DNA from: Subtercola boreus
GTDB lineage: Bacteria; Actinomycetota; Actinomycetes; Actinomycetales; Microbacteriaceae
Direction: 5' to 3'
DNA length: 64,000 nt
Assembly (NCBI RefSeq): GCF_003399645.1
Contig: NZ_NBXD01000007.1
Span: forward strand, 1 to 64,000
Shown here piece by piece: positions 1 to 64,000 of this stretch (positions within the stretch are counted from its first letter, which is position 1; every line of letters starts with the position of its first letter). A model generated the notes under the pieces. It worked only from the letters and a program-made list of their open reading frames with translations. It was not told the origin of the DNA and ran no database searches. The translations under genes were made by a program, and so were the position numbers.

Positions 1-709
1 AGATGGCGTTCGCGGCGTCGGCGAGTCCCTTGGCGTAGAGGCTCGTGCGGATGATGCCCGCGTGGTACGCCTCGACGGCGAGGATGCCGGCGGCGGCCTC
101 CAGGTACGTCTTGTTCGTGATGAGCGGGGCGGCACCCTTGTACGCGGTGACTCCGACGTCTTCGAAGATGAACGACGCGAGCAGGAAGTTCTCATCGCTC
201 GCGAAGGCATCGAAGGTCTGGCCGGGCTTGATCAGGCCGGCAGCGGTTGCCGCAGCCGTGAACGCGGCGTCGAGGTTGATCGCGGGGCGGGCGACGGCCG
301 AGTTGCCGAGCGCGGCACGCAGGAAGCGCACGTGGTTCTTCTCGTCCTGGGCGATCTCGCGGGCGTACTGGCGGATGTTGTAGTCCTTGAACTGCACCTG
401 GCGGCCACCCGACACGGCGCCGGCGGTACCGGTTCCCGAGATGTCGTTGGGAACAAGGCCCGAGCCGGTCGAGGCGCGCAGGTAGAACTCGGCCTCGAGG
501 TACTCGAGGTTGAGCGCGAAGTTCAGCACAGCAGCATCCGTCGCCGCAGCGTTGGGGTCTTCTGCAGCCTGGGCGCCGATCGTCGGGATCAGCACTGATG
601 CCCCGACGCCGAGACCCGCGAGGCCGAAGCCCTTGAGGAGCAGACGGCGGTCGAGCTCGCTCTGCGAGCTGCGATCAATCGCATTCGCAATAAATTTTTT
701 CTCAAACAA
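1..709 (-). CDS. Tat-type leader, ferritin-like domain protein (partial, runs off the window)
   Basis: Translating the minus strand from a TTG at 709-707 gives an open frame to the window edge. The TTG is preceded at 7 bases by AGGA. An N-terminal DRRLLLKG twin-arginine-like motif (about residues 20-27) is followed by a hydrophobic stretch and an AQA cleavage-like site near residue 48. The mature part has the ferritin-like four-helix pattern: [15 protein letters not shown], then [13 protein letters not shown], then [12 protein letters not shown], then [11 protein letters not shown]. These supply the Glu and ExxH-type residues expected for a diiron site. The family (ferritin_2, similar to desiccation-associated proteins) is known; the exact role is not. 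It is divergent from tatA-tatC, so it may be a substrate of that translocase. The C-terminus is missing. Confidence 0.8.
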
Positions 710-903
710 AATGACATCCTTTAGATCAGCGTGTTGTTCGGAGCCCCTCGCGCACAAGTATTGCATTTGGAGGAATATTCTCCAGATAATCTTTCGATCT
801 GACGTCACATATCTATTTGGGTCGATACTGTGTACGCTCTGGTTGCGGTCGGTCGCAGTCCGTCAGCGAATCAGGGGTTCTCCTCCAACTGTTAGGACGC
901 GAC
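710..903. promoter_or_regulatory. Divergent intergenic region between the ferritin-like gene and tatA
   Basis: This is an AT-richer 194-base gap that must carry the promoters of both divergent genes. It contains the 8-base palindrome GAATATTC (773-780), flanked by GGAG and TCC. No confident -35/-10 pair can be assigned by eye. TTAGGA near 890-896 is the likely ribosome binding site for tatA. Confidence 0.4.
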
Positions 904-1203
904 ATGCTCGGAAATCTTCAGGGATGGCACCTCATCGTCATTCTCGCTATCGTTCTGCTTCTCTTCGGCGCTCCCAAGCTGCCCGGTCTCGCCCGCAGCG
1001 TCGGCCAGTCGATGCGCATCTTCAAGAGCGAAGTCAAGACGATGAAAGACGACGAGCCGGCCACGGCTCCCGCCGACACGGCGGCGCCCACGGCAACGAC
1101 CGCGACTCCTGCCGCTGCGGCCTCGACACAGCCCGTTGCGCCTGCCGCACCCGTTGTGACGGTTGCAGAGACGCCCGTCGCAGAGTCAACCCACACGCGC
1201 TGA
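904..1203 (+). CDS. tatA: Sec-independent protein translocase subunit TatA
   Basis: A 99-residue protein of the TatA/TatE family, the pore-forming subunit of the twin-arginine translocase in the cytoplasmic membrane. The N-terminal membrane helix (about residues 5-20, LQGWHLIVILAIVLLLFG) is followed by the family's FGAPKLPGLARSVGQSMR hinge and amphipathic helix, then an Ala/Thr/Pro-rich cytoplasmic tail. The ATG at 904 is chosen because the TatA signature begins there and TTAGGA lies just upstream. An upstream in-frame extension to 817 has no family similarity. It lies 7 bases before tatC and is probably cotranscribed with it. Confidence 0.92.
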   Translation: MLGNLQGWHLIVILAIVLLLFGAPKLPGLARSVGQSMRIFKSEVKTMKDDEPATAPADTAAPTATTATPAAAASTQPVAPAAPVVTVAETPVAESTHTR

Positions 1204-1210
1204 CCGACTG

Positions 1211-2017
1211 ATGACCGCGGTCGCTGAGAAGAAGGTTCGTGGCCACGACGGCCGCATGTCGCTGGGTGCGCACCTGAGGGAGTTTCGCAAGAGACTGTTC
1301 CGTGCCGCGCTCGGCATCGTCGTCGGCGGCGTGGTGGGCTGGATCCTCTCGGACCCGATCCTCAGCGCTCTGAACCAGCCCGTACGGGACATCGTCGACT
1401 CACAGGGCCGCGCCGCTTCCCTCAACTTCACCGACGTGTCGAGTGCGTTCGACCTGCGCCTGCAGATCGCCTTCACGGTGGGCGTCATCATCTCCTCGCC
1501 CATCTGGCTCTATCAGCTGTGGGCGTTCCTGGTTCCTGGCCTCGTGCGCAAAGAGAAGCAGTATGCGGTGGGCTTCGTGCTCACCGCTGTTCCGCTCTTC
1601 TTGGCCGGGGCGACCGCCGGGTGGTACGTCCTGCCGCACATGGTCGGGCTCCTCACAGGGTTCGCACCCCAGGGCTCCACCTCGATCATCGACGCGCGGC
1701 CCTACTACGACTTCGTTCTGAAGCTCATGGTCGCCATCGGGGTCGCCTTTGTGCTGCCGGTGCTGCTCGTGCTGCTCAACTTCGCGGGCGTCGTCTCGGC
1801 GAAGGCGATTCTGAAGAGCTGGCGCATCGCCATCATGGTCATCATCCTGTTCACCGCGATCGCCACGCCCGCTGCGGATGTCGCATCGATGTTCCTGCTG
1901 GCGATACCGATGATCGTGCTGTTCTACACCGCCGCTCTCATCGCGACCGTGCACGACCGCCGGGCCGCGAAGAGGGCATTGGAGCCGGAGAAGGACCTCT
2001 CGCAGCTGGGCTTCTAG
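1211..2017 (+). CDS. tatC: Sec-independent protein translocase subunit TatC
   Basis: A 268-residue polytopic membrane protein with the TatC pattern: a cytoplasmic N-terminus with MSLGAHLREFRKRL, then six hydrophobic segments. These include ISSPIWLYQLWAFLVPGL, typical of the second helix region, and FVLPVLLVLLNFAGVVSA. TatC recognises the twin-arginine leader and recruits TatA. Start ATG 1211 is seven bases after tatA. The 3' end overlaps the convergent ROK kinase gene by four bases. With TatA this can form a minimal TatAC system; no tatB-like gene is seen here, although one may lie elsewhere. Confidence 0.93.
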   Translation: MTAVAEKKVRGHDGRMSLGAHLREFRKRLFRAALGIVVGGVVGWILSDPILSALNQPVRDIVDSQGRAASLNFTDVSSAFDLRLQIAFTVGVIISSPIWLYQLWAFLVPGLVRKEKQYAVGFVLTAVPLFLAGATAGWYVLPHMVGLLTGFAPQGSTSIIDARPYYDFVLKLMVAIGVAFVLPVLLVLLNFAGVVSAKAILKSWRIAIMVIILFTAIATPAADVASMFLLAIPMIVLFYTAALIATVHDRRAAKRALEPEKDLSQLGF

Positions 2018-2949
2018 ACGCCCGGCCGGGCGGTTCTGCAGCCCGCGCCGAGCCAGCCCGCCACACCCAGCAGCGGCGCGTCGTCGAGGAGTGTCGACGG
2101 TGTGATTTCGATCTTCTCTGCGACCTCCGGCCGCGCCTCGGCGACACCGGCCCGGAACGGTGTGTCGAGCAGGTCCCACGACCGCGACATGGATCCGCCG
2201 GCCACCAGCACGCTCGCCTCGAAGGCGTCGAGCCAGGGGCCGAGGGCGGCACCCAGCGCGAAGAATGCCGTCTCGAGCACTTCCATCGCCATGGCCTCGC
2301 CGCCGCGGGCCCGTTCGGCCATCGCCTTCACCGTGATGGTCTCCGAGGCACGTGCGGAGTACGACGCGACCAGCGCGCGGGTCGACACCGACTCCTCCAG
2401 GGGCATGCCGGCGATCTCGAGCAGATGCACGGTTCCGTTCGCCGGAACGTCGTCGCGGTGGTGCACAGGTACGCCGTGGTCGAGAAAACTGGAGCCGACG
2501 CCGGTGCCGAGGGTGATGCAGACGGCACGGTCGTGGCCGGAGGCCGCCCCGAACATCCATTCGCCGATGCCGTACGCAGCTGCGTCGTGAACGAACCGCA
2601 CGGTGCTCGGCTGAGCGCCGAGGCGGGCGGCCAGTTCGCCGCGGATGTCGACGCCCGAGAGGTGCTCGAACTTGCCGACGTCGTCGAAGGTGCCGGTGCC
2701 CCGCTCGAAGTCGAAGGGGTCGGGCATCGCGATCCCCCAGGGGGCTCGGCTCGGGAGCCCAGCCTTCGCGGCCGCTGTGCGGCAGGCTCCGGCCCACGCC
2801 TGCAGGATGTCGTCGGCCGAGCCGTGCGGGTCGGTGTCTCTCCCCGCAGAGGCGACGACGGTGGCTTCTGACCCGGCGAGCTCGACGACCGCGGCCGTGA
2901 TGTGGCTGCCCCCGATGTCGGCCACCGAAACGCGTCGTGGGAGTGTCAT
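2014..2949 (-). CDS. ROK-family sugar kinase
   Basis: A 311-residue protein with the actin-like ATPase fold of the ROK family. The phosphate-1 motif VADIGGSHI is at the N-terminus, a second phosphate motif TLGTGVGSS is near residue 147, and the adenosine-type motif VAGGSMSRS is near residue 248. NDR/VHDAAAYG-like residues (FVHDAAAYGIGEW) supply the catalytic Asp. The CxCGxxGC zinc motif common in ROK glucokinases is absent; no cysteines occur in that region. No helix-turn-helix domain is present, so this is an enzyme rather than a regulator. The substrate is probably a hexose or related sugar but cannot be read from the sequence. It converges on tatC. Confidence 0.78.
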   Translation of the reverse strand: MTLPRRVSVADIGGSHITAAVVELAGSEATVVASAGRDTDPHGSADDILQAWAGACRTAAAKAGLPSRAPWGIAMPDPFDFERGTGTFDDVGKFEHLSGVDIRGELAARLGAQPSTVRFVHDAAAYGIGEWMFGAASGHDRAVCITLGTGVGSSFLDHGVPVHHRDDVPANGTVHLLEIAGMPLEESVSTRALVASYSARASETITVKAMAERARGGEAMAMEVLETAFFALGAALGPWLDAFEASVLVAGGSMSRSWDLLDTPFRAGVAEARPEVAEKIEITPSTLLDDAPLLGVAGWLGAGCRTARPGV

Positions 2950-3053
2950 GCGTGGCCCTGGTTCTTCTCGGCGGCGGCTGGGGAGTCACACTCTACCGCT
3001 GGGGCACGGGTAGTACCGTTGGCCCGTCACAGAAGAAGGAAGAGGGCCCGCCC

Positions 3054-3782
3054 ATGAGCCGCCGGTTCGTCGATCTCAGCCACACCATCCACGAGGGCCT
3101 GGTCACGTATCCGGGCCTGCCCGCGCCGACCATCACCCCGCACCTCACACGCGAAGACTCGAAGGCGAAGTATGCAGCCGGCACCGAGTTCGCGATGGAC
3201 ATCATCACCATGATCGGCAACACGGGCACCTATCTCGACAGCCCGTACCACCGCTATGCCGACGGGGGAGATCTTTCGACCCTCTCGCTCGAGACGCTGG
3301 CCGAGCTGCCGGCCGTGGTGTTCACGTTCCCCGGTGTTGCTGGCGACGAGACTCCGGGAGCTGCGCCCGAAGACCAGTCCGAGCCGGGCTTCGACGGGCG
3401 GGGCATCACCCGAGACGCGTTCGGCACCGAAGATCTGCGCGGCACCGCCGTGTTGCTGAACACGGGGTGGGACGCGCTGTTCGGCACCCCGTCATACGCG
3501 AGAGGGGCCCCCTTCCTCACCGCAGACGGGGCGCAGCTGCTGGTCGAGCGGGGCGTGGCGCTGGTCGGCATCGACTCCCTGAACATCGACGACACGGAGT
3601 CGGGCGGCGAACGACCGGCCCATTCGCTGCTGCTCGACGCGGGTATCCACGTGGTCGAGCACCTCACCGGTCTCGGGGCGCTGCCGTTCCGTGGGTCGCG
3701 CTTCACCGCGGTGCCGCCGAAGGTCAGAGGGTTCGGCACGTTCCCGGTGCGGGCGTTCGCAACGGTCGACGCGCCCGCCTGA
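3054..3782 (+). CDS. Cyclase-family metal-dependent hydrolase (kynurenine formamidase-like) with altered metal motif
   Basis: A 242-residue protein of the cyclase family (PF04199-type), which includes kynurenine formamidase and isatin hydrolase. It begins RRFVDLSHTIHEGLVTYPG, the family's typical N-terminus, and keeps VLLNTGWD and a GIHVVEHLTGLGALP C-terminal block. The usual metal motif HxGTHxDxP reads NTGTYLDSP here: two His ligands are replaced by Asn and Tyr and only the Asp is retained. The start at ATG 3054 lies downstream of GAAGGAAGAG. The substrate is unknown and could be an amide, lactone or isatin-like compound. The altered motif may mean a different metal site. Confidence 0.75.
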   Translation: MSRRFVDLSHTIHEGLVTYPGLPAPTITPHLTREDSKAKYAAGTEFAMDIITMIGNTGTYLDSPYHRYADGGDLSTLSLETLAELPAVVFTFPGVAGDETPGAAPEDQSEPGFDGRGITRDAFGTEDLRGTAVLLNTGWDALFGTPSYARGAPFLTADGAQLLVERGVALVGIDSLNIDDTESGGERPAHSLLLDAGIHVVEHLTGLGALPFRGSRFTAVPPKVRGFGTFPVRAFATVDAPA

Positions 3783-3807
3783 CGTGAGGCTCGCGTAGCC
3801 TTGCCGG

Positions 3808-5193
3808 GTGAGCACCCAACGGGCGACGGGCCGGGATGCCCGTGCCGACGACCCAGGCGCGGGCATCCTGAATCTGCCCTACCGGTGGGTCACCGTGGGA
3901 ATGCTCGCGCTGATTCTGCTGTCGGCGTTCGAGGCTCTCGCCGTCACGACAGTGATGCCGACGATCAGCGCCGAGTTCGACGGTGGCTCGCTCTATGCAC
4001 TGGCGTTCTCGGGGCCGCTCGCCGTCGGCATCGTCGGGATGGTCACGGCCGGCAACTGGTCGGACCGCAGTGGCCCGCGGCGACCGCTCTTCACCTCGGT
4101 CGCGCTCTTCGCGGGCGGCCTGCTGGTGGCCGGCCTATCGACGAATATGGAGCTGCTCGTGCTGGGGCGCCTGGTCTCCGGGCTCGGCGGCGGCGGCTTG
4201 ACGGTGGCGCTGTTCGTGCTGGTGGCGCGGGTCTTTCCCGAGCGGCTGCACCCGAAGGTGTTCGCCGCCTTCGCTGCGGCCTGGGTGGTTCCGTCGCTGG
4301 TGGGACCGCTCGTGGCGGGCATCGTCGCCCAGACCGTCGGGTGGCGCTGGGTCTTCCTCGGAGTGGTGGTTCTGGTCGTGTTCGCGATGGTGATGGTCGT
4401 GCCGGTCATGCGCGGGTTCACCTCGCGCGAGACGGGTGAGCCATGGAAGATCTCGCGCATCGCCTGGTCGGTGGTGGCCGCCACAGCCGTGCTGGCCGCC
4501 AGTCTGTCGGGGCAGGTCGCCGAGCGGGCGAGCACCACGGTGGTCTGGATGCTCGCGGTGGGCGCCATCGTGATCGCCGTCGTCGCCCTCTGCACCCTGC
4601 TCCCCGCCGGCGCACTGCTGGCCCGCGCTGGGCTGCCTACGATCATCCTGCTGCGCGGACTCGTGTCGGGGTCGTATTTCGCGGCGGAGACCTACCTGCC
4701 GTACTTCTTCACGAGCCAGTACGCGCTGTCGCCGGCGCTGGCCGGGCTCGCGCTGTCGATCGCGGGGCTCTCCTGGGCGGGGGCGTCGTGGCTGCAGGGC
4801 AGGTATTCGGCGCGCATCAGTGACGTGGCGAGCATCCGGATCGGAATCGGCCTCGTGCTGGTGGCACTCGCGGTCGTGCTGGCCTGCTCGTTGTTCGCGC
4901 TGCCCGCTGTGCTGGCGATCGTGGGCTGGCTGATCGCGGGCGCGGGTATGGGGGCGATGTACCCGCGACTGTCGGTGGCGATGCTGCGGTTGTCGAACGC
5001 GTCGAACCAGGGTTTCAATTCGTCTGCGCTCGCCATCTCGGACTCGATCGGTGCGGCGTCGGCCCTGGCCCTGACAGCGGCCATCTTCAGCACGGCCGGG
5101 AACGTCACCGCGTTCTCCTTCACGGAGTGCTTTCTGCTGGCTGCGGTGCTTTCGCTCGTGGCGTTCGCGGTGAGCGGCAGGGCGCGCTCCTAG
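3808..5193 (+). CDS. Major facilitator superfamily transporter
   Basis: A 461-residue integral membrane protein with about 12-14 hydrophobic segments. After helix 2 it has the MFS loop pattern GNWSDRSGPRRPLF, corresponding to the consensus GxLaDrxGrr. Helix 4-5 carries RLVSGLGGGGLTVALFVLVARVF, resembling the drug/H+ antiporter class. It starts at GTG 3808 shortly after the cyclase-family gene and may be cotranscribed with it. The substrate is unknown; proton-coupled efflux of a small molecule is the most likely activity. Confidence 0.82.
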   Translation: MSTQRATGRDARADDPGAGILNLPYRWVTVGMLALILLSAFEALAVTTVMPTISAEFDGGSLYALAFSGPLAVGIVGMVTAGNWSDRSGPRRPLFTSVALFAGGLLVAGLSTNMELLVLGRLVSGLGGGGLTVALFVLVARVFPERLHPKVFAAFAAAWVVPSLVGPLVAGIVAQTVGWRWVFLGVVVLVVFAMVMVVPVMRGFTSRETGEPWKISRIAWSVVAATAVLAASLSGQVAERASTTVVWMLAVGAIVIAVVALCTLLPAGALLARAGLPTIILLRGLVSGSYFAAETYLPYFFTSQYALSPALAGLALSIAGLSWAGASWLQGRYSARISDVASIRIGIGLVLVALAVVLACSLFALPAVLAIVGWLIAGAGMGAMYPRLSVAMLRLSNASNQGFNSSALAISDSIGAASALALTAAIFSTAGNVTAFSFTECFLLAAVLSLVAFAVSGRARS

Positions 5194-5213
5194 GGTGCGC
5201 TCCTGGGGTGCGA

Positions 5214-5230
5214 CACGCCGGAACGGCGTG
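5214..5230. terminator. Stem-loop after the MFS gene
   Basis: CACGCCG, loop GAA, CGGCGTG forms a 7-bp GC-rich hairpin 20 bases after the MFS stop codon. It has no T-run, so it is terminator-like but not a canonical intrinsic terminator. Confidence 0.4.
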
Positions 5231-5246
5231 GTGTCAGTGGTCGAAG

Positions 5247-5349
5247 TTATCCTCAGGCGTGAGGGTCGCTGTTATCCACAGACGAGTCCCGAAAGGCGTC
5301 TTCTCGCGGAATTGCCTGTGCACTCAGGGTGTTGAGAAGGTGTGGAAAC
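5247..5349. promoter_or_regulatory. Cluster of DnaA-box-like sequences upstream of nrdHIEF
   Basis: TTATCCACA at 5272-5280 is a perfect match to the classical DnaA box. TTATCCTCA at 5247-5255 differs at one base. TGTGGAAAC at 5341-5349 (GTTTCCACA on the other strand) differs at two. All lie in the non-coding gap before a ribonucleotide reductase operon, a class of gene controlled by DnaA in some bacteria. Function here is inferred. Confidence 0.5.
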
Positions 5350-5368
5350 TCCGCAGAAACTGTGAAAA

Positions 5369-5382
5369 TTACACGGGTGTAA
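5369..5382. promoter_or_regulatory. Palindrome upstream of the NrdR boxes
   Basis: TTACAC-GG-GTGTAA has 6-base inverted arms immediately before the first NrdR-like box. It may be part of the nrd operator or overlap the promoter. The binding protein is unknown. Confidence 0.35.
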
Positions 5383-5430
5383 CTACTTCATCTAGGGGTC
5401 TGTTCCGAAGCTGACAACTAGATGTAGTGT
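5383..5430 (+). promoter_or_regulatory. Tandem NrdR-box-like sites
   Basis: CAACTAGATGTAGTGT at 5415-5430 closely follows the NrdR consensus acaCwAtATaTwGtgt. A weaker copy, CTACTTCATCTAGGGG, lies at 5383-5398. The two are offset by exactly 32 bases, about three helical turns, which is the typical NrdR spacing. NrdR is the nucleotide-sensing repressor of ribonucleotide reductase genes. The position, 42 bases before nrdH, fits repression of this operon. Confidence 0.65.
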
Positions 5431-5471
5431 TGGACTCCCGTCACCTGAGTTTGAAGAGAAAGGCGCACACC

Positions 5472-5705
5472 ATGGCAATCACGGTCTACACCAAGCCCTC
5501 CTGCGTTCAGTGCACTGCCACCTACCGCGCCCTCGAGAACAAGGGTCTCGAATACGAGATCTTCGACGTTTCCGTCGATGAGAAGGCTCTGGCAGCAGTC
5601 AAGGAGCTGGGTTACCTCCAGGCTCCCGTCGTCATCACCGACGACGACCACTGGAGCGGATTCCGCCCCGACAAGATCGCAGAACTCGCACTGCGTAGTG
5701 CCTGA
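5472..5705 (+). CDS. nrdH: Glutaredoxin-like protein NrdH
   Basis: A 77-residue redoxin: [21 protein letters not shown] carries the CVQC redox motif (residues 11-14), and WSGFRPDKI near the C-terminus is the NrdH family signature. NrdH reduces class Ib ribonucleotide reductase using thioredoxin reductase rather than glutathione. ATG 5472 follows GAAGAGAAAGG. It is the first gene of nrdHIEF; its end overlaps the GTG start of nrdI by eight bases. Confidence 0.95.
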
Positions 5706-6099
5706 CTTAGTCTATTTCTCGAGCGTTTCGGGCAACACCAAGCGGTTCGTCGAGAAGCTCGGAAGGCCGGCCCATCGCATCCCGCTCTACGCCACGGATG
5801 CACCACTGAAGGTCGACGAACCGTTCGTGCTGGTTCTGCCCACATACGGGGGCGGGGTGAGTGGGGGTGCGGTTCCCAAACAGGTCATCAGGTTCCTGAA
5901 CGACGCAGAGAACCGATCCCTCATCAAAGGCGTCATAGCGGCGGGGAACACGAATTTCGGCGAGGCCTACTGTCTCGCCGGCGACATCGTCGCCCAGAAG
6001 TGCAGTGTCGACACGCTCTATCGATTTGAAGTATTCGGAACGCCCGACGATGTCGAGGCGGTCACAACAGGATTGGAAGCATTTTGGAAAGCACACTGA
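5698..6099 (+). CDS. nrdI: Flavodoxin-like protein NrdI
   Basis: A 133-residue flavoprotein that supplies oxidant for assembling the dimanganese-tyrosyl radical of NrdF. The family features are present: [18 protein letters not shown] at the N-terminus (phosphate-binding SxSGNT), LVLPTYGGG in the middle, and [16 protein letters not shown] for flavin contact. The start is taken as GTG 5698, which places VPDLVYFSS at the N-terminus and overlaps nrdH by eight bases. It also overlaps the nrdE start by 16 bases, indicating translational coupling. Confidence 0.94.
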
Positions 6100-8231
6100 T
6101 CGAGTCGCCGGCAGCGGCCTCGGCACTCGACTACCACTCGCTGAACGCGATGCTGAACCTCTATGACACCGCGGGCAACATCCAGTTCGACAAAGACAAA
6201 GAGGCGGCGAAGCAGTACTTCCTGCAGCACGTCAACCAGAACACCGTCTTCTTCCACAACCTGCGTGAGCGTCTCGACTACCTGGTCGAGAAGGAGTACT
6301 ACGAGGGTGCGCTCATCGAGAGCTACTCGTTCGAGTTCATCCAGAAGCTGAACGACCTCGCCTACTCGAAGAAGTTCCGGTTCGAGACGTTCCTCGGGGC
6401 GTTCAAGTACTACACCTCGTACACGCTCAAGACGTTCGACGGCAAGCGCTACCTCGAGCGGTTCGAAGACCGCGTGGTCATGACCGCCCTGGGGCTGGCC
6501 GACGGCGACGAGGCCCTCGCGATCAACCTCGTCGAGGAGATCATCGGCGGTCGTTTCCAGCCCGCCACCCCCACATTCCTCAACACGGGCAAGGCCCAGC
6601 GCGGCGAGCTCGTCTCCTGCTTCCTGCTGCGCATCGAAGACAACATGGAGTCGATTTCCCGGGCGATCAACTCGTCGCTGCAGCTCTCCAAGCGCGGCGG
6701 CGGTGTCGCGCTGCTGCTGTCGAACATCCGTGAGGCCGGCGCCCCCATCAAGCAGATCGAGAACCAGTCCTCCGGCATCATCCCCGTGATGAAGCTGCTC
6801 GAAGACTCCTTCAGCTACGCCAACCAGCTCGGTGCCCGCCAGGGCGCGGGCGCGGTGTACCTCAGCGCGCACCACCCCGACATCCTGCGCTTCCTCGACA
6901 CCAAGCGTGAGAACGCCGACGAGAAGATCCGCATCAAGACGCTCTCGCTGGGCGTCGTGGTTCCCGACATCACGTTCGAGCTCGCCAAGAACGACGAGGA
7001 CATGTACCTGTTCTCGCCGTACGACGTCGAGCGCGTCTACGGCGTGCCGTTCGGCGACATCTCCGTGTCTGAGAAGTACCGCGAGATGGTCGACGACCCG
7101 CGCATCCACAAGTCGAAGATCAAGGCGCGCGAGTTCTTCCAGACGCTGGCCGAGATCCAGTTCGAGTCGGGCTACCCGTACATCATGTACGAAGACACCG
7201 TCAACAAGGCGAACCCGATCAAGGGCCGCATCAACATGTCGAACCTCTGCTCGGAGATCCTGCAGGTCAACACGCCGACGACCTACAACGAAGACCTGTC
7301 GTACGACAACATCGGCAAAGACATCTCCTGCAACCTGGGGTCGCTGAACATCGCGCTCACCATGGACTCGCCCGACTTCGGACTCACGGTCGAAACGGCC
7401 ATCCGCGGGCTCACCTCGGTGTCGAACCAGAGCCACATCACCTCGGTGCGCTCGATCGAAGCCGGCAACGACCGTTCGCACGCCATCGGCCTCGGCCAGA
7501 TGAACCTGCACGGCTACCTCGCCAGGGAGCGGGTGTTCTACGGCTCCGACGAGGGCATCGACTTCACGAACATCTACTTCTACACGGTGCTGTTCCACGC
7601 GCTGCGGGCCTCCAACCGCATCGCGATCGAGCGTGGCGAGGTGTTCGACGGATTCGCCGACTCGACCTACGCGACGGGTTCGTTCTTCGACAAGTACACC
7701 GACGCTGCGTGGACGCCGGCGACGGTGAAGGTCGCGTCGCTGTTCGACAACGCGTCGATCCACATCCCGACGCAGGCCGACTGGGCGGCCCTCCGCTCGT
7801 CGGTGATGGAGCACGGCATCTACAACCAGAACCTGCAGGCCGTACCCCCGACCGGCTCGATCTCGTACATCAACAACTCCACGGCATCCATTCACCCGAT
7901 CGCGTCGAAGATCGAGATCCGCAAGGAAGGCAAGATCGGTCGCGTCTACTACCCCGCGCCGTTCCTGACGAACGACAACCTGGAGTACTACCAGGACGCG
8001 TACGAGATCGGTGCCGAGAAGGTCATCGACACGTATGCCGCTGCGACCCAGCACGTCGACCAGGGCCTCTCGCTGACCCTGTTCTTTCGCGACACCGCCA
8101 CGACCCGCGACATCAACAAGGCGCAGATCTACGCGTGGCGCAAGGGCATCAAGACCATCTACTACATCCGCCTGCGCCAGATGGCGTTGGAGGGCACCGA
8201 GGTCGAGGGCTGCGTCAGCTGCACCTTGTGA
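6084..8231 (+). CDS. nrdE: Class Ib ribonucleoside-diphosphate reductase alpha subunit NrdE
   Basis: A 715-residue catalytic subunit, the normal length for NrdE, that reduces ribonucleoside diphosphates. Visible residues include [11 protein letters not shown] (first active-site Cys), the thiyl-radical motif NLCSEI near residue 390, [20 protein letters not shown], and the C-terminal redox tail GCVSCTL, which passes electrons from NrdH. The start is TTG 6084 within the nrdI coding sequence, preceded by AGGATTGGAAG. No N-terminal ATP-cone is present, as usual for class Ib. Confidence 0.96.
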
Positions 8232-8266
8232 GGTTCGAGCATCCGTTCGCCTTTCGTTTGTAATGA

Positions 8267-9256
<990 letters not shown>

Positions 9257-9325
9257 GTTCTGGTCTCCCGGCCGCTCCTGCGGTCATGGCATCGTCGACA
9301 GCCGGTGCAGGGGCAGGATGGTGGG

Positions 9326-10615
9326 ATGAGCCCCTCCCTGACTGTCGTCGTCGCTCCGGATTCGTTCAAGGGAAGCGCGAGCGCGGCTGAGGCAGCCGCG
9401 GCGATCGGGGGTGGGTGGAGTGAGGCGCGGCCCGGCGATACGGTGCTGCTGCGGCCGATGGCCGACGGCGGTGAGGGCACGCTCGATGCTTTTGCGTTGG
9501 CTGTCCCGGGGGCGGTACGGATGCCGATCACCATCACGGGGCCGATCGGTGAGCCGGTCGAGGCCGAGTGGTTGTGGTTGCCGCCGGGTGCGGGTGCGGG
9601 TGCGGGTGCAGCGAGGGGCGGTGGTGCGCCCGGCGCGGAGGGCGGGATCGGGGTGGTCGAGCTCGCCCGTACGAGTGGTGTGACACTGTTGCGGCACTTG
9701 CGGCCGATGGATGCCCAGACGACGGGGTTCGGCGAGGCCATCGCCGCTGCACTCGACCACGGTGTCGAGAGGTTGGTGCTCGCGATCGGCGGCAGTGCGT
9801 CGACAGATGGAGGTACTGGCGCTCTCACCGCGCTCGGGGCTCGGTTTCTCGACGCGGATGGTGTGCCGGTGCCGCCCAGCGGTGCGGGGCTCTCCGCGAT
9901 TGCCGGCGCCGACTTGGGCGCCCTGCGGTCACTGCCCGCGGGCGGCGCCGAGGTGGTCACCGACGTCACGAGCCCGCTCCTCGGCCCGGAGGGAGCGGCG
10001 GCGGTGTTCGGGCCGCAGAAGGGCGCGGATGCTCGACAGGTGAGCACACTCGAACGCGGCCTGGCGTCCCTCCTCCGGGTCGTCAACGAAGAACTCCGCC
10101 CGCCTGAGCCGCGGGAGTTCCGTGGGCTCGACTCTCGGGGGGCCGTTGGCCCGCTCGATCCGCAGACACCGGGCCGGCTCGATCCGCGGGGGGCCGCGGA
10201 CCGGCTTGATCCGTGGGCGCCCGGTGCGGGCGCCGCCGGCGGAACAGGGTGGGGCCTGGCTGTGTGGGGCGCCCGCATCCTGAACGGCGCGGCCGTTGTG
10301 AGCGAGACGATAGGGCTCGCACGCGACATCGCCGGGGCCGACGTGGTGATCACGGGCGAGGGGCGATTCGATGCGCAGTCGGCGGCGGGCAAGGTGCCGG
10401 CGCACGTGGCGGCGCTGGCGGAGCGTCACGGGACGTTCGCGCTGCTGGTCGCTGGGAGCATAGACGCTGACGCTGACGCAGCGGCCTTCGCCGCATCCGT
10501 TTCGCTGAGCGAGCTTGCGGGGAGCTCGGCGGCGGCGATCGAGAACCCGCTGCCGTTTCTCTGGGCGGCCGGCCGGGCGCTCGCGACCGGTGCTGCGAAG
10601 ACGCCCGAGGGCTGA
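9326..10615 (+). CDS. Glycerate kinase with repeat-rich insertions
   Basis: A 429-residue member of the GarK/GlxK glycerate 2-kinase family, which phosphorylates D-glycerate. Motifs include VVVAPDSFKGSASAAEAA at the N-terminus, MADGGEGTLDA near residue 50, AIGGSASTDGGTGAL near residue 154, and VVITGEGRFDAQS near the C-terminus. Family members are usually about 370-385 residues; the excess comes from two low-complexity inserts. A Gly/Ala run lies at about residues 86-105, and a repeated GLDSRGA/RLDPRGA segment at about 258-306. The ATG at 9326 follows GGGCAGG. Both inserts sit in predicted loops, and the conserved blocks are intact. Confidence 0.88.
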   Translation: MSPSLTVVVAPDSFKGSASAAEAAAAIGGGWSEARPGDTVLLRPMADGGEGTLDAFALAVPGAVRMPITITGPIGEPVEAEWLWLPPGAGAGAGAARGGGAPGAEGGIGVVELARTSGVTLLRHLRPMDAQTTGFGEAIAAALDHGVERLVLAIGGSASTDGGTGALTALGARFLDADGVPVPPSGAGLSAIAGADLGALRSLPAGGAEVVTDVTSPLLGPEGAAAVFGPQKGADARQVSTLERGLASLLRVVNEELRPPEPREFRGLDSRGAVGPLDPQTPGRLDPRGAADRLDPWAPGAGAAGGTGWGLAVWGARILNGAAVVSETIGLARDIAGADVVITGEGRFDAQSAAGKVPAHVAALAERHGTFALLVAGSIDADADAAAFAASVSLSELAGSSAAAIENPLPFLWAAGRALATGAAKTPEG

Positions 10616-10780
10616 TCGCCGTGGCTGGGCGCCGAGGGCTGAGCGCCGTGGCCGGGCACGAGGCTTCGCGTTGGCTGCCGCCGGCTCAGGATGCTTCGCC
10701 GAACGGTGTTCCTTGGAGTGGTGAGGCGGCGGATCTCACCGTGGTCGTTGCCGGGGAAAGCGGGTGCAGCCGCTCGGCGG

Positions 10781-12337
10781 TCAGGGGCGCGGGATGGAGC
10801 CGAGCGACTGGGCGCGGCGGTACTGGGCGGTGATGGCCGGGACAGTGTCGGCAGCGAGCTCGGCCGCGAATGACAGGGGCCAGGTGGGGCGTGTGCCGGT
10901 GAGGGTCCAGGCGGCCTGGCGTGCGGCTCCGTCGGCGACGTACTCACCGGGGGTGGGAATGGAGACAGCCACATCGAAGACCTGGGCCGCGACCGCCTGT
11001 AGGGCGGGGTTCTGGGCGGCGCCGCCGATGAGCAGGATTCGCCGGGCATCCACCCCCAGAGCACGAACGGCGTCGACGCCGTCGGACAGCGCGCAGAGCA
11101 TCCCCTCGATCGCGGCGCGCGCGAAGTTCTGGCGGGACGCGGATCCGAGGGTGAGCCCGGCGAGGGTGGCCGTCGCGTCGGGCAGGTTCGGGGTGCGTTC
11201 GCCCTCGAAGTAGGGCACGAGCACGACCCCGCCGGCGCCCGGTTCGGCGGCCAGGGCGAGGCGCGCGAACTCGTCGTAGTCGACGCCGAGCAGGGTGCTG
11301 ATCGAGGTGAGTACGCGCGCGGCATTGAGGGTGGCGACAAGGGGGAGGTAGGTGCCGGCGGCGTCGGCGAAACCGGCGACGGTTCCGGTGAGGTCGGCGA
11401 CCGGATGATCGGTGACCCCGAAAGCGGTCCCCGACGTTCCGATGCTGACGACGATGTCGCCTGCGGTGGCGTCGAGTCCGAGGGCCGCGCCCGCGTTGTC
11501 GCCGGCTCCGGGGCCGACACGGATGCCGGCGGGAATGCCCGCGGCCGTGATCGCGACGGTGGTGCCAGCGGTGGCTCCGGCCTCGAGCACCCGGGGGAGG
11601 ATGACGGGCGCTGAGGCGCCGGGTGTCGTCGTCGCGTCGCCACCGCCTCGAGCGCCTTGCGCCTCGACCGCCGGGCGGCCGAAGGCGAGCTCGAAGAGAT
11701 CGAGGTCGTAGGCGTTCCGTGCCGGGCTCCAGTAGGAGGTTCCGCTCGCGTCGGAGCGATCGGTGACCAGTGCGTCGAGGTCGGTGCCGAGAGGGCCCGC
11801 CGCCGGATCGACTCCGGAAGGCCCAGACCCCGGGCCTTCGCCGACGTCAGCGGCGGGGCCGTAGCCGAGCAGCCGCCAGGTCAGCCAGTCGTGAGGCAGC
11901 GCCACTGCCGCGACGCGCGCGGCGTTCGCTGGCTCGGCGTCTCGCAGCCAGCGCAGCTTGGTCGCGGTGAAGGAGGCCACAGGCAGCGATCCGACCCTCT
12001 CTGCCAACGCGGCCGCGCCCACCTCTTCGAGCAGCGCGGCCGCCGCCGGGGCGCTGCGGGTGTCGTTCCAGAGCAGGGCGTCGCGGATGACCGCACCCGC
12101 AGCATCCAGAACCACCATGCCGTGCTGCTGCCCGGAAATGGAGATCGCAGCGACGTCGTCGAGCCCGCCCGCGTCAGCGATCGCCGTCTGCAGCGCACCC
12201 CACCATGCCTCGGGGTCGACTGACGTGCCCTCGGGATGGGCGGCGCGACCGCTCCTGACGAGAGCGCCGGTGGCAGCATCCCGAATCACGATCTTGCAAC
12301 TCTGGGTCGACGAATCGACACCGGCGACCAACGTCAC
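10781..12337 (-). CDS. xylB: Xylulokinase
   Basis: A 518-residue FGGY-family kinase phosphorylating D-xylulose to xylulose 5-phosphate. The N-terminus has [10 protein letters not shown], followed by [10 protein letters not shown] (substrate loop), LLWNDTRS, and in the C-terminal domain [12 protein letters not shown] and [13 protein letters not shown] (adenosine pocket). An acidic/Pro/Gly-rich stretch near residues 155-180 is longer than in most relatives. It lies downstream of xylA on the same strand, separated by a 259-base repeat-rich gap, so the two likely form the D-xylose catabolic unit. Confidence 0.92.
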
Positions 12338-12374
12338 GATCTGTCCTTACGTTCAGTCCCGCCCGCCCCGCACA

Positions 12375-12394
12375 CCCGCCCGCCCGCCCGCCCG
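12375..12394. repeat. (CCCG)n microsatellite
   Basis: About five uninterrupted CCCG units lie in the gap just upstream of xylB. The surrounding bases are also almost entirely C and G. Confidence 0.8.
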
Positions 12395-12430
12395 CCCCAC
12401 CCGCCCCGCCGCCCACGCCGGCGAGCGCCT

Positions 12431-12482
12431 GTTTTGCTCAAAAGCACTCAAGCCAGGTGCGTTGGGTGCTTTTGCGCAAAAC
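12431..12482. repeat. Long extragenic inverted repeat between xylA and xylB
   Basis: The left arm 12431-12451 (GTTTTGCTCAAAAGCACTCAA) and right arm 12462-12482 pair over 21 positions, with one mismatch and one G-T wobble, around a 10-base loop. The right arm also contains the perfect palindrome TTTTGCGCAAAA. The transcript running from xylA into xylB could form a strong hairpin here. It may be a terminator/attenuator or a repetitive extragenic palindrome. Confidence 0.75.
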
Positions 12483-12497
12483 CGAACCGATACAGCG

Positions 12498-12590
12498 GGA
12501 GCGGGGGGAGGGGGGGGTGCAGGAGGGGAGGGGGGTGCAGGAGGGGAGGGGGTGCGGGGTGCGGGAGGGCGGGTGCGGGAAGGGGGGCGG
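12498..12590. repeat. G-rich imperfect tandem repeat with G-quadruplex potential
   Basis: The plus strand is almost pure purine here, with repeated GGTGCAGGAGGGGAGGGG units and many runs of three or more G. It lies directly after the xylA stop codon (xylA runs on the minus strand). Confidence 0.75.
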
Positions 12591-12596
12591 ATGCGC

Positions 12597-13787
12597 CTAG
12601 CGGGCGCCGGTGAGGTGCTCGAGCGCGAGCTGGTTGAGGCGCACGAAGCCGAAACCCTTGCCGTCGAAGTAGGGGGTCGGGTCGAAGTCCTCGTAGGCCG
12701 AACGGTCGGCGAGCAGGTCGGTGTACGTCTCACCCTCGTTGAGCGTCGGCTGCGCGAGTTCTGGCACGCGCGATGCGGCCAGGGCATCCTGAACCTCGGG
12801 ATCGGCGCGGAACGCCGCCGCCCGCTCCTTCAGCAGCAGGTAGGTGCGCATGTTCGCCGCGGCCGAGTCCCAGACGCCCGTGATGTCTTCGGTGCGGGAG
12901 GGCTTGTAATCGAAGTGGCGGGGGCCGTCGTAGACCGGTCCGCCCTCGGGCGAGCCGTTCTCGAGCAGGTCGACGAGCGCGAACGCGTTGTAGAGGTCGC
13001 CGTGGCCGAACACCAGGTCCTGGTCGTATTTGATTCCGCGCTGGCCGTTGAGGTCGATGTGGAAGAGCTTGCCCTGGTACAGCGCCTGCGCGATTCCGGC
13101 GGCGAAGTTGAGGCCGGCCATCTGCTCGTGCCCGACTTCGGGGTTCACGCCGACGAGTTCGGGGCGCTCGAGCGTCTGGATGAACGCCATGGCGTGCCCG
13201 ACGGTCGGCAGCAGGATGTCGCCGCGGGGCTCGTTGGGCTTGGGCTCGATGGCGAACCGGATGTCGTAACCCTTGTCGGTGACATAGTCGCCCAGCAGGT
13301 TGACGGCCTCGCGGTACCGTTCCAGCGCCGAACGGATGTCTTTGGCTGCGTCGTACTCGGCGCCCTCGCGCCCGCCCCACATGACGAAGGTCTTGGCGCC
13401 GAGCTCGGCGGCGAGGTCGATGTTGCGGATGACCTTGCGGAGTGCGAAGCGGCGAACGGCACGGTCGTTCGAGGTGAAGCCACCGTCTTTGAACACGGGG
13501 GCGCTGAACAGGTTCGTCGTGATCATCGGCACTTCGAGACCCGTGGATGCCAGGGCACCCTTCAGGCGGTCGATCTGCGTCTGGCGCTCGGCGTCTGTCG
13601 ATCCGAAGTCGAAGAGGTCGTCGTCGTGGAAGGTCAGGCCGTAGGCGCCGAGCTCGCTGAGGCGTTCGACGGCCTCGACCACGTCGAGGTGCGAGCGGGT
13701 CGGCCCGCCGAACGGGTCGGAGCCGTTGTAGCCGATCGTCCAGAGTCCGAAAGAGAATTTGTCAGCGCGGGTGGGCGTCAAAGACAT
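12597..13787 (-). CDS. xylA: Xylose isomerase
   Basis: A 396-residue TIM-barrel enzyme converting D-xylose to D-xylulose, of the short actinobacterial type. Characteristic blocks are [28 protein letters not shown] (catalytic His), [20 protein letters not shown] (metal-binding Glu), [22 protein letters not shown] with Lys/Asp ligands, and [14 protein letters not shown] 13787 is the only sensible start. It is divergent from the ROK-family regulator at 13980 and upstream of xylB. Confidence 0.96.
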
Positions 13788-13979
13788 GCTGTAGTGCTCC
13801 AGTCAGCATCGTTGGTGAGGGTACGAGGTCATTTGCGGCCGTTCGCCGTAAAAGTTACCACGCCCAACATATTCCGGATGCACGGCTGCTGTCAAAGGTT
13901 TCGACCGTTCCCGTGCCTTTGCCCGGCGACGCGTCGGCGCGATATGTTTCTCGAACGAACAGAGGATGGCGACACGGCG
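13788..13979. promoter_or_regulatory. Divergent xylA / ROK regulator promoter region
   Basis: A 192-base gap between divergent genes. It is AT-enriched around 13845-13880 and contains the small inverted repeat GTAA-AAG-TTAC (13848-13858), a possible operator half. No longer palindrome typical of XylR sites was recognised. Confidence 0.4.
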
Positions 13980-15179
13980 ATGACGGATCTTCCGCGCACC
14001 AGGCGCACCCTCTCGGCGGGTGTCGGCAACAGCAACGACCAGACACGCCGGCACAATCTGTCGACGATCCTCACCATGCTGCACCACGACGGCGCCCAGA
14101 CCCGTGCCCGGTTGACCCGTCTCGCCGGGCTCAACCGTTCGACGATCGGCGCGCTCGTCGCCGAGCTCGTCGATCTCGACCTGGCCTATGAGACGGAACC
14201 CGCCGAGTCCGGGTTGGTGGGTCGGCCGAGCCCGGTGGTGCATCCGAACGAGCGGATCGCAGCGATCACGATCAACCCCGATGTCGATGCGATCACGGTC
14301 GGGGTCGTGGGGCTCGGCGGGGTGCTGCACCGCAGCATCCGTTCTCCGACCGATGCGGTGCCGACCGTGCAGCAGAGCGTCGACGTCGCCTCGGGGCTCG
14401 TGCGGGGTCTGCAGGCCGAGCTCGACGCCGGGTTCCGCGTGGTGGGGGTCGGCATCGCGGTGCCTGGGTTGGTCAACTCCCGCGACGGCGTGGTGACGCT
14501 CGCCCCGCATTTGGGTTGGCGTGACGCAGACGTGGTCACGCCGTTCGCTGCGGCACTCGGCCGGCCCGTGACGGTCGCCAACGACGCCACGCTGGCGACG
14601 GTCGCCGAGAGCCTGTTCGGCGCGGGGCGCGGGGTGCACGACCTCGTCTACCTCAACGGCAGCGCGAGCGGCATCGGCGGGGGAGTGCTCGCCGGGGGCT
14701 CGATGCTGCGCGGGGCCCAGGGTTACTCCGCCGAGCTCGGCCACACGCTCGTGAACAGTGCCGGCATCCGGTGTCACTGCGGCAAGACCGGCTGCCTCGA
14801 GACGGAGGTCAACCTCGGACGGCTGCAGGCGGTGCTCGGCCACAGCGGGGCGGGGCTCGACGAGCTCGATGCGCTGATTGCAGCGGTTCCGGATGCCCGG
14901 CAGGAGATCGATCGACAGCTCGACGTTCTGGCGCTGGCGATCGGCAACTTCGTGAGCATCTTCGACCCCGAATCGATCATTCTGGGCGGCTTTCTCGGGT
15001 CGCTGTACGAGGCGAACCCGGCGCGGTTGCGCGCCTCCGTCGACGCGCTGTCGTTCACCGGGCAGGCCCAGCCGGTGCGGCTCGAGCGGGCCCAGCTGCG
15101 GTCGCGGCTGCTGACGATCGGGGCCGCGGAGCTCGTGTTGGCGGGGCTGCTCGATGATCCGGCCGGCACGGCGTTCTGA
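13980..15179 (+). CDS. ROK-family transcriptional regulator, probable xylose repressor
   Basis: A 399-residue regulator. The N-terminal winged helix (about residues 20-75, with LTRLAGLNRSTIGALVAELVDL as the DNA-binding region) is joined to a ROK sugar-binding domain. That domain has VGIAVPGLVN, VANDATLATVAESLFGAGRG, LNGSASGIGGGVLAGG, ELGHTLV and the zinc motif CHCGKTGCLE. Its place divergent from xylA-xylB makes it the likely XylR-type repressor, relieved by xylose. The start is ATG 13980; an ATG 36 bases upstream (13944) is also in frame. The frame stays open far upstream on the strand opposite xylA/xylB, but that part is not coding. Confidence 0.85.
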   Translation: MTDLPRTRRTLSAGVGNSNDQTRRHNLSTILTMLHHDGAQTRARLTRLAGLNRSTIGALVAELVDLDLAYETEPAESGLVGRPSPVVHPNERIAAITINPDVDAITVGVVGLGGVLHRSIRSPTDAVPTVQQSVDVASGLVRGLQAELDAGFRVVGVGIAVPGLVNSRDGVVTLAPHLGWRDADVVTPFAAALGRPVTVANDATLATVAESLFGAGRGVHDLVYLNGSASGIGGGVLAGGSMLRGAQGYSAELGHTLVNSAGIRCHCGKTGCLETEVNLGRLQAVLGHSGAGLDELDALIAAVPDARQEIDRQLDVLALAIGNFVSIFDPESIILGGFLGSLYEANPARLRASVDALSFTGQAQPVRLERAQLRSRLLTIGAAELVLAGLLDDPAGTAF

Positions 15180-15227
15180 GCGGCGCCGGTGCTGCCGGGC
15201 ATCCGTCTCTCGCGGTAGTCTCTCGCC

Positions 15228-16502
15228 ATGAAGATTCTGTTGGTCGGAAGCGGTGGCGTCGGGGATTCGATTGCGAAGATCGCCGCGCGGCGCACCTTCT
15301 ACGAGGTCATCGTGGTCACCGACTACAGCCTCGCGAGCGCCGAGGAGACAGTCGCCTGGATCGCGTCGAAGCATGGTGCGGAGACCGCCCGGAGGTTCCT
15401 GGCCGACCGGATCGACGCATCCGACCCGGCGAGTGTCGAAGAGGTCGCCCGCCGGCACGGCATCACCCACGTGATGAACGCGGTCGAACCCAAGTTCGTG
15501 CCCTCGGTTTTCGCCGGGGCGCTCGCCGCAGGGGCGAACTACCTCGACATGGCTATGAGCCTGTCGGAGCCGCATCCGTCGAACCCGAACTCCGAGACCG
15601 GCGTGAAGCTCGGCGACGACCAGTTCGCCCAGGCCGCCGACTGGGAGACCTCGGGCACGTTGGCGCTCGTCGGAATGGGTGTCGAGCCCGGGCTGTCGGA
15701 TGTCTTCGCCCGGTATGCCGCAGACCACCTGTTCAGCGAGATCGACGAGCTTGGCGTGCGAGATGGCGCGAATCTGATCGTGCGCGACGAGTCGGGCGAG
15801 GAGATCTTCGCTCCGTCGTTCAGCATCTGGACAACGATCGAGGAGTGCCTCAACCCGCCCGTGATCTGGGAGAAGGAGCGTGGCTGGTACACCACAGCGC
15901 CGTTCAGCGAGCCCGAGGTCTTCGATTTTCCCGACGGCATCGGCCCGGTCGAGTGCGTGAACGTCGAGCATGAAGAGGTGCTGCTGATGCCGCGCTGGGT
16001 CGACGCGAAGCGCGCGACGTTCAAGTACGGGCTGGGCAACGAGTTCATCGCCATCCTGAAGACGCTTCACCAGCTCGGCCTCGACAAAACAGCGCCGGTG
16101 ACGGTGCGCTCAGCGTCTGGCCCGGTCTCGGTTGCACCGCGTGATGTCGTCGCAGCCGGGCTGCCGAACCCGGCGACACTCGGGCCCCGGATGACCGGCA
16201 AGACCTGCGCTGGCCTCTGGGTCACGGGCACCGGTGTCGACGGTTCTCCACGAGAGGTGTACCTCTACCACGTGGCCGACAACGAGTGGACGATGCGCGA
16301 GTACGAGTCGCAGTGCGTGGTGTGGCAGACGGCTCTGAACCCCGTCATCGCGCTCGAGCTGCTTGCGCTCGGGATGTGGGGCGGGGTCGGTGTACTCGGG
16401 CCGGAGGCGTTCGACGCGCTGCCGTTCCTCGAGCTGATGGCGCTGCCTGTCGAGGAGGGCGGCTACGGCCAGGCCTGGGGTCTGGAAGACCGCGCGGTGT
16501 GA
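15228..16502 (+). CDS. Saccharopine dehydrogenase-like NAD(P)-dependent oxidoreductase
   Basis: A 424-residue protein with an N-terminal Rossmann motif ILLVGSGGVGDSIAKIAARR, a NAD(P)-domain segment THVMNAVEPKFVPSVFAGAL, and ANYLDMAMSLSEPH. The saccharopine dehydrogenase catalytic-domain pattern follows: GVEPGLSDVFARYAADH and GNEFIAILKTLHQLGL. The family also includes carboxynorspermidine and homospermidine synthases, so the true substrate is not determined. ATG 15228 is clear. It is transcribed alone, 48 bases after the ROK regulator. Confidence 0.82.
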   Translation: MKILLVGSGGVGDSIAKIAARRTFYEVIVVTDYSLASAEETVAWIASKHGAETARRFLADRIDASDPASVEEVARRHGITHVMNAVEPKFVPSVFAGALAAGANYLDMAMSLSEPHPSNPNSETGVKLGDDQFAQAADWETSGTLALVGMGVEPGLSDVFARYAADHLFSEIDELGVRDGANLIVRDESGEEIFAPSFSIWTTIEECLNPPVIWEKERGWYTTAPFSEPEVFDFPDGIGPVECVNVEHEEVLLMPRWVDAKRATFKYGLGNEFIAILKTLHQLGLDKTAPVTVRSASGPVSVAPRDVVAAGLPNPATLGPRMTGKTCAGLWVTGTGVDGSPREVYLYHVADNEWTMREYESQCVVWQTALNPVIALELLALGMWGGVGVLGPEAFDALPFLELMALPVEEGGYGQAWGLEDRAV

Positions 16503-16574
16503 GCTTTTGAGGTTTGCTCGGCTTTAAGCTACTGTGGCGTGACTCTCCCTCCGTTACGAAAGCTGGAACCACCC

Positions 16575-17657
16575 ATGGCACTGCGCACCCGTTCACGTCT
16601 TACACCTCCTGCTCGGGCAGTCACGGTCGCAATCGTCGCTGCCGGGGCTCTCGCCCTCGGCTTCGGTCCGGCATCACCCGCGATGGCCGACGCCCTTTCC
16701 TTCCAGCTCTTCGGCGGCAATCCCGACTTTGGGTTCGTGAAGGCTGGCAGCGTGTCGATCCGCGAATTCGATCTCGTCAACTCGGGCGACGACGACATCA
16801 CCATCGACCCGGCGCCGATCACCGCCCTGGTGAACCCCTTCTCGGCCGGTCCCCTCTCCTTCAGCAAGACGACCGTCATCCCCCACAACGGACACGCGAC
16901 GTTTAGGGTGACCTATTCGCAGCCCACGTCGGGCGTGATCACCAAGCAGACCATCACCCTCGTCGCGACAGATCAGAAAGATCTCACCACGGAGAGCCTG
17001 TCGCTGGACTTCACGGCGGAGTCGGTTCCCACCGACCCGGCCCACTTCACTGTCAGCTCCTCGGCGGGGGCCGGTTCGCTCGACTTCGGAAAGGTGACCG
17101 CCGGCACCCTCTCGAAGCAGACCGTCACGGTGAAGGTCGATGGGGTGTATCCCATCCGGTTCTCCGACGGCACGCTCAACCTCACCGATATCGCAGGCAA
17201 CCAGCTGACAGACGTTCGGGTGACCGCGTCGTCGTTCGGGAGCGCTGGCGCCGTGACGAACCCGGGGGCCAGCGCAACGTTCGAGCTGACGTACGCCCCG
17301 ACCGCCACCGGAACTCTCAGCGGAACTGTGAAAGTCTCCGGGTTCCCTGTCACCGGTGCCGCTGAGCAGAGTGCGGTCAACGTTCTCTTCCCGCTCGCGG
17401 GCACCGCTGCCGCAGCGCAGCCGACGACGCCGCCCACCACCACGGCTGCGCCGACCCCTGGCGTCACCGGCACACCGGGTGCCACGCAGACGGCCGGAGT
17501 GATCGGCCGCACAGGCGGATCGACTGGCTCGGCCGGCCGGAGCCTTGCTGAGACGGGACTTCCCGCTGCCGGGCTTGTGGGACTGGCGGGGCTGCTTGCG
17601 ACCGGTGGGCTCGCCGCCTTCGCGACGATGCGCCGGCGTACCGCGGGCCGTAAGTAG
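16575..17657 (+). CDS. Secreted surface protein with LAETG sorting signal
   Basis: A 360-residue exported protein. The signal peptide (about residues 1-39) ends in ASPAMA|D. It is followed by two beta-sandwich segments resembling choice-of-anchor/ASH-type repeats (FGFVKAGSVSIREFDLVNSG and LDFGKVTAGTLSKQTVTVKV), a Pro/Thr-rich stalk near residues 275-315, the motif LAETG, a hydrophobic helix and the basic tail RRRTAGRK. This is the layout of sortase-anchored cell-wall proteins; LAxTG motifs are used by actinobacterial class E sortases. No sortase gene is in the window. ATG 16575 is chosen because the signal peptide begins there. Confidence 0.8.
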   Translation: MALRTRSRLTPPARAVTVAIVAAGALALGFGPASPAMADALSFQLFGGNPDFGFVKAGSVSIREFDLVNSGDDDITIDPAPITALVNPFSAGPLSFSKTTVIPHNGHATFRVTYSQPTSGVITKQTITLVATDQKDLTTESLSLDFTAESVPTDPAHFTVSSSAGAGSLDFGKVTAGTLSKQTVTVKVDGVYPIRFSDGTLNLTDIAGNQLTDVRVTASSFGSAGAVTNPGASATFELTYAPTATGTLSGTVKVSGFPVTGAAEQSAVNVLFPLAGTAAAAQPTTPPTTTAAPTPGVTGTPGATQTAGVIGRTGGSTGSAGRSLAETGLPAAGLVGLAGLLATGGLAAFATMRRRTAGRK

Positions 17658-17680
17658 GTTCCAGTTCGCCGTGCAGGACG

Positions 17681-17712
17681 TCAGCCTCGCAGGAATAGTC
17701 CTGCGGGGCTGA
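17681..17712. terminator. Stem-loop after the LAETG surface protein
   Basis: Arms TCAGCCTCGCAGGA and TCCTGCGGGGCTGA pair over 14 positions with one wobble around the loop ATAG. The location, 24 bases after the stop codon, fits a transcription terminator, although no T-run follows. Confidence 0.6.
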
Positions 17713-17738
17713 GGTCGCTGACCGGGTAACGTGGAGCC

Positions 17739-17948
17739 ATGGCTGACATCACGGGCAAAGACGCAGAAGAGATCTGGATCGGCGACGTTCACGTCGCGAA
17801 CATCCGACAGGAGAACGGGCACGGCGAGAAGCCGTACCTGATCGAGGGTCTGACGGGCAAGCTCCTGCACGCGTCGGCCGATCGCCACGCGGCCGAGCTG
17901 TGGATCACGATGCACTCCGACGACATCACCGAGCGCGAACTCGGCTGA
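17739..17948 (+). CDS. Small conserved-type hypothetical protein
   Basis: A 69-residue acidic soluble protein (MADITGKDAEEIWIGDVHVA...). There is no signal peptide, membrane segment or recognised motif. It has a good ATG start and codon usage like its neighbours. It lies between a terminator-like hairpin and the convergent DUF4190 gene. Function unknown. Confidence 0.6.
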   Translation: MADITGKDAEEIWIGDVHVANIRQENGHGEKPYLIEGLTGKLLHASADRHAAELWITMHSDDITERELG

Positions 17949-18002
17949 TCGCCCGCGGCGCGCTGCTGGCAGGGCCTGGCGTGGCTGCCCTGCCCCGCGC
18001 GC

Positions 18003-18938
18003 CTATGGCACCCTGACGACGGCCTTGTCGATCACGCTGTAGTAGTAGTCATCGAGAGTGGCGCTCTGGTTGCAGGTGAGATCGAGGTACAGCCCCGTGC
18101 CCGTCTGCGAGAACGCCCGGGCCGCGGTGATCCAGTTGTTGTTTGAGGTGTCGGTTCCCGAGAGGGTCAGCACGTCGACAGAAGCGGCTCCGGCGCTGCC
18201 GTAGCTGAGAAAATCGTCGAGGGCGTACTCCTCGATGTCGGCGCCCGTCGCGGAGTCGATGTCCTGCAGGTAGCTGCTGGTGGTGGCTCGGTCGTCACCG
18301 GGAGTCACGACCACGGAGGTCGGCAGCACCCCCTGCTGGAATGTCAGGGTGCACAGCTTGTCGGCTGAGTCGTACGACCAGTTTCCGTTGCCGTCGTCGG
18401 CAGACGAGACGACCCAGGCAGGATCTGTCGCGAACACGTCGATGAATTCCGGCCTGTCACTCGGTGAGAGCGACTGCCCGGCATCCCAGTCGAGGTCGCC
18501 CGAAACGTTCGAGCCGCCGTTCGTCGGTGCGACGGTGGGAAAGTTCTCGATGGCGCGGTTGGCTCCCGAAACGAAGACGACGAGCAGGATGATGCCGACG
18601 ACGAGCGAGAAGAACACGCCCGCGTAGCCGATGATGGTGCCGGCGAGTGCCAGGCCGCGCCCCTTCTCGCCCGAGCGCTTGATCTGCGACAGGGCGATGT
18701 GGCCGGTGATGATCGCCACCAGGGAGACGAAGAACGCGCTGACGATCGAGACGATCGCGAGGATGTTCCACGTCTCACCCGGCTTCTGTACCGTATAGGG
18801 CGGGTTCTGGCCACCTCCCGAGTACGGCGGCGCCCCCTGGCCATACGCTGGCGGCACAGGGGGCGGGGTGTAGGGCGGGTTCTGGCCACCTCCCGAGTAC
18901 GGCGGCGGCTCCAGCGGAGGTACGTTGTTGTCAGTCAT
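18003..18938 (-). CDS. DUF4190-domain membrane protein with proline-rich N-terminus
   Basis: A 311-residue protein. Residues 1-50 are Pro/Gly/Tyr-rich and contain PPYSGGGQNPPYT twice. Residues about 57-125 hold two membrane helices of the DUF4190 type, with GHIALSQIKRSGEKGRGLALAGTIIGY, a family hallmark. The remainder, after residue 140, is an extracytoplasmic domain of unknown fold with two cysteines. The N-terminal repeat is encoded by perfect 37-base direct repeats at 18796-18832 and 18871-18907. Function unknown; it is probably an envelope protein. Confidence 0.72.
   Translation of the reverse strand: MTDNNVPPLEPPPYSGGGQNPPYTPPPVPPAYGQGAPPYSGGGQNPPYTVQKPGETWNILAIVSIVSAFFVSLVAIITGHIALSQIKRSGEKGRGLALAGTIIGYAGVFFSLVVGIILLVVFVSGANRAIENFPTVAPTNGGSNVSGDLDWDAGQSLSPSDRPEFIDVFATDPAWVVSSADDGNGNWSYDSADKLCTLTFQQGVLPTSVVVTPGDDRATTSSYLQDIDSATGADIEEYALDDFLSYGSAGAASVDVLTLSGTDTSNNNWITAARAFSQTGTGLYLDLTCNQSATLDDYYYSVIDKAVVRVP
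18796..18907. repeat. 37-base perfect direct repeat inside the DUF4190 gene
   Basis: Copies at 18796-18832 and 18871-18907 are identical and offset by 75 bases (25 codons), so the duplication stays in frame and encodes the repeated PPYSGGGQNPPYT segment. Confidence 0.9.
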
Positions 18939-18999
18939 CGCGGCCCCCCGGCTCGTTCGATGTCGCAGGGATCATTGCCCCCAGAATACTGTGACAACC

Positions 19000-19050
19000 G
19001 GCGGAGGATGGGGGATTTGAACCCCCTGTGTGGGTGTTGCGCTTTCACTC
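19000..19050 (-). pseudogene. Broken partial copy of the tRNA-Ser 3' half
   Basis: GGCGGAGGATGGGGGATT followed by TGAACCCCC (19000-19026) repeats the acceptor and T-arm of the adjacent tRNA-Ser, offset by 54 bases with one mismatch. GCTTTCACTC (19041-19050) repeats part of its variable arm. The anticodon and D arms are missing, so it is a fragment. Confidence 0.7.
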
Positions 19051-19055
19051 GGTGG

Positions 19056-19140
19056 CGGAGGATGGGGGATTCGAACCCCCGAGAGCTTTCACTCAACACG
19101 CTTTCCAAGCGTGCGCCATAGGCCACTAGGCGAATCCTCC
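19056..19140 (-). tRNA. tRNA-Ser (GGA anticodon)
   Basis: The minus strand folds as a class II tRNA: acceptor GGAGGAT/ATCCTCC, a D-arm with TAGTGGCCTATGG, an anticodon arm CACGC-TTGGAAA-GCGTG with anticodon GGA, a long variable arm (typical of serine), and T-arm GGGGG-TTCGAAT-CCCCC. The discriminator is G, and CCA is encoded at 19055-19053. Confidence 0.95.
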
Positions 19141-19209
19141 TGGCGAACCGCCTCCCGGATGCAGAAACGGCCAAAGAGCATCCTACGGCATCCCCGCCCG
19201 CCGCGCGGT

Positions 19210-19863
19210 TCAGTACCGAACGGCTGCCAGCGCATCCGGAATCGGGATGTCGCCGGAGATCGCTTCGAACTGTGCCCCTATCGCGATACCGTCGAGCAGC
19301 GCGGCGGCGACGAGGGCCGCGACATCTGCTCGGGGGATCGTGCCGCGGCCGGTGCTCTCGGCCAGCGTCACCTCGCCGGTCGGTGCGTCGTCGGTGAGCC
19401 CACCGGGCCGGATGATCGTCCACTCCAGATTGCGCGAACGCACGTTCGCGTCGGCGGCGGACTTCGCCTGCAGGTAGACCTGGAACACCTCCTCCGAGTC
19501 GGGGTCGAAGTCATCGGCGCCCATCGACGAGATCAGAACGTAGCGACCGATGCCCGCGACCTCCGCCGCGTCGGCCAGCAGGATGGCGCCGTCACGGTCG
19601 ACGGTCAACTTGCGTTCCGCCGTCGAGTTCGGGCCGGCGCCGGCCGCGAACACCACGGCGTCGACACCCTGCAGGTCGCGGGCGAGGGTCTGGGCATCCG
19701 TGTTCTCGAGGTCGACGACGAGCGGGATGCCGCCGGCAGCGAGCACATCGGCGCCCTGGTCGGCGTTGCGAATGATCGCGACGGCCTCGTGGCCCTGGTC
19801 GGAGAGGAGTTTTTCGAGGTGGAGGGCGATGGCTCCGTGGCCGCCCGCGATGGCAATTCTCAT
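19210..19863 (-). CDS. NAD(P)-binding protein, atypical short-chain dehydrogenase (YwnB-like)
   Basis: A protein of about 217 residues with the N-terminal dinucleotide motif IAIAGGHGAIALHLEKLL, GVDAVVFAAGAG, YVLISSMGADDF, YLQAKSAADANV and WTIIRPGGLTDDAPTG. This is the NAD(P)H-binding atypical SDR group related to YwnB/flavin-reductase-like proteins. The start is ATG 19863 (MRIAIAGG), after ATGGAG; an in-frame ATG four codons upstream (19875) is possible. The substrate is unknown. Confidence 0.8.
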   Translation of the reverse strand: MRIAIAGGHGAIALHLEKLLSDQGHEAVAIIRNADQGADVLAAGGIPLVVDLENTDAQTLARDLQGVDAVVFAAGAGPNSTAERKLTVDRDGAILLADAAEVAGIGRYVLISSMGADDFDPDSEEVFQVYLQAKSAADANVRSRNLEWTIIRPGGLTDDAPTGEVTLAESTGRGTIPRADVAALVAAALLDGIAIGAQFEAISGDIPIPDALAAVRY

Positions 19864-19961
19864 TTCTCCATCCAACGCCCCCGCAGGAGTTCTGCCAACT
19901 CGTGGGTGCGGGGAAGGGCGGGGCTTCGCGCACGGTGCCCCGGTCGGCTAAACTGTTGCAC

Positions 19962-20049
19962 GGCTCCCCGCGTGGCGCCATCCAGGCCAACTCCCCCAGG
20001 GCAGAAATGCAGCAAGGGTAACCGGGCTCTGGCGGGTGCGCGGGGGGTC
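19962..20049 (+). ncRNA. ffs: Small signal recognition particle RNA (4.5S-type)
   Basis: The central hairpin CCCCCAGGGCAGAAATGCAG followed by CAAGGGTAACCGGGCTCTGG is the conserved SRP domain IV, here with a GAAA tetraloop. The flanks CTCCCCGCG and CGCGGGGGG pair to close the helix. A pyrimidine-rich run TCTCTTCTTTT follows at once, as in an intrinsic terminator. The RNA binds Ffh for cotranslational membrane targeting. Confidence 0.93.
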
Positions 20050-20059
20050 TCTTCTTTTG

Positions 20060-20084
20060 GTGCGCCGCCGCCCCTGCGGCGCAC
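20060..20084. terminator. GC-rich stem-loop behind the SRP RNA
   Basis: GTGCGCCGC and GCGGCGCAC form a perfect 9-bp stem around a 7-base loop just after the SRP RNA's T-rich end. It may back up termination. Confidence 0.45.
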
Positions 20085-20090
20085 GACATC

Positions 20091-20138
20091 GCACCGGCGG
20101 CGCCCGCACCCGGCCGCCGCACCGGCGGCGCCCGCACC
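20091..20138. repeat. 20-base direct repeat between the SRP RNA and pta
   Basis: GCACCGGCGGCGCCCGCACC occurs at 20091-20110 and 20119-20138. The surrounding 20085-20170 stretch is GC-only low complexity and holds no credible gene. Confidence 0.75.
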
Positions 20139-20311
20139 ACGCCGCCGCGCGGCCGCGCCTCGGTCGCACGATGACTCGGTGTGGGGTTCGCATCGCGAGC
20201 TCTGATGGCGATCACTCCCTGACAGCCCCCAGACTGCTGACCATCAGTACACAGGGGGTGCGCGCACAGGCACCGCTCCCTAGGCTTGTCAACGGCAGCT
20301 CGGACACCCGG

Positions 20312-20327
20312 CCTGTCACAAGACAGG
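20312..20327 (+). promoter_or_regulatory. Hairpin overlapping the pta ribosome binding site
   Basis: CCTGTC-ACAA-GACAGG is a perfect 6-bp stem, and its 3' arm runs into the Shine-Dalgarno sequence AGGGAG that precedes GTG 20335. It could lower pta translation. Confidence 0.4.
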
Positions 20328-20334
20328 GAGAGTC

Positions 20335-22596
20335 GTGGCGCGCAGCATCTACATCACCTCCGCCGAAGGGCATTCGGGCAAATCGACGATCGCGCTCGGT
20401 GTGCTCGACATTCTCGGGCGGAACGTCGGCAGGGTCGGTGTCTTCCGGCCGATCGCACGGTCGGTGAGCGAACGCGACTACGTTCTCGAGATGCTGCTCG
20501 CCCGCGATGGCATCGACCTCGACTACGACAGCGCCATAGGCGTCTCGTACGAAGACGTGCACACCAACGCGGATGCGGCCCTCTCTCGCATCGTCGAACG
20601 CTACAAGGCCGTCGAACGTCTCTGCGATTCCGTCGTCATTCTCGGCTCCGACTACACCGATGTGGGCAGTCCGACCGAGCTCTCATTCAATGCGCGCATC
20701 GCCGCAAACCTCGGGGCTCCCGTGCTTCTCGTCCTGGGCGGTCGTGCGGGCCAGGGCGCGACCGAGATGCTCGGGCACTCCGACGCACGCACCCCCGACG
20801 ACATGCGGCAGATCACCGAGCTGGCTCTGGTCGAGCTGAAAGCCGCGCACGCGACACTGCTCGGCATCGTGGCGAACCGCAGCGACCCTGAGAACCTCGA
20901 GAAGATCCGCGATTCGATCGCCCGCGCCACGGGTGATGCCCTGCCCGGGCTGTCGGTGGCGAAGCCGACCGGGGAGCTGCGTTCCCGCATCCCCATCTGG
21001 TCGATTCCCGAAGACCGGCTCCTGGTCGCGCCGAGCATGTCGAACCTCCTCGAGTCCACGGGCGGCACCATGGTGAAGGGTGACCCGCGACTGCTCGCCC
21101 GGGAGGCGCTGGGCGTCGTCGTCGCCGGCATGTCGATGGTCAACGTGCTGCCGCGGCTGATGGAGGGCGCCGTGGTCGTCATTCCGGGTGACCGCAGCGA
21201 GGTGCTGCTGGCTGCCCTGATGGCGAATGCGTCTGCGACGTTCCCCAGCCTGTCAGGCATCATCCTGAACGGTGGTTTCGATCTTCCCGAGCCGATCGAG
21301 CGGCTCATCGACGGCCTCGAGACGACGTTGCCGATCATCAGCACCCCTCTCGGTACCTACGACACGGCCGTGCGAATCACTTCGACGAGGGGCCGGCTGG
21401 CCGCCGACTCGCAGCGCAAGTACGACAGCGCGCTCGCGCTCTTCGAGCAGTACGTCGACGGCGCCCGGCTGCTCGAGCTGCTCGACGTGAGCTCGTCTGC
21501 GGTGGTCACCCCGCTGATGTTCGAGTACGGGCTGATCGACCGCGCGCGGGCAGCACAACGGCACATCGTTCTCCCCGAGGGAACGGATGACCGGGTGCTC
21601 CGGGCCGCGGCGACAGTGCTGACGCGGGGTATCGCCCGCCTGACCCTGCTGGGGGAGGAAGACGAGATCCGCTCGCGGGCGACCACGCTCGGAATCGACC
21701 TCGACGCGGCCGCGATCGTGAGCCCGTTCGACCCCGAGCTGCGGGAGCTTTTCGCGGAGCAGTATGCGAGCATCCGGGCACACCGCGGCATCACCCTCGA
21801 CATGGCCCGAGACACCGTGAGCGACGTGTCGTACTTCGGCACGATGATGGTGCACCTCGGGCTCGCCGACGGGATGGTCTCGGGTGCCGCGCACACGACG
21901 GCCCACACCATTCGGCCGGCCTTCGAGATCATCAAGACCCGGCCCGATGTGTCGGTCGTCTCGAGTGTCTTCCTGATGGCGCTCGCCGACCGGGTGCTGG
22001 TGTACGGCGACTGCGCGGTCATCCCCGACCCGACCTCGACCCAGCTCGCCGACATCGCGATCTCGTCGTCGGAGACCGCCGTGCAGTTCGGCATCGACCC
22101 GAGAGTCGCGATGCTGTCGTACTCGACAGGGGTTTCGGGCTCGGGTGCCGACGTGGAGAAGGTGCGCGAGGCGACCGCCTTCGTGCGTTCGCGTCGTCCC
22201 GACCTGCTCGTGGAGGGGCCGATCCAGTACGACGCCGCAGCCGACGCGGCGGTGGCGGCCGCGAAGATGCCCGAGTCAGACGTCGCCGGGCGGGCGACGG
22301 TGTTCATCTTCCCCGACCTCAATACGGGCAACAACACCTACAAGGCGGTGCAGCGAAGTGCCGGTGCGGTGGCCGTCGGCCCGGTGCTGCAGGGGCTGAA
22401 CAAACCGATCAACGACCTGTCGCGCGGGGCTCTCGTTCAGGACATTGTGAACACCATCGCCATCACGGCGATCCAGGCGGCGACGAGTCAAGAGACGGAT
22501 GCCCCGGCTCAGCCGGTTCAAGAGGCTGCGGCCGCCGGCGCGAGCGAGTCGGTTCGGGATGCCGCGGCCGATGCCGGTGCGGGGGTGTCGCGATGA
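20335..22596 (+). CDS. pta: Phosphate acetyltransferase
   Basis: A 753-residue long-form Pta, interconverting acetyl-CoA and acetyl phosphate. The N-terminal P-loop-like domain (about 1-200) has SAEGHSGKSTIALGVL. A DRTGG domain follows (about 215-330), and the C-terminal phosphotransacetylase domain (about 400-715) has LPEGTDDRVLRAAA, SYFGTMMVHLGLADGMVSGA, MLSYSTGVSGSGADVEKVREA and FPDLNTGNNTYKAVQRS. The C-terminal 40 residues are an Ala-rich tail. The start is GTG 20335 with AGGGAG upstream. It overlaps ackA by four bases (ATGA), so the acetate operon is translationally coupled. Confidence 0.95.
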   Translation: MARSIYITSAEGHSGKSTIALGVLDILGRNVGRVGVFRPIARSVSERDYVLEMLLARDGIDLDYDSAIGVSYEDVHTNADAALSRIVERYKAVERLCDSVVILGSDYTDVGSPTELSFNARIAANLGAPVLLVLGGRAGQGATEMLGHSDARTPDDMRQITELALVELKAAHATLLGIVANRSDPENLEKIRDSIARATGDALPGLSVAKPTGELRSRIPIWSIPEDRLLVAPSMSNLLESTGGTMVKGDPRLLAREALGVVVAGMSMVNVLPRLMEGAVVVIPGDRSEVLLAALMANASATFPSLSGIILNGGFDLPEPIERLIDGLETTLPIISTPLGTYDTAVRITSTRGRLAADSQRKYDSALALFEQYVDGARLLELLDVSSSAVVTPLMFEYGLIDRARAAQRHIVLPEGTDDRVLRAAATVLTRGIARLTLLGEEDEIRSRATTLGIDLDAAAIVSPFDPELRELFAEQYASIRAHRGITLDMARDTVSDVSYFGTMMVHLGLADGMVSGAAHTTAHTIRPAFEIIKTRPDVSVVSSVFLMALADRVLVYGDCAVIPDPTSTQLADIAISSSETAVQFGIDPRVAMLSYSTGVSGSGADVEKVREATAFVRSRRPDLLVEGPIQYDAAADAAVAAAKMPESDVAGRATVFIFPDLNTGNNTYKAVQRSAGAVAVGPVLQGLNKPINDLSRGALVQDIVNTIAITAIQAATSQETDAPAQPVQEAAAAGASESVRDAAADAGAGVSR

Positions 22597-23789
22597 GCGC
22601 CGTACTCGTCGTCAACAGCGGTTCGTCATCGCTGAAGTACCAGCTGATCGAGATGGAGGGCGAGTCTGTTCTCGCCAGCGGTCTCATCGAGCGCATCGGC
22701 GAGCAGACCGGTTCGGTCAAACACACGGTGACGGCGGGCGGTGACGACGAGACCTTCCGCACAACGGAGCCTGTCGCAGACCACACCGCCGCATTCCGCG
22801 TGATGATCGCGGCCTTCGAGCAGCACGGGCCCTCGCTCCAGGAGAATGCCCCCGTGGTCGTGGGGCACCGCGTGGTGCACGGTGGAAAACGATTCTTCGA
22901 GCCCACGGTCGTCACCGACCTCGTGAAGATCAACATCGAAGACCTGTCAGACCTCGCGCCGCTGCACAATCCGGCGAACCTCGACGGCATCACCGCTGCG
23001 CAGAAGGCCTTCCCGAACGTGCCGCATGTGGCCGTCTTCGACACGGCGTTCCACTCCACCCTCTCGCCCGCCGCTTTCAGCTACGCGATCGATGCCGAGC
23101 TGGCTGAGAAGAACAGGGTGCGCCGTTACGGATTCCATGGCACCTCCCACAAGTTCGTCTCAGAGGCGACCGCCGCTTTTCTGGGTAGACCTCTCGGCGA
23201 TCTGAAGACGATCGTGCTCCATCTCGGTAACGGCGCTTCTGCCTGCGCTGTCGACGGCGGCCGATCGGTCGACACCTCGATGGGGCTCACCCCGCTCGAG
23301 GGTCTCGTCATGGGCACCCGGTCGGGCGACCTCGATCCTGCGGTGCTGGTGCATCTGCACCGCAAGGCCGGCCTGGGGTTCGATGAGCTCGACACCCTGC
23401 TGAACCGCAGGAGCGGGTTGCTCGGGCTCAGCGGGCGCGGAGACATGCGCGACGTCGTCGAGGCCGCGGGGGCAGGGGATGATCGTGCCGAGCTTGCTCT
23501 CGAGGTGTACTTGCACCGCCTGAAGCACTACGTGGGCGCCTACATCGCCGAGCTCGGCGGAGTCGACGCGATCGTGTTCACGGCGGGTGTCGGCGAGAAC
23601 AGCGTCGTGGTGCGTGAACGGTCGCTGGCCGGCCTGGAGCGGTTGGGTATCAGCATCGATCCCGAGCGCAATGCCTCCGCTGAGCGCGGCGCGCGTGTGA
23701 TTTCGACAGACGACTCAGCGGTGACCGTGCTGGTCGTTCCCACCAACGAAGAACTGGAGATCGCCCGCCAGTCGCTCTCGGTCGTCTGA
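22593..23789 (+). CDS. ackA: Acetate kinase
   Basis: A 398-residue enzyme of normal length, making ATP from acetyl phosphate. The signature VLVVNSGSSSLKYQLIE is at the N-terminus. GHRVVHGG, VFDTAFHSTL, YGFHGTSHKFVS, LHLGNGASACAVDGGRSVDTSMG and FTAGVGENS complete the ASKHA active site. Its ATG lies inside the pta stop region (ATGA overlap). Confidence 0.97.
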   Translation: MSAVLVVNSGSSSLKYQLIEMEGESVLASGLIERIGEQTGSVKHTVTAGGDDETFRTTEPVADHTAAFRVMIAAFEQHGPSLQENAPVVVGHRVVHGGKRFFEPTVVTDLVKINIEDLSDLAPLHNPANLDGITAAQKAFPNVPHVAVFDTAFHSTLSPAAFSYAIDAELAEKNRVRRYGFHGTSHKFVSEATAAFLGRPLGDLKTIVLHLGNGASACAVDGGRSVDTSMGLTPLEGLVMGTRSGDLDPAVLVHLHRKAGLGFDELDTLLNRRSGLLGLSGRGDMRDVVEAAGAGDDRAELALEVYLHRLKHYVGAYIAELGGVDAIVFTAGVGENSVVVRERSLAGLERLGISIDPERNASAERGARVISTDDSAVTVLVVPTNEELEIARQSLSVV

Positions 23790-23990
23790 CCCGGCTCAGG
23801 GGGCACCCCCCCGGGCCCGCGAGAACTGGCGCACGTCGGGCCGCGCGCGACTGCGCGCCCCGCGGGCTCCGCCCGGCCCGCCCGTCGGACCTTTCGCGCC
23901 CCGCGCCCCCCGCGGGCCTTTCGCGCCGGGACGGCCGTTCGCCATTGCGTGCCCAGCGCATCCGGCGGGTTGTTCTCGATCGGCCGATGC

Positions 23991-24560
23991 TCAGTCGGCG
24001 ATGAGGCGCTTGCCGAGGCTGATCGCGTGGTCGGGCGCGTAGCCGATGGCTGTGTAGAACGCCAGCACGCTGTCGTTGCCCGCGCGAACCTGCAGGTTCA
24101 GCTTCGGGCAGCCGAGGTCGCTGAGGAGACTCTCGGCCTTGACCATGAACGCGCGGCCGTGGCCGTGGCCGCGGTGCGAGGGCGCGACGGCGAGGTAGTT
24201 GATCCAGCCGCGATGCCCGTCGTACCCGATCATGACGGTGCCGACGATCTCGCCCGCTGCATCCGCGTCGCCCGGCTCAACCGCCGCCGCGCCCAGCGCA
24301 CCGCCCGCGCCCAGCGCACCGCCCGCGCCCGCGCCCCCCGCGCCCGCACCGCCCGGGCCGCCTGCGCCCGCACCGCCCGCGCCCCCCGCGCCCGCACCGC
24401 CCGGGCCGCCGGCCACCCCCACGAGGAACAGCTCCGGCTGCACAGTGAGCTTTCGCGCGATGTCCTTGCGGGGGTCGTTCCACGAGCGCACCAGTCCGCA
24501 CTCCTCCCACAGGGCGACGACGGGTTCGGTGTCAGACAGAACGAAGGGGCGCATCAGCAT
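23991..24560 (-). CDS. GNAT N-acetyltransferase (YpeA-like) with Gly/Ala repeat insertion
   Basis: A 189-residue acetyltransferase. The start (MRPFVLSDTEPVVALWEECG) and end (YLAVAPSHRGHGHGRAFM, the acetyl-CoA loop; LNLQVRAGNDSVLAFYTAIGY) match the YpeA-type GNAT family, usually about 140-150 residues. Between strands, at about residues 51-100, lies a Gly/Ala tract made of repeated GGAGAGG-type units, encoded by a GC-only minisatellite at about 24290-24415. The conserved GNAT core on both sides is intact, so the protein may still be active with a floppy loop. The acetyl acceptor is unknown. Confidence 0.82.
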   Translation of the reverse strand: MLMRPFVLSDTEPVVALWEECGLVRSWNDPRKDIARKLTVQPELFLVGVAGGPGGAGAGGAGGAGAGGPGGAGAGGAGAGGALGAGGALGAAAVEPGDADAAGEIVGTVMIGYDGHRGWINYLAVAPSHRGHGHGRAFMVKAESLLSDLGCPKLNLQVRAGNDSVLAFYTAIGYAPDHAISLGKRLIAD

Positions 24561-24591
24561 CGTTCGAGCATAAAGCGGAGCCGATCATCCG

Positions 24592-24656
24592 GAATCGACA
24601 CGGTTTCGGGCATCCACACCGCTCACGGGCCAGGATCGCCGAAACCGTGTCGATTC
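24592..24656. repeat. Perfect 18-bp inverted repeat between GNAT and AsnC genes
   Basis: GAATCGACACGGTTTCGG (24592-24609) and its exact complement (24639-24656) flank a 29-base loop. The gap lies between two minus-strand genes. It resembles a repetitive extragenic palindrome or a factor-dependent terminator. Confidence 0.8.
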
Positions 24657-24722
24657 GTGGCCCGACCCGAGGCGCGCACCCCGTGCACCGGCGCCCCAGC
24701 AGACGCGCGCCCCCTGGGGCCC

Positions 24723-25232
24723 TCACTCCGGCAGCAGCTGCGATATGCGATACGGCATCAGCTGGCGCAGCACGATCGAGGTCGACGTGCGCCGGATGCC
24801 CCGGCAGCGCAGGATCGCCTGCCCGACTTCGTACAGATCGTCGGCATTGCGGGCCACGACCTGGCAGATGATGTCGTCTGCACCCGCGATGGCCGAGCAT
24901 TCGATGACCTCGGGGATGGCGGTCAGTGCCGTGATGGTCTGGTCGAACAACTCCTGGTCGACCTCTGCCGTCACGAAAGCGCGCAGCGGCCGGCCCAGCG
25001 ACTGCGGTTCCACGCGAACACTGTGGGCACGCAGCGCCGTGCCCCGTGCCAGCCGTTCGAGGTGCGACTGCACGGTTCCGCGCGCCAGGCTCAGACGCTG
25101 TGCCAGCAGGAGGGCCGGTGCGCGCGGCTCGTCGTCGAGTGCTTCGAGAATCCGACGGTCGGTGGCATCGAGCGGGACGGGTGCCGGAGGTTTGGGCAAT
25201 GTGGTGGCCTTTCGGGATGACACGTGCACCAT
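24723..25232 (-). CDS. Lrp/AsnC-family transcriptional regulator
   Basis: A 169-residue regulator. The N-terminal helix-turn-helix (about residues 22-65, LDATDRRILEALDDEPRAPALL then LSLARGTVQSHLERL) is followed by the ligand-binding RAM/ACT-like domain (AFVTAEVDQELFD, VIECSAIAGADDIICQVVARNADDL). These proteins sense amino acids or keto acids. It is divergent from a thiamine-dependent 2-keto-acid decarboxylase with 70 bases between them, so that gene is the likely target. No clear Shine-Dalgarno precedes ATG 25232. Confidence 0.88.
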   Translation of the reverse strand: MVHVSSRKATTLPKPPAPVPLDATDRRILEALDDEPRAPALLLAQRLSLARGTVQSHLERLARGTALRAHSVRVEPQSLGRPLRAFVTAEVDQELFDQTITALTAIPEVIECSAIAGADDIICQVVARNADDLYEVGQAILRCRGIRRTSTSIVLRQLMPYRISQLLPE

Positions 25233-25302
25233 ACTAGTCAGTCTGATCAGTCAAACCCGATTCACTTGCACAGTTCGCCCGGCTCTTGCTCTACTTGACG
25301 CC
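25233..25302. promoter_or_regulatory. Divergent AsnC/decarboxylase operator region
   Basis: The 70-base gap contains ACTAGTCAGTCTGATCAGTC (25234-25253), with a repeated GTCAGTC/ATCAGTC and the palindrome CTGATCAG. It is a reasonable binding site for the divergent regulator. Confidence 0.5.
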
Positions 25303-27069
25303 ATGACGAACCTCTCGGCCCCGACCCGCATCAGTGTGGGCGCATACCTCGCCACCCGCCTTTCCCAGCTGGGAGCGCCGCAGTTGTTCGGGCTTCCGGG
25401 CGACTTCAATCTGAGCCTGCTCGATGAGATGCTCGCCGTCGACGGTATGGAGTGGGTCGGAACGGCGAACGAGTTGAACGCGGCCTACGCCGCAGACGGT
25501 TACGCCCGCATCCGCCGCGGTATCGGCGCCGTCGTCACCACGTTCGGCGTCGGCGAACTGAGCGCCATCAACGGCGTTGCCGGCAGTTTCGCCGAAGACG
25601 TTCCTGTCGTGCAGATCACCGGGATGCCCTCCACCTCCGCTCAGACTGCCGGGGCTCTGCTCCATCACACCCTGGCCGACGGAAACTTCGACCACTTTGT
25701 GCGGGCGTACGAGCAGGTCACCGCCGCCTCCGTCGTGCTGAAGACGGCGACTGCCCCCGCCGACATCGACCGCATCCTGCTGACGGCGCTCAACGAGTCC
25801 AAGCCCGTGTACATCGGCGTGCCCGCCGATGTCGCCGTGTCGCTCGTCTCGGGCGCGAACCTCCGCGAGCCTCTCGAGCTGTTCGGCAGCAACGCGCGCC
25901 AGCTCGAGCGGTTCACCGAGACACTCCGCCAAGCCGTCTACTCGGCGGTGAGCGTCGGCGTTCTGGTGGGCCCGCGGGTTCACCGCCGCCAACTCGAGCC
26001 GATCATCCGCTCGCTCGCCGACGCGCCCGGCGTCTACATCGCCACCCAGAGCGGGTCCAAGGCGATTCTCGACGAGTCGCATCCCAAAAGCGTCGGTACC
26101 TACCTCGGAGCCCACACCCAGAGCGACGACGCCCGCCGAGCAATCGATGAAGCGCCCCTGCTCGTGCTCGCCGGAACGATCATGAGCGACCTGCTCACGG
26201 GCTTCTTCACCCACCGCTTCGACCCCGAGCAGGCCGTCGAACTCGCAACGACCTGGGCGCGTGTCGGCGAGACGACGTTCTTCGGCGTTCAGCTCGAGGA
26301 TTCCCTGCGCATCCTCGACGAGGTGATTCAGGATGCCCGTCTCGATGCCCTCGAGCCGATCATCCTGAAACCGGCCGAGGCCACGCGATCTGTCGGCGGC
26401 CGCACAGACGCGGGCCCTGGTGCGTCGATCGTCGGGCCACTCTCGCACGAGACGTTCTGGCGTCACCTGCAGGGATTTCTGGCTCCCGACACCACGCTGA
26501 TCGCTGAGGCGGGAACGTCGTTCTTCGGGGCGATCGACCTGCGGCTGCCCGACAACTGCGATCTGCTCGGCCAGCCCGTCTGGTCGTCGATCGGATACAC
26601 CCTGCCCGCGACACTCGGCGTCTGCATCGCGGCACCGGAGAAGCGCGCGGTGCTCCTGATCGGCGACGGCTCGGCGCAGCTGACCGTGCAGGAGCTGGCG
26701 ACCATCCTGCATAGAGGGCACACACCGGTGATCGTGCTGCTCAACAACGGGGGCTACACGATCGAGCGGGCGATCCAGAGCCCCGAGGCGGTCTACCAGG
26801 ATGTGACGGCCTGGAACTGGACGGAACTTCCCGCTGCCTTCGGTGCCGGCGACCGTGCGGTCACGGTGACCGTGCGAAACGGCGGGGAATTGGCGGCGGC
26901 GCTGGCGATGGCCACGGAGACGACCGACAAGCTCGTGCTGATCGAGGCGATCCTGCCGCCGCTCGACTCGCCGCGGTTGCTGACGGCGCTCGGTGCGGGG
27001 CTCTCCGAGGCGAATGCGCCGGTCATGCCGTCTGGGTCGCCGGCCCTGGTCGCGCCTTCCACCGTCTGA
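25303..27069 (+). CDS. Thiamine-diphosphate 2-keto-acid decarboxylase (indolepyruvate/phenylpyruvate/pyruvate decarboxylase family)
   Basis: A 588-residue TPP enzyme, releasing CO2 from a 2-keto acid to give an aldehyde. The activating Glu lies in GTANELNAAYAADGYAR, and the HH pair in ALLHHTLADGNFDHF marks the PDC/IPDC/KdcA group. The cofactor motif runs from LIGDGSAQLTVQELATI to LLNNGGYTIER. The C-terminal tail after residue 570 is disordered. Context with an AsnC-type regulator points to an amino-acid-derived keto acid (Ehrlich-type route), possibly including indole-3-pyruvate. The substrate is not proven by sequence. Start ATG 25303. Confidence 0.88.
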   Translation: MTNLSAPTRISVGAYLATRLSQLGAPQLFGLPGDFNLSLLDEMLAVDGMEWVGTANELNAAYAADGYARIRRGIGAVVTTFGVGELSAINGVAGSFAEDVPVVQITGMPSTSAQTAGALLHHTLADGNFDHFVRAYEQVTAASVVLKTATAPADIDRILLTALNESKPVYIGVPADVAVSLVSGANLREPLELFGSNARQLERFTETLRQAVYSAVSVGVLVGPRVHRRQLEPIIRSLADAPGVYIATQSGSKAILDESHPKSVGTYLGAHTQSDDARRAIDEAPLLVLAGTIMSDLLTGFFTHRFDPEQAVELATTWARVGETTFFGVQLEDSLRILDEVIQDARLDALEPIILKPAEATRSVGGRTDAGPGASIVGPLSHETFWRHLQGFLAPDTTLIAEAGTSFFGAIDLRLPDNCDLLGQPVWSSIGYTLPATLGVCIAAPEKRAVLLIGDGSAQLTVQELATILHRGHTPVIVLLNNGGYTIERAIQSPEAVYQDVTAWNWTELPAAFGAGDRAVTVTVRNGGELAAALAMATETTDKLVLIEAILPPLDSPRLLTALGAGLSEANAPVMPSGSPALVAPSTV

Positions 27070-27170
27070 TCTGCGTCGAGATCTCCTGCACATTCGGTGC
27101 GCTCGCGGCCGTCTCCATAGGTTGCCGCGTGAGGGGGTGAGTGTCGGTGGTGGCCGATACCATTGGTGCC

Positions 27171-29912
27171 ATGGTCACAGCCCTCTATCGTCGCTACCGG
27201 CCTGAGACGTTCGGCGAGATGATCGGGCAGTCGCAGGTCACCGAGCCCCTAATGACGGCGCTCAGAACGAACAGGGTCAACCACGCCTATCTGTTCAGCG
27301 GGCCCCGGGGGTGCGGCAAGACGACGTCGGCGCGCATTCTGGCGCGGTGCCTGAACTGCGCCGAGGGGCCGACTGACACGCCCTGCGGCGTGTGCCCGAG
27401 CTGTGTCGAGCTGGCGCGCGACGGTTCCGGGTCGCTCGACGTCGTCGAAATCGATGCGGCGAGCCACAACGGTGTCGACGATGCGCGCGACCTGCGGGAG
27501 CGTGCCGTTTATGCACCGGCGCGTGACCGGTACAAGATCTTCATCCTCGACGAGGCGCACATGGTCACACCTCAGGGCTTCAATGCTCTGCTGAAGATCG
27601 TCGAAGAGCCGCCGGAGCACATCAAGTTCATCTTCGCGACGACCGAGCCCGACAAGGTCATCGGCACGATCCGGTCGCGTACGCACCACTATCCGTTCCG
27701 CCTGATCCCACCCGCGCAGCTGCTCGAGTACGTGCAGGCGCTCTGCGAGATCGAGGGCATCACGGCTGCGCCCGGCGTACTGCCACTGGTGGTGCGGGCG
27801 GGCGGTGGCTCGGCGCGCGACACACTCTCGCTGCTCGACCAGCTCATCGCCGGGTCGGAGAGCAACCACATCGAGTACGAGCGCGCGGTTGCACTGCTCG
27901 GTTACACGCACGCGTCACTGCTCGGCGAAGTCATCGATGCGCTGGGCGCCCGCGATTCAGAGGGTGCCTTTGGCGCGGTCGACAGGGTGATCCAGACGGG
28001 GCAAGATCCGAGGCGCTTCGTCGAAGACCTGCTCGAACGCCTTCGCGACGTCATCATCGTCTCTGCGACGCGCTCGGCCGAGGGCGCTGCGGCGGTGCTT
28101 CGCGGAATGCCGAGCGACGACATCCTGCAGATGCAGCAGCAGGCGGCTCTGTTCGGCCCGGCCGAACTCTCGCGTACGGCCGACATCGTGAACGCGGCTC
28201 TCACCGAAATGACCGGAGCCACGTCGCCGCGCCTGCACCTGGAGCTGATGATCGCGCGGGTGCTTGTTCCGTCGAGTGATGACACGAACCGCGGGGCGCT
28301 GGCGCGGGTCGAGCGCCTCGAGCGCCGGGTCGGTGTCGACGGTGCGGGCGACGGGATGCACGGGGCCGCGGTTCTGGGTGCGGGTGCTTCGAGGGGTGCT
28401 GCGGGTGCGGCGACGGGCGCTGCCGGTGTCGCGACGGGCGCTGCGGGTGCATCGAGGGGCGAGGGGGGTGCTTCCGGGGCGGCGGTTTCCGCTCCAGCGG
28501 CCGCGTCGACGGGTGGATCGGGTGGTGCGGCGGGTAGTTCTGCCGAGGCGTCGTCGAGTGGTGGCCAGAGTGACGGCCGGGCGGATGCCGGAGGGGTCGG
28601 CTCCTCTTTATTCGTCGGCACGGGTACCGGCTCCGGGTCGAGCAGTTCTGATGCACCGAGCTCGAACTCCTCGGAGCGCACCTACAGCATCGACGGGCGG
28701 CCGGGTTCGTCGACGACCAGCGGCGAGGAGAGCGAGCCACAGCCGGCGGCCCCTTCGTCTAGCGCTGCGTCGGCCGAACCCGCGACCGCGACATCGGCGA
28801 CAGCCGTGCCGGCGTCAGTGCCCGTTGCGGAGACCGTGTCGATCCAGCAGCTCAAAGACGCGTGGCCCGAGATTCTCGAGACGGTCGGTAAGGCCAACCG
28901 GGCGGCGTGGATCGTCGTCTACACCGGCTCGGTGCGGGCGCTCGCCGGTGATGTGCTGACGCTCACCTTCCCGAGCCAGAACGATGTCGACAACTTCAAA
29001 CAGCAGCACAGCCCGGGCCAGGGGGTGAGCGAGTTCCTGCGCCAGGCGATCGTCGACGTTCTCGGGCTCCGTGTGAAGTTCATCGCCCGCGTCGACGCCA
29101 GCAACACCTCGGCCGAGCGCACCGCAGACCCCCAGCCCGGCCAGGGCGCCACCACTGACAGGGCGGGCAACAGCGCCGCGTCCTCGGCAGATGCTCCGCC
29201 CGTTCAGGTCGCAGGTTCGTCGGCGGGCCGGGACGCGCCCGGGAGGCTCGCCGCCACGCCTGTGGCCGGTGCTCCCGCCGGGAGGCCTGCTTCCGCCGGT
29301 GCGCCCGCACCCGCAGCCGCCCCTGCGCGCGCCAGTGCGTCGCACGCTGCCGGCGCGGCCCCCGCTCCCGGGGCGACAGCCCCCGCTCCCGGGGCGACAG
29401 CCCCCGCAACACCCCGTGCCGTACCGGCTAGTGGGCCCAGCGCGCGGGCCTCGTGGCCGGTGGTGGCCATCCCCGTTTCCGCTCCCGAAGAAGGCGACGA
29501 GCCTGTTCGCGCGGGTGCGATCACTGTCGACATCCCGATGTCCGAGATACCGGAAGACATTCCCGAGGGGGACATCCCCGACTACGACTCTCCGGCGGAA
29601 TGGGCGAGTGCCGACGAGGAGGTTCCGTTCGCCTCGGGTCCGTCCGATGCCCAGCCTGCAACCACCCCACCTGTGTCGGCCGCCCCGGATCGAGCCGCAC
29701 CCGGCCGGGCCGCATCCGATCGGCCCGCACCCGACCGGGCCTCCCCGGATCGTCCCGCACCCCCCAACCGCTCGGCCGCACCCGACCGGCCTGTGCCGCA
29801 GTTCGGTGAGAAGCAACGGTATGGCGAGGCGGTCGTGCGCGAGATTCTCGGTGCGAGCTTCATCGAAGAACGACCCGTGGCCCCCCGCCCGGCACCCAAC
29901 AGGGAAGGTTAG
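27171..29912 (+). CDS. dnaX: DNA polymerase III subunit gamma/tau
   Basis: A 913-residue clamp-loader subunit. The AAA+ module begins MVTALYRRYRPETFGEMIGQ. The Walker A motif is FSGPRGCGKTTSARIL, a four-Cys zinc module (CLNC...CGVCPSC) follows, and Walker B/DEAH is IFILDEAHMVT. Domain III ends near residue 375. Residues about 390-560 are a Gly/Ala/Ser-rich linker. A tau-type conserved patch (SIQQLKDAWPEILETVGKANRAAW) lies near residue 560-590, and an Ala/Pro-rich repetitive region follows. It ends with IPDYDSPAEWA and a conserved C-terminal FGEKQRYGEAVVREILGASF. The start is ATG 27171. It forms an operon with recR, three bases downstream. Confidence 0.95.
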   Translation: MVTALYRRYRPETFGEMIGQSQVTEPLMTALRTNRVNHAYLFSGPRGCGKTTSARILARCLNCAEGPTDTPCGVCPSCVELARDGSGSLDVVEIDAASHNGVDDARDLRERAVYAPARDRYKIFILDEAHMVTPQGFNALLKIVEEPPEHIKFIFATTEPDKVIGTIRSRTHHYPFRLIPPAQLLEYVQALCEIEGITAAPGVLPLVVRAGGGSARDTLSLLDQLIAGSESNHIEYERAVALLGYTHASLLGEVIDALGARDSEGAFGAVDRVIQTGQDPRRFVEDLLERLRDVIIVSATRSAEGAAAVLRGMPSDDILQMQQQAALFGPAELSRTADIVNAALTEMTGATSPRLHLELMIARVLVPSSDDTNRGALARVERLERRVGVDGAGDGMHGAAVLGAGASRGAAGAATGAAGVATGAAGASRGEGGASGAAVSAPAAASTGGSGGAAGSSAEASSSGGQSDGRADAGGVGSSLFVGTGTGSGSSSSDAPSSNSSERTYSIDGRPGSSTTSGEESEPQPAAPSSSAASAEPATATSATAVPASVPVAETVSIQQLKDAWPEILETVGKANRAAWIVVYTGSVRALAGDVLTLTFPSQNDVDNFKQQHSPGQGVSEFLRQAIVDVLGLRVKFIARVDASNTSAERTADPQPGQGATTDRAGNSAASSADAPPVQVAGSSAGRDAPGRLAATPVAGAPAGRPASAGAPAPAAAPARASASHAAGAAPAPGATAPAPGATAPATPRAVPASGPSARASWPVVAIPVSAPEEGDEPVRAGAITVDIPMSEIPEDIPEGDIPDYDSPAEWASADEEVPFASGPSDAQPATTPPVSAAPDRAAPGRAASDRPAPDRASPDRPAPPNRSAAPDRPVPQFGEKQRYGEAVVREILGASFIEERPVAPRPAPNREG

Positions 29913-29915
29913 GCC

Positions 29916-30515
29916 GTGTACGAGGGAATCGTTCAGGAGCTGATCGACGAGTTGGGCCGTCTGCCCGGCATCGGGCCGAAGTCGGCCCAGCGCATCGCCT
30001 TCCACATCCTGCAGACCGAGTCGTTCGACGTAACGCGGCTGGCCGAGGTGCTCATCGAGGTGCGCGACAAGGTGCACTTCTGCTCGATCTGTGGCAACGT
30101 CTCCGAGCAGGACACGTGCACGATCTGCCGTGATCCGCGTCGATCGCAGAACCTGATCTGCGTCGTCGAGGAGGCGAAAGACGTCGTCGCCATCGAACGT
30201 ACGCGGGAGTTCCGCGGGCTATACCACGTGCTGGGCGGCGCGATCAGCCCCATCGACGGCATCGGGCCCGACAACCTGCGCATCCGCGAGCTGATGAAAC
30301 GCCTCGCCGATGCCACGGTCGAGGAGGTCATCATCGCCACCGACCCCAACCTCGAGGGCGAGGCCACAGCGACGTACCTCTCCCGTCTGCTGACCACCCT
30401 CGAGATCCGCGTCACCCGGCTCGCCTCCGGCCTGCCGGTCGGCGGTGACCTCGAGTACGCCGACGAAGTCACCCTCGGCCGAGCATTCGAGGGTCGTCGA
30501 CTGGTGGAGCGGTAG
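29916..30515 (+). CDS. recR: Recombination mediator protein RecR
   Basis: A 199-residue protein of standard length in RecFOR repair. It has the helix-hairpin-helix [20 protein letters not shown], a zinc finger with [13 protein letters not shown] then C ([20 protein letters not shown]), and a Toprim domain from [17 protein letters not shown] through [17 protein letters not shown] 29916 follows GGGAAGG in the dnaX stop region. The dnaX-recR order is common across bacteria. Confidence 0.97.
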
Positions 30516-30517
30516 CC

Positions 30518-32488
30518 ATGCGGTGGCGCCCTCCCGTTCCCGGCCAGTCGGCGGGCCAGCATGCGCACCAGCACGCGGCTCCGGATGCCCGGCTCGAGCC
30601 GAGCGACCCGGAGACCGGCGACACGCAGACCCTTGCGCCGGGCGCCACCGCGGCATCTGCGGGGTTGTTGGAGCCCGCCGCGCCTCGACCCGCACACGCT
30701 TCTGCCGTGCAGGCCGCCGCCGGGCCGGAGTCGGCGTCTGTGTCCGCATCCGAATCCGCAGCCTCGGCGGGCACCGCCCCGGGCTGGTTCGGCGACCCGG
30801 CGCTGCTCGCGGCGTTCTGGCGGTACGAGCGGGCCCTGATGACGAACAACATCCCTGAGCTCGACGCCCTCTTCGCCGCCGGTACCGACACCGTGCGCAG
30901 CGAGGCCGGCTCGGCACTGGTCGGCCATGATGCCATCGCCGCCTTTCGAGCCACGCGGCCTCCCGTGCCTCGTCGGTACCTGCGCCGTGTGCACCTGCGC
31001 CCGATTGCCCCGGATGCGGCGGTGATCGTCGCGGAATCCGTTCGCGGTGACCGCGGAACGGGCACCCAGACGCAGCTCTGGCGACGCGTCGACGGAGTCT
31101 GGGCCGTCGTCGTGGCCCACGTGTCGACCGTCCCAGGCGTGCAGTTCAGCGGATCGCAGCTGACCGAGGCAGAAGAACGTGCGATCTGGGCGACCCCGCA
31201 GGAGAGACGCCCGCTGCGTCCCTCGCTCGCCCATCCCGACGGTGACGACCGACCGGGGTCGCTCGTGGGAATCCGTGTCGCCGTCAAAGACCTCTTCGCC
31301 CTGGCGGGTGAGACGATCGGTGCCGGCAATCCCCGTTTTCGGGAAGGCCGCGAGCCCGAGCACGTGACAGCCCCCGCGGTTCAGGCTTTGCTTCACGAGG
31401 GTGCCGAGATCACCGGGCTGGCCCAGACCGACGAGCTCGCCTTCTCGATCGCCGGAACCAACGTGCACTACGGCACCCCGCCGAACCCCGCGGCACCGGG
31501 CCACATCTCCGGCGGTTCGACGAGCGGGCCGGCATCGGCCGTCGCCCTCGGGCTCGCCGATCTCGCGCTCGGTACCGACACGGCCGGTTCCATCCGCGTT
31601 CCGGGCTCGTACACCGGGCTCTTCGGGCTCCGCACGACGCACGACGCGGTCTCGCGGGAGGGTCTGGTTCCGCTCGCTCCGAGTTTCGACACTGTCGGAG
31701 TGCTCGCGAACGACCTGGCGACCCTCGCCGCGGGCGCCCGCGCCATCCTGACGACGGGCGCAACCGTCACGCCCGCGGCGCCGACCCACATGGCGCCGAC
31801 CGCCGTGGCGCCTACCCACATGGCCCCGACAGGCGTGGCCCCGTCCGGCCATTCCCACGCGCCGGTCGACTCGAACCCGCCCGCACCGATCACGCGCATC
31901 ATCGTCGCTCGCGCCCTGGTTGCGCTCGCCGACGCCGACACGCAGCTGACGTTCCAGGCGGGCCTTCGCGCGCTCGCGCTCAACTCCGGGGCCGAGGTGA
32001 TCGAGTCCCGCGGCGAGACCACGATCGACCCACACCGACTCGAGGAGTGGTTCGACGCCTTTCGGGTGGTGCAGCAGTTCGAAGCGTGGGCCTCCGACGG
32101 AGCATTCGTCAGCGCGAACCCGGGCGCCCTCGATCCGGCTATCGGCGAACGCTTCCGGGTGGCGAGTTCGCTGACGGAGCAGCAGGCGCAGGATGCCCGG
32201 GCCACGCTGGCGCAGGCCACCGAGCGTCTCGAAGCACTCATTGCTCCGGGATCGGTGCTCGCTCTGCCATCGACCGCCGGACCAGCACCGACCCTCGACG
32301 CAACCCCCGCAGAGATCGACCGTGTTCGTGCAGCGACGCTGCGTCTGACCTGCCTCGCCTCACTCTCCGGGCTGCCGGCCCTCACCCTTCCCTACGGTCG
32401 GTGCGGAACCCTCCCCGTCGGTCTCTGCATCATCGGCTCACGCGGAGCCGACCTCGCCCTCATCGACCTCGCGACCCCGCGCCGCTGA
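30518..32488 (+). CDS. AtzH-like domain fused to amidase-signature hydrolase
   Basis: A 656-residue fusion. Residues 1-88 are Ala/Pro/Ser-rich and probably disordered. Residues about 90-215 match the AtzH/DUF3225 type (DPALLAAFWRYERALMTNNIPELDALF, VPRRYLRRVHLR, WRRVDGVWAVVVAHVS), an NTF2-like fold seen near cyanurate/biuret enzymes. Residues about 245-650 are an amidase-signature enzyme with catalytic Lys in VAVKDLF, Ser in SGGSTSGP and Ser in GTDTAGSIRVPG. A His/Pro-rich insert with repeated APTHMAPT lies near residue 425. It starts two bases after recR. The substrate is unknown; a small amide or carboxyurea is plausible from the AtzH fusion. Confidence 0.82.
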   Translation: MRWRPPVPGQSAGQHAHQHAAPDARLEPSDPETGDTQTLAPGATAASAGLLEPAAPRPAHASAVQAAAGPESASVSASESAASAGTAPGWFGDPALLAAFWRYERALMTNNIPELDALFAAGTDTVRSEAGSALVGHDAIAAFRATRPPVPRRYLRRVHLRPIAPDAAVIVAESVRGDRGTGTQTQLWRRVDGVWAVVVAHVSTVPGVQFSGSQLTEAEERAIWATPQERRPLRPSLAHPDGDDRPGSLVGIRVAVKDLFALAGETIGAGNPRFREGREPEHVTAPAVQALLHEGAEITGLAQTDELAFSIAGTNVHYGTPPNPAAPGHISGGSTSGPASAVALGLADLALGTDTAGSIRVPGSYTGLFGLRTTHDAVSREGLVPLAPSFDTVGVLANDLATLAAGARAILTTGATVTPAAPTHMAPTAVAPTHMAPTGVAPSGHSHAPVDSNPPAPITRIIVARALVALADADTQLTFQAGLRALALNSGAEVIESRGETTIDPHRLEEWFDAFRVVQQFEAWASDGAFVSANPGALDPAIGERFRVASSLTEQQAQDARATLAQATERLEALIAPGSVLALPSTAGPAPTLDATPAEIDRVRAATLRLTCLASLSGLPALTLPYGRCGTLPVGLCIIGSRGADLALIDLATPRR

Positions 32489-32623
32489 CGTAAGCGCTGA
32501 CGCACGAGCGCTGATGCACCAGTTCTGACGCAAGCGCTCTGACGCAACGGCTCTGGCGCCGGAAGCGCCTCGGTACGCCCATGCGCTCTCCGCCAGCACC
32601 ACCCCGGGGCAGGGTGACCGCCA
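32489..32623. repeat. Degenerate tandem repeat in a convergent intergenic gap
   Basis: GCTGACGTAAGCGCTGACGC and later variants such as TCTGACGCAAGCGC recur several times in the 135 bases between the amidase fusion and the beta-propeller gene. No gene or clear terminator is visible. Confidence 0.5.
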
Positions 32624-34351
32624 CTAGCAGGACGGCTTGCCCTCCTCAATGAGTTTCAGCGGCGCAGGCCCCGTAGGCGCCGGCGCGGGAAGTTCCAACG
32701 CCGGTCCCAGCGGCTCGGCGTCGCCGCGTCCGTCACCGCGTACGTCGGCGGGTCCGTCACCGAGTGCGTCACCGCACCCGCCGCCACCCCCGCCCCCGCC
32801 GGGCGCCACAGTCACCGAGAAGGACGCCGCGACCGAACCACCCGAGTTCGACGCCGTCACCTGGAACTCCCACGGCCCCGCCGCCGCCGGTTTGCCCGAC
32901 AGAGCGCACGTCGATCCCGCCAGTGCCACCCCCGCGGGCAGCCGCCCGGAGCTCACGACGCAGGTCGCCGGAGCGCTCCCGGCCGGAGCGAGCCGAGAGC
33001 TGTACGTGCGACCCACCGTCCCGTTGGGCAACGGCTGTGAGGGCATCAGCGATGGCGCCACCTGCCTGACGACGAGCCGGTAGGTGTGCACCGCGTCTGC
33101 TCCGGCGAGGTTGTGCGCCGTCAGGGTGACGGTCACGGTACCCTCCGACGTCGGCGTTCCCGTCAGACCGCCATTCGACGCATCGAAGGTGAGCCCGTCG
33201 GGCAGCGGGCTCGAGAGGGAGAGAGTCGGCTGCGGTGTGCCCGAGGCCTCGAACGCATGACTGAACCACGTTCCCACGGTGAGCACATGAGGATCCTCCG
33301 AGACGATCTGCGGCGGCGCAGGCGTCAGGGGCGGCCGGCCGGCGACGATGCCGTTCAGCGGATTCGATGCGTACACGGTCTTCAGGCCCGGGTCGTAGCC
33401 GACCCCCCGTGGAGCCTTGCCGAGTGGAACGACCATCACCGGCGGAGCCGGATTCATCACATCGAACTGCGAGACGGTCTCACCGAGGCCATTGGCGACG
33501 AAGGCGTAGTGCGTAGCGGGGTCGATCACGACCGATGCCGGCCCGCGGCCGACCGTCACCGAACTGACCACGGGCGTCTCCGCGGTCAGGTCGAATCGCG
33601 AGATGGAGTCATCGCGCAGGTTCGTGGCAACGGCGATGTGATTGGACTGGTCGACAGCGATCGCCGAGGGAGAACTGCCCACCGGAAAGGTGGTCACAGT
33701 CGGCGGTGCGGAGGGTGTGGGACTGGCCGGCTGCACGGCGGGGAATCGCGACACTGTGCCGTCGGCGAGGTTGGTCACGGCGACCAGGCGAGCAGTCGTG
33801 TCGATCGCCACCCCGGAGGGCTGCCGCCCGACGGGCACCGAGTTCAGCGCGGGAGCATCAGCGCTGCCGTCGAACCAGGAGACACGGTTCATCGACGCGC
33901 TCGTGACGTACACGAGATGCGTCGCGGGGTCGATCGCCAGCGCCGAGGGGTCGTCGACCCGCACGAGCGCCTCCGCCACGGGATCGGGGTCGTCGGCGTC
34001 GAACCGCGACACCGTTCCCGCGTCGGCGTTCGCGACGAACACGCTCTGCGACGACTCGTCGAGGGCGATCGCGACCGGCCGCGCCCCGGCCGACCCGACA
34101 GTGACGGTCGTGATCTTTCGATGTTCGACGCTGCCGTCGAAGATCGTCACCGTTCCTGCGCTGTAGTCGGTGGTGAAGACGCGGTGCGTGAGCTGGTCGA
34201 CCACCAGGGCATACGGCGTGCCGCCGACGTTCGTGTAGGTGCTGCCCACCGCAGACGCGGAAGGTAGGCCGGCGACGGTGAACTGGGCGGCCAGGACGCA
34301 CCCCAGCGCAAGACCCATGACGATGACTCGAGGCGGTGTGGCGAGGTTCAT
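32624..34351 (-). CDS. Secreted beta-propeller (YVTN/NHL-type) protein with Ig-like domains
   Basis: A 575-residue exported protein. The signal peptide (about 1-34) ends ASA|VG. Residues about 40-330 are six or seven propeller blades with recurring VAIDxxxxxVxVxNxxxxTVSRFD patterns. Residues about 345-510 are two putative Ig-like/cadherin-like domains (LPDGLTFDASNGGLTGTPTSEG and LPAGVALAGSTCALSGKPAAAG). A run of eight glycines leads into an acidic/Pro-rich tail. No LPxTG motif was found. It is probably an extracellular binding or adhesion protein; the ligand is unknown. Confidence 0.8.
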   Translation of the reverse strand: MNLATPPRVIVMGLALGCVLAAQFTVAGLPSASAVGSTYTNVGGTPYALVVDQLTHRVFTTDYSAGTVTIFDGSVEHRKITTVTVGSAGARPVAIALDESSQSVFVANADAGTVSRFDADDPDPVAEALVRVDDPSALAIDPATHLVYVTSASMNRVSWFDGSADAPALNSVPVGRQPSGVAIDTTARLVAVTNLADGTVSRFPAVQPASPTPSAPPTVTTFPVGSSPSAIAVDQSNHIAVATNLRDDSISRFDLTAETPVVSSVTVGRGPASVVIDPATHYAFVANGLGETVSQFDVMNPAPPVMVVPLGKAPRGVGYDPGLKTVYASNPLNGIVAGRPPLTPAPPQIVSEDPHVLTVGTWFSHAFEASGTPQPTLSLSSPLPDGLTFDASNGGLTGTPTSEGTVTVTLTAHNLAGADAVHTYRLVVRQVAPSLMPSQPLPNGTVGRTYSSRLAPAGSAPATCVVSSGRLPAGVALAGSTCALSGKPAAAGPWEFQVTASNSGGSVAASFSVTVAPGGGGGGGGCGDALGDGPADVRGDGRGDAEPLGPALELPAPAPTGPAPLKLIEEGKPSC

Positions 34352-34378
34352 ACCGTCATGATACTGAGCAATGCTCGG

Positions 34379-34813
34379 TTAAGCCAGCGATCGAACCAGA
34401 ACGCCCAGATCGGCCATTGTGAGCGGCACGCGCGTGCCCCGGGTGACGAGCGATGCGAACCCGCCGTCGTTCGCCATGATCGTGATCGTGTAGAGCTTCT
34501 CGGTCGCCGACGTGTTGACGATGCGGTGTTCCGATCCCGGCTGCAGCGTCAGCACGTCGCCGGCGACCAGAGCGAGTGTCTGGTCGTCGGAGTGCGCCGC
34601 GCCGCTTCCCGACAGCACGATGAACGTCTCGGCCGACTCGGCGTGCGAGTTGAGCGGCCGCGCCCCGCCCGGCTCCCAGATCTCCAGGAACACACTCGTC
34701 GAGCTTCCCTGTTCGGGCCCCGCGAGTTCGGCGAGCACGACGGTGTCATCGGGGCTGATGAGATAGCCCGGCAGGTCGGTGAGGTTGCGAACGATCGGTG
34801 CGGCACCGGTCAC
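34379..34813 (-). CDS. Cupin-domain protein
   Basis: A 144-residue single-domain cupin. SHAESAETFIVLSGSGAAHS resembles cupin motif 1, with its His and Glu ligands, and LTLQPGSEHRIVN resembles motif 2, with His. The start is GTG 34813, with GGAGG five bases upstream. It is monocistronic, divergent from lysC. It could be a sugar or aromatic-compound-related enzyme or binding protein; no finer call is possible. Confidence 0.75.
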   Translation of the reverse strand: MTGAAPIVRNLTDLPGYLISPDDTVVLAELAGPEQGSSTSVFLEIWEPGGARPLNSHAESAETFIVLSGSGAAHSDDQTLALVAGDVLTLQPGSEHRIVNTSATEKLYTITIMANDGGFASLVTRGTRVPLTMADLGVLVRSLA

Positions 34814-34942
34814 GGTTGCCTCCTTGGCTTTCAGGCGGGAAAGGGATGGAGCCCGAAGCCTAGGGCCCGAATGTTACGGGGGTGTGAAGCCGCCAACTAG
34901 TATGGGAAGTCGTCTTTCACCGTCATGTCGGGAGTGCCCTCA

Positions 34943-36217
<1,275 letters not shown>

Positions 36218-36261
36218 CCGCTGGCCGCCGGGGCCCGCGATGTCGGGGCTTGGTAGGGTGA

Positions 36262-37880
<1,619 letters not shown>

Positions 37881-37911
37881 GTGAGGATTGTTCAGCTATG
37901 ATTCCTCTGTC

Positions 37912-38130
37912 ATGGAAACGGTACAGATCATCGCAGTCGTAGCGGCCTGCCTTCTCGGCTGGATAGTCATCTCATTCGCCTTCGCTCTCGTCGTGGGCCG
38001 CCTCATCGCGAACGCGAAGCGCGAGCAGCGCCTCGAGCGCGAGTGGTCGAGGGCGCACCCCGCCGAGACCTTCAACCACGCGGGGGCGTCTCTGCTCGAC
38101 GCGCCTCCCGAGCGGGCGACGCTTCGCTGA
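37912..38130 (+). CDS. Small single-pass membrane protein
   Basis: A 72-residue protein: one membrane helix (about residues 4-30, VQIIAVVAACLLGWIVISFAFALVV) and a charged cytoplasmic tail rich in Arg/Glu. No family was recognised. It lies 31 bases after the DUF1707 gene and is followed by a terminator-like hairpin. Confidence 0.6.
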   Translation: METVQIIAVVAACLLGWIVISFAFALVVGRLIANAKREQRLEREWSRAHPAETFNHAGASLLDAPPERATLR

Positions 38131-38133
38131 CCC

Positions 38134-38149
38134 GTGCCACGTCTGGCAC
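38134..38149. terminator. Short stem-loop after the small membrane protein
   Basis: GTGCCA-CGTC-TGGCAC is a perfect 6-bp stem three bases after the stop codon. No T-run follows. Confidence 0.4.
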
Positions 38150-38260
38150 ACACCGGCCGGGTCGCACCAGCCCAGTGACAGACATGCCGCCTGTGCCTAC
38201 TATGACTAGACGCGCTCAGAGCCTTGACAGGGGGAAAGGCCGGAGCGCCGAAGGGACGTC

Positions 38261-39874
38261 ATGGCGCAAGCAGCACCTGTCGACACCACCGGGGTCTCGA
38301 CGGACAGGGCGCTCGGCCGCGCCGCGATCTGGGGCAGCGCTGTGCTCCTCGTCTCATCCGTCGTGTTCGTCGCCGGCTACAACGTCTCGTTGCCGCAGGT
38401 CAACATCGCCCTGGCGCTGGCGGGTCTCGGCGCGGCCGGCCTGAGCGTCGCGTGGTCGCTGATGGTCTCGAAACCGTGGCTCGTCGGCCTGCTGATGCTC
38501 GTCGCGGGGGTCGGCGTCTTCGTGTTCACCCTCGAGGTGCAGACCGGTGCTCGGCTCTACGAAGGGTCGGATGTCGCGATCTTCACCGCCCCGAAGATCG
38601 CTGTGACCTTCGCAGGGGTGGCTGGAACATCCCTCCCGGCCGCGCTGGCCCGCACCACCGCCGGATTCGTCGTATCGACGATCAGCGTCGCCCTGGCGAC
38701 GCAGGTGGCCGGTCTTCCCCCCGTCATCGACCCCCCGGCGATGTTCGTCTGGCTGGGCATCGTGGTGGCTCTGCTCTCGATCTGGGGAGGGCGGTCGCGG
38801 AGTCTCCGGGAGGCCGTCTCGTGGCAGGCCGCGGCAGAGGTGGAGGAACGGCGCACGGAACGCGGCCGCATCTCCACGCTCGCCTCGGCGACCCTCTATG
38901 ACAGCGTGCTGAATGACCTGGAGACCCTCGCCGTCGCACCGACCCCGTTGCTCGACGAGCACCGGGCATTCCTGGCGAAGGACATCGCCTCCCTCGCTCA
39001 CCCGGGGCTTCTCGTCGACGAGGCGATGCTCGCCCGAGAGGCGAGCGACGACCGCAGAGGTTACGTACCCGTGGCCGAGACGGCCCAGGAGATCAGCCCG
39101 ATCTCCGGGGTGACGTCCCGCATCGTGGTGATCGTCGCCGGCTCTGCGGCTGTCGCTGTCGCCGCCGTGCTGACGGTACTGGGGGCAGGCGACGTCGTCT
39201 CGTTCCCCCTGATGAGCCTCGCGCTCGTCTGCCTTGTGAGCGGTTTCGGGTACCTCGTCTGGGCGGCCGACTACCGCAGGAGAACAGTCACGAAAGCCCG
39301 CTACGACATCGCGTTCTCACTCGTGCTGCTGTCGTTCATCCTGGAGTCTCTCTCTCAGCTCGGGTCTGATGTCGATTCTCGCAACGACTGGGGTCCCCTG
39401 GCGGTCGCGCTGGTTCTAGCGGTCTCGGCGACGTACCGACTCCCGCGCCAGATCCTGCTGCGGGTGTTCATCGCCGTTGTTGTCGTCGTCGCCCTGGCGT
39501 TCGTGAACGGCCCCGCCGTGGGTGATGCGGGCATGATCGTCTGGTTCACTACGTTCTGCGTCTCGGTCATCGCGCTCGGCGGCGCCGCTGTCATCTTCGC
39601 GGCCACGAACATCGCCGGGCTCCGCCGCGACCGCAAGCGCCTGTCCGTCGAGCGTGAGGCGCGCGATCTGCGGGAACGTCGCAGCGCGATCGAGGAGTTC
39701 CTCGGCAACGACATCGAAGCCCTGAGGAGTGAGGTGCTGCCCTTTCTCCGCCGGGTCAAAGCCGAGGACACCGTCACCGACGTCGATCGCCGACGCGCAG
39801 GCATCCTCGCCCTCCGCGTGCGAGCCGCGCGGGCGGAGGCGCGGGATGATCGTTCTGCCGACGCGGGACTCTAG
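38261..39874 (+). CDS. Polytopic membrane protein with a degenerate histidine-kinase-like segment
   Basis: A 537-residue protein with two blocks of about six hydrophobic helices (about residues 20-175 and 288-455). Each is followed by a charged helical region. After the first block, RISTLASATLYDSVLNDLETLAV resembles the DHp helix of NarL-type sensor kinases (consensus LHDxVLxxL), but the phosphoacceptor His position is Tyr. No HATPase domain follows. The tail (RDRKRLSVEREARDLRERRSA onward) is probably a coiled coil. It lies just upstream of exopolysaccharide genes. No established family name can be given; a membrane sensor or scaffold is possible. Confidence 0.6.
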   Translation: MAQAAPVDTTGVSTDRALGRAAIWGSAVLLVSSVVFVAGYNVSLPQVNIALALAGLGAAGLSVAWSLMVSKPWLVGLLMLVAGVGVFVFTLEVQTGARLYEGSDVAIFTAPKIAVTFAGVAGTSLPAALARTTAGFVVSTISVALATQVAGLPPVIDPPAMFVWLGIVVALLSIWGGRSRSLREAVSWQAAAEVEERRTERGRISTLASATLYDSVLNDLETLAVAPTPLLDEHRAFLAKDIASLAHPGLLVDEAMLAREASDDRRGYVPVAETAQEISPISGVTSRIVVIVAGSAAVAVAAVLTVLGAGDVVSFPLMSLALVCLVSGFGYLVWAADYRRRTVTKARYDIAFSLVLLSFILESLSQLGSDVDSRNDWGPLAVALVLAVSATYRLPRQILLRVFIAVVVVVALAFVNGPAVGDAGMIVWFTTFCVSVIALGGAAVIFAATNIAGLRRDRKRLSVEREARDLRERRSAIEEFLGNDIEALRSEVLPFLRRVKAEDTVTDVDRRRAGILALRVRAARAEARDDRSADAGL

Positions 39875-39931
39875 GCTGTGAAGCGTGACTGGCGAGCCCG
39901 ACGCTCGTGGCGCTGACCGTGAGGGTGCAAA

Positions 39932-40525
39932 GTGACAGACCTGTCGATCATGACCGTGTGCTCGGGCAATATCTGCCGCTCGCCGCTCGCCGAGGGGCTG
40001 CTGCGCGCCGGTCTCGCGGCAATTCCCACCATCGAATTCTCGAGTGTCGGTGCCATCGCCCGTGACGGCGAACCGGTCACCGACGAGATTCTCGAGATCG
40101 GCCGCGCGAACGGCGTCGATCTCTCTCAGCACCACGCCCGCTACATGACCGAGCGGCTCGTGGGCGGCGCGGACCTGCTGTTCGCCATGGCACGCTCACA
40201 CCGCAGAGCCATCGTCGAACTGGTGCCGCGCAAGGTCGCTGTGACGTTCACCCTGCGGGAGTTCGCCCGGCTCGCCGCCCAGATCTCCGATGAGGAGATC
40301 GTTGCGGTTGCGGGCCGATTCGACACCACGCGCGACAAGCTGAGGGCGATGGTGACCCTCACGGGGTCGCGGCGGGGCCAGTCCGAAGCGCCCGCATCGC
40401 CCGACGACGACGACGTGATCGACCCCTACCGCCGCGACGACGACACCTACGCCCTGTCGGCGAGCCAGATCATCCCGGCCGTCGACCAGGTCGTACACAC
40501 CCTCTCCCTGGCTGCTCGATCCTGA
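39932..40525 (+). CDS. Low-molecular-weight protein-tyrosine phosphatase
   Basis: A 197-residue phosphatase. The catalytic P-loop is TVCSGNICRSPLAEGLL (Cys-x5-Arg), and the general-acid motif DPY is in DVIDPYRRDD. An extra segment between about residues 95 and 150 makes it longer than the usual 150-160. It starts at GTG 39932. Its place before a BY-kinase and an initiating sugar transferase marks it as the Wzb/PtpA-type partner that dephosphorylates the kinase in exopolysaccharide control. Confidence 0.9.
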   Translation: MTDLSIMTVCSGNICRSPLAEGLLRAGLAAIPTIEFSSVGAIARDGEPVTDEILEIGRANGVDLSQHHARYMTERLVGGADLLFAMARSHRRAIVELVPRKVAVTFTLREFARLAAQISDEEIVAVAGRFDTTRDKLRAMVTLTGSRRGQSEAPASPDDDDVIDPYRRDDDTYALSASQIIPAVDQVVHTLSLAARS

Positions 40526-40635
40526 CCAGACCGTAATACGCTCGAAACGTCTGCGAGATTGATCTGACTCCCTTCTGTGTCAAGATTGTCGAGAAAGGTG
40601 ACCATTAAGGGTCACATCGGGGAAAGGCTGACTAC

Positions 40636-42102
40636 GTGGAGCTTCGCGACTACCTGAGAGTTCTTCGCAAGGGCTGGATAATCATCCTGGCGCTGACTCT
40701 GCTCGGAGTAGCTCTCGGTTCGCTGTATTCTCTGGCGACAGCTCCGCTGTATTTGGCATCGAGCAAGGTGTTCGTCTCGGTTCAGTCGGCCGGAACCGTG
40801 AGTGAGCTCACGCAGGGCAGCAACTTCACGCAGAACCAGGTGAAGAGCTACACCGACGTGATCACGACACCTGCCGTACTGCAGCCGGTGATCGAACAGC
40901 TGGGCCTCTCGGTTTCTGCGCAGAGTCTGGCCAGCCAGGTCACCGCCAGCACAGCGACAGGTACCGTGGTCGTCGACATCGGTGTGACAGACCGCTCCCC
41001 TCAGCGCGCAGCTGACATCGCGAATGCCATCGCCTCGAGTTTCGAGACGACCGTCGGTCAGCTGGTTCCCGTAAACACCACAGGCACCAGTCCCGTCAAG
41101 ATCACTGTGCTGCAGGAGGCACTGGTTCCGAACGAGCCTGCCTCGCCGAATACCAAGCTCAACATCCTCCTCGGAGGAATCGTCGGCCTGATCCTCGGCG
41201 TGAGTGTCGCCATCCTCCGGCAGACACTCGACACGAAGGTGCGGAACGAACGCGACGTCGAGGCGGTTACCTCTGCGCCGATTCTGGGTGGCATAGCCTT
41301 CGACCCGAAGGCGGTCGAGCGGCCGCTCGTCGTTCAGGATGATCCACGGAGCCCGCGCGCTGAATCTTTCCGAACGCTGCGCACCAATCTTCAGTTCCTC
41401 GTCGCACTCGACAGGCCCAAGAGCTACGTCATCACGTCGTCCATACCCGGCGAGGGAAAGAGCACCTCTTCGGCGAACCTCGCCATCGTCACAGCTTCGG
41501 CGGGCACTCGAACAATCATCATCGACGCCGATCTCCGCAAGCCCAAGCTCGCCGAGTACCTGGGGCTGGAGGGTGGGGCTGGCCTCACGGACCTGTTGGT
41601 CGGTCGAGCCGAGATATCCGACGTCATTCAACGCTGGGGATCCCACGAACTCTACGTTCTCCCGGCTGGCCGCATACCCCCGAACCCCAGCGAGCTGCTT
41701 GGTTCGAAAGCCATGATCGGTCTCATCGAGGATCTCGAGGCAGAGTTCGATCTCGTCCTCTTCGACGCACCGCCGCTACTCCCGGTGACCGATGCTGCCA
41801 TTCTGGCGAAGCACACCGGTGGTGCGCTGGTGATGGTGGGTGCTGGTCGCGTACACCGCGGCCAGCTCAAGGGTGCGATCTCAGCGTTGACCAACGTCGG
41901 CTCCGACATTGCCGGGGTCGTCATGACGATGCTCCCGACGAAGGGGCCGGACTCCTACGGATATGGCCGATACGGTTATGGGTATGGCTACGGTTACGGT
42001 TACGGCGAGGAGTTCGACAACACTAAGGCTTCTGACCGCAAGCGACGCAAAACTAAGGCCGAGGTTCCCGATGACGCCATGGAGCTGACCTCCTTGAAAT
42101 AG
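40636..42102 (+). CDS. Polysaccharide co-polymerase / BY-type tyrosine kinase (Wzz-Wzc fusion)
   Basis: A 488-residue membrane protein. A Wzz domain (about 1-200) has helices near 15-37 and 175-197. The cytoplasmic BY-kinase follows: Walker A TSSIPGEGKSTSSANLA, Walker A' IIIDADLRKPKL and Walker B LVLFDAPPLLPVTD. The C-terminus has a dense tyrosine cluster (repeated YGYG, about residues 436-454), the autophosphorylation tail. It controls chain length and export of the polysaccharide and is a likely substrate of the phosphatase upstream. Start GTG 40636. Confidence 0.93.
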   Translation: MELRDYLRVLRKGWIIILALTLLGVALGSLYSLATAPLYLASSKVFVSVQSAGTVSELTQGSNFTQNQVKSYTDVITTPAVLQPVIEQLGLSVSAQSLASQVTASTATGTVVVDIGVTDRSPQRAADIANAIASSFETTVGQLVPVNTTGTSPVKITVLQEALVPNEPASPNTKLNILLGGIVGLILGVSVAILRQTLDTKVRNERDVEAVTSAPILGGIAFDPKAVERPLVVQDDPRSPRAESFRTLRTNLQFLVALDRPKSYVITSSIPGEGKSTSSANLAIVTASAGTRTIIIDADLRKPKLAEYLGLEGGAGLTDLLVGRAEISDVIQRWGSHELYVLPAGRIPPNPSELLGSKAMIGLIEDLEAEFDLVLFDAPPLLPVTDAAILAKHTGGALVMVGAGRVHRGQLKGAISALTNVGSDIAGVVMTMLPTKGPDSYGYGRYGYGYGYGYGYGEEFDNTKASDRKRRKTKAEVPDDAMELTSLK

Positions 42103-42194
42103 GTCCGGCCGGTCGGGTCGGCCCAGTTATACGACTCAATTCCAATGAAGATCGCCGAGGCGGACCGTCGTTCTCGGCGGTCACGTGGGGGAGC

Positions 42195-43676
42195 ATGATC
42201 CAAGAAGAAGCGCCAGTCCTGACGCACTCCGACTCGCGGACGCCCCGCGACTGGCGGGTCGTCTATGCCTCGCGGCTGATCATCAACGACCTGGTCGTGC
42301 TGGTGGTTGCCGTCTTCGGCACGCAGCTGCTCTGGTTCGGTGCGAATCTGGTCAAACCAGCCGTAGTCGGTACGGCGAACGTCGTCCTGAGCTACACCCT
42401 CGTGTCGTTCCTGCTCATCGCCGCGTGGGTGGCCGCCCTCAGCATCTACGGCACTCGGGAATACCGCATCGTCGGAACAGGCTCCGCCGAATACAAGCAG
42501 ATCCTCGACGCGACGCTGCGCCTGTTCGGGCTGGTCGCCATCATCGCGTTCCTCTCCCAGCTCGACCTCGCCCGCGGGTACATCATCGTCTCGCTGCCCC
42601 TGGGTGTGATCCTGCTGGTCTTCTCCCGCAGTATCTGGCGACGCTGGCTCGGAGTTCAGCGCAAGGCGGGCCTCTACAGTTCGCGGGTGCTGCTCGTCGG
42701 ATCCAGCGCCAGCGCGTCGCACATCGCCCGCGAACTCGCCCGGCAGCCCCAGGCCGGCTACCGCGTGGTCGGAGCGTGCGTACCCAGCGGACTGGTGGCC
42801 GGCTATCTGCCGGGCACCGACATCCCGGTGTTCGGCAACATCGACCACCTCAAGGGCGCGATGCTCTCGTGCGGTGCTGACACGGTGGTCATCACGTCCA
42901 GCGACGAACTCGCACCCGAGAAGGTCCGTGAGCTGAGTTGGGCGCTCGAGCCCGGCAGGCAGCACCTCGTCGTGGCCCCGTCGCTGACCGACATCGGTGG
43001 CCCGCGCATCCACACCCGCCCTGTTGCAGGCCTGCCGCTCATCCATGTGGAGACTCCGAGGTATGCCGGCGGCAAGCGCTTCACCAAGCGGGCGACCGAC
43101 ATCGTGCTGTCTTCGCTGTTGCTGCTCGGGCTCTCGCCGCTGCTCATCGCCGTGGCGATCGGCGTGCGGCTGAGCACACCGGGTGACATCTTCTTCAGGC
43201 AGGAGCGCATCGGGCTGAACGGCAGCCGGTTCAATATGCTCAAGTTCCGCTCGATGGTCGTCGACGCCGAGTCGCGGCTCGCTCTTCTGGAGAAGGAGAA
43301 GCGCTCCGAGGGCAACAGCATCCTCTTCAAGATGGCGAACGACCCCCGGGTCACACCGATCGGCAAGTTCCTGCGCCGCTACAGCCTCGACGAACTGCCG
43401 CAACTGTTCAACGTGCTCGGCGGCACGATGTCGATCGTCGGCCCGCGGCCTCCGATCCAGCGCGAAGTCGAGCAGTACGAGCGCCATGTGCACCGCCGCT
43501 TCCTGGTGAAGCCGGGCATCACCGGCCTCTGGCAGGTCAGCGGGCGCTCCGACCTCTCCTGGGAGGACTCGGTGCGCCTCGACCTCTATTACGTCGAAAA
43601 CTGGTCGATGACCGGCGATCTACTCATCCTCTGGAAGACGGCTCGCGCCGTTCTCGCTTCAGAGGGCGCCTACTAG
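42195..43676 (+). CDS. Initiating sugar transferase (polyprenyl-phosphate glycosylphosphotransferase, WcaJ/WbaP-like)
   Basis: A 493-residue membrane enzyme that moves a sugar-1-phosphate to undecaprenyl phosphate, starting repeat-unit synthesis. There are four N-terminal helices, a central Rossmann-like CoA-binding-type domain (VLLVGSSASASHIARELARQ), a fifth helix near residue 300, and the catalytic C-terminus (FKRATDIVLSS-like KRFTKRATDIVLSS, FNMLKFRSMVVDAE, LRRYSLDELPQLFNVLGG, SIVGPRPP, KPGITGLWQVSGRS). The first sugar cannot be told from the sequence. Start ATG 42195. Confidence 0.93.
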   Translation: MIQEEAPVLTHSDSRTPRDWRVVYASRLIINDLVVLVVAVFGTQLLWFGANLVKPAVVGTANVVLSYTLVSFLLIAAWVAALSIYGTREYRIVGTGSAEYKQILDATLRLFGLVAIIAFLSQLDLARGYIIVSLPLGVILLVFSRSIWRRWLGVQRKAGLYSSRVLLVGSSASASHIARELARQPQAGYRVVGACVPSGLVAGYLPGTDIPVFGNIDHLKGAMLSCGADTVVITSSDELAPEKVRELSWALEPGRQHLVVAPSLTDIGGPRIHTRPVAGLPLIHVETPRYAGGKRFTKRATDIVLSSLLLLGLSPLLIAVAIGVRLSTPGDIFFRQERIGLNGSRFNMLKFRSMVVDAESRLALLEKEKRSEGNSILFKMANDPRVTPIGKFLRRYSLDELPQLFNVLGGTMSIVGPRPPIQREVEQYERHVHRRFLVKPGITGLWQVSGRSDLSWEDSVRLDLYYVENWSMTGDLLILWKTARAVLASEGAY

Positions 43677-43706
43677 CCGCGGGTCTGACCGGGCATACTC
43701 TCTGGT

Positions 43707-43949
43707 ATGAAGACCGCGATTTCGGTTCCCGACGGGGACTTTCATCGCTTCGAACGGATCGCCGCACGGCATGGCCTGAATCGTTCGGAGTTCTATCAGA
43801 TCGCGGGCAAGAAATTCGCCTATGAGCTGGAAGGCGAAGCGGAGCTCACGGCTCTGGCAAACGCGGTCATCGCTCGTGCTGGCCAGCCTGCCGGTGACGG
43901 CCTCCTTCTCCGCGAGGCTGAGCGAACCCTCGAGAACGAGAGCTGGTGA
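43707..43949 (+). CDS. MazE-like / ribbon-helix-helix antitoxin
   Basis: An 80-residue protein: MKTAISVPDGDFHRFERIAARHG is the typical start of actinobacterial ribbon-helix-helix antitoxins, NRSEFYQIAGKKFAYELE is the helical core, and the acidic C-terminus (REAERTLENESW) would bind the toxin. It appears intact. The following mazF-like gene is destroyed, so it is now an orphan antitoxin. Its TGA stop overlaps the original GTG of mazF (GTGA). Confidence 0.78.
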   Translation: MKTAISVPDGDFHRFERIAARHGLNRSEFYQIAGKKFAYELEGEAELTALANAVIARAGQPAGDGLLLREAERTLENESW

Positions 43950-44138
43950 TTGCTCGTGATCCCCGGCAATGTTCTCGTGCCATCTGATGCGTCAGGGCTG
44001 GGGAAGGACTCCGTCGCTGTGGTGTCTCAACTGGGCCCGGTCAGCCGGGAATACCTCGACCCGTATCCGGTCGGCCGTGTGCCGAGCTACCTGCTGACAC
44101 GAATCGCAGCGGGGGTGCGGCTCGCCACGGGCATCTGA
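43946..44138 (+). pseudogene. mazF/pemK-type toxin, internally deleted and frameshifted
   Basis: GTG ATT GCT CGT at 43946 reads VIAR, the usual first residues of this MazF subgroup, overlapping the antitoxin stop. The frame then reads into a stop within about 14 codons. In another frame, from about 43959, PGNVLVPSDASGLGKDSVAVVSQ and then LPxxLLxxI-like VPSYLLTRIAAGVRLATG match the C-terminal half of MazF. About 50 codons between these parts, including the catalytic N-terminal half, are gone, with a frame change at the junction. No functional RNase is expected. Confidence 0.75.
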
Positions 44139-44143
44139 ACTCG

Positions 44144-44199
44144 TGGTGGAGGATTCAGGAAATCGAACCTGACAGGGCACCCCGGTAGGTGCATCCCCC
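44144..44199 (-). other. Minimal tRNA-like element ending in CCA
   Basis: The minus strand reads: acceptor GGGGGAT, hairpin GCACC-TACCGG-GGTGC, linker CCTG, T-arm TCAGG-TTCGATTT-CCTGA, acceptor 3' strand ATCCTCC, discriminator A, then CCA. The acceptor pairs over seven positions with one G-U. The D and anticodon arms of a normal tRNA are not seen, and the T-loop is eight bases. It is probably a decayed tRNA or an integration scar, though a functional tRNA-like RNA cannot be excluded. Confidence 0.5.
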
Positions 44200-44255
44200 T
44201 CGCTCACTGGGCGCCATTCTACCGAGGCGGAAGCGCCGGGTGGGGGCGATGATCG

Positions 44256-45185
44256 TCAGCCTGATATGTCTTTGCGGCTGAACCACCAGGCGGCGAGCGT
44301 TCCGAGAACAAGGGCCCAGAGCAGCCCCGAGAGCACCGAATCGGCGACCGGGCCGAGGTCTGTCGGCGTCGTCAGAAACTGGCTGAACGCGGTCGAGTAG
44401 TGCGTCGGCAGGATGATGCGCAGGTCGCCCAGGGTCGGAATCGAGTCGAGTAGCCGTGACAGGATCGACACGAGAACGACCCCGCCGGCCGCCGCGAGCG
44501 GGCTGTTGGCCACGACGGTGAGCAGTGTTCCGAGACCGGCGGCCCAGAGCAATCCGGAGGCACCGGTCGCGGTGGCCAGCGCGAGCCTGCCGACCGAATC
44601 GCCAAGGGTGAGCTCCGGCCCACCGGGCACCTGGATGCCGCCGGGCCCGTACGACACAAGGCCCACCACGAGCGCGACCAGGGTGAGCGCCACGAGCCCC
44701 GCAAGGAGGAGAACGGATGCCACGGCCACCTTCACCCAGAGCAGCCGCAGGCGGGGCACGGGGATGGTCAGCAGATACTTCAGTGTCGAGCGCGATGCCT
44801 CGCCCGCGATCATGTCGCCGTAGAGCAGCGCGGCGATGAGGGTGACGAGAAACCCTTGTGTGAGCTGCACGACGAAGGCTGCGAAGGTTCCACCGCTCAC
44901 CTGGGCGAGCGCGACGAGGGTCGTGGCCGAGCTGCTTCCGCCCGATGGCGGCGGCCCGCCGATGAGCAGGGCGATGCGCACGATGACGGGCAGCAGCACG
45001 AGAATCAGCAGCACGATGCGCACGCGCCACTGACTCAGTTGGCGAGCCAGCTCGACCCGGAACGGCATGGTGTCCCTCGGTCGGTACCCGACGGATTCTG
45101 CCCCGCCACGGATCGACGCAGCCACTGTCTCTGCCCCGCTCAGGTCGCCGCCCGCCTTCCCGTTCCCGTTCACTCTCCCGCTCAC
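44256..45185 (-). CDS. ABC-2-type transporter permease
   Basis: A 309-residue membrane protein with about six hydrophobic segments after a 45-residue cytoplasmic N-terminus. LLYGDMIAGEASRSTLKYLLTIPVPRLRLLWVKVA is typical of ABC-2 permeases (GDxxAxExxxgTlkylLt region; quoted in two parts as GDMIAGEASRSTLK and YLLTIPVPRLRLLW). Its start overlaps the stop of the hydrolase-ATPase fusion gene by four bases, so the fusion supplies the ATPase and the two work as one transporter. The cargo is unknown. Confidence 0.85.
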   Translation of the reverse strand: MSGRVNGNGKAGGDLSGAETVAASIRGGAESVGYRPRDTMPFRVELARQLSQWRVRIVLLILVLLPVIVRIALLIGGPPPSGGSSSATTLVALAQVSGGTFAAFVVQLTQGFLVTLIAALLYGDMIAGEASRSTLKYLLTIPVPRLRLLWVKVAVASVLLLAGLVALTLVALVVGLVSYGPGGIQVPGGPELTLGDSVGRLALATATGASGLLWAAGLGTLLTVVANSPLAAAGGVVLVSILSRLLDSIPTLGDLRIILPTHYSTAFSQFLTTPTDLGPVADSVLSGLLWALVLGTLAAWWFSRKDISG

Positions 45186-48079
45186 GCCGACGGCTCCGTC
45201 GCACCGATGAGCGAGAGGAAGGCTTCTTCGAGGTGCCGCCCGCGCTGCAGATCGGTCACGCCGACCCCTGCCGCGACCAGTGCCGCGACCACCGCCTCGA
45301 CCGGATGCTCACCCGGCACGACCCGGATCCCCTCCGGCGCGTGGGTCTCGGCCCGCTCGACGCCCAGAGCCCCCACCGCGGCGAGCGCTGCCGGCACGTC
45401 GGTGACGCCGATCACGAGCTCGCTCGCATCCCCCGCGATCTCGCCCACCGGCCCGGTTGCCACGACACGACCGTGCGACATCACCACGACATGGGTGCAG
45501 GTGAGCTCGACCTCGCCGAGCAGGTGGGAGGAGACGATCACGGTGCGGCCTCCTTCGGCGTACCTCCGCAGCACTCCCCGCAGTGCGGTGATCTGGGGCG
45601 GGTCGAGCCCGTTGGTCGGCTCGTCGAGAACGAGCAGATCGGGCATCCCGAGCATGGCCTGCGCGATGGCGAGGCGTTGGCGCATGCCCTGGCTGTAGCC
45701 GCGGACAGGCTTGGCGAGGGCTCCGCCGAGGTCGGCGACGGCGAGCGCCCCGTCGAATCGAGCTTCGGAGCGCGGGCGCCCGGTCGCAGCCCAATAGAGC
45801 TCGAGGTTGCGGCGTCCTGAGAGATGCGGCAGAAACCCGGGCCCCTCGATGAAGCAGCCGAGCCGAGCGAGAACCGGTGAGCCGGGGCCGATGGTCGTTC
45901 CGAACGACGTGGCGGTGCCCGAATCGGGGCGGATGAGGCCGGCCACCATCCGCAGCGTGGTCGTCTTACCGGCGCCGTTCTCGCCGAGAAGGCCGAGCAC
46001 CTGCCCACGTTCGACCGTGAACGACACGTCGTCGACGGCGAGAAAGCCCGAGCGGAAGCGCTTGGTCAGGCCCCGGATGCTCAGCGGAGGCCCTTCGGCC
46101 GAGACCGGTTCCTCCGGTACTCGTCGCTCTTCCGGCACTTCTGGCAATTCTGGCGCTCCCGGCCCGGCCACGGCCCGGCCACCCGATGCCCCGGGCAGGC
46201 CTCCAGCGCCAGCGACACCTCCGGCCACCACCCGGGCTGCCGTGCGCCGCGCGCGAACCACGGCCCCGACCACCAGGGCGAGCGCCACCAGTAGCGTCGC
46301 AACGATACCGAGGAGCACTCCGGTCGAGGGCTGGCCCGCGCTCTGGTCGGTCGCCGCCGGCGTGACAGTCGGCAGGGTGATCGGCCCGTCGACCGCCACC
46401 AGGTACGCGGCCGGGGTCGGGGATCCGGCGAACTGCGAATCGGTGGTGCGCACGGTGAGCGTCAGGCGGTCTCCGGGCGTGAAGCTCCACGACGTCGCGG
46501 GCAGGGTTACGGTGACCTCGGCACCCGTCGCGGGCAGCGCCACCCTGATCGGCGCGACGCCGCCCGGCAGCACGCGTACCGCGTCTCCGGTGCTCACCGA
46601 CAGTTGCGCGTACAGCAGCGCCTCCGAGGGAGCCGAGCCGGGTGCCGGGCTGACGCGCAGGCGCACGGTGGCGGCCCCCGCGAGCACGACGGGATCGGTC
46701 AGTGTGGCCGAGACGAAACGCGCCTGCTCGGCCGGAGGGTTGGCGGCAGACAGCAACCCTGCAGCTGTACGGCCCGCCACGCTGCTGGAATCGAGACCCG
46801 GCAGCCCGGTCACTGCTGCCGGCTGCCCGCCCGGTGGGTTCACGACCGTCGACTCGGGGCCCGCGAGAGCGAGTTGCTGCCCTGAACCCGATCCATTCAG
46901 TCCCGGGTAGGCCGTCGCCGTGATAGTCTTGCCGAAGGCGGTTGCGCTCGGCGGCACTGCGTAGCTGAAGGTCGCGGGCACAGGCAGGCTCGCCGTCAGG
47001 TGGTCGGCGAGCCACGACCGGATGATCGTGTCGGTGCCGTCGATGCCCCCGCCGTCGTGGCCGCCATTGAACCACTGCACCTGCACGGGCGCGCCGGCCG
47101 CCGTCAGCTGCTTCGCGTTCGCATCGGCCTGGTCGAGCCCGAACAGATTGTCCTGCAGACCCTGCAGGAGGAGGGTCGGGGCGTGCATGCCGGCGAGCAC
47201 GGTCGAGGGAGAGGAACGGGCGAGCAGGCCCAGCTCTGCCGAGGTCGGTTGTGCACCGGTGACGAGGTTCTGGTAGAGCGCGCAGAACTCGGGGGTGAAG
47301 CGGCCGCACGGGTCGGTGGAGGTGATCCCGGCGCCGTAGAGGCGCGAAGCCCAGCCCGACTTGAAGTCCCGAAGGGCCCCCGATGCAACCGCGCCGGGTG
47401 CCTTCTCGGCGGCGGCAGGGGCGGCTGTCGCCCCGTCGATGCTTCCCGCCGAGCTCGGAACCAGCGCCTGGGCGAGATCGTTCCACGTGATGGCCGCGAC
47501 AACCGTGTCGACCCGGGGATCCGTCGCACCGAGCATAAGCGCCAGGGCGCCACCGTACGATCCGCCGACCGCTCCGACGAGCGGGTCGCCGTTCTGCTGC
47601 TCGACCGCCGGGTCACCGGCCAGAACGTCGACGAGGGCCCGGGCATCCGGAACCTCACCATCGAGCGAGTCGAGCCCGATCGAGCCGCCCGACTGGCCGA
47701 ACCCACGGGCCGTGTAGGCGAGCACGACGTATCCCGCGTCTTGAAGCTCCCTCGCCTCGGGCCCGAGATCGGCCTTGGTCTGCCCGAAACCATGGGCGAG
47801 CAGCACCGCCGGCGCGGGGGTCACGGCGGGCGTGTAAAGGTCGACGTCGAGCGGGATGCTCGTGCTGCTGCCCGGCGCCGAGGGTACCTGCACGAAGAAC
47901 GACTCCACGGAATCCGACGTGGGCTGCGGCGAACTCGCAGCAGAAGCAGGTGCTGCACCGGCACCGATTGCGAGCGAGGTCGAGAGCGCGAGCACGGCCA
48001 GCGCCGCTGGAACCAGCCGGCGGCGGCGCCGAGTGACGCCTGAGGCCGCGTGGTGGTGCGGTCGGTGCGTGCGTCCCAT
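45182..48079 (-). CDS. Exported alpha/beta-hydrolase (S15/CocE-like) - transmembrane - ABC ATPase fusion
   Basis: A protein of about 965 residues joining domains that lie on opposite sides of the membrane. The N-terminus has a basic stretch and signal sequence (TRRRRRLVPAALAVLAL to APASA). An extracytoplasmic S15/X-Pro-peptidase-like hydrolase follows: nucleophile in VGAVGGSYGGALAL, Asp in LLQGLQDNLF, His in FNGGHDGG. A C-terminal jelly-roll-type region runs to TLTVRTTDS. One membrane helix (STGVLLGIVATLLVALALVV) leads to a cytoplasmic ABC ATPase: Walker A GENGAGKTTT, signature YSQGMRQRLA, Walker B LLVLDEPTNGLDP, H-loop SSHLLGE. All catalytic motifs look intact. ATG 48079 follows GGCGAGG; an in-frame ATG at 48142 is the alternative. 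It is coupled to the permease gene. Confidence 0.88.
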   Translation of the reverse strand: MGRTHRPHHHAASGVTRRRRRLVPAALAVLALSTSLAIGAGAAPASAASSPQPTSDSVESFFVQVPSAPGSSTSIPLDVDLYTPAVTPAPAVLLAHGFGQTKADLGPEARELQDAGYVVLAYTARGFGQSGGSIGLDSLDGEVPDARALVDVLAGDPAVEQQNGDPLVGAVGGSYGGALALMLGATDPRVDTVVAAITWNDLAQALVPSSAGSIDGATAAPAAAEKAPGAVASGALRDFKSGWASRLYGAGITSTDPCGRFTPEFCALYQNLVTGAQPTSAELGLLARSSPSTVLAGMHAPTLLLQGLQDNLFGLDQADANAKQLTAAGAPVQVQWFNGGHDGGGIDGTDTIIRSWLADHLTASLPVPATFSYAVPPSATAFGKTITATAYPGLNGSGSGQQLALAGPESTVVNPPGGQPAAVTGLPGLDSSSVAGRTAAGLLSAANPPAEQARFVSATLTDPVVLAGAATVRLRVSPAPGSAPSEALLYAQLSVSTGDAVRVLPGGVAPIRVALPATGAEVTVTLPATSWSFTPGDRLTLTVRTTDSQFAGSPTPAAYLVAVDGPITLPTVTPAATDQSAGQPSTGVLLGIVATLLVALALVVGAVVRARRTAARVVAGGVAGAGGLPGASGGRAVAGPGAPELPEVPEERRVPEEPVSAEGPPLSIRGLTKRFRSGFLAVDDVSFTVERGQVLGLLGENGAGKTTTLRMVAGLIRPDSGTATSFGTTIGPGSPVLARLGCFIEGPGFLPHLSGRRNLELYWAATGRPRSEARFDGALAVADLGGALAKPVRGYSQGMRQRLAIAQAMLGMPDLLVLDEPTNGLDPPQITALRGVLRRYAEGGRTVIVSSHLLGEVELTCTHVVVMSHGRVVATGPVGEIAGDASELVIGVTDVPAALAAVGALGVERAETHAPEGIRVVPGEHPVEAVVAALVAAGVGVTDLQRGRHLEEAFLSLIGATEPSA

Positions 48080-48287
48080 CCGTGACCTCGCCTGGTGCAG
48101 GGTAGATGCTGACGAGGGTCGCGTCGGTCGCGTCGTCTTCATGAACGTTACCCGCCAGAACGCCGGGCCTTGCCCCTACCGCATCATCGGGGCGTATCTA
48201 CTCCACCGGGCTGACGCTGTCGACCCCGTTCGGGCGGCTCGGGCCGACCGTATCGTGGGCCCATCATCCACCGCGAGAGGACCTCCG

Positions 48288-48545
48288 ATGAACCTCGGAC
48301 CACTCAGCAGCTACCCTCTGCCCTCGGCGGTCAACTCGGCCTACGGCGTGAAGCCGGCGCAGGAACTCGTCGACCAGCTCGGCATCACCAAGCAGCCGAC
48401 CGCAGACCTCGGCCCCCGGGCCGATGCCGCCTTCCAGTCGCAGCGCCGAGGCGACCAGGCCCCCGCCCGCACCCTGCTCGTCGACGACCTCGGCGTCAGC
48501 GAGTCAAAGGCAGACGAGGCGCTGGCGAGGCTCCCGAAGCTCTAA
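48288..48545 (+). CDS. Small hypothetical protein
   Basis: An 85-residue protein (MNLGPLSSYPLPSAVNSAYGV...) with no signal peptide or membrane helix and an alpha-helical, Asp/Ala/Leu-rich C-terminus. ATG 48288 has a strong GAGAGGA ribosome binding site, which supports it as a real gene. It is divergent from the fusion gene. Function unknown. Confidence 0.6.
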   Translation: MNLGPLSSYPLPSAVNSAYGVKPAQELVDQLGITKQPTADLGPRADAAFQSQRRGDQAPARTLLVDDLGVSESKADEALARLPKL

Positions 48546-48556
48546 CAGGTCGTCTG

Positions 48557-49243
48557 CTAGTTGGACTGAGCGGACAGCCCCGCCACCGTCAGCACGAGCC
48601 GTGTTGTGCCCGTTCCGATGCCTGAGTAGTTGGTCGTCAGGGTGAGCGTCGCAGGCAGCGAACCGTTCTGCTGCATTCGTAATGCTTCGAAGACGGGTGT
48701 GCTGCAAGACAGAGGGTAGAAGCATTGCACGGTTGCGCTGTCATACATCAGGATGGCCGCGTGCGATGAGTCGCTCAGCTGGTAGTCGGCGAAGAAAGCA
48801 AGCGCCACCCCGGTGAACTGACCGTTCACGGTGCACCGGCGATAGATCTGAGGTGTCGACTCGACAGAACAGCCCTGTACGGCCTGCGGGCTGCCGCCGT
48901 TATCTCCTGCGGCGGGCTTCTCGAGGGTGAAGACGTTGATCGACCCGTCTGCGTATCTCTTCACCTCGACGAACGATGTGCCCCTGTCACTGACGGTCGA
49001 CGATACAGGCGATCTGTCGGCGCGCTGAGCATCGATCGCTCCGCCCTCCGCGAGCACTCCCAAGAGGGCTTGCTGCGTCGAATCGCTCACCCCGTTCGAC
49101 GACCAAACGGCTGTGACGCTGTTCACGAATTCGGTCGGTAACCCAGCCGGCGTTGCAGCGTGGGCGGGGGCCGCAGTCAGCACGCATAGAGCCACCCCCG
49201 ACGCGGCCAGGAGGGTTGCGATCATTTTCTTGCTCGTCAACAT
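48557..49243 (-). CDS. Secreted hypothetical protein
   Basis: A 228-residue protein with a clear signal peptide (MLTSKKMIATLLAASGVALCVLTAAPAHA|A). The mature part has four cysteines (GCSV, RRCTV, VQCFYPLSC), which could form two disulfides, and is rich in beta-prone residues. No family was recognised. It is convergent with the small gene at 48288. Confidence 0.65.
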   Translation of the reverse strand: MLTSKKMIATLLAASGVALCVLTAAPAHAATPAGLPTEFVNSVTAVWSSNGVSDSTQQALLGVLAEGGAIDAQRADRSPVSSTVSDRGTSFVEVKRYADGSINVFTLEKPAAGDNGGSPQAVQGCSVESTPQIYRRCTVNGQFTGVALAFFADYQLSDSSHAAILMYDSATVQCFYPLSCSTPVFEALRMQQNGSLPATLTLTTNYSGIGTGTTRLVLTVAGLSAQSN

Positions 49244-49389
49244 TAGTTAGAGTCCAATCTTCCTTTTATGAGCCACCATGTTCCGTCGCCCTTAATCGAC
49301 CTTGGCACTTTCCTGAGAAAACATCAATAACTTGTCAAATTACGACGGTTTGGCTTGACATGAACCTGCGCCGAGAACAGGGTGGGGGC

Positions 49390-49662
49390 ATGATCAACGC
49401 GGAGCAGCTACGAATTGCTGAGGCAGTCAGCCCCGAACTACCTGCCGGAGGGAACGTTCTGTGGGTTGTCTCGGTGATCGTCGTTGTGGGCTTGGTTGCA
49501 GCGGCGCTGGCGACCATCTGGGCGTCTGAAATGACCGGCACGGCCGCCAAAGTCGCCTGGACGGGTGTCGTCATCGCGTTGCCGGTCGTCGGCGCACTGG
49601 CCTGGTTCGTAGTTCAGGCATTGACGCGGCAGGCTCATTCGAGCGTCGCGCGTCTCCACTGA
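49390..49662 (+). CDS. Small membrane protein, PLDc_N-like
   Basis: A 90-residue protein with two membrane helices (GNVLWVVSVIVVVGLVAAALATIW and AWTGVVIALPVVGALAWFVVQAL). The pattern resembles the phospholipase D N-terminal (PLDc_N) domain found alone in many actinobacteria. The start is ATG 49390, after GGGTGGGGG; ATG 49360 is a possible earlier start. Function unknown. Confidence 0.6.
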   Translation: MINAEQLRIAEAVSPELPAGGNVLWVVSVIVVVGLVAAALATIWASEMTGTAAKVAWTGVVIALPVVGALAWFVVQALTRQAHSSVARLH

Positions 49663-49684
49663 CCACTTCGATCGGCGGGAGCTC

Positions 49685-49891
49685 TCAGCTCCTGTGGCGG
49701 AGCGCATCCATGATCGCGGCATTGACGAGAACAGCCCACGCCACGAGCAGGGTGATGATGCCGGCGCTCTCGAGGGTATCGTTGTCTGGCGCGTAGGCCG
49801 CGAAGAGCAGTATCGCGCCGATGATGAACGCCGCGACGCCGAATGCATAGAGAGCGGTGAGGAGCGGGGTCTTCTGTGTCATTCGCCGCAC
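49685..49891 (-). CDS. Small two-helix membrane protein
   Basis: A 68-residue protein with two hydrophobic helices (LLTALYAFGVAAFIIGAILLFAAY and AGIITLLVAWAVLVNAAIM) joined by a short acidic loop. ATG 49891 or ATG 49882 (MTQKTP) may be the start. It is convergent with the gene at 49390. Function unknown. Confidence 0.5.
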   Translation of the reverse strand: MRRMTQKTPLLTALYAFGVAAFIIGAILLFAAYAPDNDTLESAGIITLLVAWAVLVNAAIMDALRHRS

Positions 49892-49898
49892 GCCGCCT

Positions 49899-50285
49899 TC
49901 ACCCGTATTTGCCCGCGGCCGTCACGTAGAACACGCCGGCGTCGACGGCTCGCTGAACCGCGGCGCCGGAGGGGCCGCGCCGGAAGGCGCGTTCGTCTTC
50001 ACCCTGAACATCGTCGACGATGACCGTCGCACCCGCCGCGACGAGGTCATCGATCGAGGTTGCCTTGGCCCCGTCTTCGGGCCCCGCCGCGGCGAAGACG
50101 ATGGCCGCGCCGGGCGCGACGCTGTGCAGCACCCGGGCCATGGCGCGACCCTCATCGTCTTCGTCGGGGTTGTCGGTGAGTATCCGCACCGGCGACATTC
50201 GACCACAGGGGTTCTGCGGCCCAGGGAGGAGACCTGCAGCGATGTCAGCCGACACCGCATCCGCTCCCGCGGCCGCAAACGACTG
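49899..50285 (-). pseudogene. Fragment of an S8 (subtilisin-like) serine protease
   Basis: The minus-strand frame reads QSFAAAGADAVSADIAAGLL, then DEDDEGRAMARVLHSVAPGA, AIVFAAAGPEDGAKATSIDDL, ATVIVDDVQGEDERAF and VFYVTAAGKYG. These match the middle of a known group of exported S8-family proteases (DEGRAM, APGA, VIVDDV, SAGN blocks). The N-terminal part with the catalytic Asp is absent, and the frame stops just after the SAGN-like site, so the Ser domain is also missing. It is a remnant only. Confidence 0.6.
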
Positions 50286-50415
50286 CGGCAACCGGGCGCA
50301 TCCAGGGCAACCGTGACGGCGGCCGATGTACCGGGAAGCACGCTCAGAACCGCGCCGACAGAAAGAAGTACGAGCACGCGGAGGCCGCGTACTCGTACCA
50401 GTTTTCGTACAGGCG

Positions 50416-50910
50416 TCAGGAGGTGGGCTGGTCGAACCGTGCTCCGGCTGGCTTGGGGCCGGTGAGATAGAACACGAGCAGGATGATCGCACCGACGAGG
50501 GGAATGAGCCCGATGAAGATCCACCAGCCGGAGTGGTCGGTGTCGTGCAGGCGGCGCACCGCGAGCGCGAGGCTGGGGATGAGGAGCGCGAGGCCGACGA
50601 TCAGAATGACGATGGACACAACGATCGCGCCGCCGCTCATGCTCTGCATCGAGCCGTCGGCATTCATGCGGTTGCCACCGGCCGCGCTGTAGATGATGTT
50701 CAGGACGATACTGATGACGACCGAGACGAGGTACCACCACCAGAACTCCGCGCGGCTGGCGCGGCCCGAGAACGTTGCGTACTTCGTGAAGAACCGGCGC
50801 ACCGCGACACCGATCGGCGCGTTGTAGTACGGCGCCCACAGCGGCACAGGGCCCCCGGGGTTCGTCGATGCCTGGTTCGAGGGCAGGGGCGGGGGAGGGG
50901 GCATGGTCAT
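50416..50910 (-). CDS. DUF805-family membrane protein
   Basis: A 164-residue membrane protein. The DUF805 signature is clear: YATFSGRASRAEFWWWYLVSVV near residue 45, LAVRRLHDTDHSGWWIFIGLIPLVG near residue 118, and a final GPKPAGARF. There are three or four membrane helices. Function unknown. Confidence 0.87.
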   Translation of the reverse strand: MTMPPPPPLPSNQASTNPGGPVPLWAPYYNAPIGVAVRRFFTKYATFSGRASRAEFWWWYLVSVVISIVLNIIYSAAGGNRMNADGSMQSMSGGAIVVSIVILIVGLALLIPSLALAVRRLHDTDHSGWWIFIGLIPLVGAIILLVFYLTGPKPAGARFDQPTS

Positions 50911-51038
50911 GACAGGTTTCCTTCAGGTCGCGACAGTGATGATCGTGTGCGCCTTATCCTCACACCATCCTCACGGTCTCGACCTCACGATCGACGGCGA
51001 TTTGGGCATGCGGTCTGAGCATCCGTGCAGGTCACGGG

Positions 51039-52940
51039 TCATCGTGACGGCACGACGTACGTGGCGTTCAGCACTGTGAGCTGCCCGACACCGTTCCACG
51101 TCGTGCGCAACTGCAGCAGCCGGGGCACGGCGTTCGTCAGCACCACCGTCTGGCTCACCGTGACCGGCTCCCCATTCGTGCCGGCCAGCGGCCGCTCCGG
51201 CAGCGCGTCAGCGTCGGCCGGAGCCGGCTGCCACGTTCCGACGAGGGTGGTCGGGGGAGCCGTGCTCGAATACGTCAGCGACACGGTGTAGGTGCCGGCA
51301 CGCATCAGGGTGATCGGCCCCGCCGTGACCGGCCCGGCGGTCTGACCGGTGGCCGCAGACACCGAGACCCCGTCGGCGGTCGGTGTGCCCTGTTCCACGA
51401 TGAGGCCCGAGGTGTCGTAGACCCGCGTGACCGTCGGCGAGACGCTGATGAGCGCCGCCCCGAGCACGCCCGCTGCGAGAACGGCGGCCACGGGCATCCA
51501 CACCCTCTTCAGAATGTGGCGACGGATGCCCAGCAGCACCCCTGCCGCGAGAAGCACCACCACGACCGCCGCCCACACGTAGTTGGGCAGATACCCGAAC
51601 GCCCACTGATCGTTGTAGAGCGCAGCGAGCGCGTTCTGCAGTGGGTAGAAGAAGACGCTGTAGTTCAGAAGACCAGGGTCGGCGTTCGGATTGTAGAAGA
51701 GCCTGGCGGCGGATTCGAGGAAGGGCGGCGAGAACGTGTAGAACGCCCAGAAGAGGGCCTGCACCGCGATGCCGGCAGCACAGACGGCGGCGAACAGCAC
51801 CCGGCTTCGCTCCGCGATGCGGCTGAGCACGAACAGCGTCGCGACGCCGAAGACCAGCGCGGCGGGGTACTGGAACCGGCCGATGAACGAGTAACCCCCG
51901 TACTGGTTCGACAGCAGCACATTGGGCACGATGAGGGAGAAGAACACCAGCACCCCTGCGATGGTGACGTTGCGACGCCACGCGAGCATCATGCCCACCC
52001 CGACCAGCCCGAGAAAGGCGAGGGGACTCTGGAAGAGGAAGCCCTGGTTCTGGTCGATCGCAAGCCCGACGAACACCATGAGCGTCACCGGGGCCAGACG
52101 GAACGCTCCCGCCTCATAGGGCCCCGTCAGGTTCGAGAACGCGTACAGGTTGAACGCGAACACCAGCCCGAGAAGAGAGACGAACGGTACAACGATGACG
52201 GCCGTGCTCCGCCAGCGTCTGGCGCGTGTCGCGTTCGGTCGACGCCTGGCGATCGCCAGTGCCAGCGCCACCGCGAGCACCGCGGCCGGTGCCGCGAACT
52301 TGATCTGCAGCAGAGGCAGGTATCCGACGGCCAGCCCCATCAGAACCTCCCGCCAGAGCGACCGGTGTTTCTGCACCGTGATCAGCCAGTACAGCCCGAC
52401 CAGGCAGAGCACGCCAGCTGGGATGTCGGGAAAGATCTGGCTCGAACTCGACAGCAGCGGCATGGCGAGCCCGACCGCTGCGACAGACAGCGCCCGCACC
52501 CACCGCATCGGCGTGAAGACCCCACTGATCTTCCAGAAAACGACGATGCCGATACCGCCGACCAGGATGAGGAACACCTGCACCCCGAGAACCCCCTGCA
52601 GGGCATACGGCACGACGAGAAGCAGCGGCAGACCGAAATTGTGGATGTTGAAGAGACCGTGCGGTCCGAGATACGCATGCGTGTTTGCGGGGGAGGGCGG
52701 CTCGGTGATCCCGCTGCCCAGAAAGAGCCCCTGCTCGAAGGCCTCCCGGTACGGCACGGTCTGTTCGAGGGTGTGGTCGATCAGGATGCCGCGGGTGATC
52801 ACGAGGTAATGGGGAGCATCGCCCGTGATGACGAACCCGGCGGCCAGCCAGCTGTGCAGCGTCGTCAGCGCAGCCGCCAGATACAGGATCAGGATGATCG
52901 CCAGCACGAGGGCGCTCGGATACCTCCTCAGTGCCGACAC
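51039..52940 (-). CDS. Polytopic GT-C-type glycosyltransferase-like membrane protein
   Basis: A 633-residue protein with about 11-12 helices and a C-terminal extracytoplasmic beta-rich domain (residues about 500-633). The first external loop contains TGDAPHYLVITRGIL, with the acidic residue position used by GT-C transferases such as ArnT/PMT-like proteins. It lies beside the polysaccharide transferases and probably transfers a sugar from a lipid carrier outside the membrane. It is the last gene of the minus-strand half of the cluster; donor and acceptor are unknown. Confidence 0.7.
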   Translation of the reverse strand: MSALRRYPSALVLAIILILYLAAALTTLHSWLAAGFVITGDAPHYLVITRGILIDHTLEQTVPYREAFEQGLFLGSGITEPPSPANTHAYLGPHGLFNIHNFGLPLLLVVPYALQGVLGVQVFLILVGGIGIVVFWKISGVFTPMRWVRALSVAAVGLAMPLLSSSSQIFPDIPAGVLCLVGLYWLITVQKHRSLWREVLMGLAVGYLPLLQIKFAAPAAVLAVALALAIARRRPNATRARRWRSTAVIVVPFVSLLGLVFAFNLYAFSNLTGPYEAGAFRLAPVTLMVFVGLAIDQNQGFLFQSPLAFLGLVGVGMMLAWRRNVTIAGVLVFFSLIVPNVLLSNQYGGYSFIGRFQYPAALVFGVATLFVLSRIAERSRVLFAAVCAAGIAVQALFWAFYTFSPPFLESAARLFYNPNADPGLLNYSVFFYPLQNALAALYNDQWAFGYLPNYVWAAVVVVLLAAGVLLGIRRHILKRVWMPVAAVLAAGVLGAALISVSPTVTRVYDTSGLIVEQGTPTADGVSVSAATGQTAGPVTAGPITLMRAGTYTVSLTYSSTAPPTTLVGTWQPAPADADALPERPLAGTNGEPVTVSQTVVLTNAVPRLLQLRTTWNGVGQLTVLNATYVVPSR

Positions 52941-53040
52941 GTCATCATCATAGGGTCGCCGCCAGGGGCATTAGCCCCGGCGGGTGGGCCCGAGTTACAC
53001 GAGGCCGGTTTCGTTACTTCGGGCGTGGCTTCCGAGCAAT

Positions 53041-54297
53041 TCAGACTGCCCGTTCCCGTTTCACTTGCGTTTTTTGGATTTGCGCGGTGAAAGAGAGTAG
53101 TTGGTCGGCACGACTCTCCCAGGAGTGTGTCTTGCCAACCAGCGACCGTCTTTGGTTGATGTCCTCTAGACCCTCCCCAACTGCATCGGCTACGGCCTGC
53201 TCAAGAGAGTCGGCCAAGGAACGTTGATCCTCGTAGAAGTGCACGGGAACTCCGACAGCGGTGAGGGACGCGGCGTCGTCAGAGTAGGTACAGACGATGC
53301 CCAGGCCAAGAGCCGCGTATTCGTAGACTTTGAGCGGGCTGTGGTACATGGCACGGCTCGATGACTTTTCGTGACCGGCGAAACCGAGAGTCCACGAGGA
53401 CATTCTTTCTAAGACTTCTTTGTGCGAAAGTCGACCAAGAAGCACCGCTGAATCTCCGAGTTGGTTCGTTCGAATAAGCTTTTCAAGAAAGCTGTATTCT
53501 GCCCCATCGCCGATGATCTCGAGCATAACTGGAATGCCGTGAGCCTCTTCGAGGGCGGGGAGGATACTCGCGAAGGTGAGGAGGAGCTGATCTAAGTGTT
53601 GCCACTTCACTATCGAACCCACGAAGCCAATAATGATGCTGCCCGCAGGTCGTGCGAGCGGTATTACCGTGAGAGCACTGGAAACACCGTTGGGCAGCAC
53701 CAGCACCTTGGCTTCGGGGATCGCTGCGAATTCGACGAGTTCCCTCTTCAACGGCTCGCTGACTGCGACGACAACCGCTGCGCGGCGCAGAACGCGACGT
53801 TCCAAGAAGGCCGCGAGCCTTTCGGCCTTAAGGACATGCCGATCATGCGCCGTCTCCCTCGACAAGACACCGTTGGCTTCGACGACGCGTATTGCTCGGC
53901 CTTTCCGAGCGTGAAAACTCGTCATGCTCTGCAGTACCGCGATGCGCTCGTAGATCATGAATGGGGCCGGAGACCGAATGGTCTCAAGGAAGACATTGAG
54001 CCCAGTCCAAACGGCGGCTCCCACGCGCACTGCGTCGGCTAGTCGCACCTTCGCGTCTGAGGCGGCTGTGTAGTCGCTCTGTCGAATGGTGGAAAAGCGA
54101 GCCATGAAGGGCATGTCTGAAGCGAGGACGGTGCGTACTGCGAATCGGCGCGATTCGAGGGCCTTTACAAAGTTGACGATATGTGTCCGTGGGCCTGGTG
54201 TGTTACTCGTTGGGCCGACAGAGATACGGAAGCCGCCAACTAAGTAGTCAATCGAGTGCGGATCAGTCTGCCCAGACCGAGGCACGTGCTTCTTCAT
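53041..54297 (-). CDS. Glycosyltransferase family 4-like
   Basis: A 418-residue GT-B enzyme. Near residue 205, VLVLPNGVSSALT precedes the C-terminal domain, which has GFVGSIVKWQHLDQLLLTF, LLGRLSHKEVLERM and SPLKVYEYAALGLGIVCTY. The last resembles the ExxxxxE donor-binding helix, in a K-V-Y-E form. It overlaps the upstream Alg13/14-like gene by four bases. AT-ending codons are more common than in the genes before 52,000. Confidence 0.85.
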   Translation of the reverse strand: MKKHVPRSGQTDPHSIDYLVGGFRISVGPTSNTPGPRTHIVNFVKALESRRFAVRTVLASDMPFMARFSTIRQSDYTAASDAKVRLADAVRVGAAVWTGLNVFLETIRSPAPFMIYERIAVLQSMTSFHARKGRAIRVVEANGVLSRETAHDRHVLKAERLAAFLERRVLRRAAVVVAVSEPLKRELVEFAAIPEAKVLVLPNGVSSALTVIPLARPAGSIIIGFVGSIVKWQHLDQLLLTFASILPALEEAHGIPVMLEIIGDGAEYSFLEKLIRTNQLGDSAVLLGRLSHKEVLERMSSWTLGFAGHEKSSSRAMYHSPLKVYEYAALGLGIVCTYSDDAASLTAVGVPVHFYEDQRSLADSLEQAVADAVGEGLEDINQRRSLVGKTHSWESRADQLLSFTAQIQKTQVKRERAV

Positions 54298-55241
54298 TGG
54301 ATCGACCCTCTCGCTACAGCGCGAACTGAATTCCCTGTCGACGAGACAATTGATTCGCGGGAGAGAGATTCCATCAGCTGAACGCTGCCCACCCCCAACC
54401 GTCTCAGCAGGGATGCGATCTGGTCTTGATGGTCATCGACGTGCTCGTCTCGGCTCTTGCGTCTCGGCACGATGATGGGAGAAATGCCCATTTCCAGCAA
54501 CTGCAAGATTGTACCCACGCCGGCATGTGTGATCACCACGTCTGCGCCCTGAGCTGCCTCGTCGAACTCCGTGGCCGACATGAGATTGTGCACCTCACCG
54601 GGAAGGTCGTTACGAGTTGTCACACCGAGCTGCCACGTTGTGGAATCATCGGCAAGCCCGCTATCGAGCACAGCGTCAATCAGCGAATCAAAGCGATACC
54701 GTTCGATAGTGCCAAGCGTCACGAACAGTCTTGGGACTGAGACAGTGTCTTTCGGGATGGTTTCGAATTCAGAGAGAACTCCCTCAATATGTTTCCAGCG
54801 TGAGTCGGCCCATTGTGCGTGCTGTGTGTACAGGTCGGCAGAGTGGAGAGCCCGGAGAATCCGGCCCGATAAAGAAGGTCCGTTTACCCGCGAGACGCTC
54901 TCGATATATGTGGTCTTGATCCCCCGGAGCTTCGCGAGCGGAAGCACGGATACAGCAAGAGCAGCCCCGGTGCTAATTGCCTCATCAAAGGACTCCCGTT
55001 TGAGGAGGGATCGCACCACGGACACCGTTTGCGCTGTCTTGATGAAGGCGCGAGGTCGTATATACGGGACGAACAGCACTCGTCGTCCCTCGAGTAAAGA
55101 TTCGCTTTGTGGCGAACGGAAGGTGATCCACAGTGAGTCTTCCGAAGCATCGAAGCGAGACGAAAGGCGAACAAGTTGAGCGAGATGGCCCCCCGTCGAG
55201 GCCACGAACAAAAACTTCCGCCCGGTATGAGATGTGCTCAT
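54294..55241 (-). CDS. Alg14-Alg13-like (MurG-type) glycosyltransferase, fused
   Basis: A 315-residue protein. The N-terminal half (KFLFVASTGGHLAQLVRL, the Gly-rich loop) resembles Alg14/EpsE-type subunits. The C-terminal half (RLFVTLGTIERYRFDSLID, VVITHAGVGTILQLLEMGISPIIVPR) resembles Alg13/MurG, which binds the nucleotide sugar. The two subunits are often separate in bacteria and are one polypeptide here. It probably adds the second sugar to the lipid-linked precursor. It is on the minus strand and is coupled to the GT4 gene. Confidence 0.85.
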   Translation of the reverse strand: MSTSHTGRKFLFVASTGGHLAQLVRLSSRFDASEDSLWITFRSPQSESLLEGRRVLFVPYIRPRAFIKTAQTVSVVRSLLKRESFDEAISTGAALAVSVLPLAKLRGIKTTYIESVSRVNGPSLSGRILRALHSADLYTQHAQWADSRWKHIEGVLSEFETIPKDTVSVPRLFVTLGTIERYRFDSLIDAVLDSGLADDSTTWQLGVTTRNDLPGEVHNLMSATEFDEAAQGADVVITHAGVGTILQLLEMGISPIIVPRRKSRDEHVDDHQDQIASLLRRLGVGSVQLMESLSRESIVSSTGNSVRAVARGSIQ

Positions 55242-55289
55242 GCGCCGTATTCCAATCCTTTGATCAGGCTGTGCCCGGAGGGCGGTTGG

Positions 55290-55454
55290 TCAAAAAGTAT
55301 CGATCGTGTCGGGGATGCCGCTCGCTGTCTCAAAGTCGCAGTGCGTGCATACATAGATCACTCCGGCGAGGCTGCCCCCACCTTCGTCAATGACATTTGT
55401 CTCTTCGAGGTCGTTACCACAGCGCGGGCAACGACCCCTCCGTTTGGTAGACAT
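55290..55454 (-). CDS. Small zinc-ribbon protein inside the polysaccharide cluster
   Basis: A 54-residue protein read from ATG 55454 (MSTKRRGRCPRCGNDLEETN...). Two CxxC knuckles, CPRC and CTHC, 27 residues apart, form a zinc ribbon. It starts six bases after the pyruvyltransferase stop and ends 49 bases before the next gene, so it sits in the operon. Codon use looks like that of its neighbours. Function unknown; a small regulatory or nucleic-acid-binding protein is possible. Confidence 0.6.
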   Translation of the reverse strand: MSTKRRGRCPRCGNDLEETNVIDEGGGSLAGVIYVCTHCDFETASGIPDTIDTF

Positions 55455-55459
55455 GAGAT

Positions 55460-56290
55460 TCATTCTGATTTACCCCAGAGGTCCAGGGGAAAAGCCCCGA
55501 GCAGTGGCTGAGCGTCCCATTCAAGGAGATCTTCACCGCCCAGCCGCACCGCCTCCGACACCGAGCTGGCGGGGCTGAACGAGGATCGACCGGAGCCGTA
55601 GTAATAGTCCTCGTACTTGAACATGGCTTCGCTGGGCGAGCGAACGAGCCGAGCTGGAACTCCTAGCGAGTCAGCGAGGACAATCGCGTGCAAAGACGAG
55701 CCGACGACAAGTTCCGCATGGGCAATCCTGCCGATGATTTTTAAGAGGGGACTGCGCGGGCTCAACGGGTTCAGGTCAGAAGGGGTGTTTGAATGGTCGT
55801 TCAAGTTTGGGATGACGAGCACGCGATCTGGCACCTCGGGGGGCGCCCAAGTCGAACGGGGCCAAATGTGCCCGACAAGAAGTCCCGGGTCTCCAAAGAC
55901 TTCCGGCGTGCCGATTCCGCGCTTCATTAATGCGTTCCGCGTTAGGGGGCCGCGCACGGCGCGAACGTCCAGCCGAGCGTACCGGTGAAGGCTAGGGTCG
56001 ACCTTTCCGTTAATTCCTGTGCCCCAAACAACATCGCCATTTCGAGCAAAGTGCATGATCGATCCAACGGTCAGGAGACGTTTGGAACGCCCGAAAGAGG
56101 TCGGGCCTACTAAGTTGTTTATTGCGAGAAGGCGTTCGACGATTTTCGGCCCTAGCAAATCACCGAAGTTGTTCTTTCGCGGGCCGATCGGAAACTTGCG
56201 CCCGATCCGACCCGGCAATCGTGGTTCGCGAGGATTCCAGTTCACTACCTTTACCTGCGGGATAGCAGACTCCTTCCGAAGGGCGGACAC
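55460..56290 (-). CDS. Polysaccharide pyruvyltransferase family protein
   Basis: A protein of about 276 residues that would add a pyruvate ketal to a sugar of the polymer, using phosphoenolpyruvate. NNFGDLLGPKIVERLL is the family's N-terminal motif, and ELVVGSSLHAIVLADSLGVPARLV is the strongly conserved C-terminal SSLHA block. The start is uncertain: GTG 56290 (VSALRKESAIPQ), eight bases after the upstream gene, is the best choice. The same frame stays open further upstream inside the rhamnosyltransferase-like gene, but without homology. Confidence 0.85.
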   Translation of the reverse strand: MSALRKESAIPQVKVVNWNPREPRLPGRIGRKFPIGPRKNNFGDLLGPKIVERLLAINNLVGPTSFGRSKRLLTVGSIMHFARNGDVVWGTGINGKVDPSLHRYARLDVRAVRGPLTRNALMKRGIGTPEVFGDPGLLVGHIWPRSTWAPPEVPDRVLVIPNLNDHSNTPSDLNPLSPRSPLLKIIGRIAHAELVVGSSLHAIVLADSLGVPARLVRSPSEAMFKYEDYYYGSGRSSFSPASSVSEAVRLGGEDLLEWDAQPLLGAFPLDLWGKSE

Positions 56291-56297
56291 CGGCCGA

Positions 56298-57131
56298 TCA
56301 AATTTTGGAGAACCGGCGTGCGATGGTCTTGTATTTGCTGCTTCGTTCCAAACGCGCCTTGTATCCAAGGAGCGAAATACTGACCTTCTTCGATAGTGAC
56401 GGTGGTGTCTTGAGCCCGGCCCAATCGACACTGAATCGTTCATCCTGAGACGACAGGCGCGGAATTCCCACTTGGGTCTGCACAGTGTTGGCCGAATGCA
56501 TCGCCCGAAGCCAAACAGGCGAGTGCCAAACCGTCTTGATCTGCTCGGTCTTCCGCACCTTGTGGTGCTGCTTGAAGTAAACACCGAGGTAGGGGACGCC
56601 GTTGTCGGGCGAGGCTTCGATGAGTGACATGAACGGATTGGACCGCCACAATCCGGAGAATAGAGCACCTTCACAAGCTCGTAGCCCGATTGGATAATCC
56701 ACGAAGAGGCGGTCCTGATTAGCGAAGTGTGATTGAACATTCGAAAGATAATCTCGAGCAATAGCGTCGTCGTTATCCAGACGCGTGCTGATGAGAGGTC
56801 GTTCGTCGGTCAACCCCTCGGTCTTCAACCGCTGGCCCATCGTGGCGTTTGTCATGCCGGAAACAAACAGCGGAATCAACACATCGCCAAACGACCGCAT
56901 TTTTTGCTTGAACCAGTCTGGGCTCGCTTCATCACAGAAAACTACCCACCTGAAGTCAGCCCCGACTTGGCCCGCAACCGATGGGAGGCAGAATGTCTCA
57001 AACTCGACCAGGCGGGCTCGTAGCCACTCAGAATCCAGCCGTTGCTCCAACGGACCGTATTCCAGTGTGGTGAGGATGTTGAATTTGGTCAGCAGTAGAT
57101 GGTTGAACCTGACATTTGCATGGCTACTCAT
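56298..57131 (-). CDS. Putative rhamnosyltransferase-like glycosyltransferase
   Basis: A 277-residue protein. NHLLLTKFNI near the start, FRWVVFCDEASPDWFKQKM, and ISTRLDNDDAIARDYL (a DxD-like DND metal site) match the putative rhamnosyltransferase family (PF11316-type, GT-A fold). ATG 57131 is preferred because GGGGGAG lies about 10 bases upstream; a TTG at 57158 is in frame. It is the first gene of the minus-strand transferase operon. Confidence 0.78.
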   Translation of the reverse strand: MSSHANVRFNHLLLTKFNILTTLEYGPLEQRLDSEWLRARLVEFETFCLPSVAGQVGADFRWVVFCDEASPDWFKQKMRSFGDVLIPLFVSGMTNATMGQRLKTEGLTDERPLISTRLDNDDAIARDYLSNVQSHFANQDRLFVDYPIGLRACEGALFSGLWRSNPFMSLIEASPDNGVPYLGVYFKQHHKVRKTEQIKTVWHSPVWLRAMHSANTVQTQVGIPRLSSQDERFSVDWAGLKTPPSLSKKVSISLLGYKARLERSSKYKTIARRFSKI

Positions 57132-57407
57132 CGTGCTGATCTCCCCCTGTTTGCTCAACTGATGAGACGTGGCGCTGCGAACGCCCCGTCACCCCCATCA
57201 GAGGGCCTCATACTAGCGGCCTTGTGTTTCCAAAATGATTCGCAAGGCCGTTGGGCATCCCGCAACCTCTCCGAAACGTAGGAGGCATATCCTTGGGGTT
57301 CTCAATCTGCATCTGCCCTCAGATGCGCACATCCGCCTCCGAATCCCGCCTACGACGTCATCAGACACGCCACGAGAGAACCCGCATTGCGAGAAGGATT
57401 GCACCAG
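57132..57407. promoter_or_regulatory. Divergent promoter region of the polysaccharide cluster
   Basis: This 276-base non-coding gap separates the divergent transferase operons. It holds a perfect 7-bp hairpin GCATCTG-CCCT-CAGATGC (57309-57326) and an 8-bp inverted repeat CGGCCTTG...CAAGGCCG (57217-57224 and 57243-57250). GAGAAGGA (57391-57398) is the ribosome binding site of the plus-strand operon. No confident promoter hexamers were assigned. Confidence 0.5.
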
Positions 57408-58463
57408 ATGGGCAAGAAGAATTCTGTGAATGTCTCCGCCGAACGGCCACCTGTCAGGGTGCTGCAGTCGACGAAAAAGCCCGTTGGGGGTACGGAGTAC
57501 GTCACGTCCCTGGTGGAGGGCGCAGCACCTGAGGTGACAAACGTGTTCTTCACTTGGCGGATAGCGCTTTTCGGGAAGTTCGACGTCTTTCACGCCCACT
57601 GGCCCGAATATTGGATCCGCAACAGGAATCCGACAAAGTCGCTCGCCCAGAAGATCTTGTTTCCCTCCATGATGGTCTGTCTGGGTCTGCGCGGAATTCC
57701 GATCGTTCGCACTCTGCATAACGTGGTGCCGCACGAGAAAAGTACCCGTATCGAACAGATGCTGTTGCAGTTGTTCGACCGTCGTACCGACCTTTTCATT
57801 CGGCTCAACTCGGCTACTCCGGTGGCGGATGGAGCGAGTGTCGTCACCATCCCACATGGCGGATATATCGAAACGTATGGGTCATACCCTTGTCCAGAGC
57901 CAGTTCCAGGTCGTCTGCTCTACTTCGGCCATGTACGCGCATATAAGGGGCTGGACAGCCTCCTCTCCGCATTCCGCGCCAGCACAAGAACTGATCTCAG
58001 CCTGCGGATTGTGGGCAGTCCTAAGGGCGAAGCTCTGTCAGATCTCGTCAGATCCGCCTCGTTAACCGACACGCGTATCTCATCGAGACTGGAATTTGTC
58101 GACGATTCCACCCTGGTTTCTGAAATCGGACAGAGCGCTCTAGTCGTGCTCCCCTACCGCGACATGCACAACTCGGGTGCTCTTCTCGCGGCGTTGTCGC
58201 TTGCTCGGCCGGTACTAGTGCCACAGAGCAAGTCAAATCAAATCCTGGCTGACGAAGTTGGTCTGGACTGGGTGGTGCAATATGAAGGTCCCTTGACTGC
58301 AGAGATAATCGAATCTGCCGCCCATCGGGCGAGACAATGGTCCGAGAAGAACCCTTCACGTCGTCCGGATCTCAGTTCCCGTAGTTGGGTGCATCTGGGC
58401 GAGCTGCACTATCTTGCCTATCTTCAGGCGCTGGGCTCGGCCAGACCCGCCGCCCGAAAGTGA
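57408..58463 (+). CDS. GT-B glycosyltransferase
   Basis: A 351-residue protein. GKFDVFHAHWPEYWIRN and GIPIVRTLHNVVPHE form the acceptor side. GRLLYFGHVRAYKGLDSLLSAF opens the donor domain, and VVLPYRDMHNSGALLAALSLARPVLVP gives the C-terminal helix. It resembles GT4 and GumK-like enzymes of exopolysaccharide pathways. The start is ATG 57408, with GAGAAGGA about 9 bases upstream; TTG 57387 is an alternative. It is the first gene of the plus-strand operon. Confidence 0.82.
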   Translation: MGKKNSVNVSAERPPVRVLQSTKKPVGGTEYVTSLVEGAAPEVTNVFFTWRIALFGKFDVFHAHWPEYWIRNRNPTKSLAQKILFPSMMVCLGLRGIPIVRTLHNVVPHEKSTRIEQMLLQLFDRRTDLFIRLNSATPVADGASVVTIPHGGYIETYGSYPCPEPVPGRLLYFGHVRAYKGLDSLLSAFRASTRTDLSLRIVGSPKGEALSDLVRSASLTDTRISSRLEFVDDSTLVSEIGQSALVVLPYRDMHNSGALLAALSLARPVLVPQSKSNQILADEVGLDWVVQYEGPLTAEIIESAAHRARQWSEKNPSRRPDLSSRSWVHLGELHYLAYLQALGSARPAARK

Positions 58464-58482
58464 AACGAAAGGATTCAGACTC

Positions 58483-59235
58483 TTGAGAACCCTCATTTAC
58501 ACAATCGCGCAAAACGGATACGACACGGCATTTTTGTCGTGTATCGCAAGTCAGAGGGCCTACGCGAAACGTTTGGGGGCCGAGTATGTATCAGTCAATA
58601 AGCCGAAGCGCATCGAAGACACCGCGCTGAGCGCCTGGCTGAAGATCCCTTTGATGATCAATGCGCTCGAGTCCGGGTACGACTGGGTCGTCTATATTGA
58701 CGCCGATTGCGAGGTGAAGAGCACCGCCCCAGACTTTCGGCACGAACTCGCCGATCTCGAGGATGACGTCTTCATGGCCCTCGGTCGATCAGGTCGACTC
58801 AACTCGGGAGTCATGATGGCTAGACGATCTGACAGATCTGTCGCTTTCTTTCGCCGGGTGCTCGATAGCATGACGGAGAGCATTCCTGGGGAGGACAGAC
58901 TGACGCTGAAGTACGAGAACGGAAACGTCATCTTCGTTGCAAGAACATCAGGCGGAGTGGCCGTCATTCCGTCGGTGTGGAACAACACAATCGACCCAGA
59001 GTTGAGCGACAACGTGCGTCATTATACCGGTAACCTGCGCCCACTGTTGAAACGTTCCCTCTTTCGGGAGGTTCAATACCAGGTTCTCAAGAGGGTTGGA
59101 GCCCGCCAGCTGTCGAAGTTCCAGAGCCAACCAGAGTCTAGGGACAGCGACTTTGCGCAGGCCCTGAAGCGTGTTGAGAATGCGAGCGTCGCCGCCTTCC
59201 CAACTCTTACGGCCCGATCAAGATCCGAGGCCTGA
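58483..59235 (+). CDS. GT-A type sugar transferase with DxD motif
   Basis: A 250-residue protein. LIYTIAQNGYDTAFLSCIAS opens the fold. YDWVVYIDADCEVKS holds the DxD metal/nucleotide-sugar site, and LNSGVMMARRSDRSVAFF follows as in galactosyltransferase-type (GMA12/MNN10-like) enzymes. The start is TTG 58483, with AAAGGA nine bases upstream, 19 bases after the previous gene. The sugar is unknown. Confidence 0.72.
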   Translation: MRTLIYTIAQNGYDTAFLSCIASQRAYAKRLGAEYVSVNKPKRIEDTALSAWLKIPLMINALESGYDWVVYIDADCEVKSTAPDFRHELADLEDDVFMALGRSGRLNSGVMMARRSDRSVAFFRRVLDSMTESIPGEDRLTLKYENGNVIFVARTSGGVAVIPSVWNNTIDPELSDNVRHYTGNLRPLLKRSLFREVQYQVLKRVGARQLSKFQSQPESRDSDFAQALKRVENASVAAFPTLTARSRSEA

Positions 59236-59236
59236 G

Positions 59237-60670
59237 GTGAAGCTTCCAACTGTGCGTGTCGCCGGTACATGCTTGCTCTTGGCGATGCTCGCTGCTGCGC
59301 TGATTTTCGGTGCGTTGACTTTGACTTCTCGTCTTGGTTCTACAAATTCTTTCGTCTTGATCGTCGGGGGCGCGGTCGTTGTAGCGTTGTGCTGCTTGCC
59401 GAAGGACTGGCTGCCCTCAGCGGCTCTTGCCATTTTTCTTGTTGTGCCTCGCGTCGCGTTGTCCGAAAATGACTTCCTCAATACCATTACGCCATCGTTC
59501 ATCATTCTGGTTGTTTGGTACGCACGGTCGATTTTCGCGCCGAGACCAGAGTTCGCTGCAGTGAAAAGCCGCGTCGGCGTCGCCTACAAGCTCATCGCTG
59601 GCGCACTGCTCGCGTGGCTCGCCGCCAGCGTGTTTACGAACGGCCTTTTACAAACGAGTCTGGCGTGGTGTCTCGACCTTGCTGTGCTCGGCCTCCTCAT
59701 CGTGCTCGTTCCGGTGCCTGCAAACGCCATCGCGAACCTGCAGCGCACATTCCTGTGGGCGGCGGTTCTTATGGCTGCATATTGCTCCGTTGAGTTCTTA
59801 GTACAACGTAATTTTCTATTCGACCCGATTTACGCCGCACTGAACATCGTGCCCGCCCAGCATTGGTCGGTTTACCGAGCGTCGGGTTCTTTAGGCCACC
59901 CGCTCTACGCAGGTCTTTTTTTCTCCATGGCGTTCGGCGTAGCCTTTGGGAAGCGCCTTGAAGGTGGCAGCAACAAATACCTCCTGGTTGCCGGAATAAG
60001 CATGCTGGGCGTACTTACCACGGTTTCACGAAACAGCCTCGGAGCAGTCGCGATCGCTGCGGGAGTGATTATTCTCCCGAACTTGTTCCGACGTTCATCG
60101 CTGAGCCCTCCAGCAAAGATCGCCTTGGCGGCTGCGGTTGTGGGTGGAGTGTTCGGCATCACACAGGCCTCCGCATTTCAAGATCGCCTCGATTCAGATG
60201 AAGCACAGGGTTCAACCAACGCGCGTGGCGTCATCGTGGACTTGGCTTTTCAAGTAGCTCAGGCGTCTCACTGGATCGGTTCTGGCCCTGGGTCCTCGGT
60301 GAGTGCGGCCGCACCGCTCAACCCGCGTGGCGTAATCATTGAGAGTGCCTACCTTCAGCTTTTGATCAGCGTCGGTATCCCTGGATTGCTTTTGTTCGCG
60401 CTTCTTATTGCCGGTGGGGTACTTACGGCGATCAAGTACAACGCCTATGCAGGCCTTGGATGCCTTGCGGCGTATGCCGTCTCAGTAGGGTTCTTCAATG
60501 TTCTCGAGTCGAGCAGGCCGACCATTCTCTTGCTGGGATTTGCCCTCCTCATGGCTTGGCGTGATCGGCCAATCGAAATTGGAGAAAATGACCCCATGAA
60601 ACCACCGGTCGGTGCCCTGTCCATGAGGACTGCCCCTACGAACAATGCGGTGGGGGCGAGATCGAGATGA
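59237..60670 (+). CDS. O-antigen ligase / Wzy-like polymerase family membrane protein
   Basis: A 477-residue membrane protein with 11-12 hydrophobic segments. A large loop near residues 330-385 contains GVIVDLAFQVAQASHWIGSGPGSS, which resembles the conserved GxGxxS-type region of the Wzy_C/WaaL family, and SAYLQLLISVGIPGLLLFALL follows. It probably polymerises repeat units outside the membrane. The start is GTG 59237, one base after the previous stop; it overlaps the flippase gene by four bases. Confidence 0.82.
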   Translation: MKLPTVRVAGTCLLLAMLAAALIFGALTLTSRLGSTNSFVLIVGGAVVVALCCLPKDWLPSAALAIFLVVPRVALSENDFLNTITPSFIILVVWYARSIFAPRPEFAAVKSRVGVAYKLIAGALLAWLAASVFTNGLLQTSLAWCLDLAVLGLLIVLVPVPANAIANLQRTFLWAAVLMAAYCSVEFLVQRNFLFDPIYAALNIVPAQHWSVYRASGSLGHPLYAGLFFSMAFGVAFGKRLEGGSNKYLLVAGISMLGVLTTVSRNSLGAVAIAAGVIILPNLFRRSSLSPPAKIALAAAVVGGVFGITQASAFQDRLDSDEAQGSTNARGVIVDLAFQVAQASHWIGSGPGSSVSAAAPLNPRGVIIESAYLQLLISVGIPGLLLFALLIAGGVLTAIKYNAYAGLGCLAAYAVSVGFFNVLESSRPTILLLGFALLMAWRDRPIEIGENDPMKPPVGALSMRTAPTNNAVGARSR

Positions 60671-62130
60671 CTCAGGCGGATGACACAGCGTTCCGCAACA
60701 AGGCCTTGACCGGAGTCAAGTGGGTAGCTGCCGACAAGTGGAGCAACCGTCTGATGGGGCTAGTGGTCCTGACGGTTCTGGGTCGCCTGCTGTCTCCGGC
60801 CGACTTCGGATTGGTTGCGCTTGCTAGCGCGTTTATGGCGTTTGCCAACGTCTTTGTCGACCAGGGATTTGGTCGCGGACTCGTCCAACGGGCAGAACTC
60901 TCGAGGATTTACACCAATACGGCCTTCTGGACTTCAGTCATTTCCTCGGGCGCTCTCGCGTTGATTTCCTTCCTGCTGGCGCCGCAGCTGGCGGAGCTTT
61001 TTGGGGACGGAGAGTCCCTGACTCCAATCATCCGATGGCTTTCGGTCGGCCTCGTCCTTAACGCCTTGTCTTCCGTTCCAGCTGCGTTACTTGAGAGGGA
61101 CTTCAAATTTCGCTCTCTCGCAATCCGACGATTTTCGGGAACAATGGTCGGTGGCATTGCGGCAATCGTTTCCGCCTTTGCAGGCTTCGGGGTATGGAGC
61201 CTCGTGATCCAGACCCTCCTCGCATCCATCGTCGGGCTCGTCACGCTCTGGGTGGAGAGCAGGTGGCGCCCAAATTTTGAGTTCAGCTACTCCGCCCTCA
61301 AAGACCTCTGGAGCGTGGGCGGCTCTATTATCGGTATGGAGCTGATCGGACTGGTGAATTCCCAGGCCGATCGGCTGCTCATCGGGGCCGTTCTGAGCGC
61401 CGAGGCGCTTGGCTATTACTACCTCTCCGTGCGTCTGGTTTCGATCATGGTGGAGCTATTTTCGTCTGTCTTCTCGGGTGTATCGCTTACGACGTTCTCA
61501 CGGCTCCAACACGACAGACCGCGGCTGCTCGCATGGTTCTACAAGCTCACCAGTCTCAGCAGCACATTCGCGATTCCATTCTTCGCTCTTGGTGCGATCA
61601 CGGCTCCCGTGCTGATTCCCCTCGTATTCGGCGAACAATGGGAACAAAGCGTAATCATCATGAGGGTCCTCTGTTTCCTCGGGGCCCTCAACGCCGTGGC
61701 TTACTACGACCGAAGCGTTCTAATTGCAGTGGGGCGAGCCAGGTCCGCGCTGTTCTTGACGCTCGGGCAGAGCCTGTTGGGTGTAGTGCTGGTGCTCATT
61801 GCTCTGCCCTACGGCGTGGTCGCGGTAGCACTAGGGGTCACCCTCCGCCAGTACATCTACTGGCCTCTGCGGCTCTATATTTTGAAAAAGAACGTCGGTG
61901 TAGACCCAAAGAAGTATTGGTCCCAGTGGTTCCGACCATTCTTGGTGTCCCTGGTGGCCGTCGGAGGGTCCATTCTGCTGGGCTCATTATTCCCACAGCT
62001 TGTTTCAGTGCCCTTCGCCTTTCTTCTAGTACATGCAGGTTGGGCCCTAATCGTGTTCGGAATTGGTACTTGGCTGATCAACAAGACGGTCTACCACGAC
62101 GTAATGAGGATCGTTCGAAAAAAATTGTGA
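60667..62130 (+). CDS. Wzx-type polysaccharide flippase
   Basis: A 487-residue MATE/MOP-fold membrane protein with 12-14 helices. The N-terminus (GVKWVAADKWSNRLMGLVVL, LGRLLSPADFGLVALASAFM) is typical of the polysaccharide biosynthesis/oligosaccharide flippase family. It moves lipid-linked repeat units across the membrane. ATG 60667 overlaps the polymerase-like gene (ATGA). The pair matches Wzx/Wzy-dependent assembly, together with the BY-kinase at 40636. Confidence 0.9.
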   Translation: MTQADDTAFRNKALTGVKWVAADKWSNRLMGLVVLTVLGRLLSPADFGLVALASAFMAFANVFVDQGFGRGLVQRAELSRIYTNTAFWTSVISSGALALISFLLAPQLAELFGDGESLTPIIRWLSVGLVLNALSSVPAALLERDFKFRSLAIRRFSGTMVGGIAAIVSAFAGFGVWSLVIQTLLASIVGLVTLWVESRWRPNFEFSYSALKDLWSVGGSIIGMELIGLVNSQADRLLIGAVLSAEALGYYYLSVRLVSIMVELFSSVFSGVSLTTFSRLQHDRPRLLAWFYKLTSLSSTFAIPFFALGAITAPVLIPLVFGEQWEQSVIIMRVLCFLGALNAVAYYDRSVLIAVGRARSALFLTLGQSLLGVVLVLIALPYGVVAVALGVTLRQYIYWPLRLYILKKNVGVDPKKYWSQWFRPFLVSLVAVGGSILLGSLFPQLVSVPFAFLLVHAGWALIVFGIGTWLINKTVYHDVMRIVRKKL

Positions 62131-62148
62131 ACCCGCGGTGTTCACGTT

Positions 62149-63255
62149 ATGCGGACGGAAGCGACGTGGGCTAGCGTTCGCTTCATGGGGAACCGGCAGT
62201 CAATCGCAGAGCGTTTCGACGCGAGGAGAAATAGTCTCAATTTCATCAGGCTCACTTTGGCCGGGCTGGTAGTTATCGCTCACACATGGCCGGTCGGCGG
62301 ATACGGCTCGACACCCTTTCTTGGCGACCAGGACATTGGGGATTGGGCCGTCGCCGGATTCTTTACCATCTCGGGGTTTCTCATCACTGGCAGCCGACTT
62401 GCATCGAGTTCTGCCCGAAGCTACTACTGGAAGCGATTTCTTCGAATCTACCCAGGCTTTCTCGCGGCCCTTCTTGTGGTTGCCTTCGTGGCGGCACCGG
62501 TAGCAGGATTAATCAATTCAAACGGCTCGTACCAAATCGTGGATGGCATCACTTACGTCCTAAAGAACCTCGGTTTATTCATATTTCAGCGGGACATTGG
62601 TAATACGCTCACCGGGATGCCATTTGATGAGGCCTGGAATTCCCCATTGTGGACTCTGTCCTACGAGGCGGCTTGCTACGTAGTGGTCGGAGTACTTGTC
62701 TCGTTCCTGCCGCGTCGTCACGTGCGGTGGGTGGTGATTTGGGTTTTGGTCTTATGTGTCGCTGTCACGATCCCACAGGCGATAGACGCCGTAAACTTGC
62801 CATTGTTGTTCGCGCGCGGCTTGCGGCTTGGAGGCTTTTTTGCAGCAGGCGCGACGCTGTACTTCTTCCGTGGAGCCGTACCCCTCACAGGTCTCCTTGC
62901 CGCATGCGCGGCCGGTCTCACTGCAGTGACGATGTATCTCGGAGTGTTTCAAGCACTGGCTGGTTTGCCCGTTGCCTATCTTTTGCTCTATCTGGGTTCG
63001 ACGCTTCCGTTCCACCGGATTGGCGTACCAAACGATATTTCGTACGGAATTTATATTTATGGATTCCCGATTCAGCAATTGCTCGCGATGAGCCTCTCGG
63101 ATCTGTCAGTGCCGATTCCGGTCTTCGTGGCGCTTTCCTTGGGGCTGACCATGCCGCTTGCGCTAGCGTCATGGTTCGTCGTTGAAAAGCCCGCCCTGCG
63201 GCTCAGGCGCCTTCCCTCGAGTCGACGTATCCACGAGCAATCCTGGCCGGCGTAG
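62149..63255 (+). CDS. Acyltransferase 3 family membrane protein
   Basis: A 368-residue polytopic protein. LNFIRLTLAGLVVIAHTWPVGG carries the motif R and His typical of acyltransferase-3 O-acetylases. DWAVAGFFTISGFLITGS and YYWKRFLRIYPGFLAALL are the next family blocks, and the C-terminal VEKPALRLRRL is also characteristic. It probably O-acetylates or succinylates the polysaccharide. Neither ATG 62149 nor ATG 62185 (MGNRQSIAERF) has a strong ribosome binding site. Confidence 0.87.
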   Translation: MRTEATWASVRFMGNRQSIAERFDARRNSLNFIRLTLAGLVVIAHTWPVGGYGSTPFLGDQDIGDWAVAGFFTISGFLITGSRLASSSARSYYWKRFLRIYPGFLAALLVVAFVAAPVAGLINSNGSYQIVDGITYVLKNLGLFIFQRDIGNTLTGMPFDEAWNSPLWTLSYEAACYVVVGVLVSFLPRRHVRWVVIWVLVLCVAVTIPQAIDAVNLPLLFARGLRLGGFFAAGATLYFFRGAVPLTGLLAACAAGLTAVTMYLGVFQALAGLPVAYLLLYLGSTLPFHRIGVPNDISYGIYIYGFPIQQLLAMSLSDLSVPIPVFVALSLGLTMPLALASWFVVEKPALRLRRLPSSRRIHEQSWPA

Positions 63256-63508
63256 TCGGGCTTCGAAGAGGCCAATTGCACCGATGCCCGAACTGCGAAG
63301 TCGGAGGCGGTCGAGAGCGTCGATGATCCAGAGGCCGGTGAGCAACTGCATCCTTCGGGTTAAAAGCCCTCCCGCCACGCCGCGGAGTTGTTGAATCGCT
63401 AGCGAATATCACGACATGTCCATATACTCCGGAGAGATAGCCCCCTCTTTGGGGGTGGTGACTGCGAACTCTCATCGGGGTTGTTCGCATCGCCGGTTTG
63501 GGAGCATC
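63256..63508. promoter_or_regulatory. Intergenic region with a candidate promoter and 5' hairpin
   Basis: A 253-base gap. TATACT at 63423-63428 is a reasonable -10 element with a weak -35. About 13 bases later, CCCCC-TCTTT-GGGGG (63441-63455) could form a hairpin near the 5' end of the transcript. GGGAG before GTG 63509 is the ribosome binding site. No gene is seen in the gap. Confidence 0.45.
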
Positions 63509-64000
63509 GTGCCGACAGTCCGAACGAACAAAGCGAAGCTGACCCTCGGTGCGGTTTCGGCCGCTCTTCTCGTCACAGCGGTTCTACCGGCTAGCCCCGC
63601 TTTCGCTTTAACCGCCGTCGGGCCAGGGCGTATCGAGAACAGTTCGTCCCAACTTAACTTCTCAGGCACGTGGCAACTATCGTCGCCTTCGAGTAAAGAC
63701 AGTGGCGGAAACAGTGCGGCAGCCAAGGCCGCTGGCGATTTCGTAGAGCTCGCCTTCAACTCGACTGGCGTGAAGTGGTTGGCTCGAACAGGCCCATCTT
63801 TGGGCTTGGCATCTGTCTACATGGATGGAGTCAAGGTCAAAGATGTCGATTTATATTCGGCCACCCAGTCATACCAGCAGGTCGTCTACTCGAGTTCAGG
63901 CCTCGCTGACGCCACACACGTCATCAAGATCGAGCGCCAGGGGAAGCACAGCTCCTCGTCGACGGGCAACGACGTGGTCTTGGACGCAATCGATGTTGTG
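63509..64000 (+). CDS. Secreted protein with carbohydrate-binding-type domain (partial)
   Basis: The first 164 residues of a protein running off the window. The signal peptide (VPTVRTNKAKLTLGAVSAAL then LVTAVLPASPAFA|L) is followed by a beta-sandwich segment: LNFSGTWQLSSPSSKDSGG, FVELAFNSTGVKWLAR, ASVYMDGVKVKDVDLYS, HVIKIERQGK and VVLDAIDV. This pattern recurs in galactose-binding-like (CBM-type) modules attached to extracellular glycoside hydrolases and lyases. It lies at the end of a polysaccharide cluster, so it may modify the polymer outside the cell. The catalytic part lies outside the window. Confidence 0.7.
   Translation, partial: MPTVRTNKAKLTLGAVSAALLVTAVLPASPAFALTAVGPGRIENSSSQLNFSGTWQLSSPSSKDSGGNSAAAKAAGDFVELAFNSTGVKWLARTGPSLGLASVYMDGVKVKDVDLYSATQSYQQVVYSSSGLADATHVIKIERQGKHSSSSTGNDVVLDAIDVV

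Follow-up and report, generated by a model that had tools for sequence, protein, structure and literature searches.

A single reading frame for a hydrolase and an ABC ATPase

In the window, the 64,000-nucleotide stretch of Subtercola boreus DNA analyzed here, one open reading frame joins a hydrolase to an ABC ATPase and overlaps the gene of an ABC-2 permease. This raises the question of whether the fusion is a genuine protein and, if so, what a hydrolase might do on the motor subunit of a transporter. The frame has no internal stop and encodes, in order, a signal or membrane helix, an S15/CocE-type hydrolase with its jelly-roll, a second membrane helix, a linker and a complete ABC ATPase (Table 1). 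This architecture, read in its main parts from the sequence alone by the first-pass annotation, was borne out by the open frame, by Pfam matches that all exceed their cut-offs (Peptidase_S15 at residues 98-347, PepX_C, the jelly-roll, at 468-577 and ABC_tran at 704-844) and by an AlphaFold model featuring the hydrolase, a beta-rich domain, a single long helix (607-639) and the ATPase. A visual comparison with relatives, whose N-termini are shorter, suggests that the true start may be Met22 (48079). One plasmid record names the fusion "alpha/beta fold hydrolase", and our literature search found no description of a fused hydrolase-ABC ATPase system.

Table 1. Features of the fusion gene and its companion permease (positions in the window).
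Feature	Position	Strand	Basis
Fusion gene, hydrolase-membrane helix-ABC ATPase (ATG, 986 aa)	45182..48142	minus	Open frame, Pfam, AlphaFold model
Hydrophobic segment near the N-terminus (residues 43-64), signal peptide or anchor	47951..48016	minus	Sequence
Alpha/beta-hydrolase domain, S15/CocE type, residues about 78-383	46994..47911	minus	Pfam, model, Foldseek
Nucleophile Ser195 (GGSYGG)	47558..47560	minus	149/149 fused sequences
Catalytic acid Asp331	47150..47152	minus	149/149 fused sequences
Catalytic His362	47057..47059	minus	149/149 fused sequences
Cys279...Cys287, putative disulfide	47282..47308	minus	Cysteine pair conservation
PepX_C-like beta (jelly-roll) domain, residues 392-600	46343..46969	minus	Pfam PepX_C, model strands
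Membrane helix 2, residues 607-639, RARR near its end	46226..46324	minus	Model helix, hydropathy
Gly/Pro/Glu-rich linker, residues 640-686, low model confidence	46085..46225	minus	Model
ABC ATPase, residues 687-900	45443..46084	minus	Pfam ABC_tran, conserved columns of alignment A2
ABC-2 permease, 309 aa from GTG	44256..45185	minus	Pfam ABC2_membrane_2 above cut-off; model, Foldseek

Conservation was assessed on 149 different fused sequences, the window included (75 from named loci, 69 from loci L009-L090 and 5 others), leaving out repeats, frames covering fewer than 400 positions of the hydrolase profile and those with an ATPase profile score of 200 bits or less. These coverage and score limits excluded L041, a draft-genome locus in which the hydrolase is split across two frames, and L193, whose fusion frame is without the N-terminal hydrolase part that includes the nucleophile. 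The Peptidase_S15 score of the fusion is 57.9 bits against a cut-off of 23, and both this family and PepX_C are matched by all 29 members of alignment A2. The Ser-Asp-His triad, apparently complete in the earlier reading, was located by motif and alignment, and the equivalents of Cys279 and Cys287 are both present in 147 of the 149 sequences and both missing in the other two, with neither ever occurring singly. The closest solved structures found by Foldseek are PaL lipase (8yzn) and cocaine esterase; by fold similarity only, an esterase or acylase activity is favored over that of an X-Pro peptidase. At the other end of the protein, all ATPase motifs are present, namely Walker A (GENGAGKT), the signature (YSQGMRQR), Walker B (LLVLDEP) and the H-loop His873, and they are largely invariant across A2. 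Among NCBIfam models, the ATPase best matches DrrA (TIGR01188), with 164.2 bits, below the model's cut-off of 312.45; NosF is also among the matches of the ATPase.

The N-terminal hydrophobic segment is preceded by RRRRR, followed by A-S-A and above the hydropathy cut-off in 140 of the 149 fused sequences. It may be a signal peptide, as proposed earlier, or a signal anchor. Helix 2, in which Arg630 and Arg632 are nearly invariant, exceeds the cut-off in 146 fused sequences (the other three could not be scored), and a comparable segment after the jelly-roll is absent from 13 of 15 distinct standalone hydrolase relatives. The gap between hydrolase and ATPase is 98 residues in the window, the longest of the 149 (the middle 90% spans 51-78), and the model has pLDDT below 50 at residues 637-681. 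The predicted topology, with the hydrolase outside the cell and the ATPase inside, is well supported by helix 2, the positive residues following it, the N-terminal segment, the cysteine pair and a wall-binding relative.

Distribution and relatives of the fusion

The fusion is present in at least 67 of the 296 genomes sampled from the class, and the best 80 of 579 relatives in a genome scan all have actinobacterial titles and represent many actinobacterial families; the carriers include genera known for antibiotics. Across actinobacteria, hydrolase and ATPase share one frame in 79 of 80 named-genome loci, the remaining locus lying at a contig end, and because the identical single-frame architecture recurs in other genomes the fusion is more than chance. 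We accordingly reject a frameshift or assembly artefact, which we hold to be scarcely credible: isolated broken frames do occur, as in L041, though not in the window, but the same intact frame is found in many other assemblies. Within the genus, 7 of 11 genomes carry the gene (G001, G005, G006 and G008-G011), fused in all seven, and it is also found in some small genomes of 1.3-1.4 Mb (family f44, with 3 carriers among the 27 genomes listed). A second copy in G365:C11 has one internal TGA.

Both halves also have unfused relatives. One locus has the ATPase and permease without the hydrolase (L191), and another has helix, ATPase and permease in a single frame, likewise without it (L192), so the core of the transporter does not require the hydrolase; conversely, thirteen standalone hydrolase relatives are without a fusion-type permease. 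A quick tree of 55 of the 149 fused hydrolases and 15 unfused rows places the fused ones on one side of one branch with a support of 98. The 15 were taken from 20 rows labeled unfused, which include two fusions cut at their ends (L114 and L088) and three repeats. In the ATPase tree, no single branch separates off the fused members (2 changes), and L191 and L192 lie on long branches among or beside them. Rows of the gene trees and alignments were chosen by hand or at random.

The companion permease and its genomic context

The overlapping ABC-2 permease gene of the first reading was likewise recovered: its GTG overlaps the TGA of the fusion by 4 bp, and ABC2 Pfam families are matched by 25 of 25 members of alignment A3. 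By profile search on open frames, a same-strand permease lies downstream in 78 of the 80 named-genome loci, the other two stopping at a contig edge; of the 65 loci in which our gene caller detected the fusion, 64 likewise have it downstream. The genes around the pair vary within the genus, where we saw no other constant neighbor, and with the permease thus constant amid varying neighbors we reject a chance association. No constant regulator or biosynthetic neighbor was seen among the 65 loci and the same-genus copies, some of the latter lying near genes that by eye resemble TetR regulators. Reading function from conserved neighbors was also rejected, as the recurrent ones are lineage-specific only: two gene families, one including a TerC member (22 of the 65 loci) and the other a UvrB member (20 of the 65), each name resting on one member. 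These neighbor counts are partial, for the home-made gene caller missed the fusion in 39 of the 104 loci given to it, one of which, L109, contains no fusion, and in 3 of the 11 covered by the genus comparison. A known defense system was rejected on PADLOC matches confined to the ATPase, with none in the permease, and phage cargo because the hydrolase query matched none of the 50,697 phage records searched at 1e-10.

In a test covering 74 of the 80 loci, hydrolase and permease diverge together with a Spearman correlation of 0.89, against 0.78 for each with the ATPase and at most 0.23 in shuffles, a pattern that shared ancestry alone could explain. The nearest solved permease is NosY, by a weak profile match (E 0.053, the sole one with E up to 0.1) and by fold comparison (E 5.7e-4), with exporter permeases coming after it in the fold list. 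Both ATPase and permease match ABC exporter families.

A predicted exporter with a tethered hydrolase and its rivals

On the sequence evidence, this is a conserved two-gene membrane machine of actinobacteria, whose ABC motor subunit carries a complete serine hydrolase predicted to lie outside. The single frame, the intact catalytic and ATPase motifs, the helix between the halves and the constant pairing with one permease family are direct observations. Beyond these, we posit as the most likely explanation, with about an even chance of being right, a two-gene ABC-2 exporter that would hold a hydrolase at its exit. The ATPase subunit would be membrane-anchored and carry the extracytoplasmic S15/CocE-type hydrolase; the complete transporter would consist of two such subunits plus two permeases, an arrangement that would place two hydrolases above the permease exit. 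The exported cargo may be a small molecule, a short peptide or a lipid-like ester; on its emergence, the tethered enzyme would cleave either the cargo or one of its partners. The earlier suggestion of ATP-driven export tied to peptide or ester processing is plausible. The exporter explanation is favored by the invariant triad, the cysteine pair lost only jointly, the near-universal helix 2 that most standalone relatives lack, the downstream permease as the only constant genus neighbor, the joint divergence of hydrolase and permease, the exporter-family matches and the single well-supported branch of fused hydrolases. Against it stand the hydrolase-free relatives, the nucleophile-less L193, the scattered fused rows of the ATPase tree, the patchy distribution (e.g., within the genus) and the likeness to NosY, suggestive of a machine for which export is not required.

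The serious rival, possible if rather unlikely, is mechanical coupling as in NosDFY, whereby ATP binding and hydrolysis would move the permease and helix 2 to open, close or reposition the extracellular hydrolase, an ATP-gated envelope enzyme, with no need for export. In the complex that contains NosY, ATP drives action on a partner outside the cytoplasm and not the pumping of a substrate. The NosY and NosF matches, together with an extracellular domain joined to the ATPase polypeptide by one helix and a gap usually of 51-78 residues, are consistent with such action. However, NosY is matched weakly in sequence and exporter permeases come next by fold, the partner here is an enzyme rather than the NosD beta-helix, and a linker modeled as disordered, and longest in the window itself, would make a poor lever. 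Its specific form, in which the inner ABC motor drives the catalytic cycle or substrate access of the outer serine hydrolase via the fused helix and NosY-like permease, we regard as doubtful. A role in envelope detoxification or self-protection, with the transporter expelling or excluding a toxic compound and the hydrolase inactivating it outside, seems improbable: the DrrA match (though below cut-off), the TetR-like genes and the patchy distribution speak for it, but not the absence of a constant regulator or biosynthetic neighbor or the retention of the fusion in some small genomes. That the fusion merely anchors or co-expresses two independently acting parts is very improbable; standalone hydrolases and hydrolase-free transporters do exist separately, but the near-universal fusion, the constant helix and permease and the single branch of fused hydrolases argue otherwise.

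Relationship to known systems

Known peptidases fused to ABC transporters act on the cytosolic side, and to our knowledge no ABC transporter has been described with an extracytoplasmic enzyme covalently attached to its ATPase subunit. The system would offer a previously undescribed link between ATP and extracellular chemistry, and a case in which export-coupled processing can be tested against mechanical gating; an ATP-gated extracellular hydrolase, if real, would represent a novel class of transmembrane mechano-enzyme found widely among Actinomycetota. The nitrous oxide reductase copper-site assembly system NosDFY may share its core of NosF-type ATPase and NosY-type permease with the present pair, and it too has an extracytoplasmic partner; there, however, the partner is NosD, a beta-helix with a copper role, whereas here a membrane helix joins a serine hydrolase to the ATPase. 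FtsEX-type systems, with their extracellular hydrolases, are comparable in that ATP hydrolysis by an inner ATPase may control an outer hydrolase, but theirs is a separate protein and their membrane part is FtsX, while here the hydrolase is fused and Pfam gives only ABC2 families for the permease. DrrA/DrrB-type ABC-2 exporters have the same ATPase and permease families in two adjacent genes, but here the ATPase scores below the DrrA cut-off and is membrane-anchored with an attached hydrolase. The S15/CocE hydrolases (cocaine esterase, alpha-amino-acid ester hydrolase and PaL lipase) share the alpha/beta-hydrolase plus beta domain and the Ser-Asp-His triad, to which the present fusion adds a membrane helix and an ABC ATPase. 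PCATs are exporters of the ABC type that carry a C39 peptidase, a family for which the Pfam scan gave no match up to E 0.1. They likewise unite a hydrolase and an ABC ATPase on one polypeptide and possibly export with processing; here, however, the enzyme is a serine rather than a cysteine hydrolase, is predicted to lie outside rather than inside and works with a permease encoded by a separate gene.

Architecture of the fusion and its permease

The fusion and the adjoining ABC-2 permease gene form a self-contained unit. AlphaFold, with an alignment of 29 sequences, modeled the fusion with a mean pLDDT of 77.6 and pTM of 0.64; the hydrolase, beta domain and ATPase are confident, and the linker at residues 637-681 is of low confidence. 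Residues 43-64 look like a signal peptide or anchor.

Features of the fusion, its permease and flanking genes in the window
Feature	Position	Strand	Remarks
Fusion gene	45182-48142	minus	986 residues, stop-free single frame
N-terminal hydrophobic segment	fusion residues 43-64		preceded by RRRRR; A-S-A near its end
Peptidase_S15	fusion residues 98-347		Pfam, over cut-off
PepX_C	fusion residues 468-577		Pfam, over cut-off
Helix 2 (membrane helix)	fusion residues 607-639		RARR close to its end
ABC_tran	fusion residues 704-844		Pfam, over cut-off
Permease gene	44256-45185	minus	matches ABC2_membrane_2 (Pfam); GTG start over fusion stop, 4-bp overlap
Two adjoining small genes	43707-44138	plus	80 and 60 aa, 6 bases between
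Exopolysaccharide-type set	39932-43676	plus	low-molecular-weight tyrosine phosphatase; Wzz/AAA_31 protein with GYGYG tail; bacterial sugar transferase

Conservation of the hydrolase and helix 2

The catalytic Ser195, Asp331 and His362 are each kept in 149/149 different fused sequences, and conservation suggests that both engines, the hydrolase and the ATPase, are in use. Two frames excluded by the filter of this set tell the story less cleanly: in L041, from a draft genome, the hydrolase is split across two frames, and in L193 the fusion frame (7772-9871) is devoid of the N-terminal hydrolase part bearing the nucleophile, which a profile did not find in the other frames of that locus. The hydrolase of the fusions is a distinct subfamily because Arg146 (146/149 fused sequences vs 6/20 unfused rows), Glu163 (149/149 vs 4/20) and Asp166 (149/149 vs 7/20) are fixed or nearly so in the former and uncommon in the latter, which take in two cut fusions and three repeats. 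Exactly two cysteines are found in 144/149 fused hydrolase cores; the Cys279-Cys287 pair is complete in 147/149 fused sequences and 18/20 unfused rows and jointly missing in the remaining two of each. Such joint presence or loss is expected of a disulfide and fits an oxidizing, outside location; the pair is a putative disulfide.

A segment of high hydropathy separates the jelly-roll from the ATPase in 146/149 fused sequences, the domain limits of the other three overlapping such that they could not be scored, and is absent after the jelly-roll from 13/15 distinct standalone relatives; helix 2 goes with the fusion architecture. Standalone relatives L204 and L210 have longer tails bearing a hydrophobic segment, and the C-terminal tail of L210 (8310-11270) displays CWB2 cell-wall-binding repeats, which fits a hydrolase placed outside the membrane. 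The side past helix 2 is the more positive in 105 of the 149, equal in 30 and less positive in 14. The hydrolase-to-ATPase gap spans 51-78 residues in the middle 90% of the set, that of the window (98 residues) being the longest.

Distribution, neighborhood and co-divergence

In a quick-method tree of 55 fused and 15 unfused hydrolases, a single branch with a support of 98 separates the fused group from the rest. The ATPase tree does not show a single origin of the fused ATPases, since L191 and L192 fall among or beside them. L191 (8160-10642) combines a near ATPase relative (324 bits) with a permease and no hydrolase. L192 (8584-10386), with membrane helix, ATPase and permease in a single frame and no hydrolase match within its 18 kb, is an alternative arrangement within the same transporter family. 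The permease is found in 0/13 standalone-hydrolase loci, each fetched with 14-18 kb of context; another ABC ATPase lies within the fetched stretch in three (L197, L204 and L205), and locus L109 has neither permease nor ABC ATPase.

Across seven same-genus loci with a fusion detected by the gene caller (the window, G010, G001, G008, G005, G006 and G009, with the G011 contig left out), the window has no neighbor in common with the other six, which have only one or two in common between pairs. Neighbors in other orders are only lineage-specific. A TerC-family gene (named from L148:5532-6506) lies upstream of the fusion on the opposite strand in L148 and 21 further loci, with a cluster including an S9 peptidase member near it in 17 loci. 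A Tsukamurella plasmid also bears the pair, annotated as 'alpha/beta fold hydrolase' and 'ABC transporter permease', with a 4-bp gene overlap and a 791-residue fusion of S15, PepX_C and ABC_tran domains. Across 74 loci, divergence correlates between hydrolase and permease (Spearman 0.89) and for hydrolase-ATPase and ATPase-permease (0.78 each), with values of at most 0.23 in 100 shuffles; common descent alone could explain most of this co-divergence.

Closest known proteins and proposed mechanism

The leading fold matches of the hydrolase are PaL lipase (8yzn/8yzo), also its leading profile match, and cocaine esterase, with aminopeptidase 4pf1 and alpha-amino-acid ester hydrolase 1mpx ranked lower. 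Matches of the ATPase include NosF, 1vpl and Rv1218c; its best NCBIfam match, DrrA, scores below the DrrA cut-off. The permease model is nearly all helix (mean pLDDT 86.8), and NosY is both its top fold match (E 5.7e-4, TM 0.58), ahead of the weaker-scoring ABCG25, PmtCD and a mycobacterial pump, and its sole profile match up to E 0.1 (E 0.053).

We consider an ABC-2 exporter with the hydrolase tethered at its exit to be the most likely system, with about an even chance of being correct; its external hydrolase, stoichiometry, substrate and coupling are all what we infer. NosDFY moves its partner and is not known to pump across the membrane. Given the likeness to it, the serious competing reading is that the hydrolase is driven mechanically, to which we would assign a rather low probability. 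We found no paper describing the fusion in a literature search made mostly without subscription papers.

Judged by eye, the two small genes beyond the permease gene resemble an antitoxin-toxin pair; neither has a Pfam match at E 0.01 or better. The exopolysaccharide-type set lies on the same strand as these.
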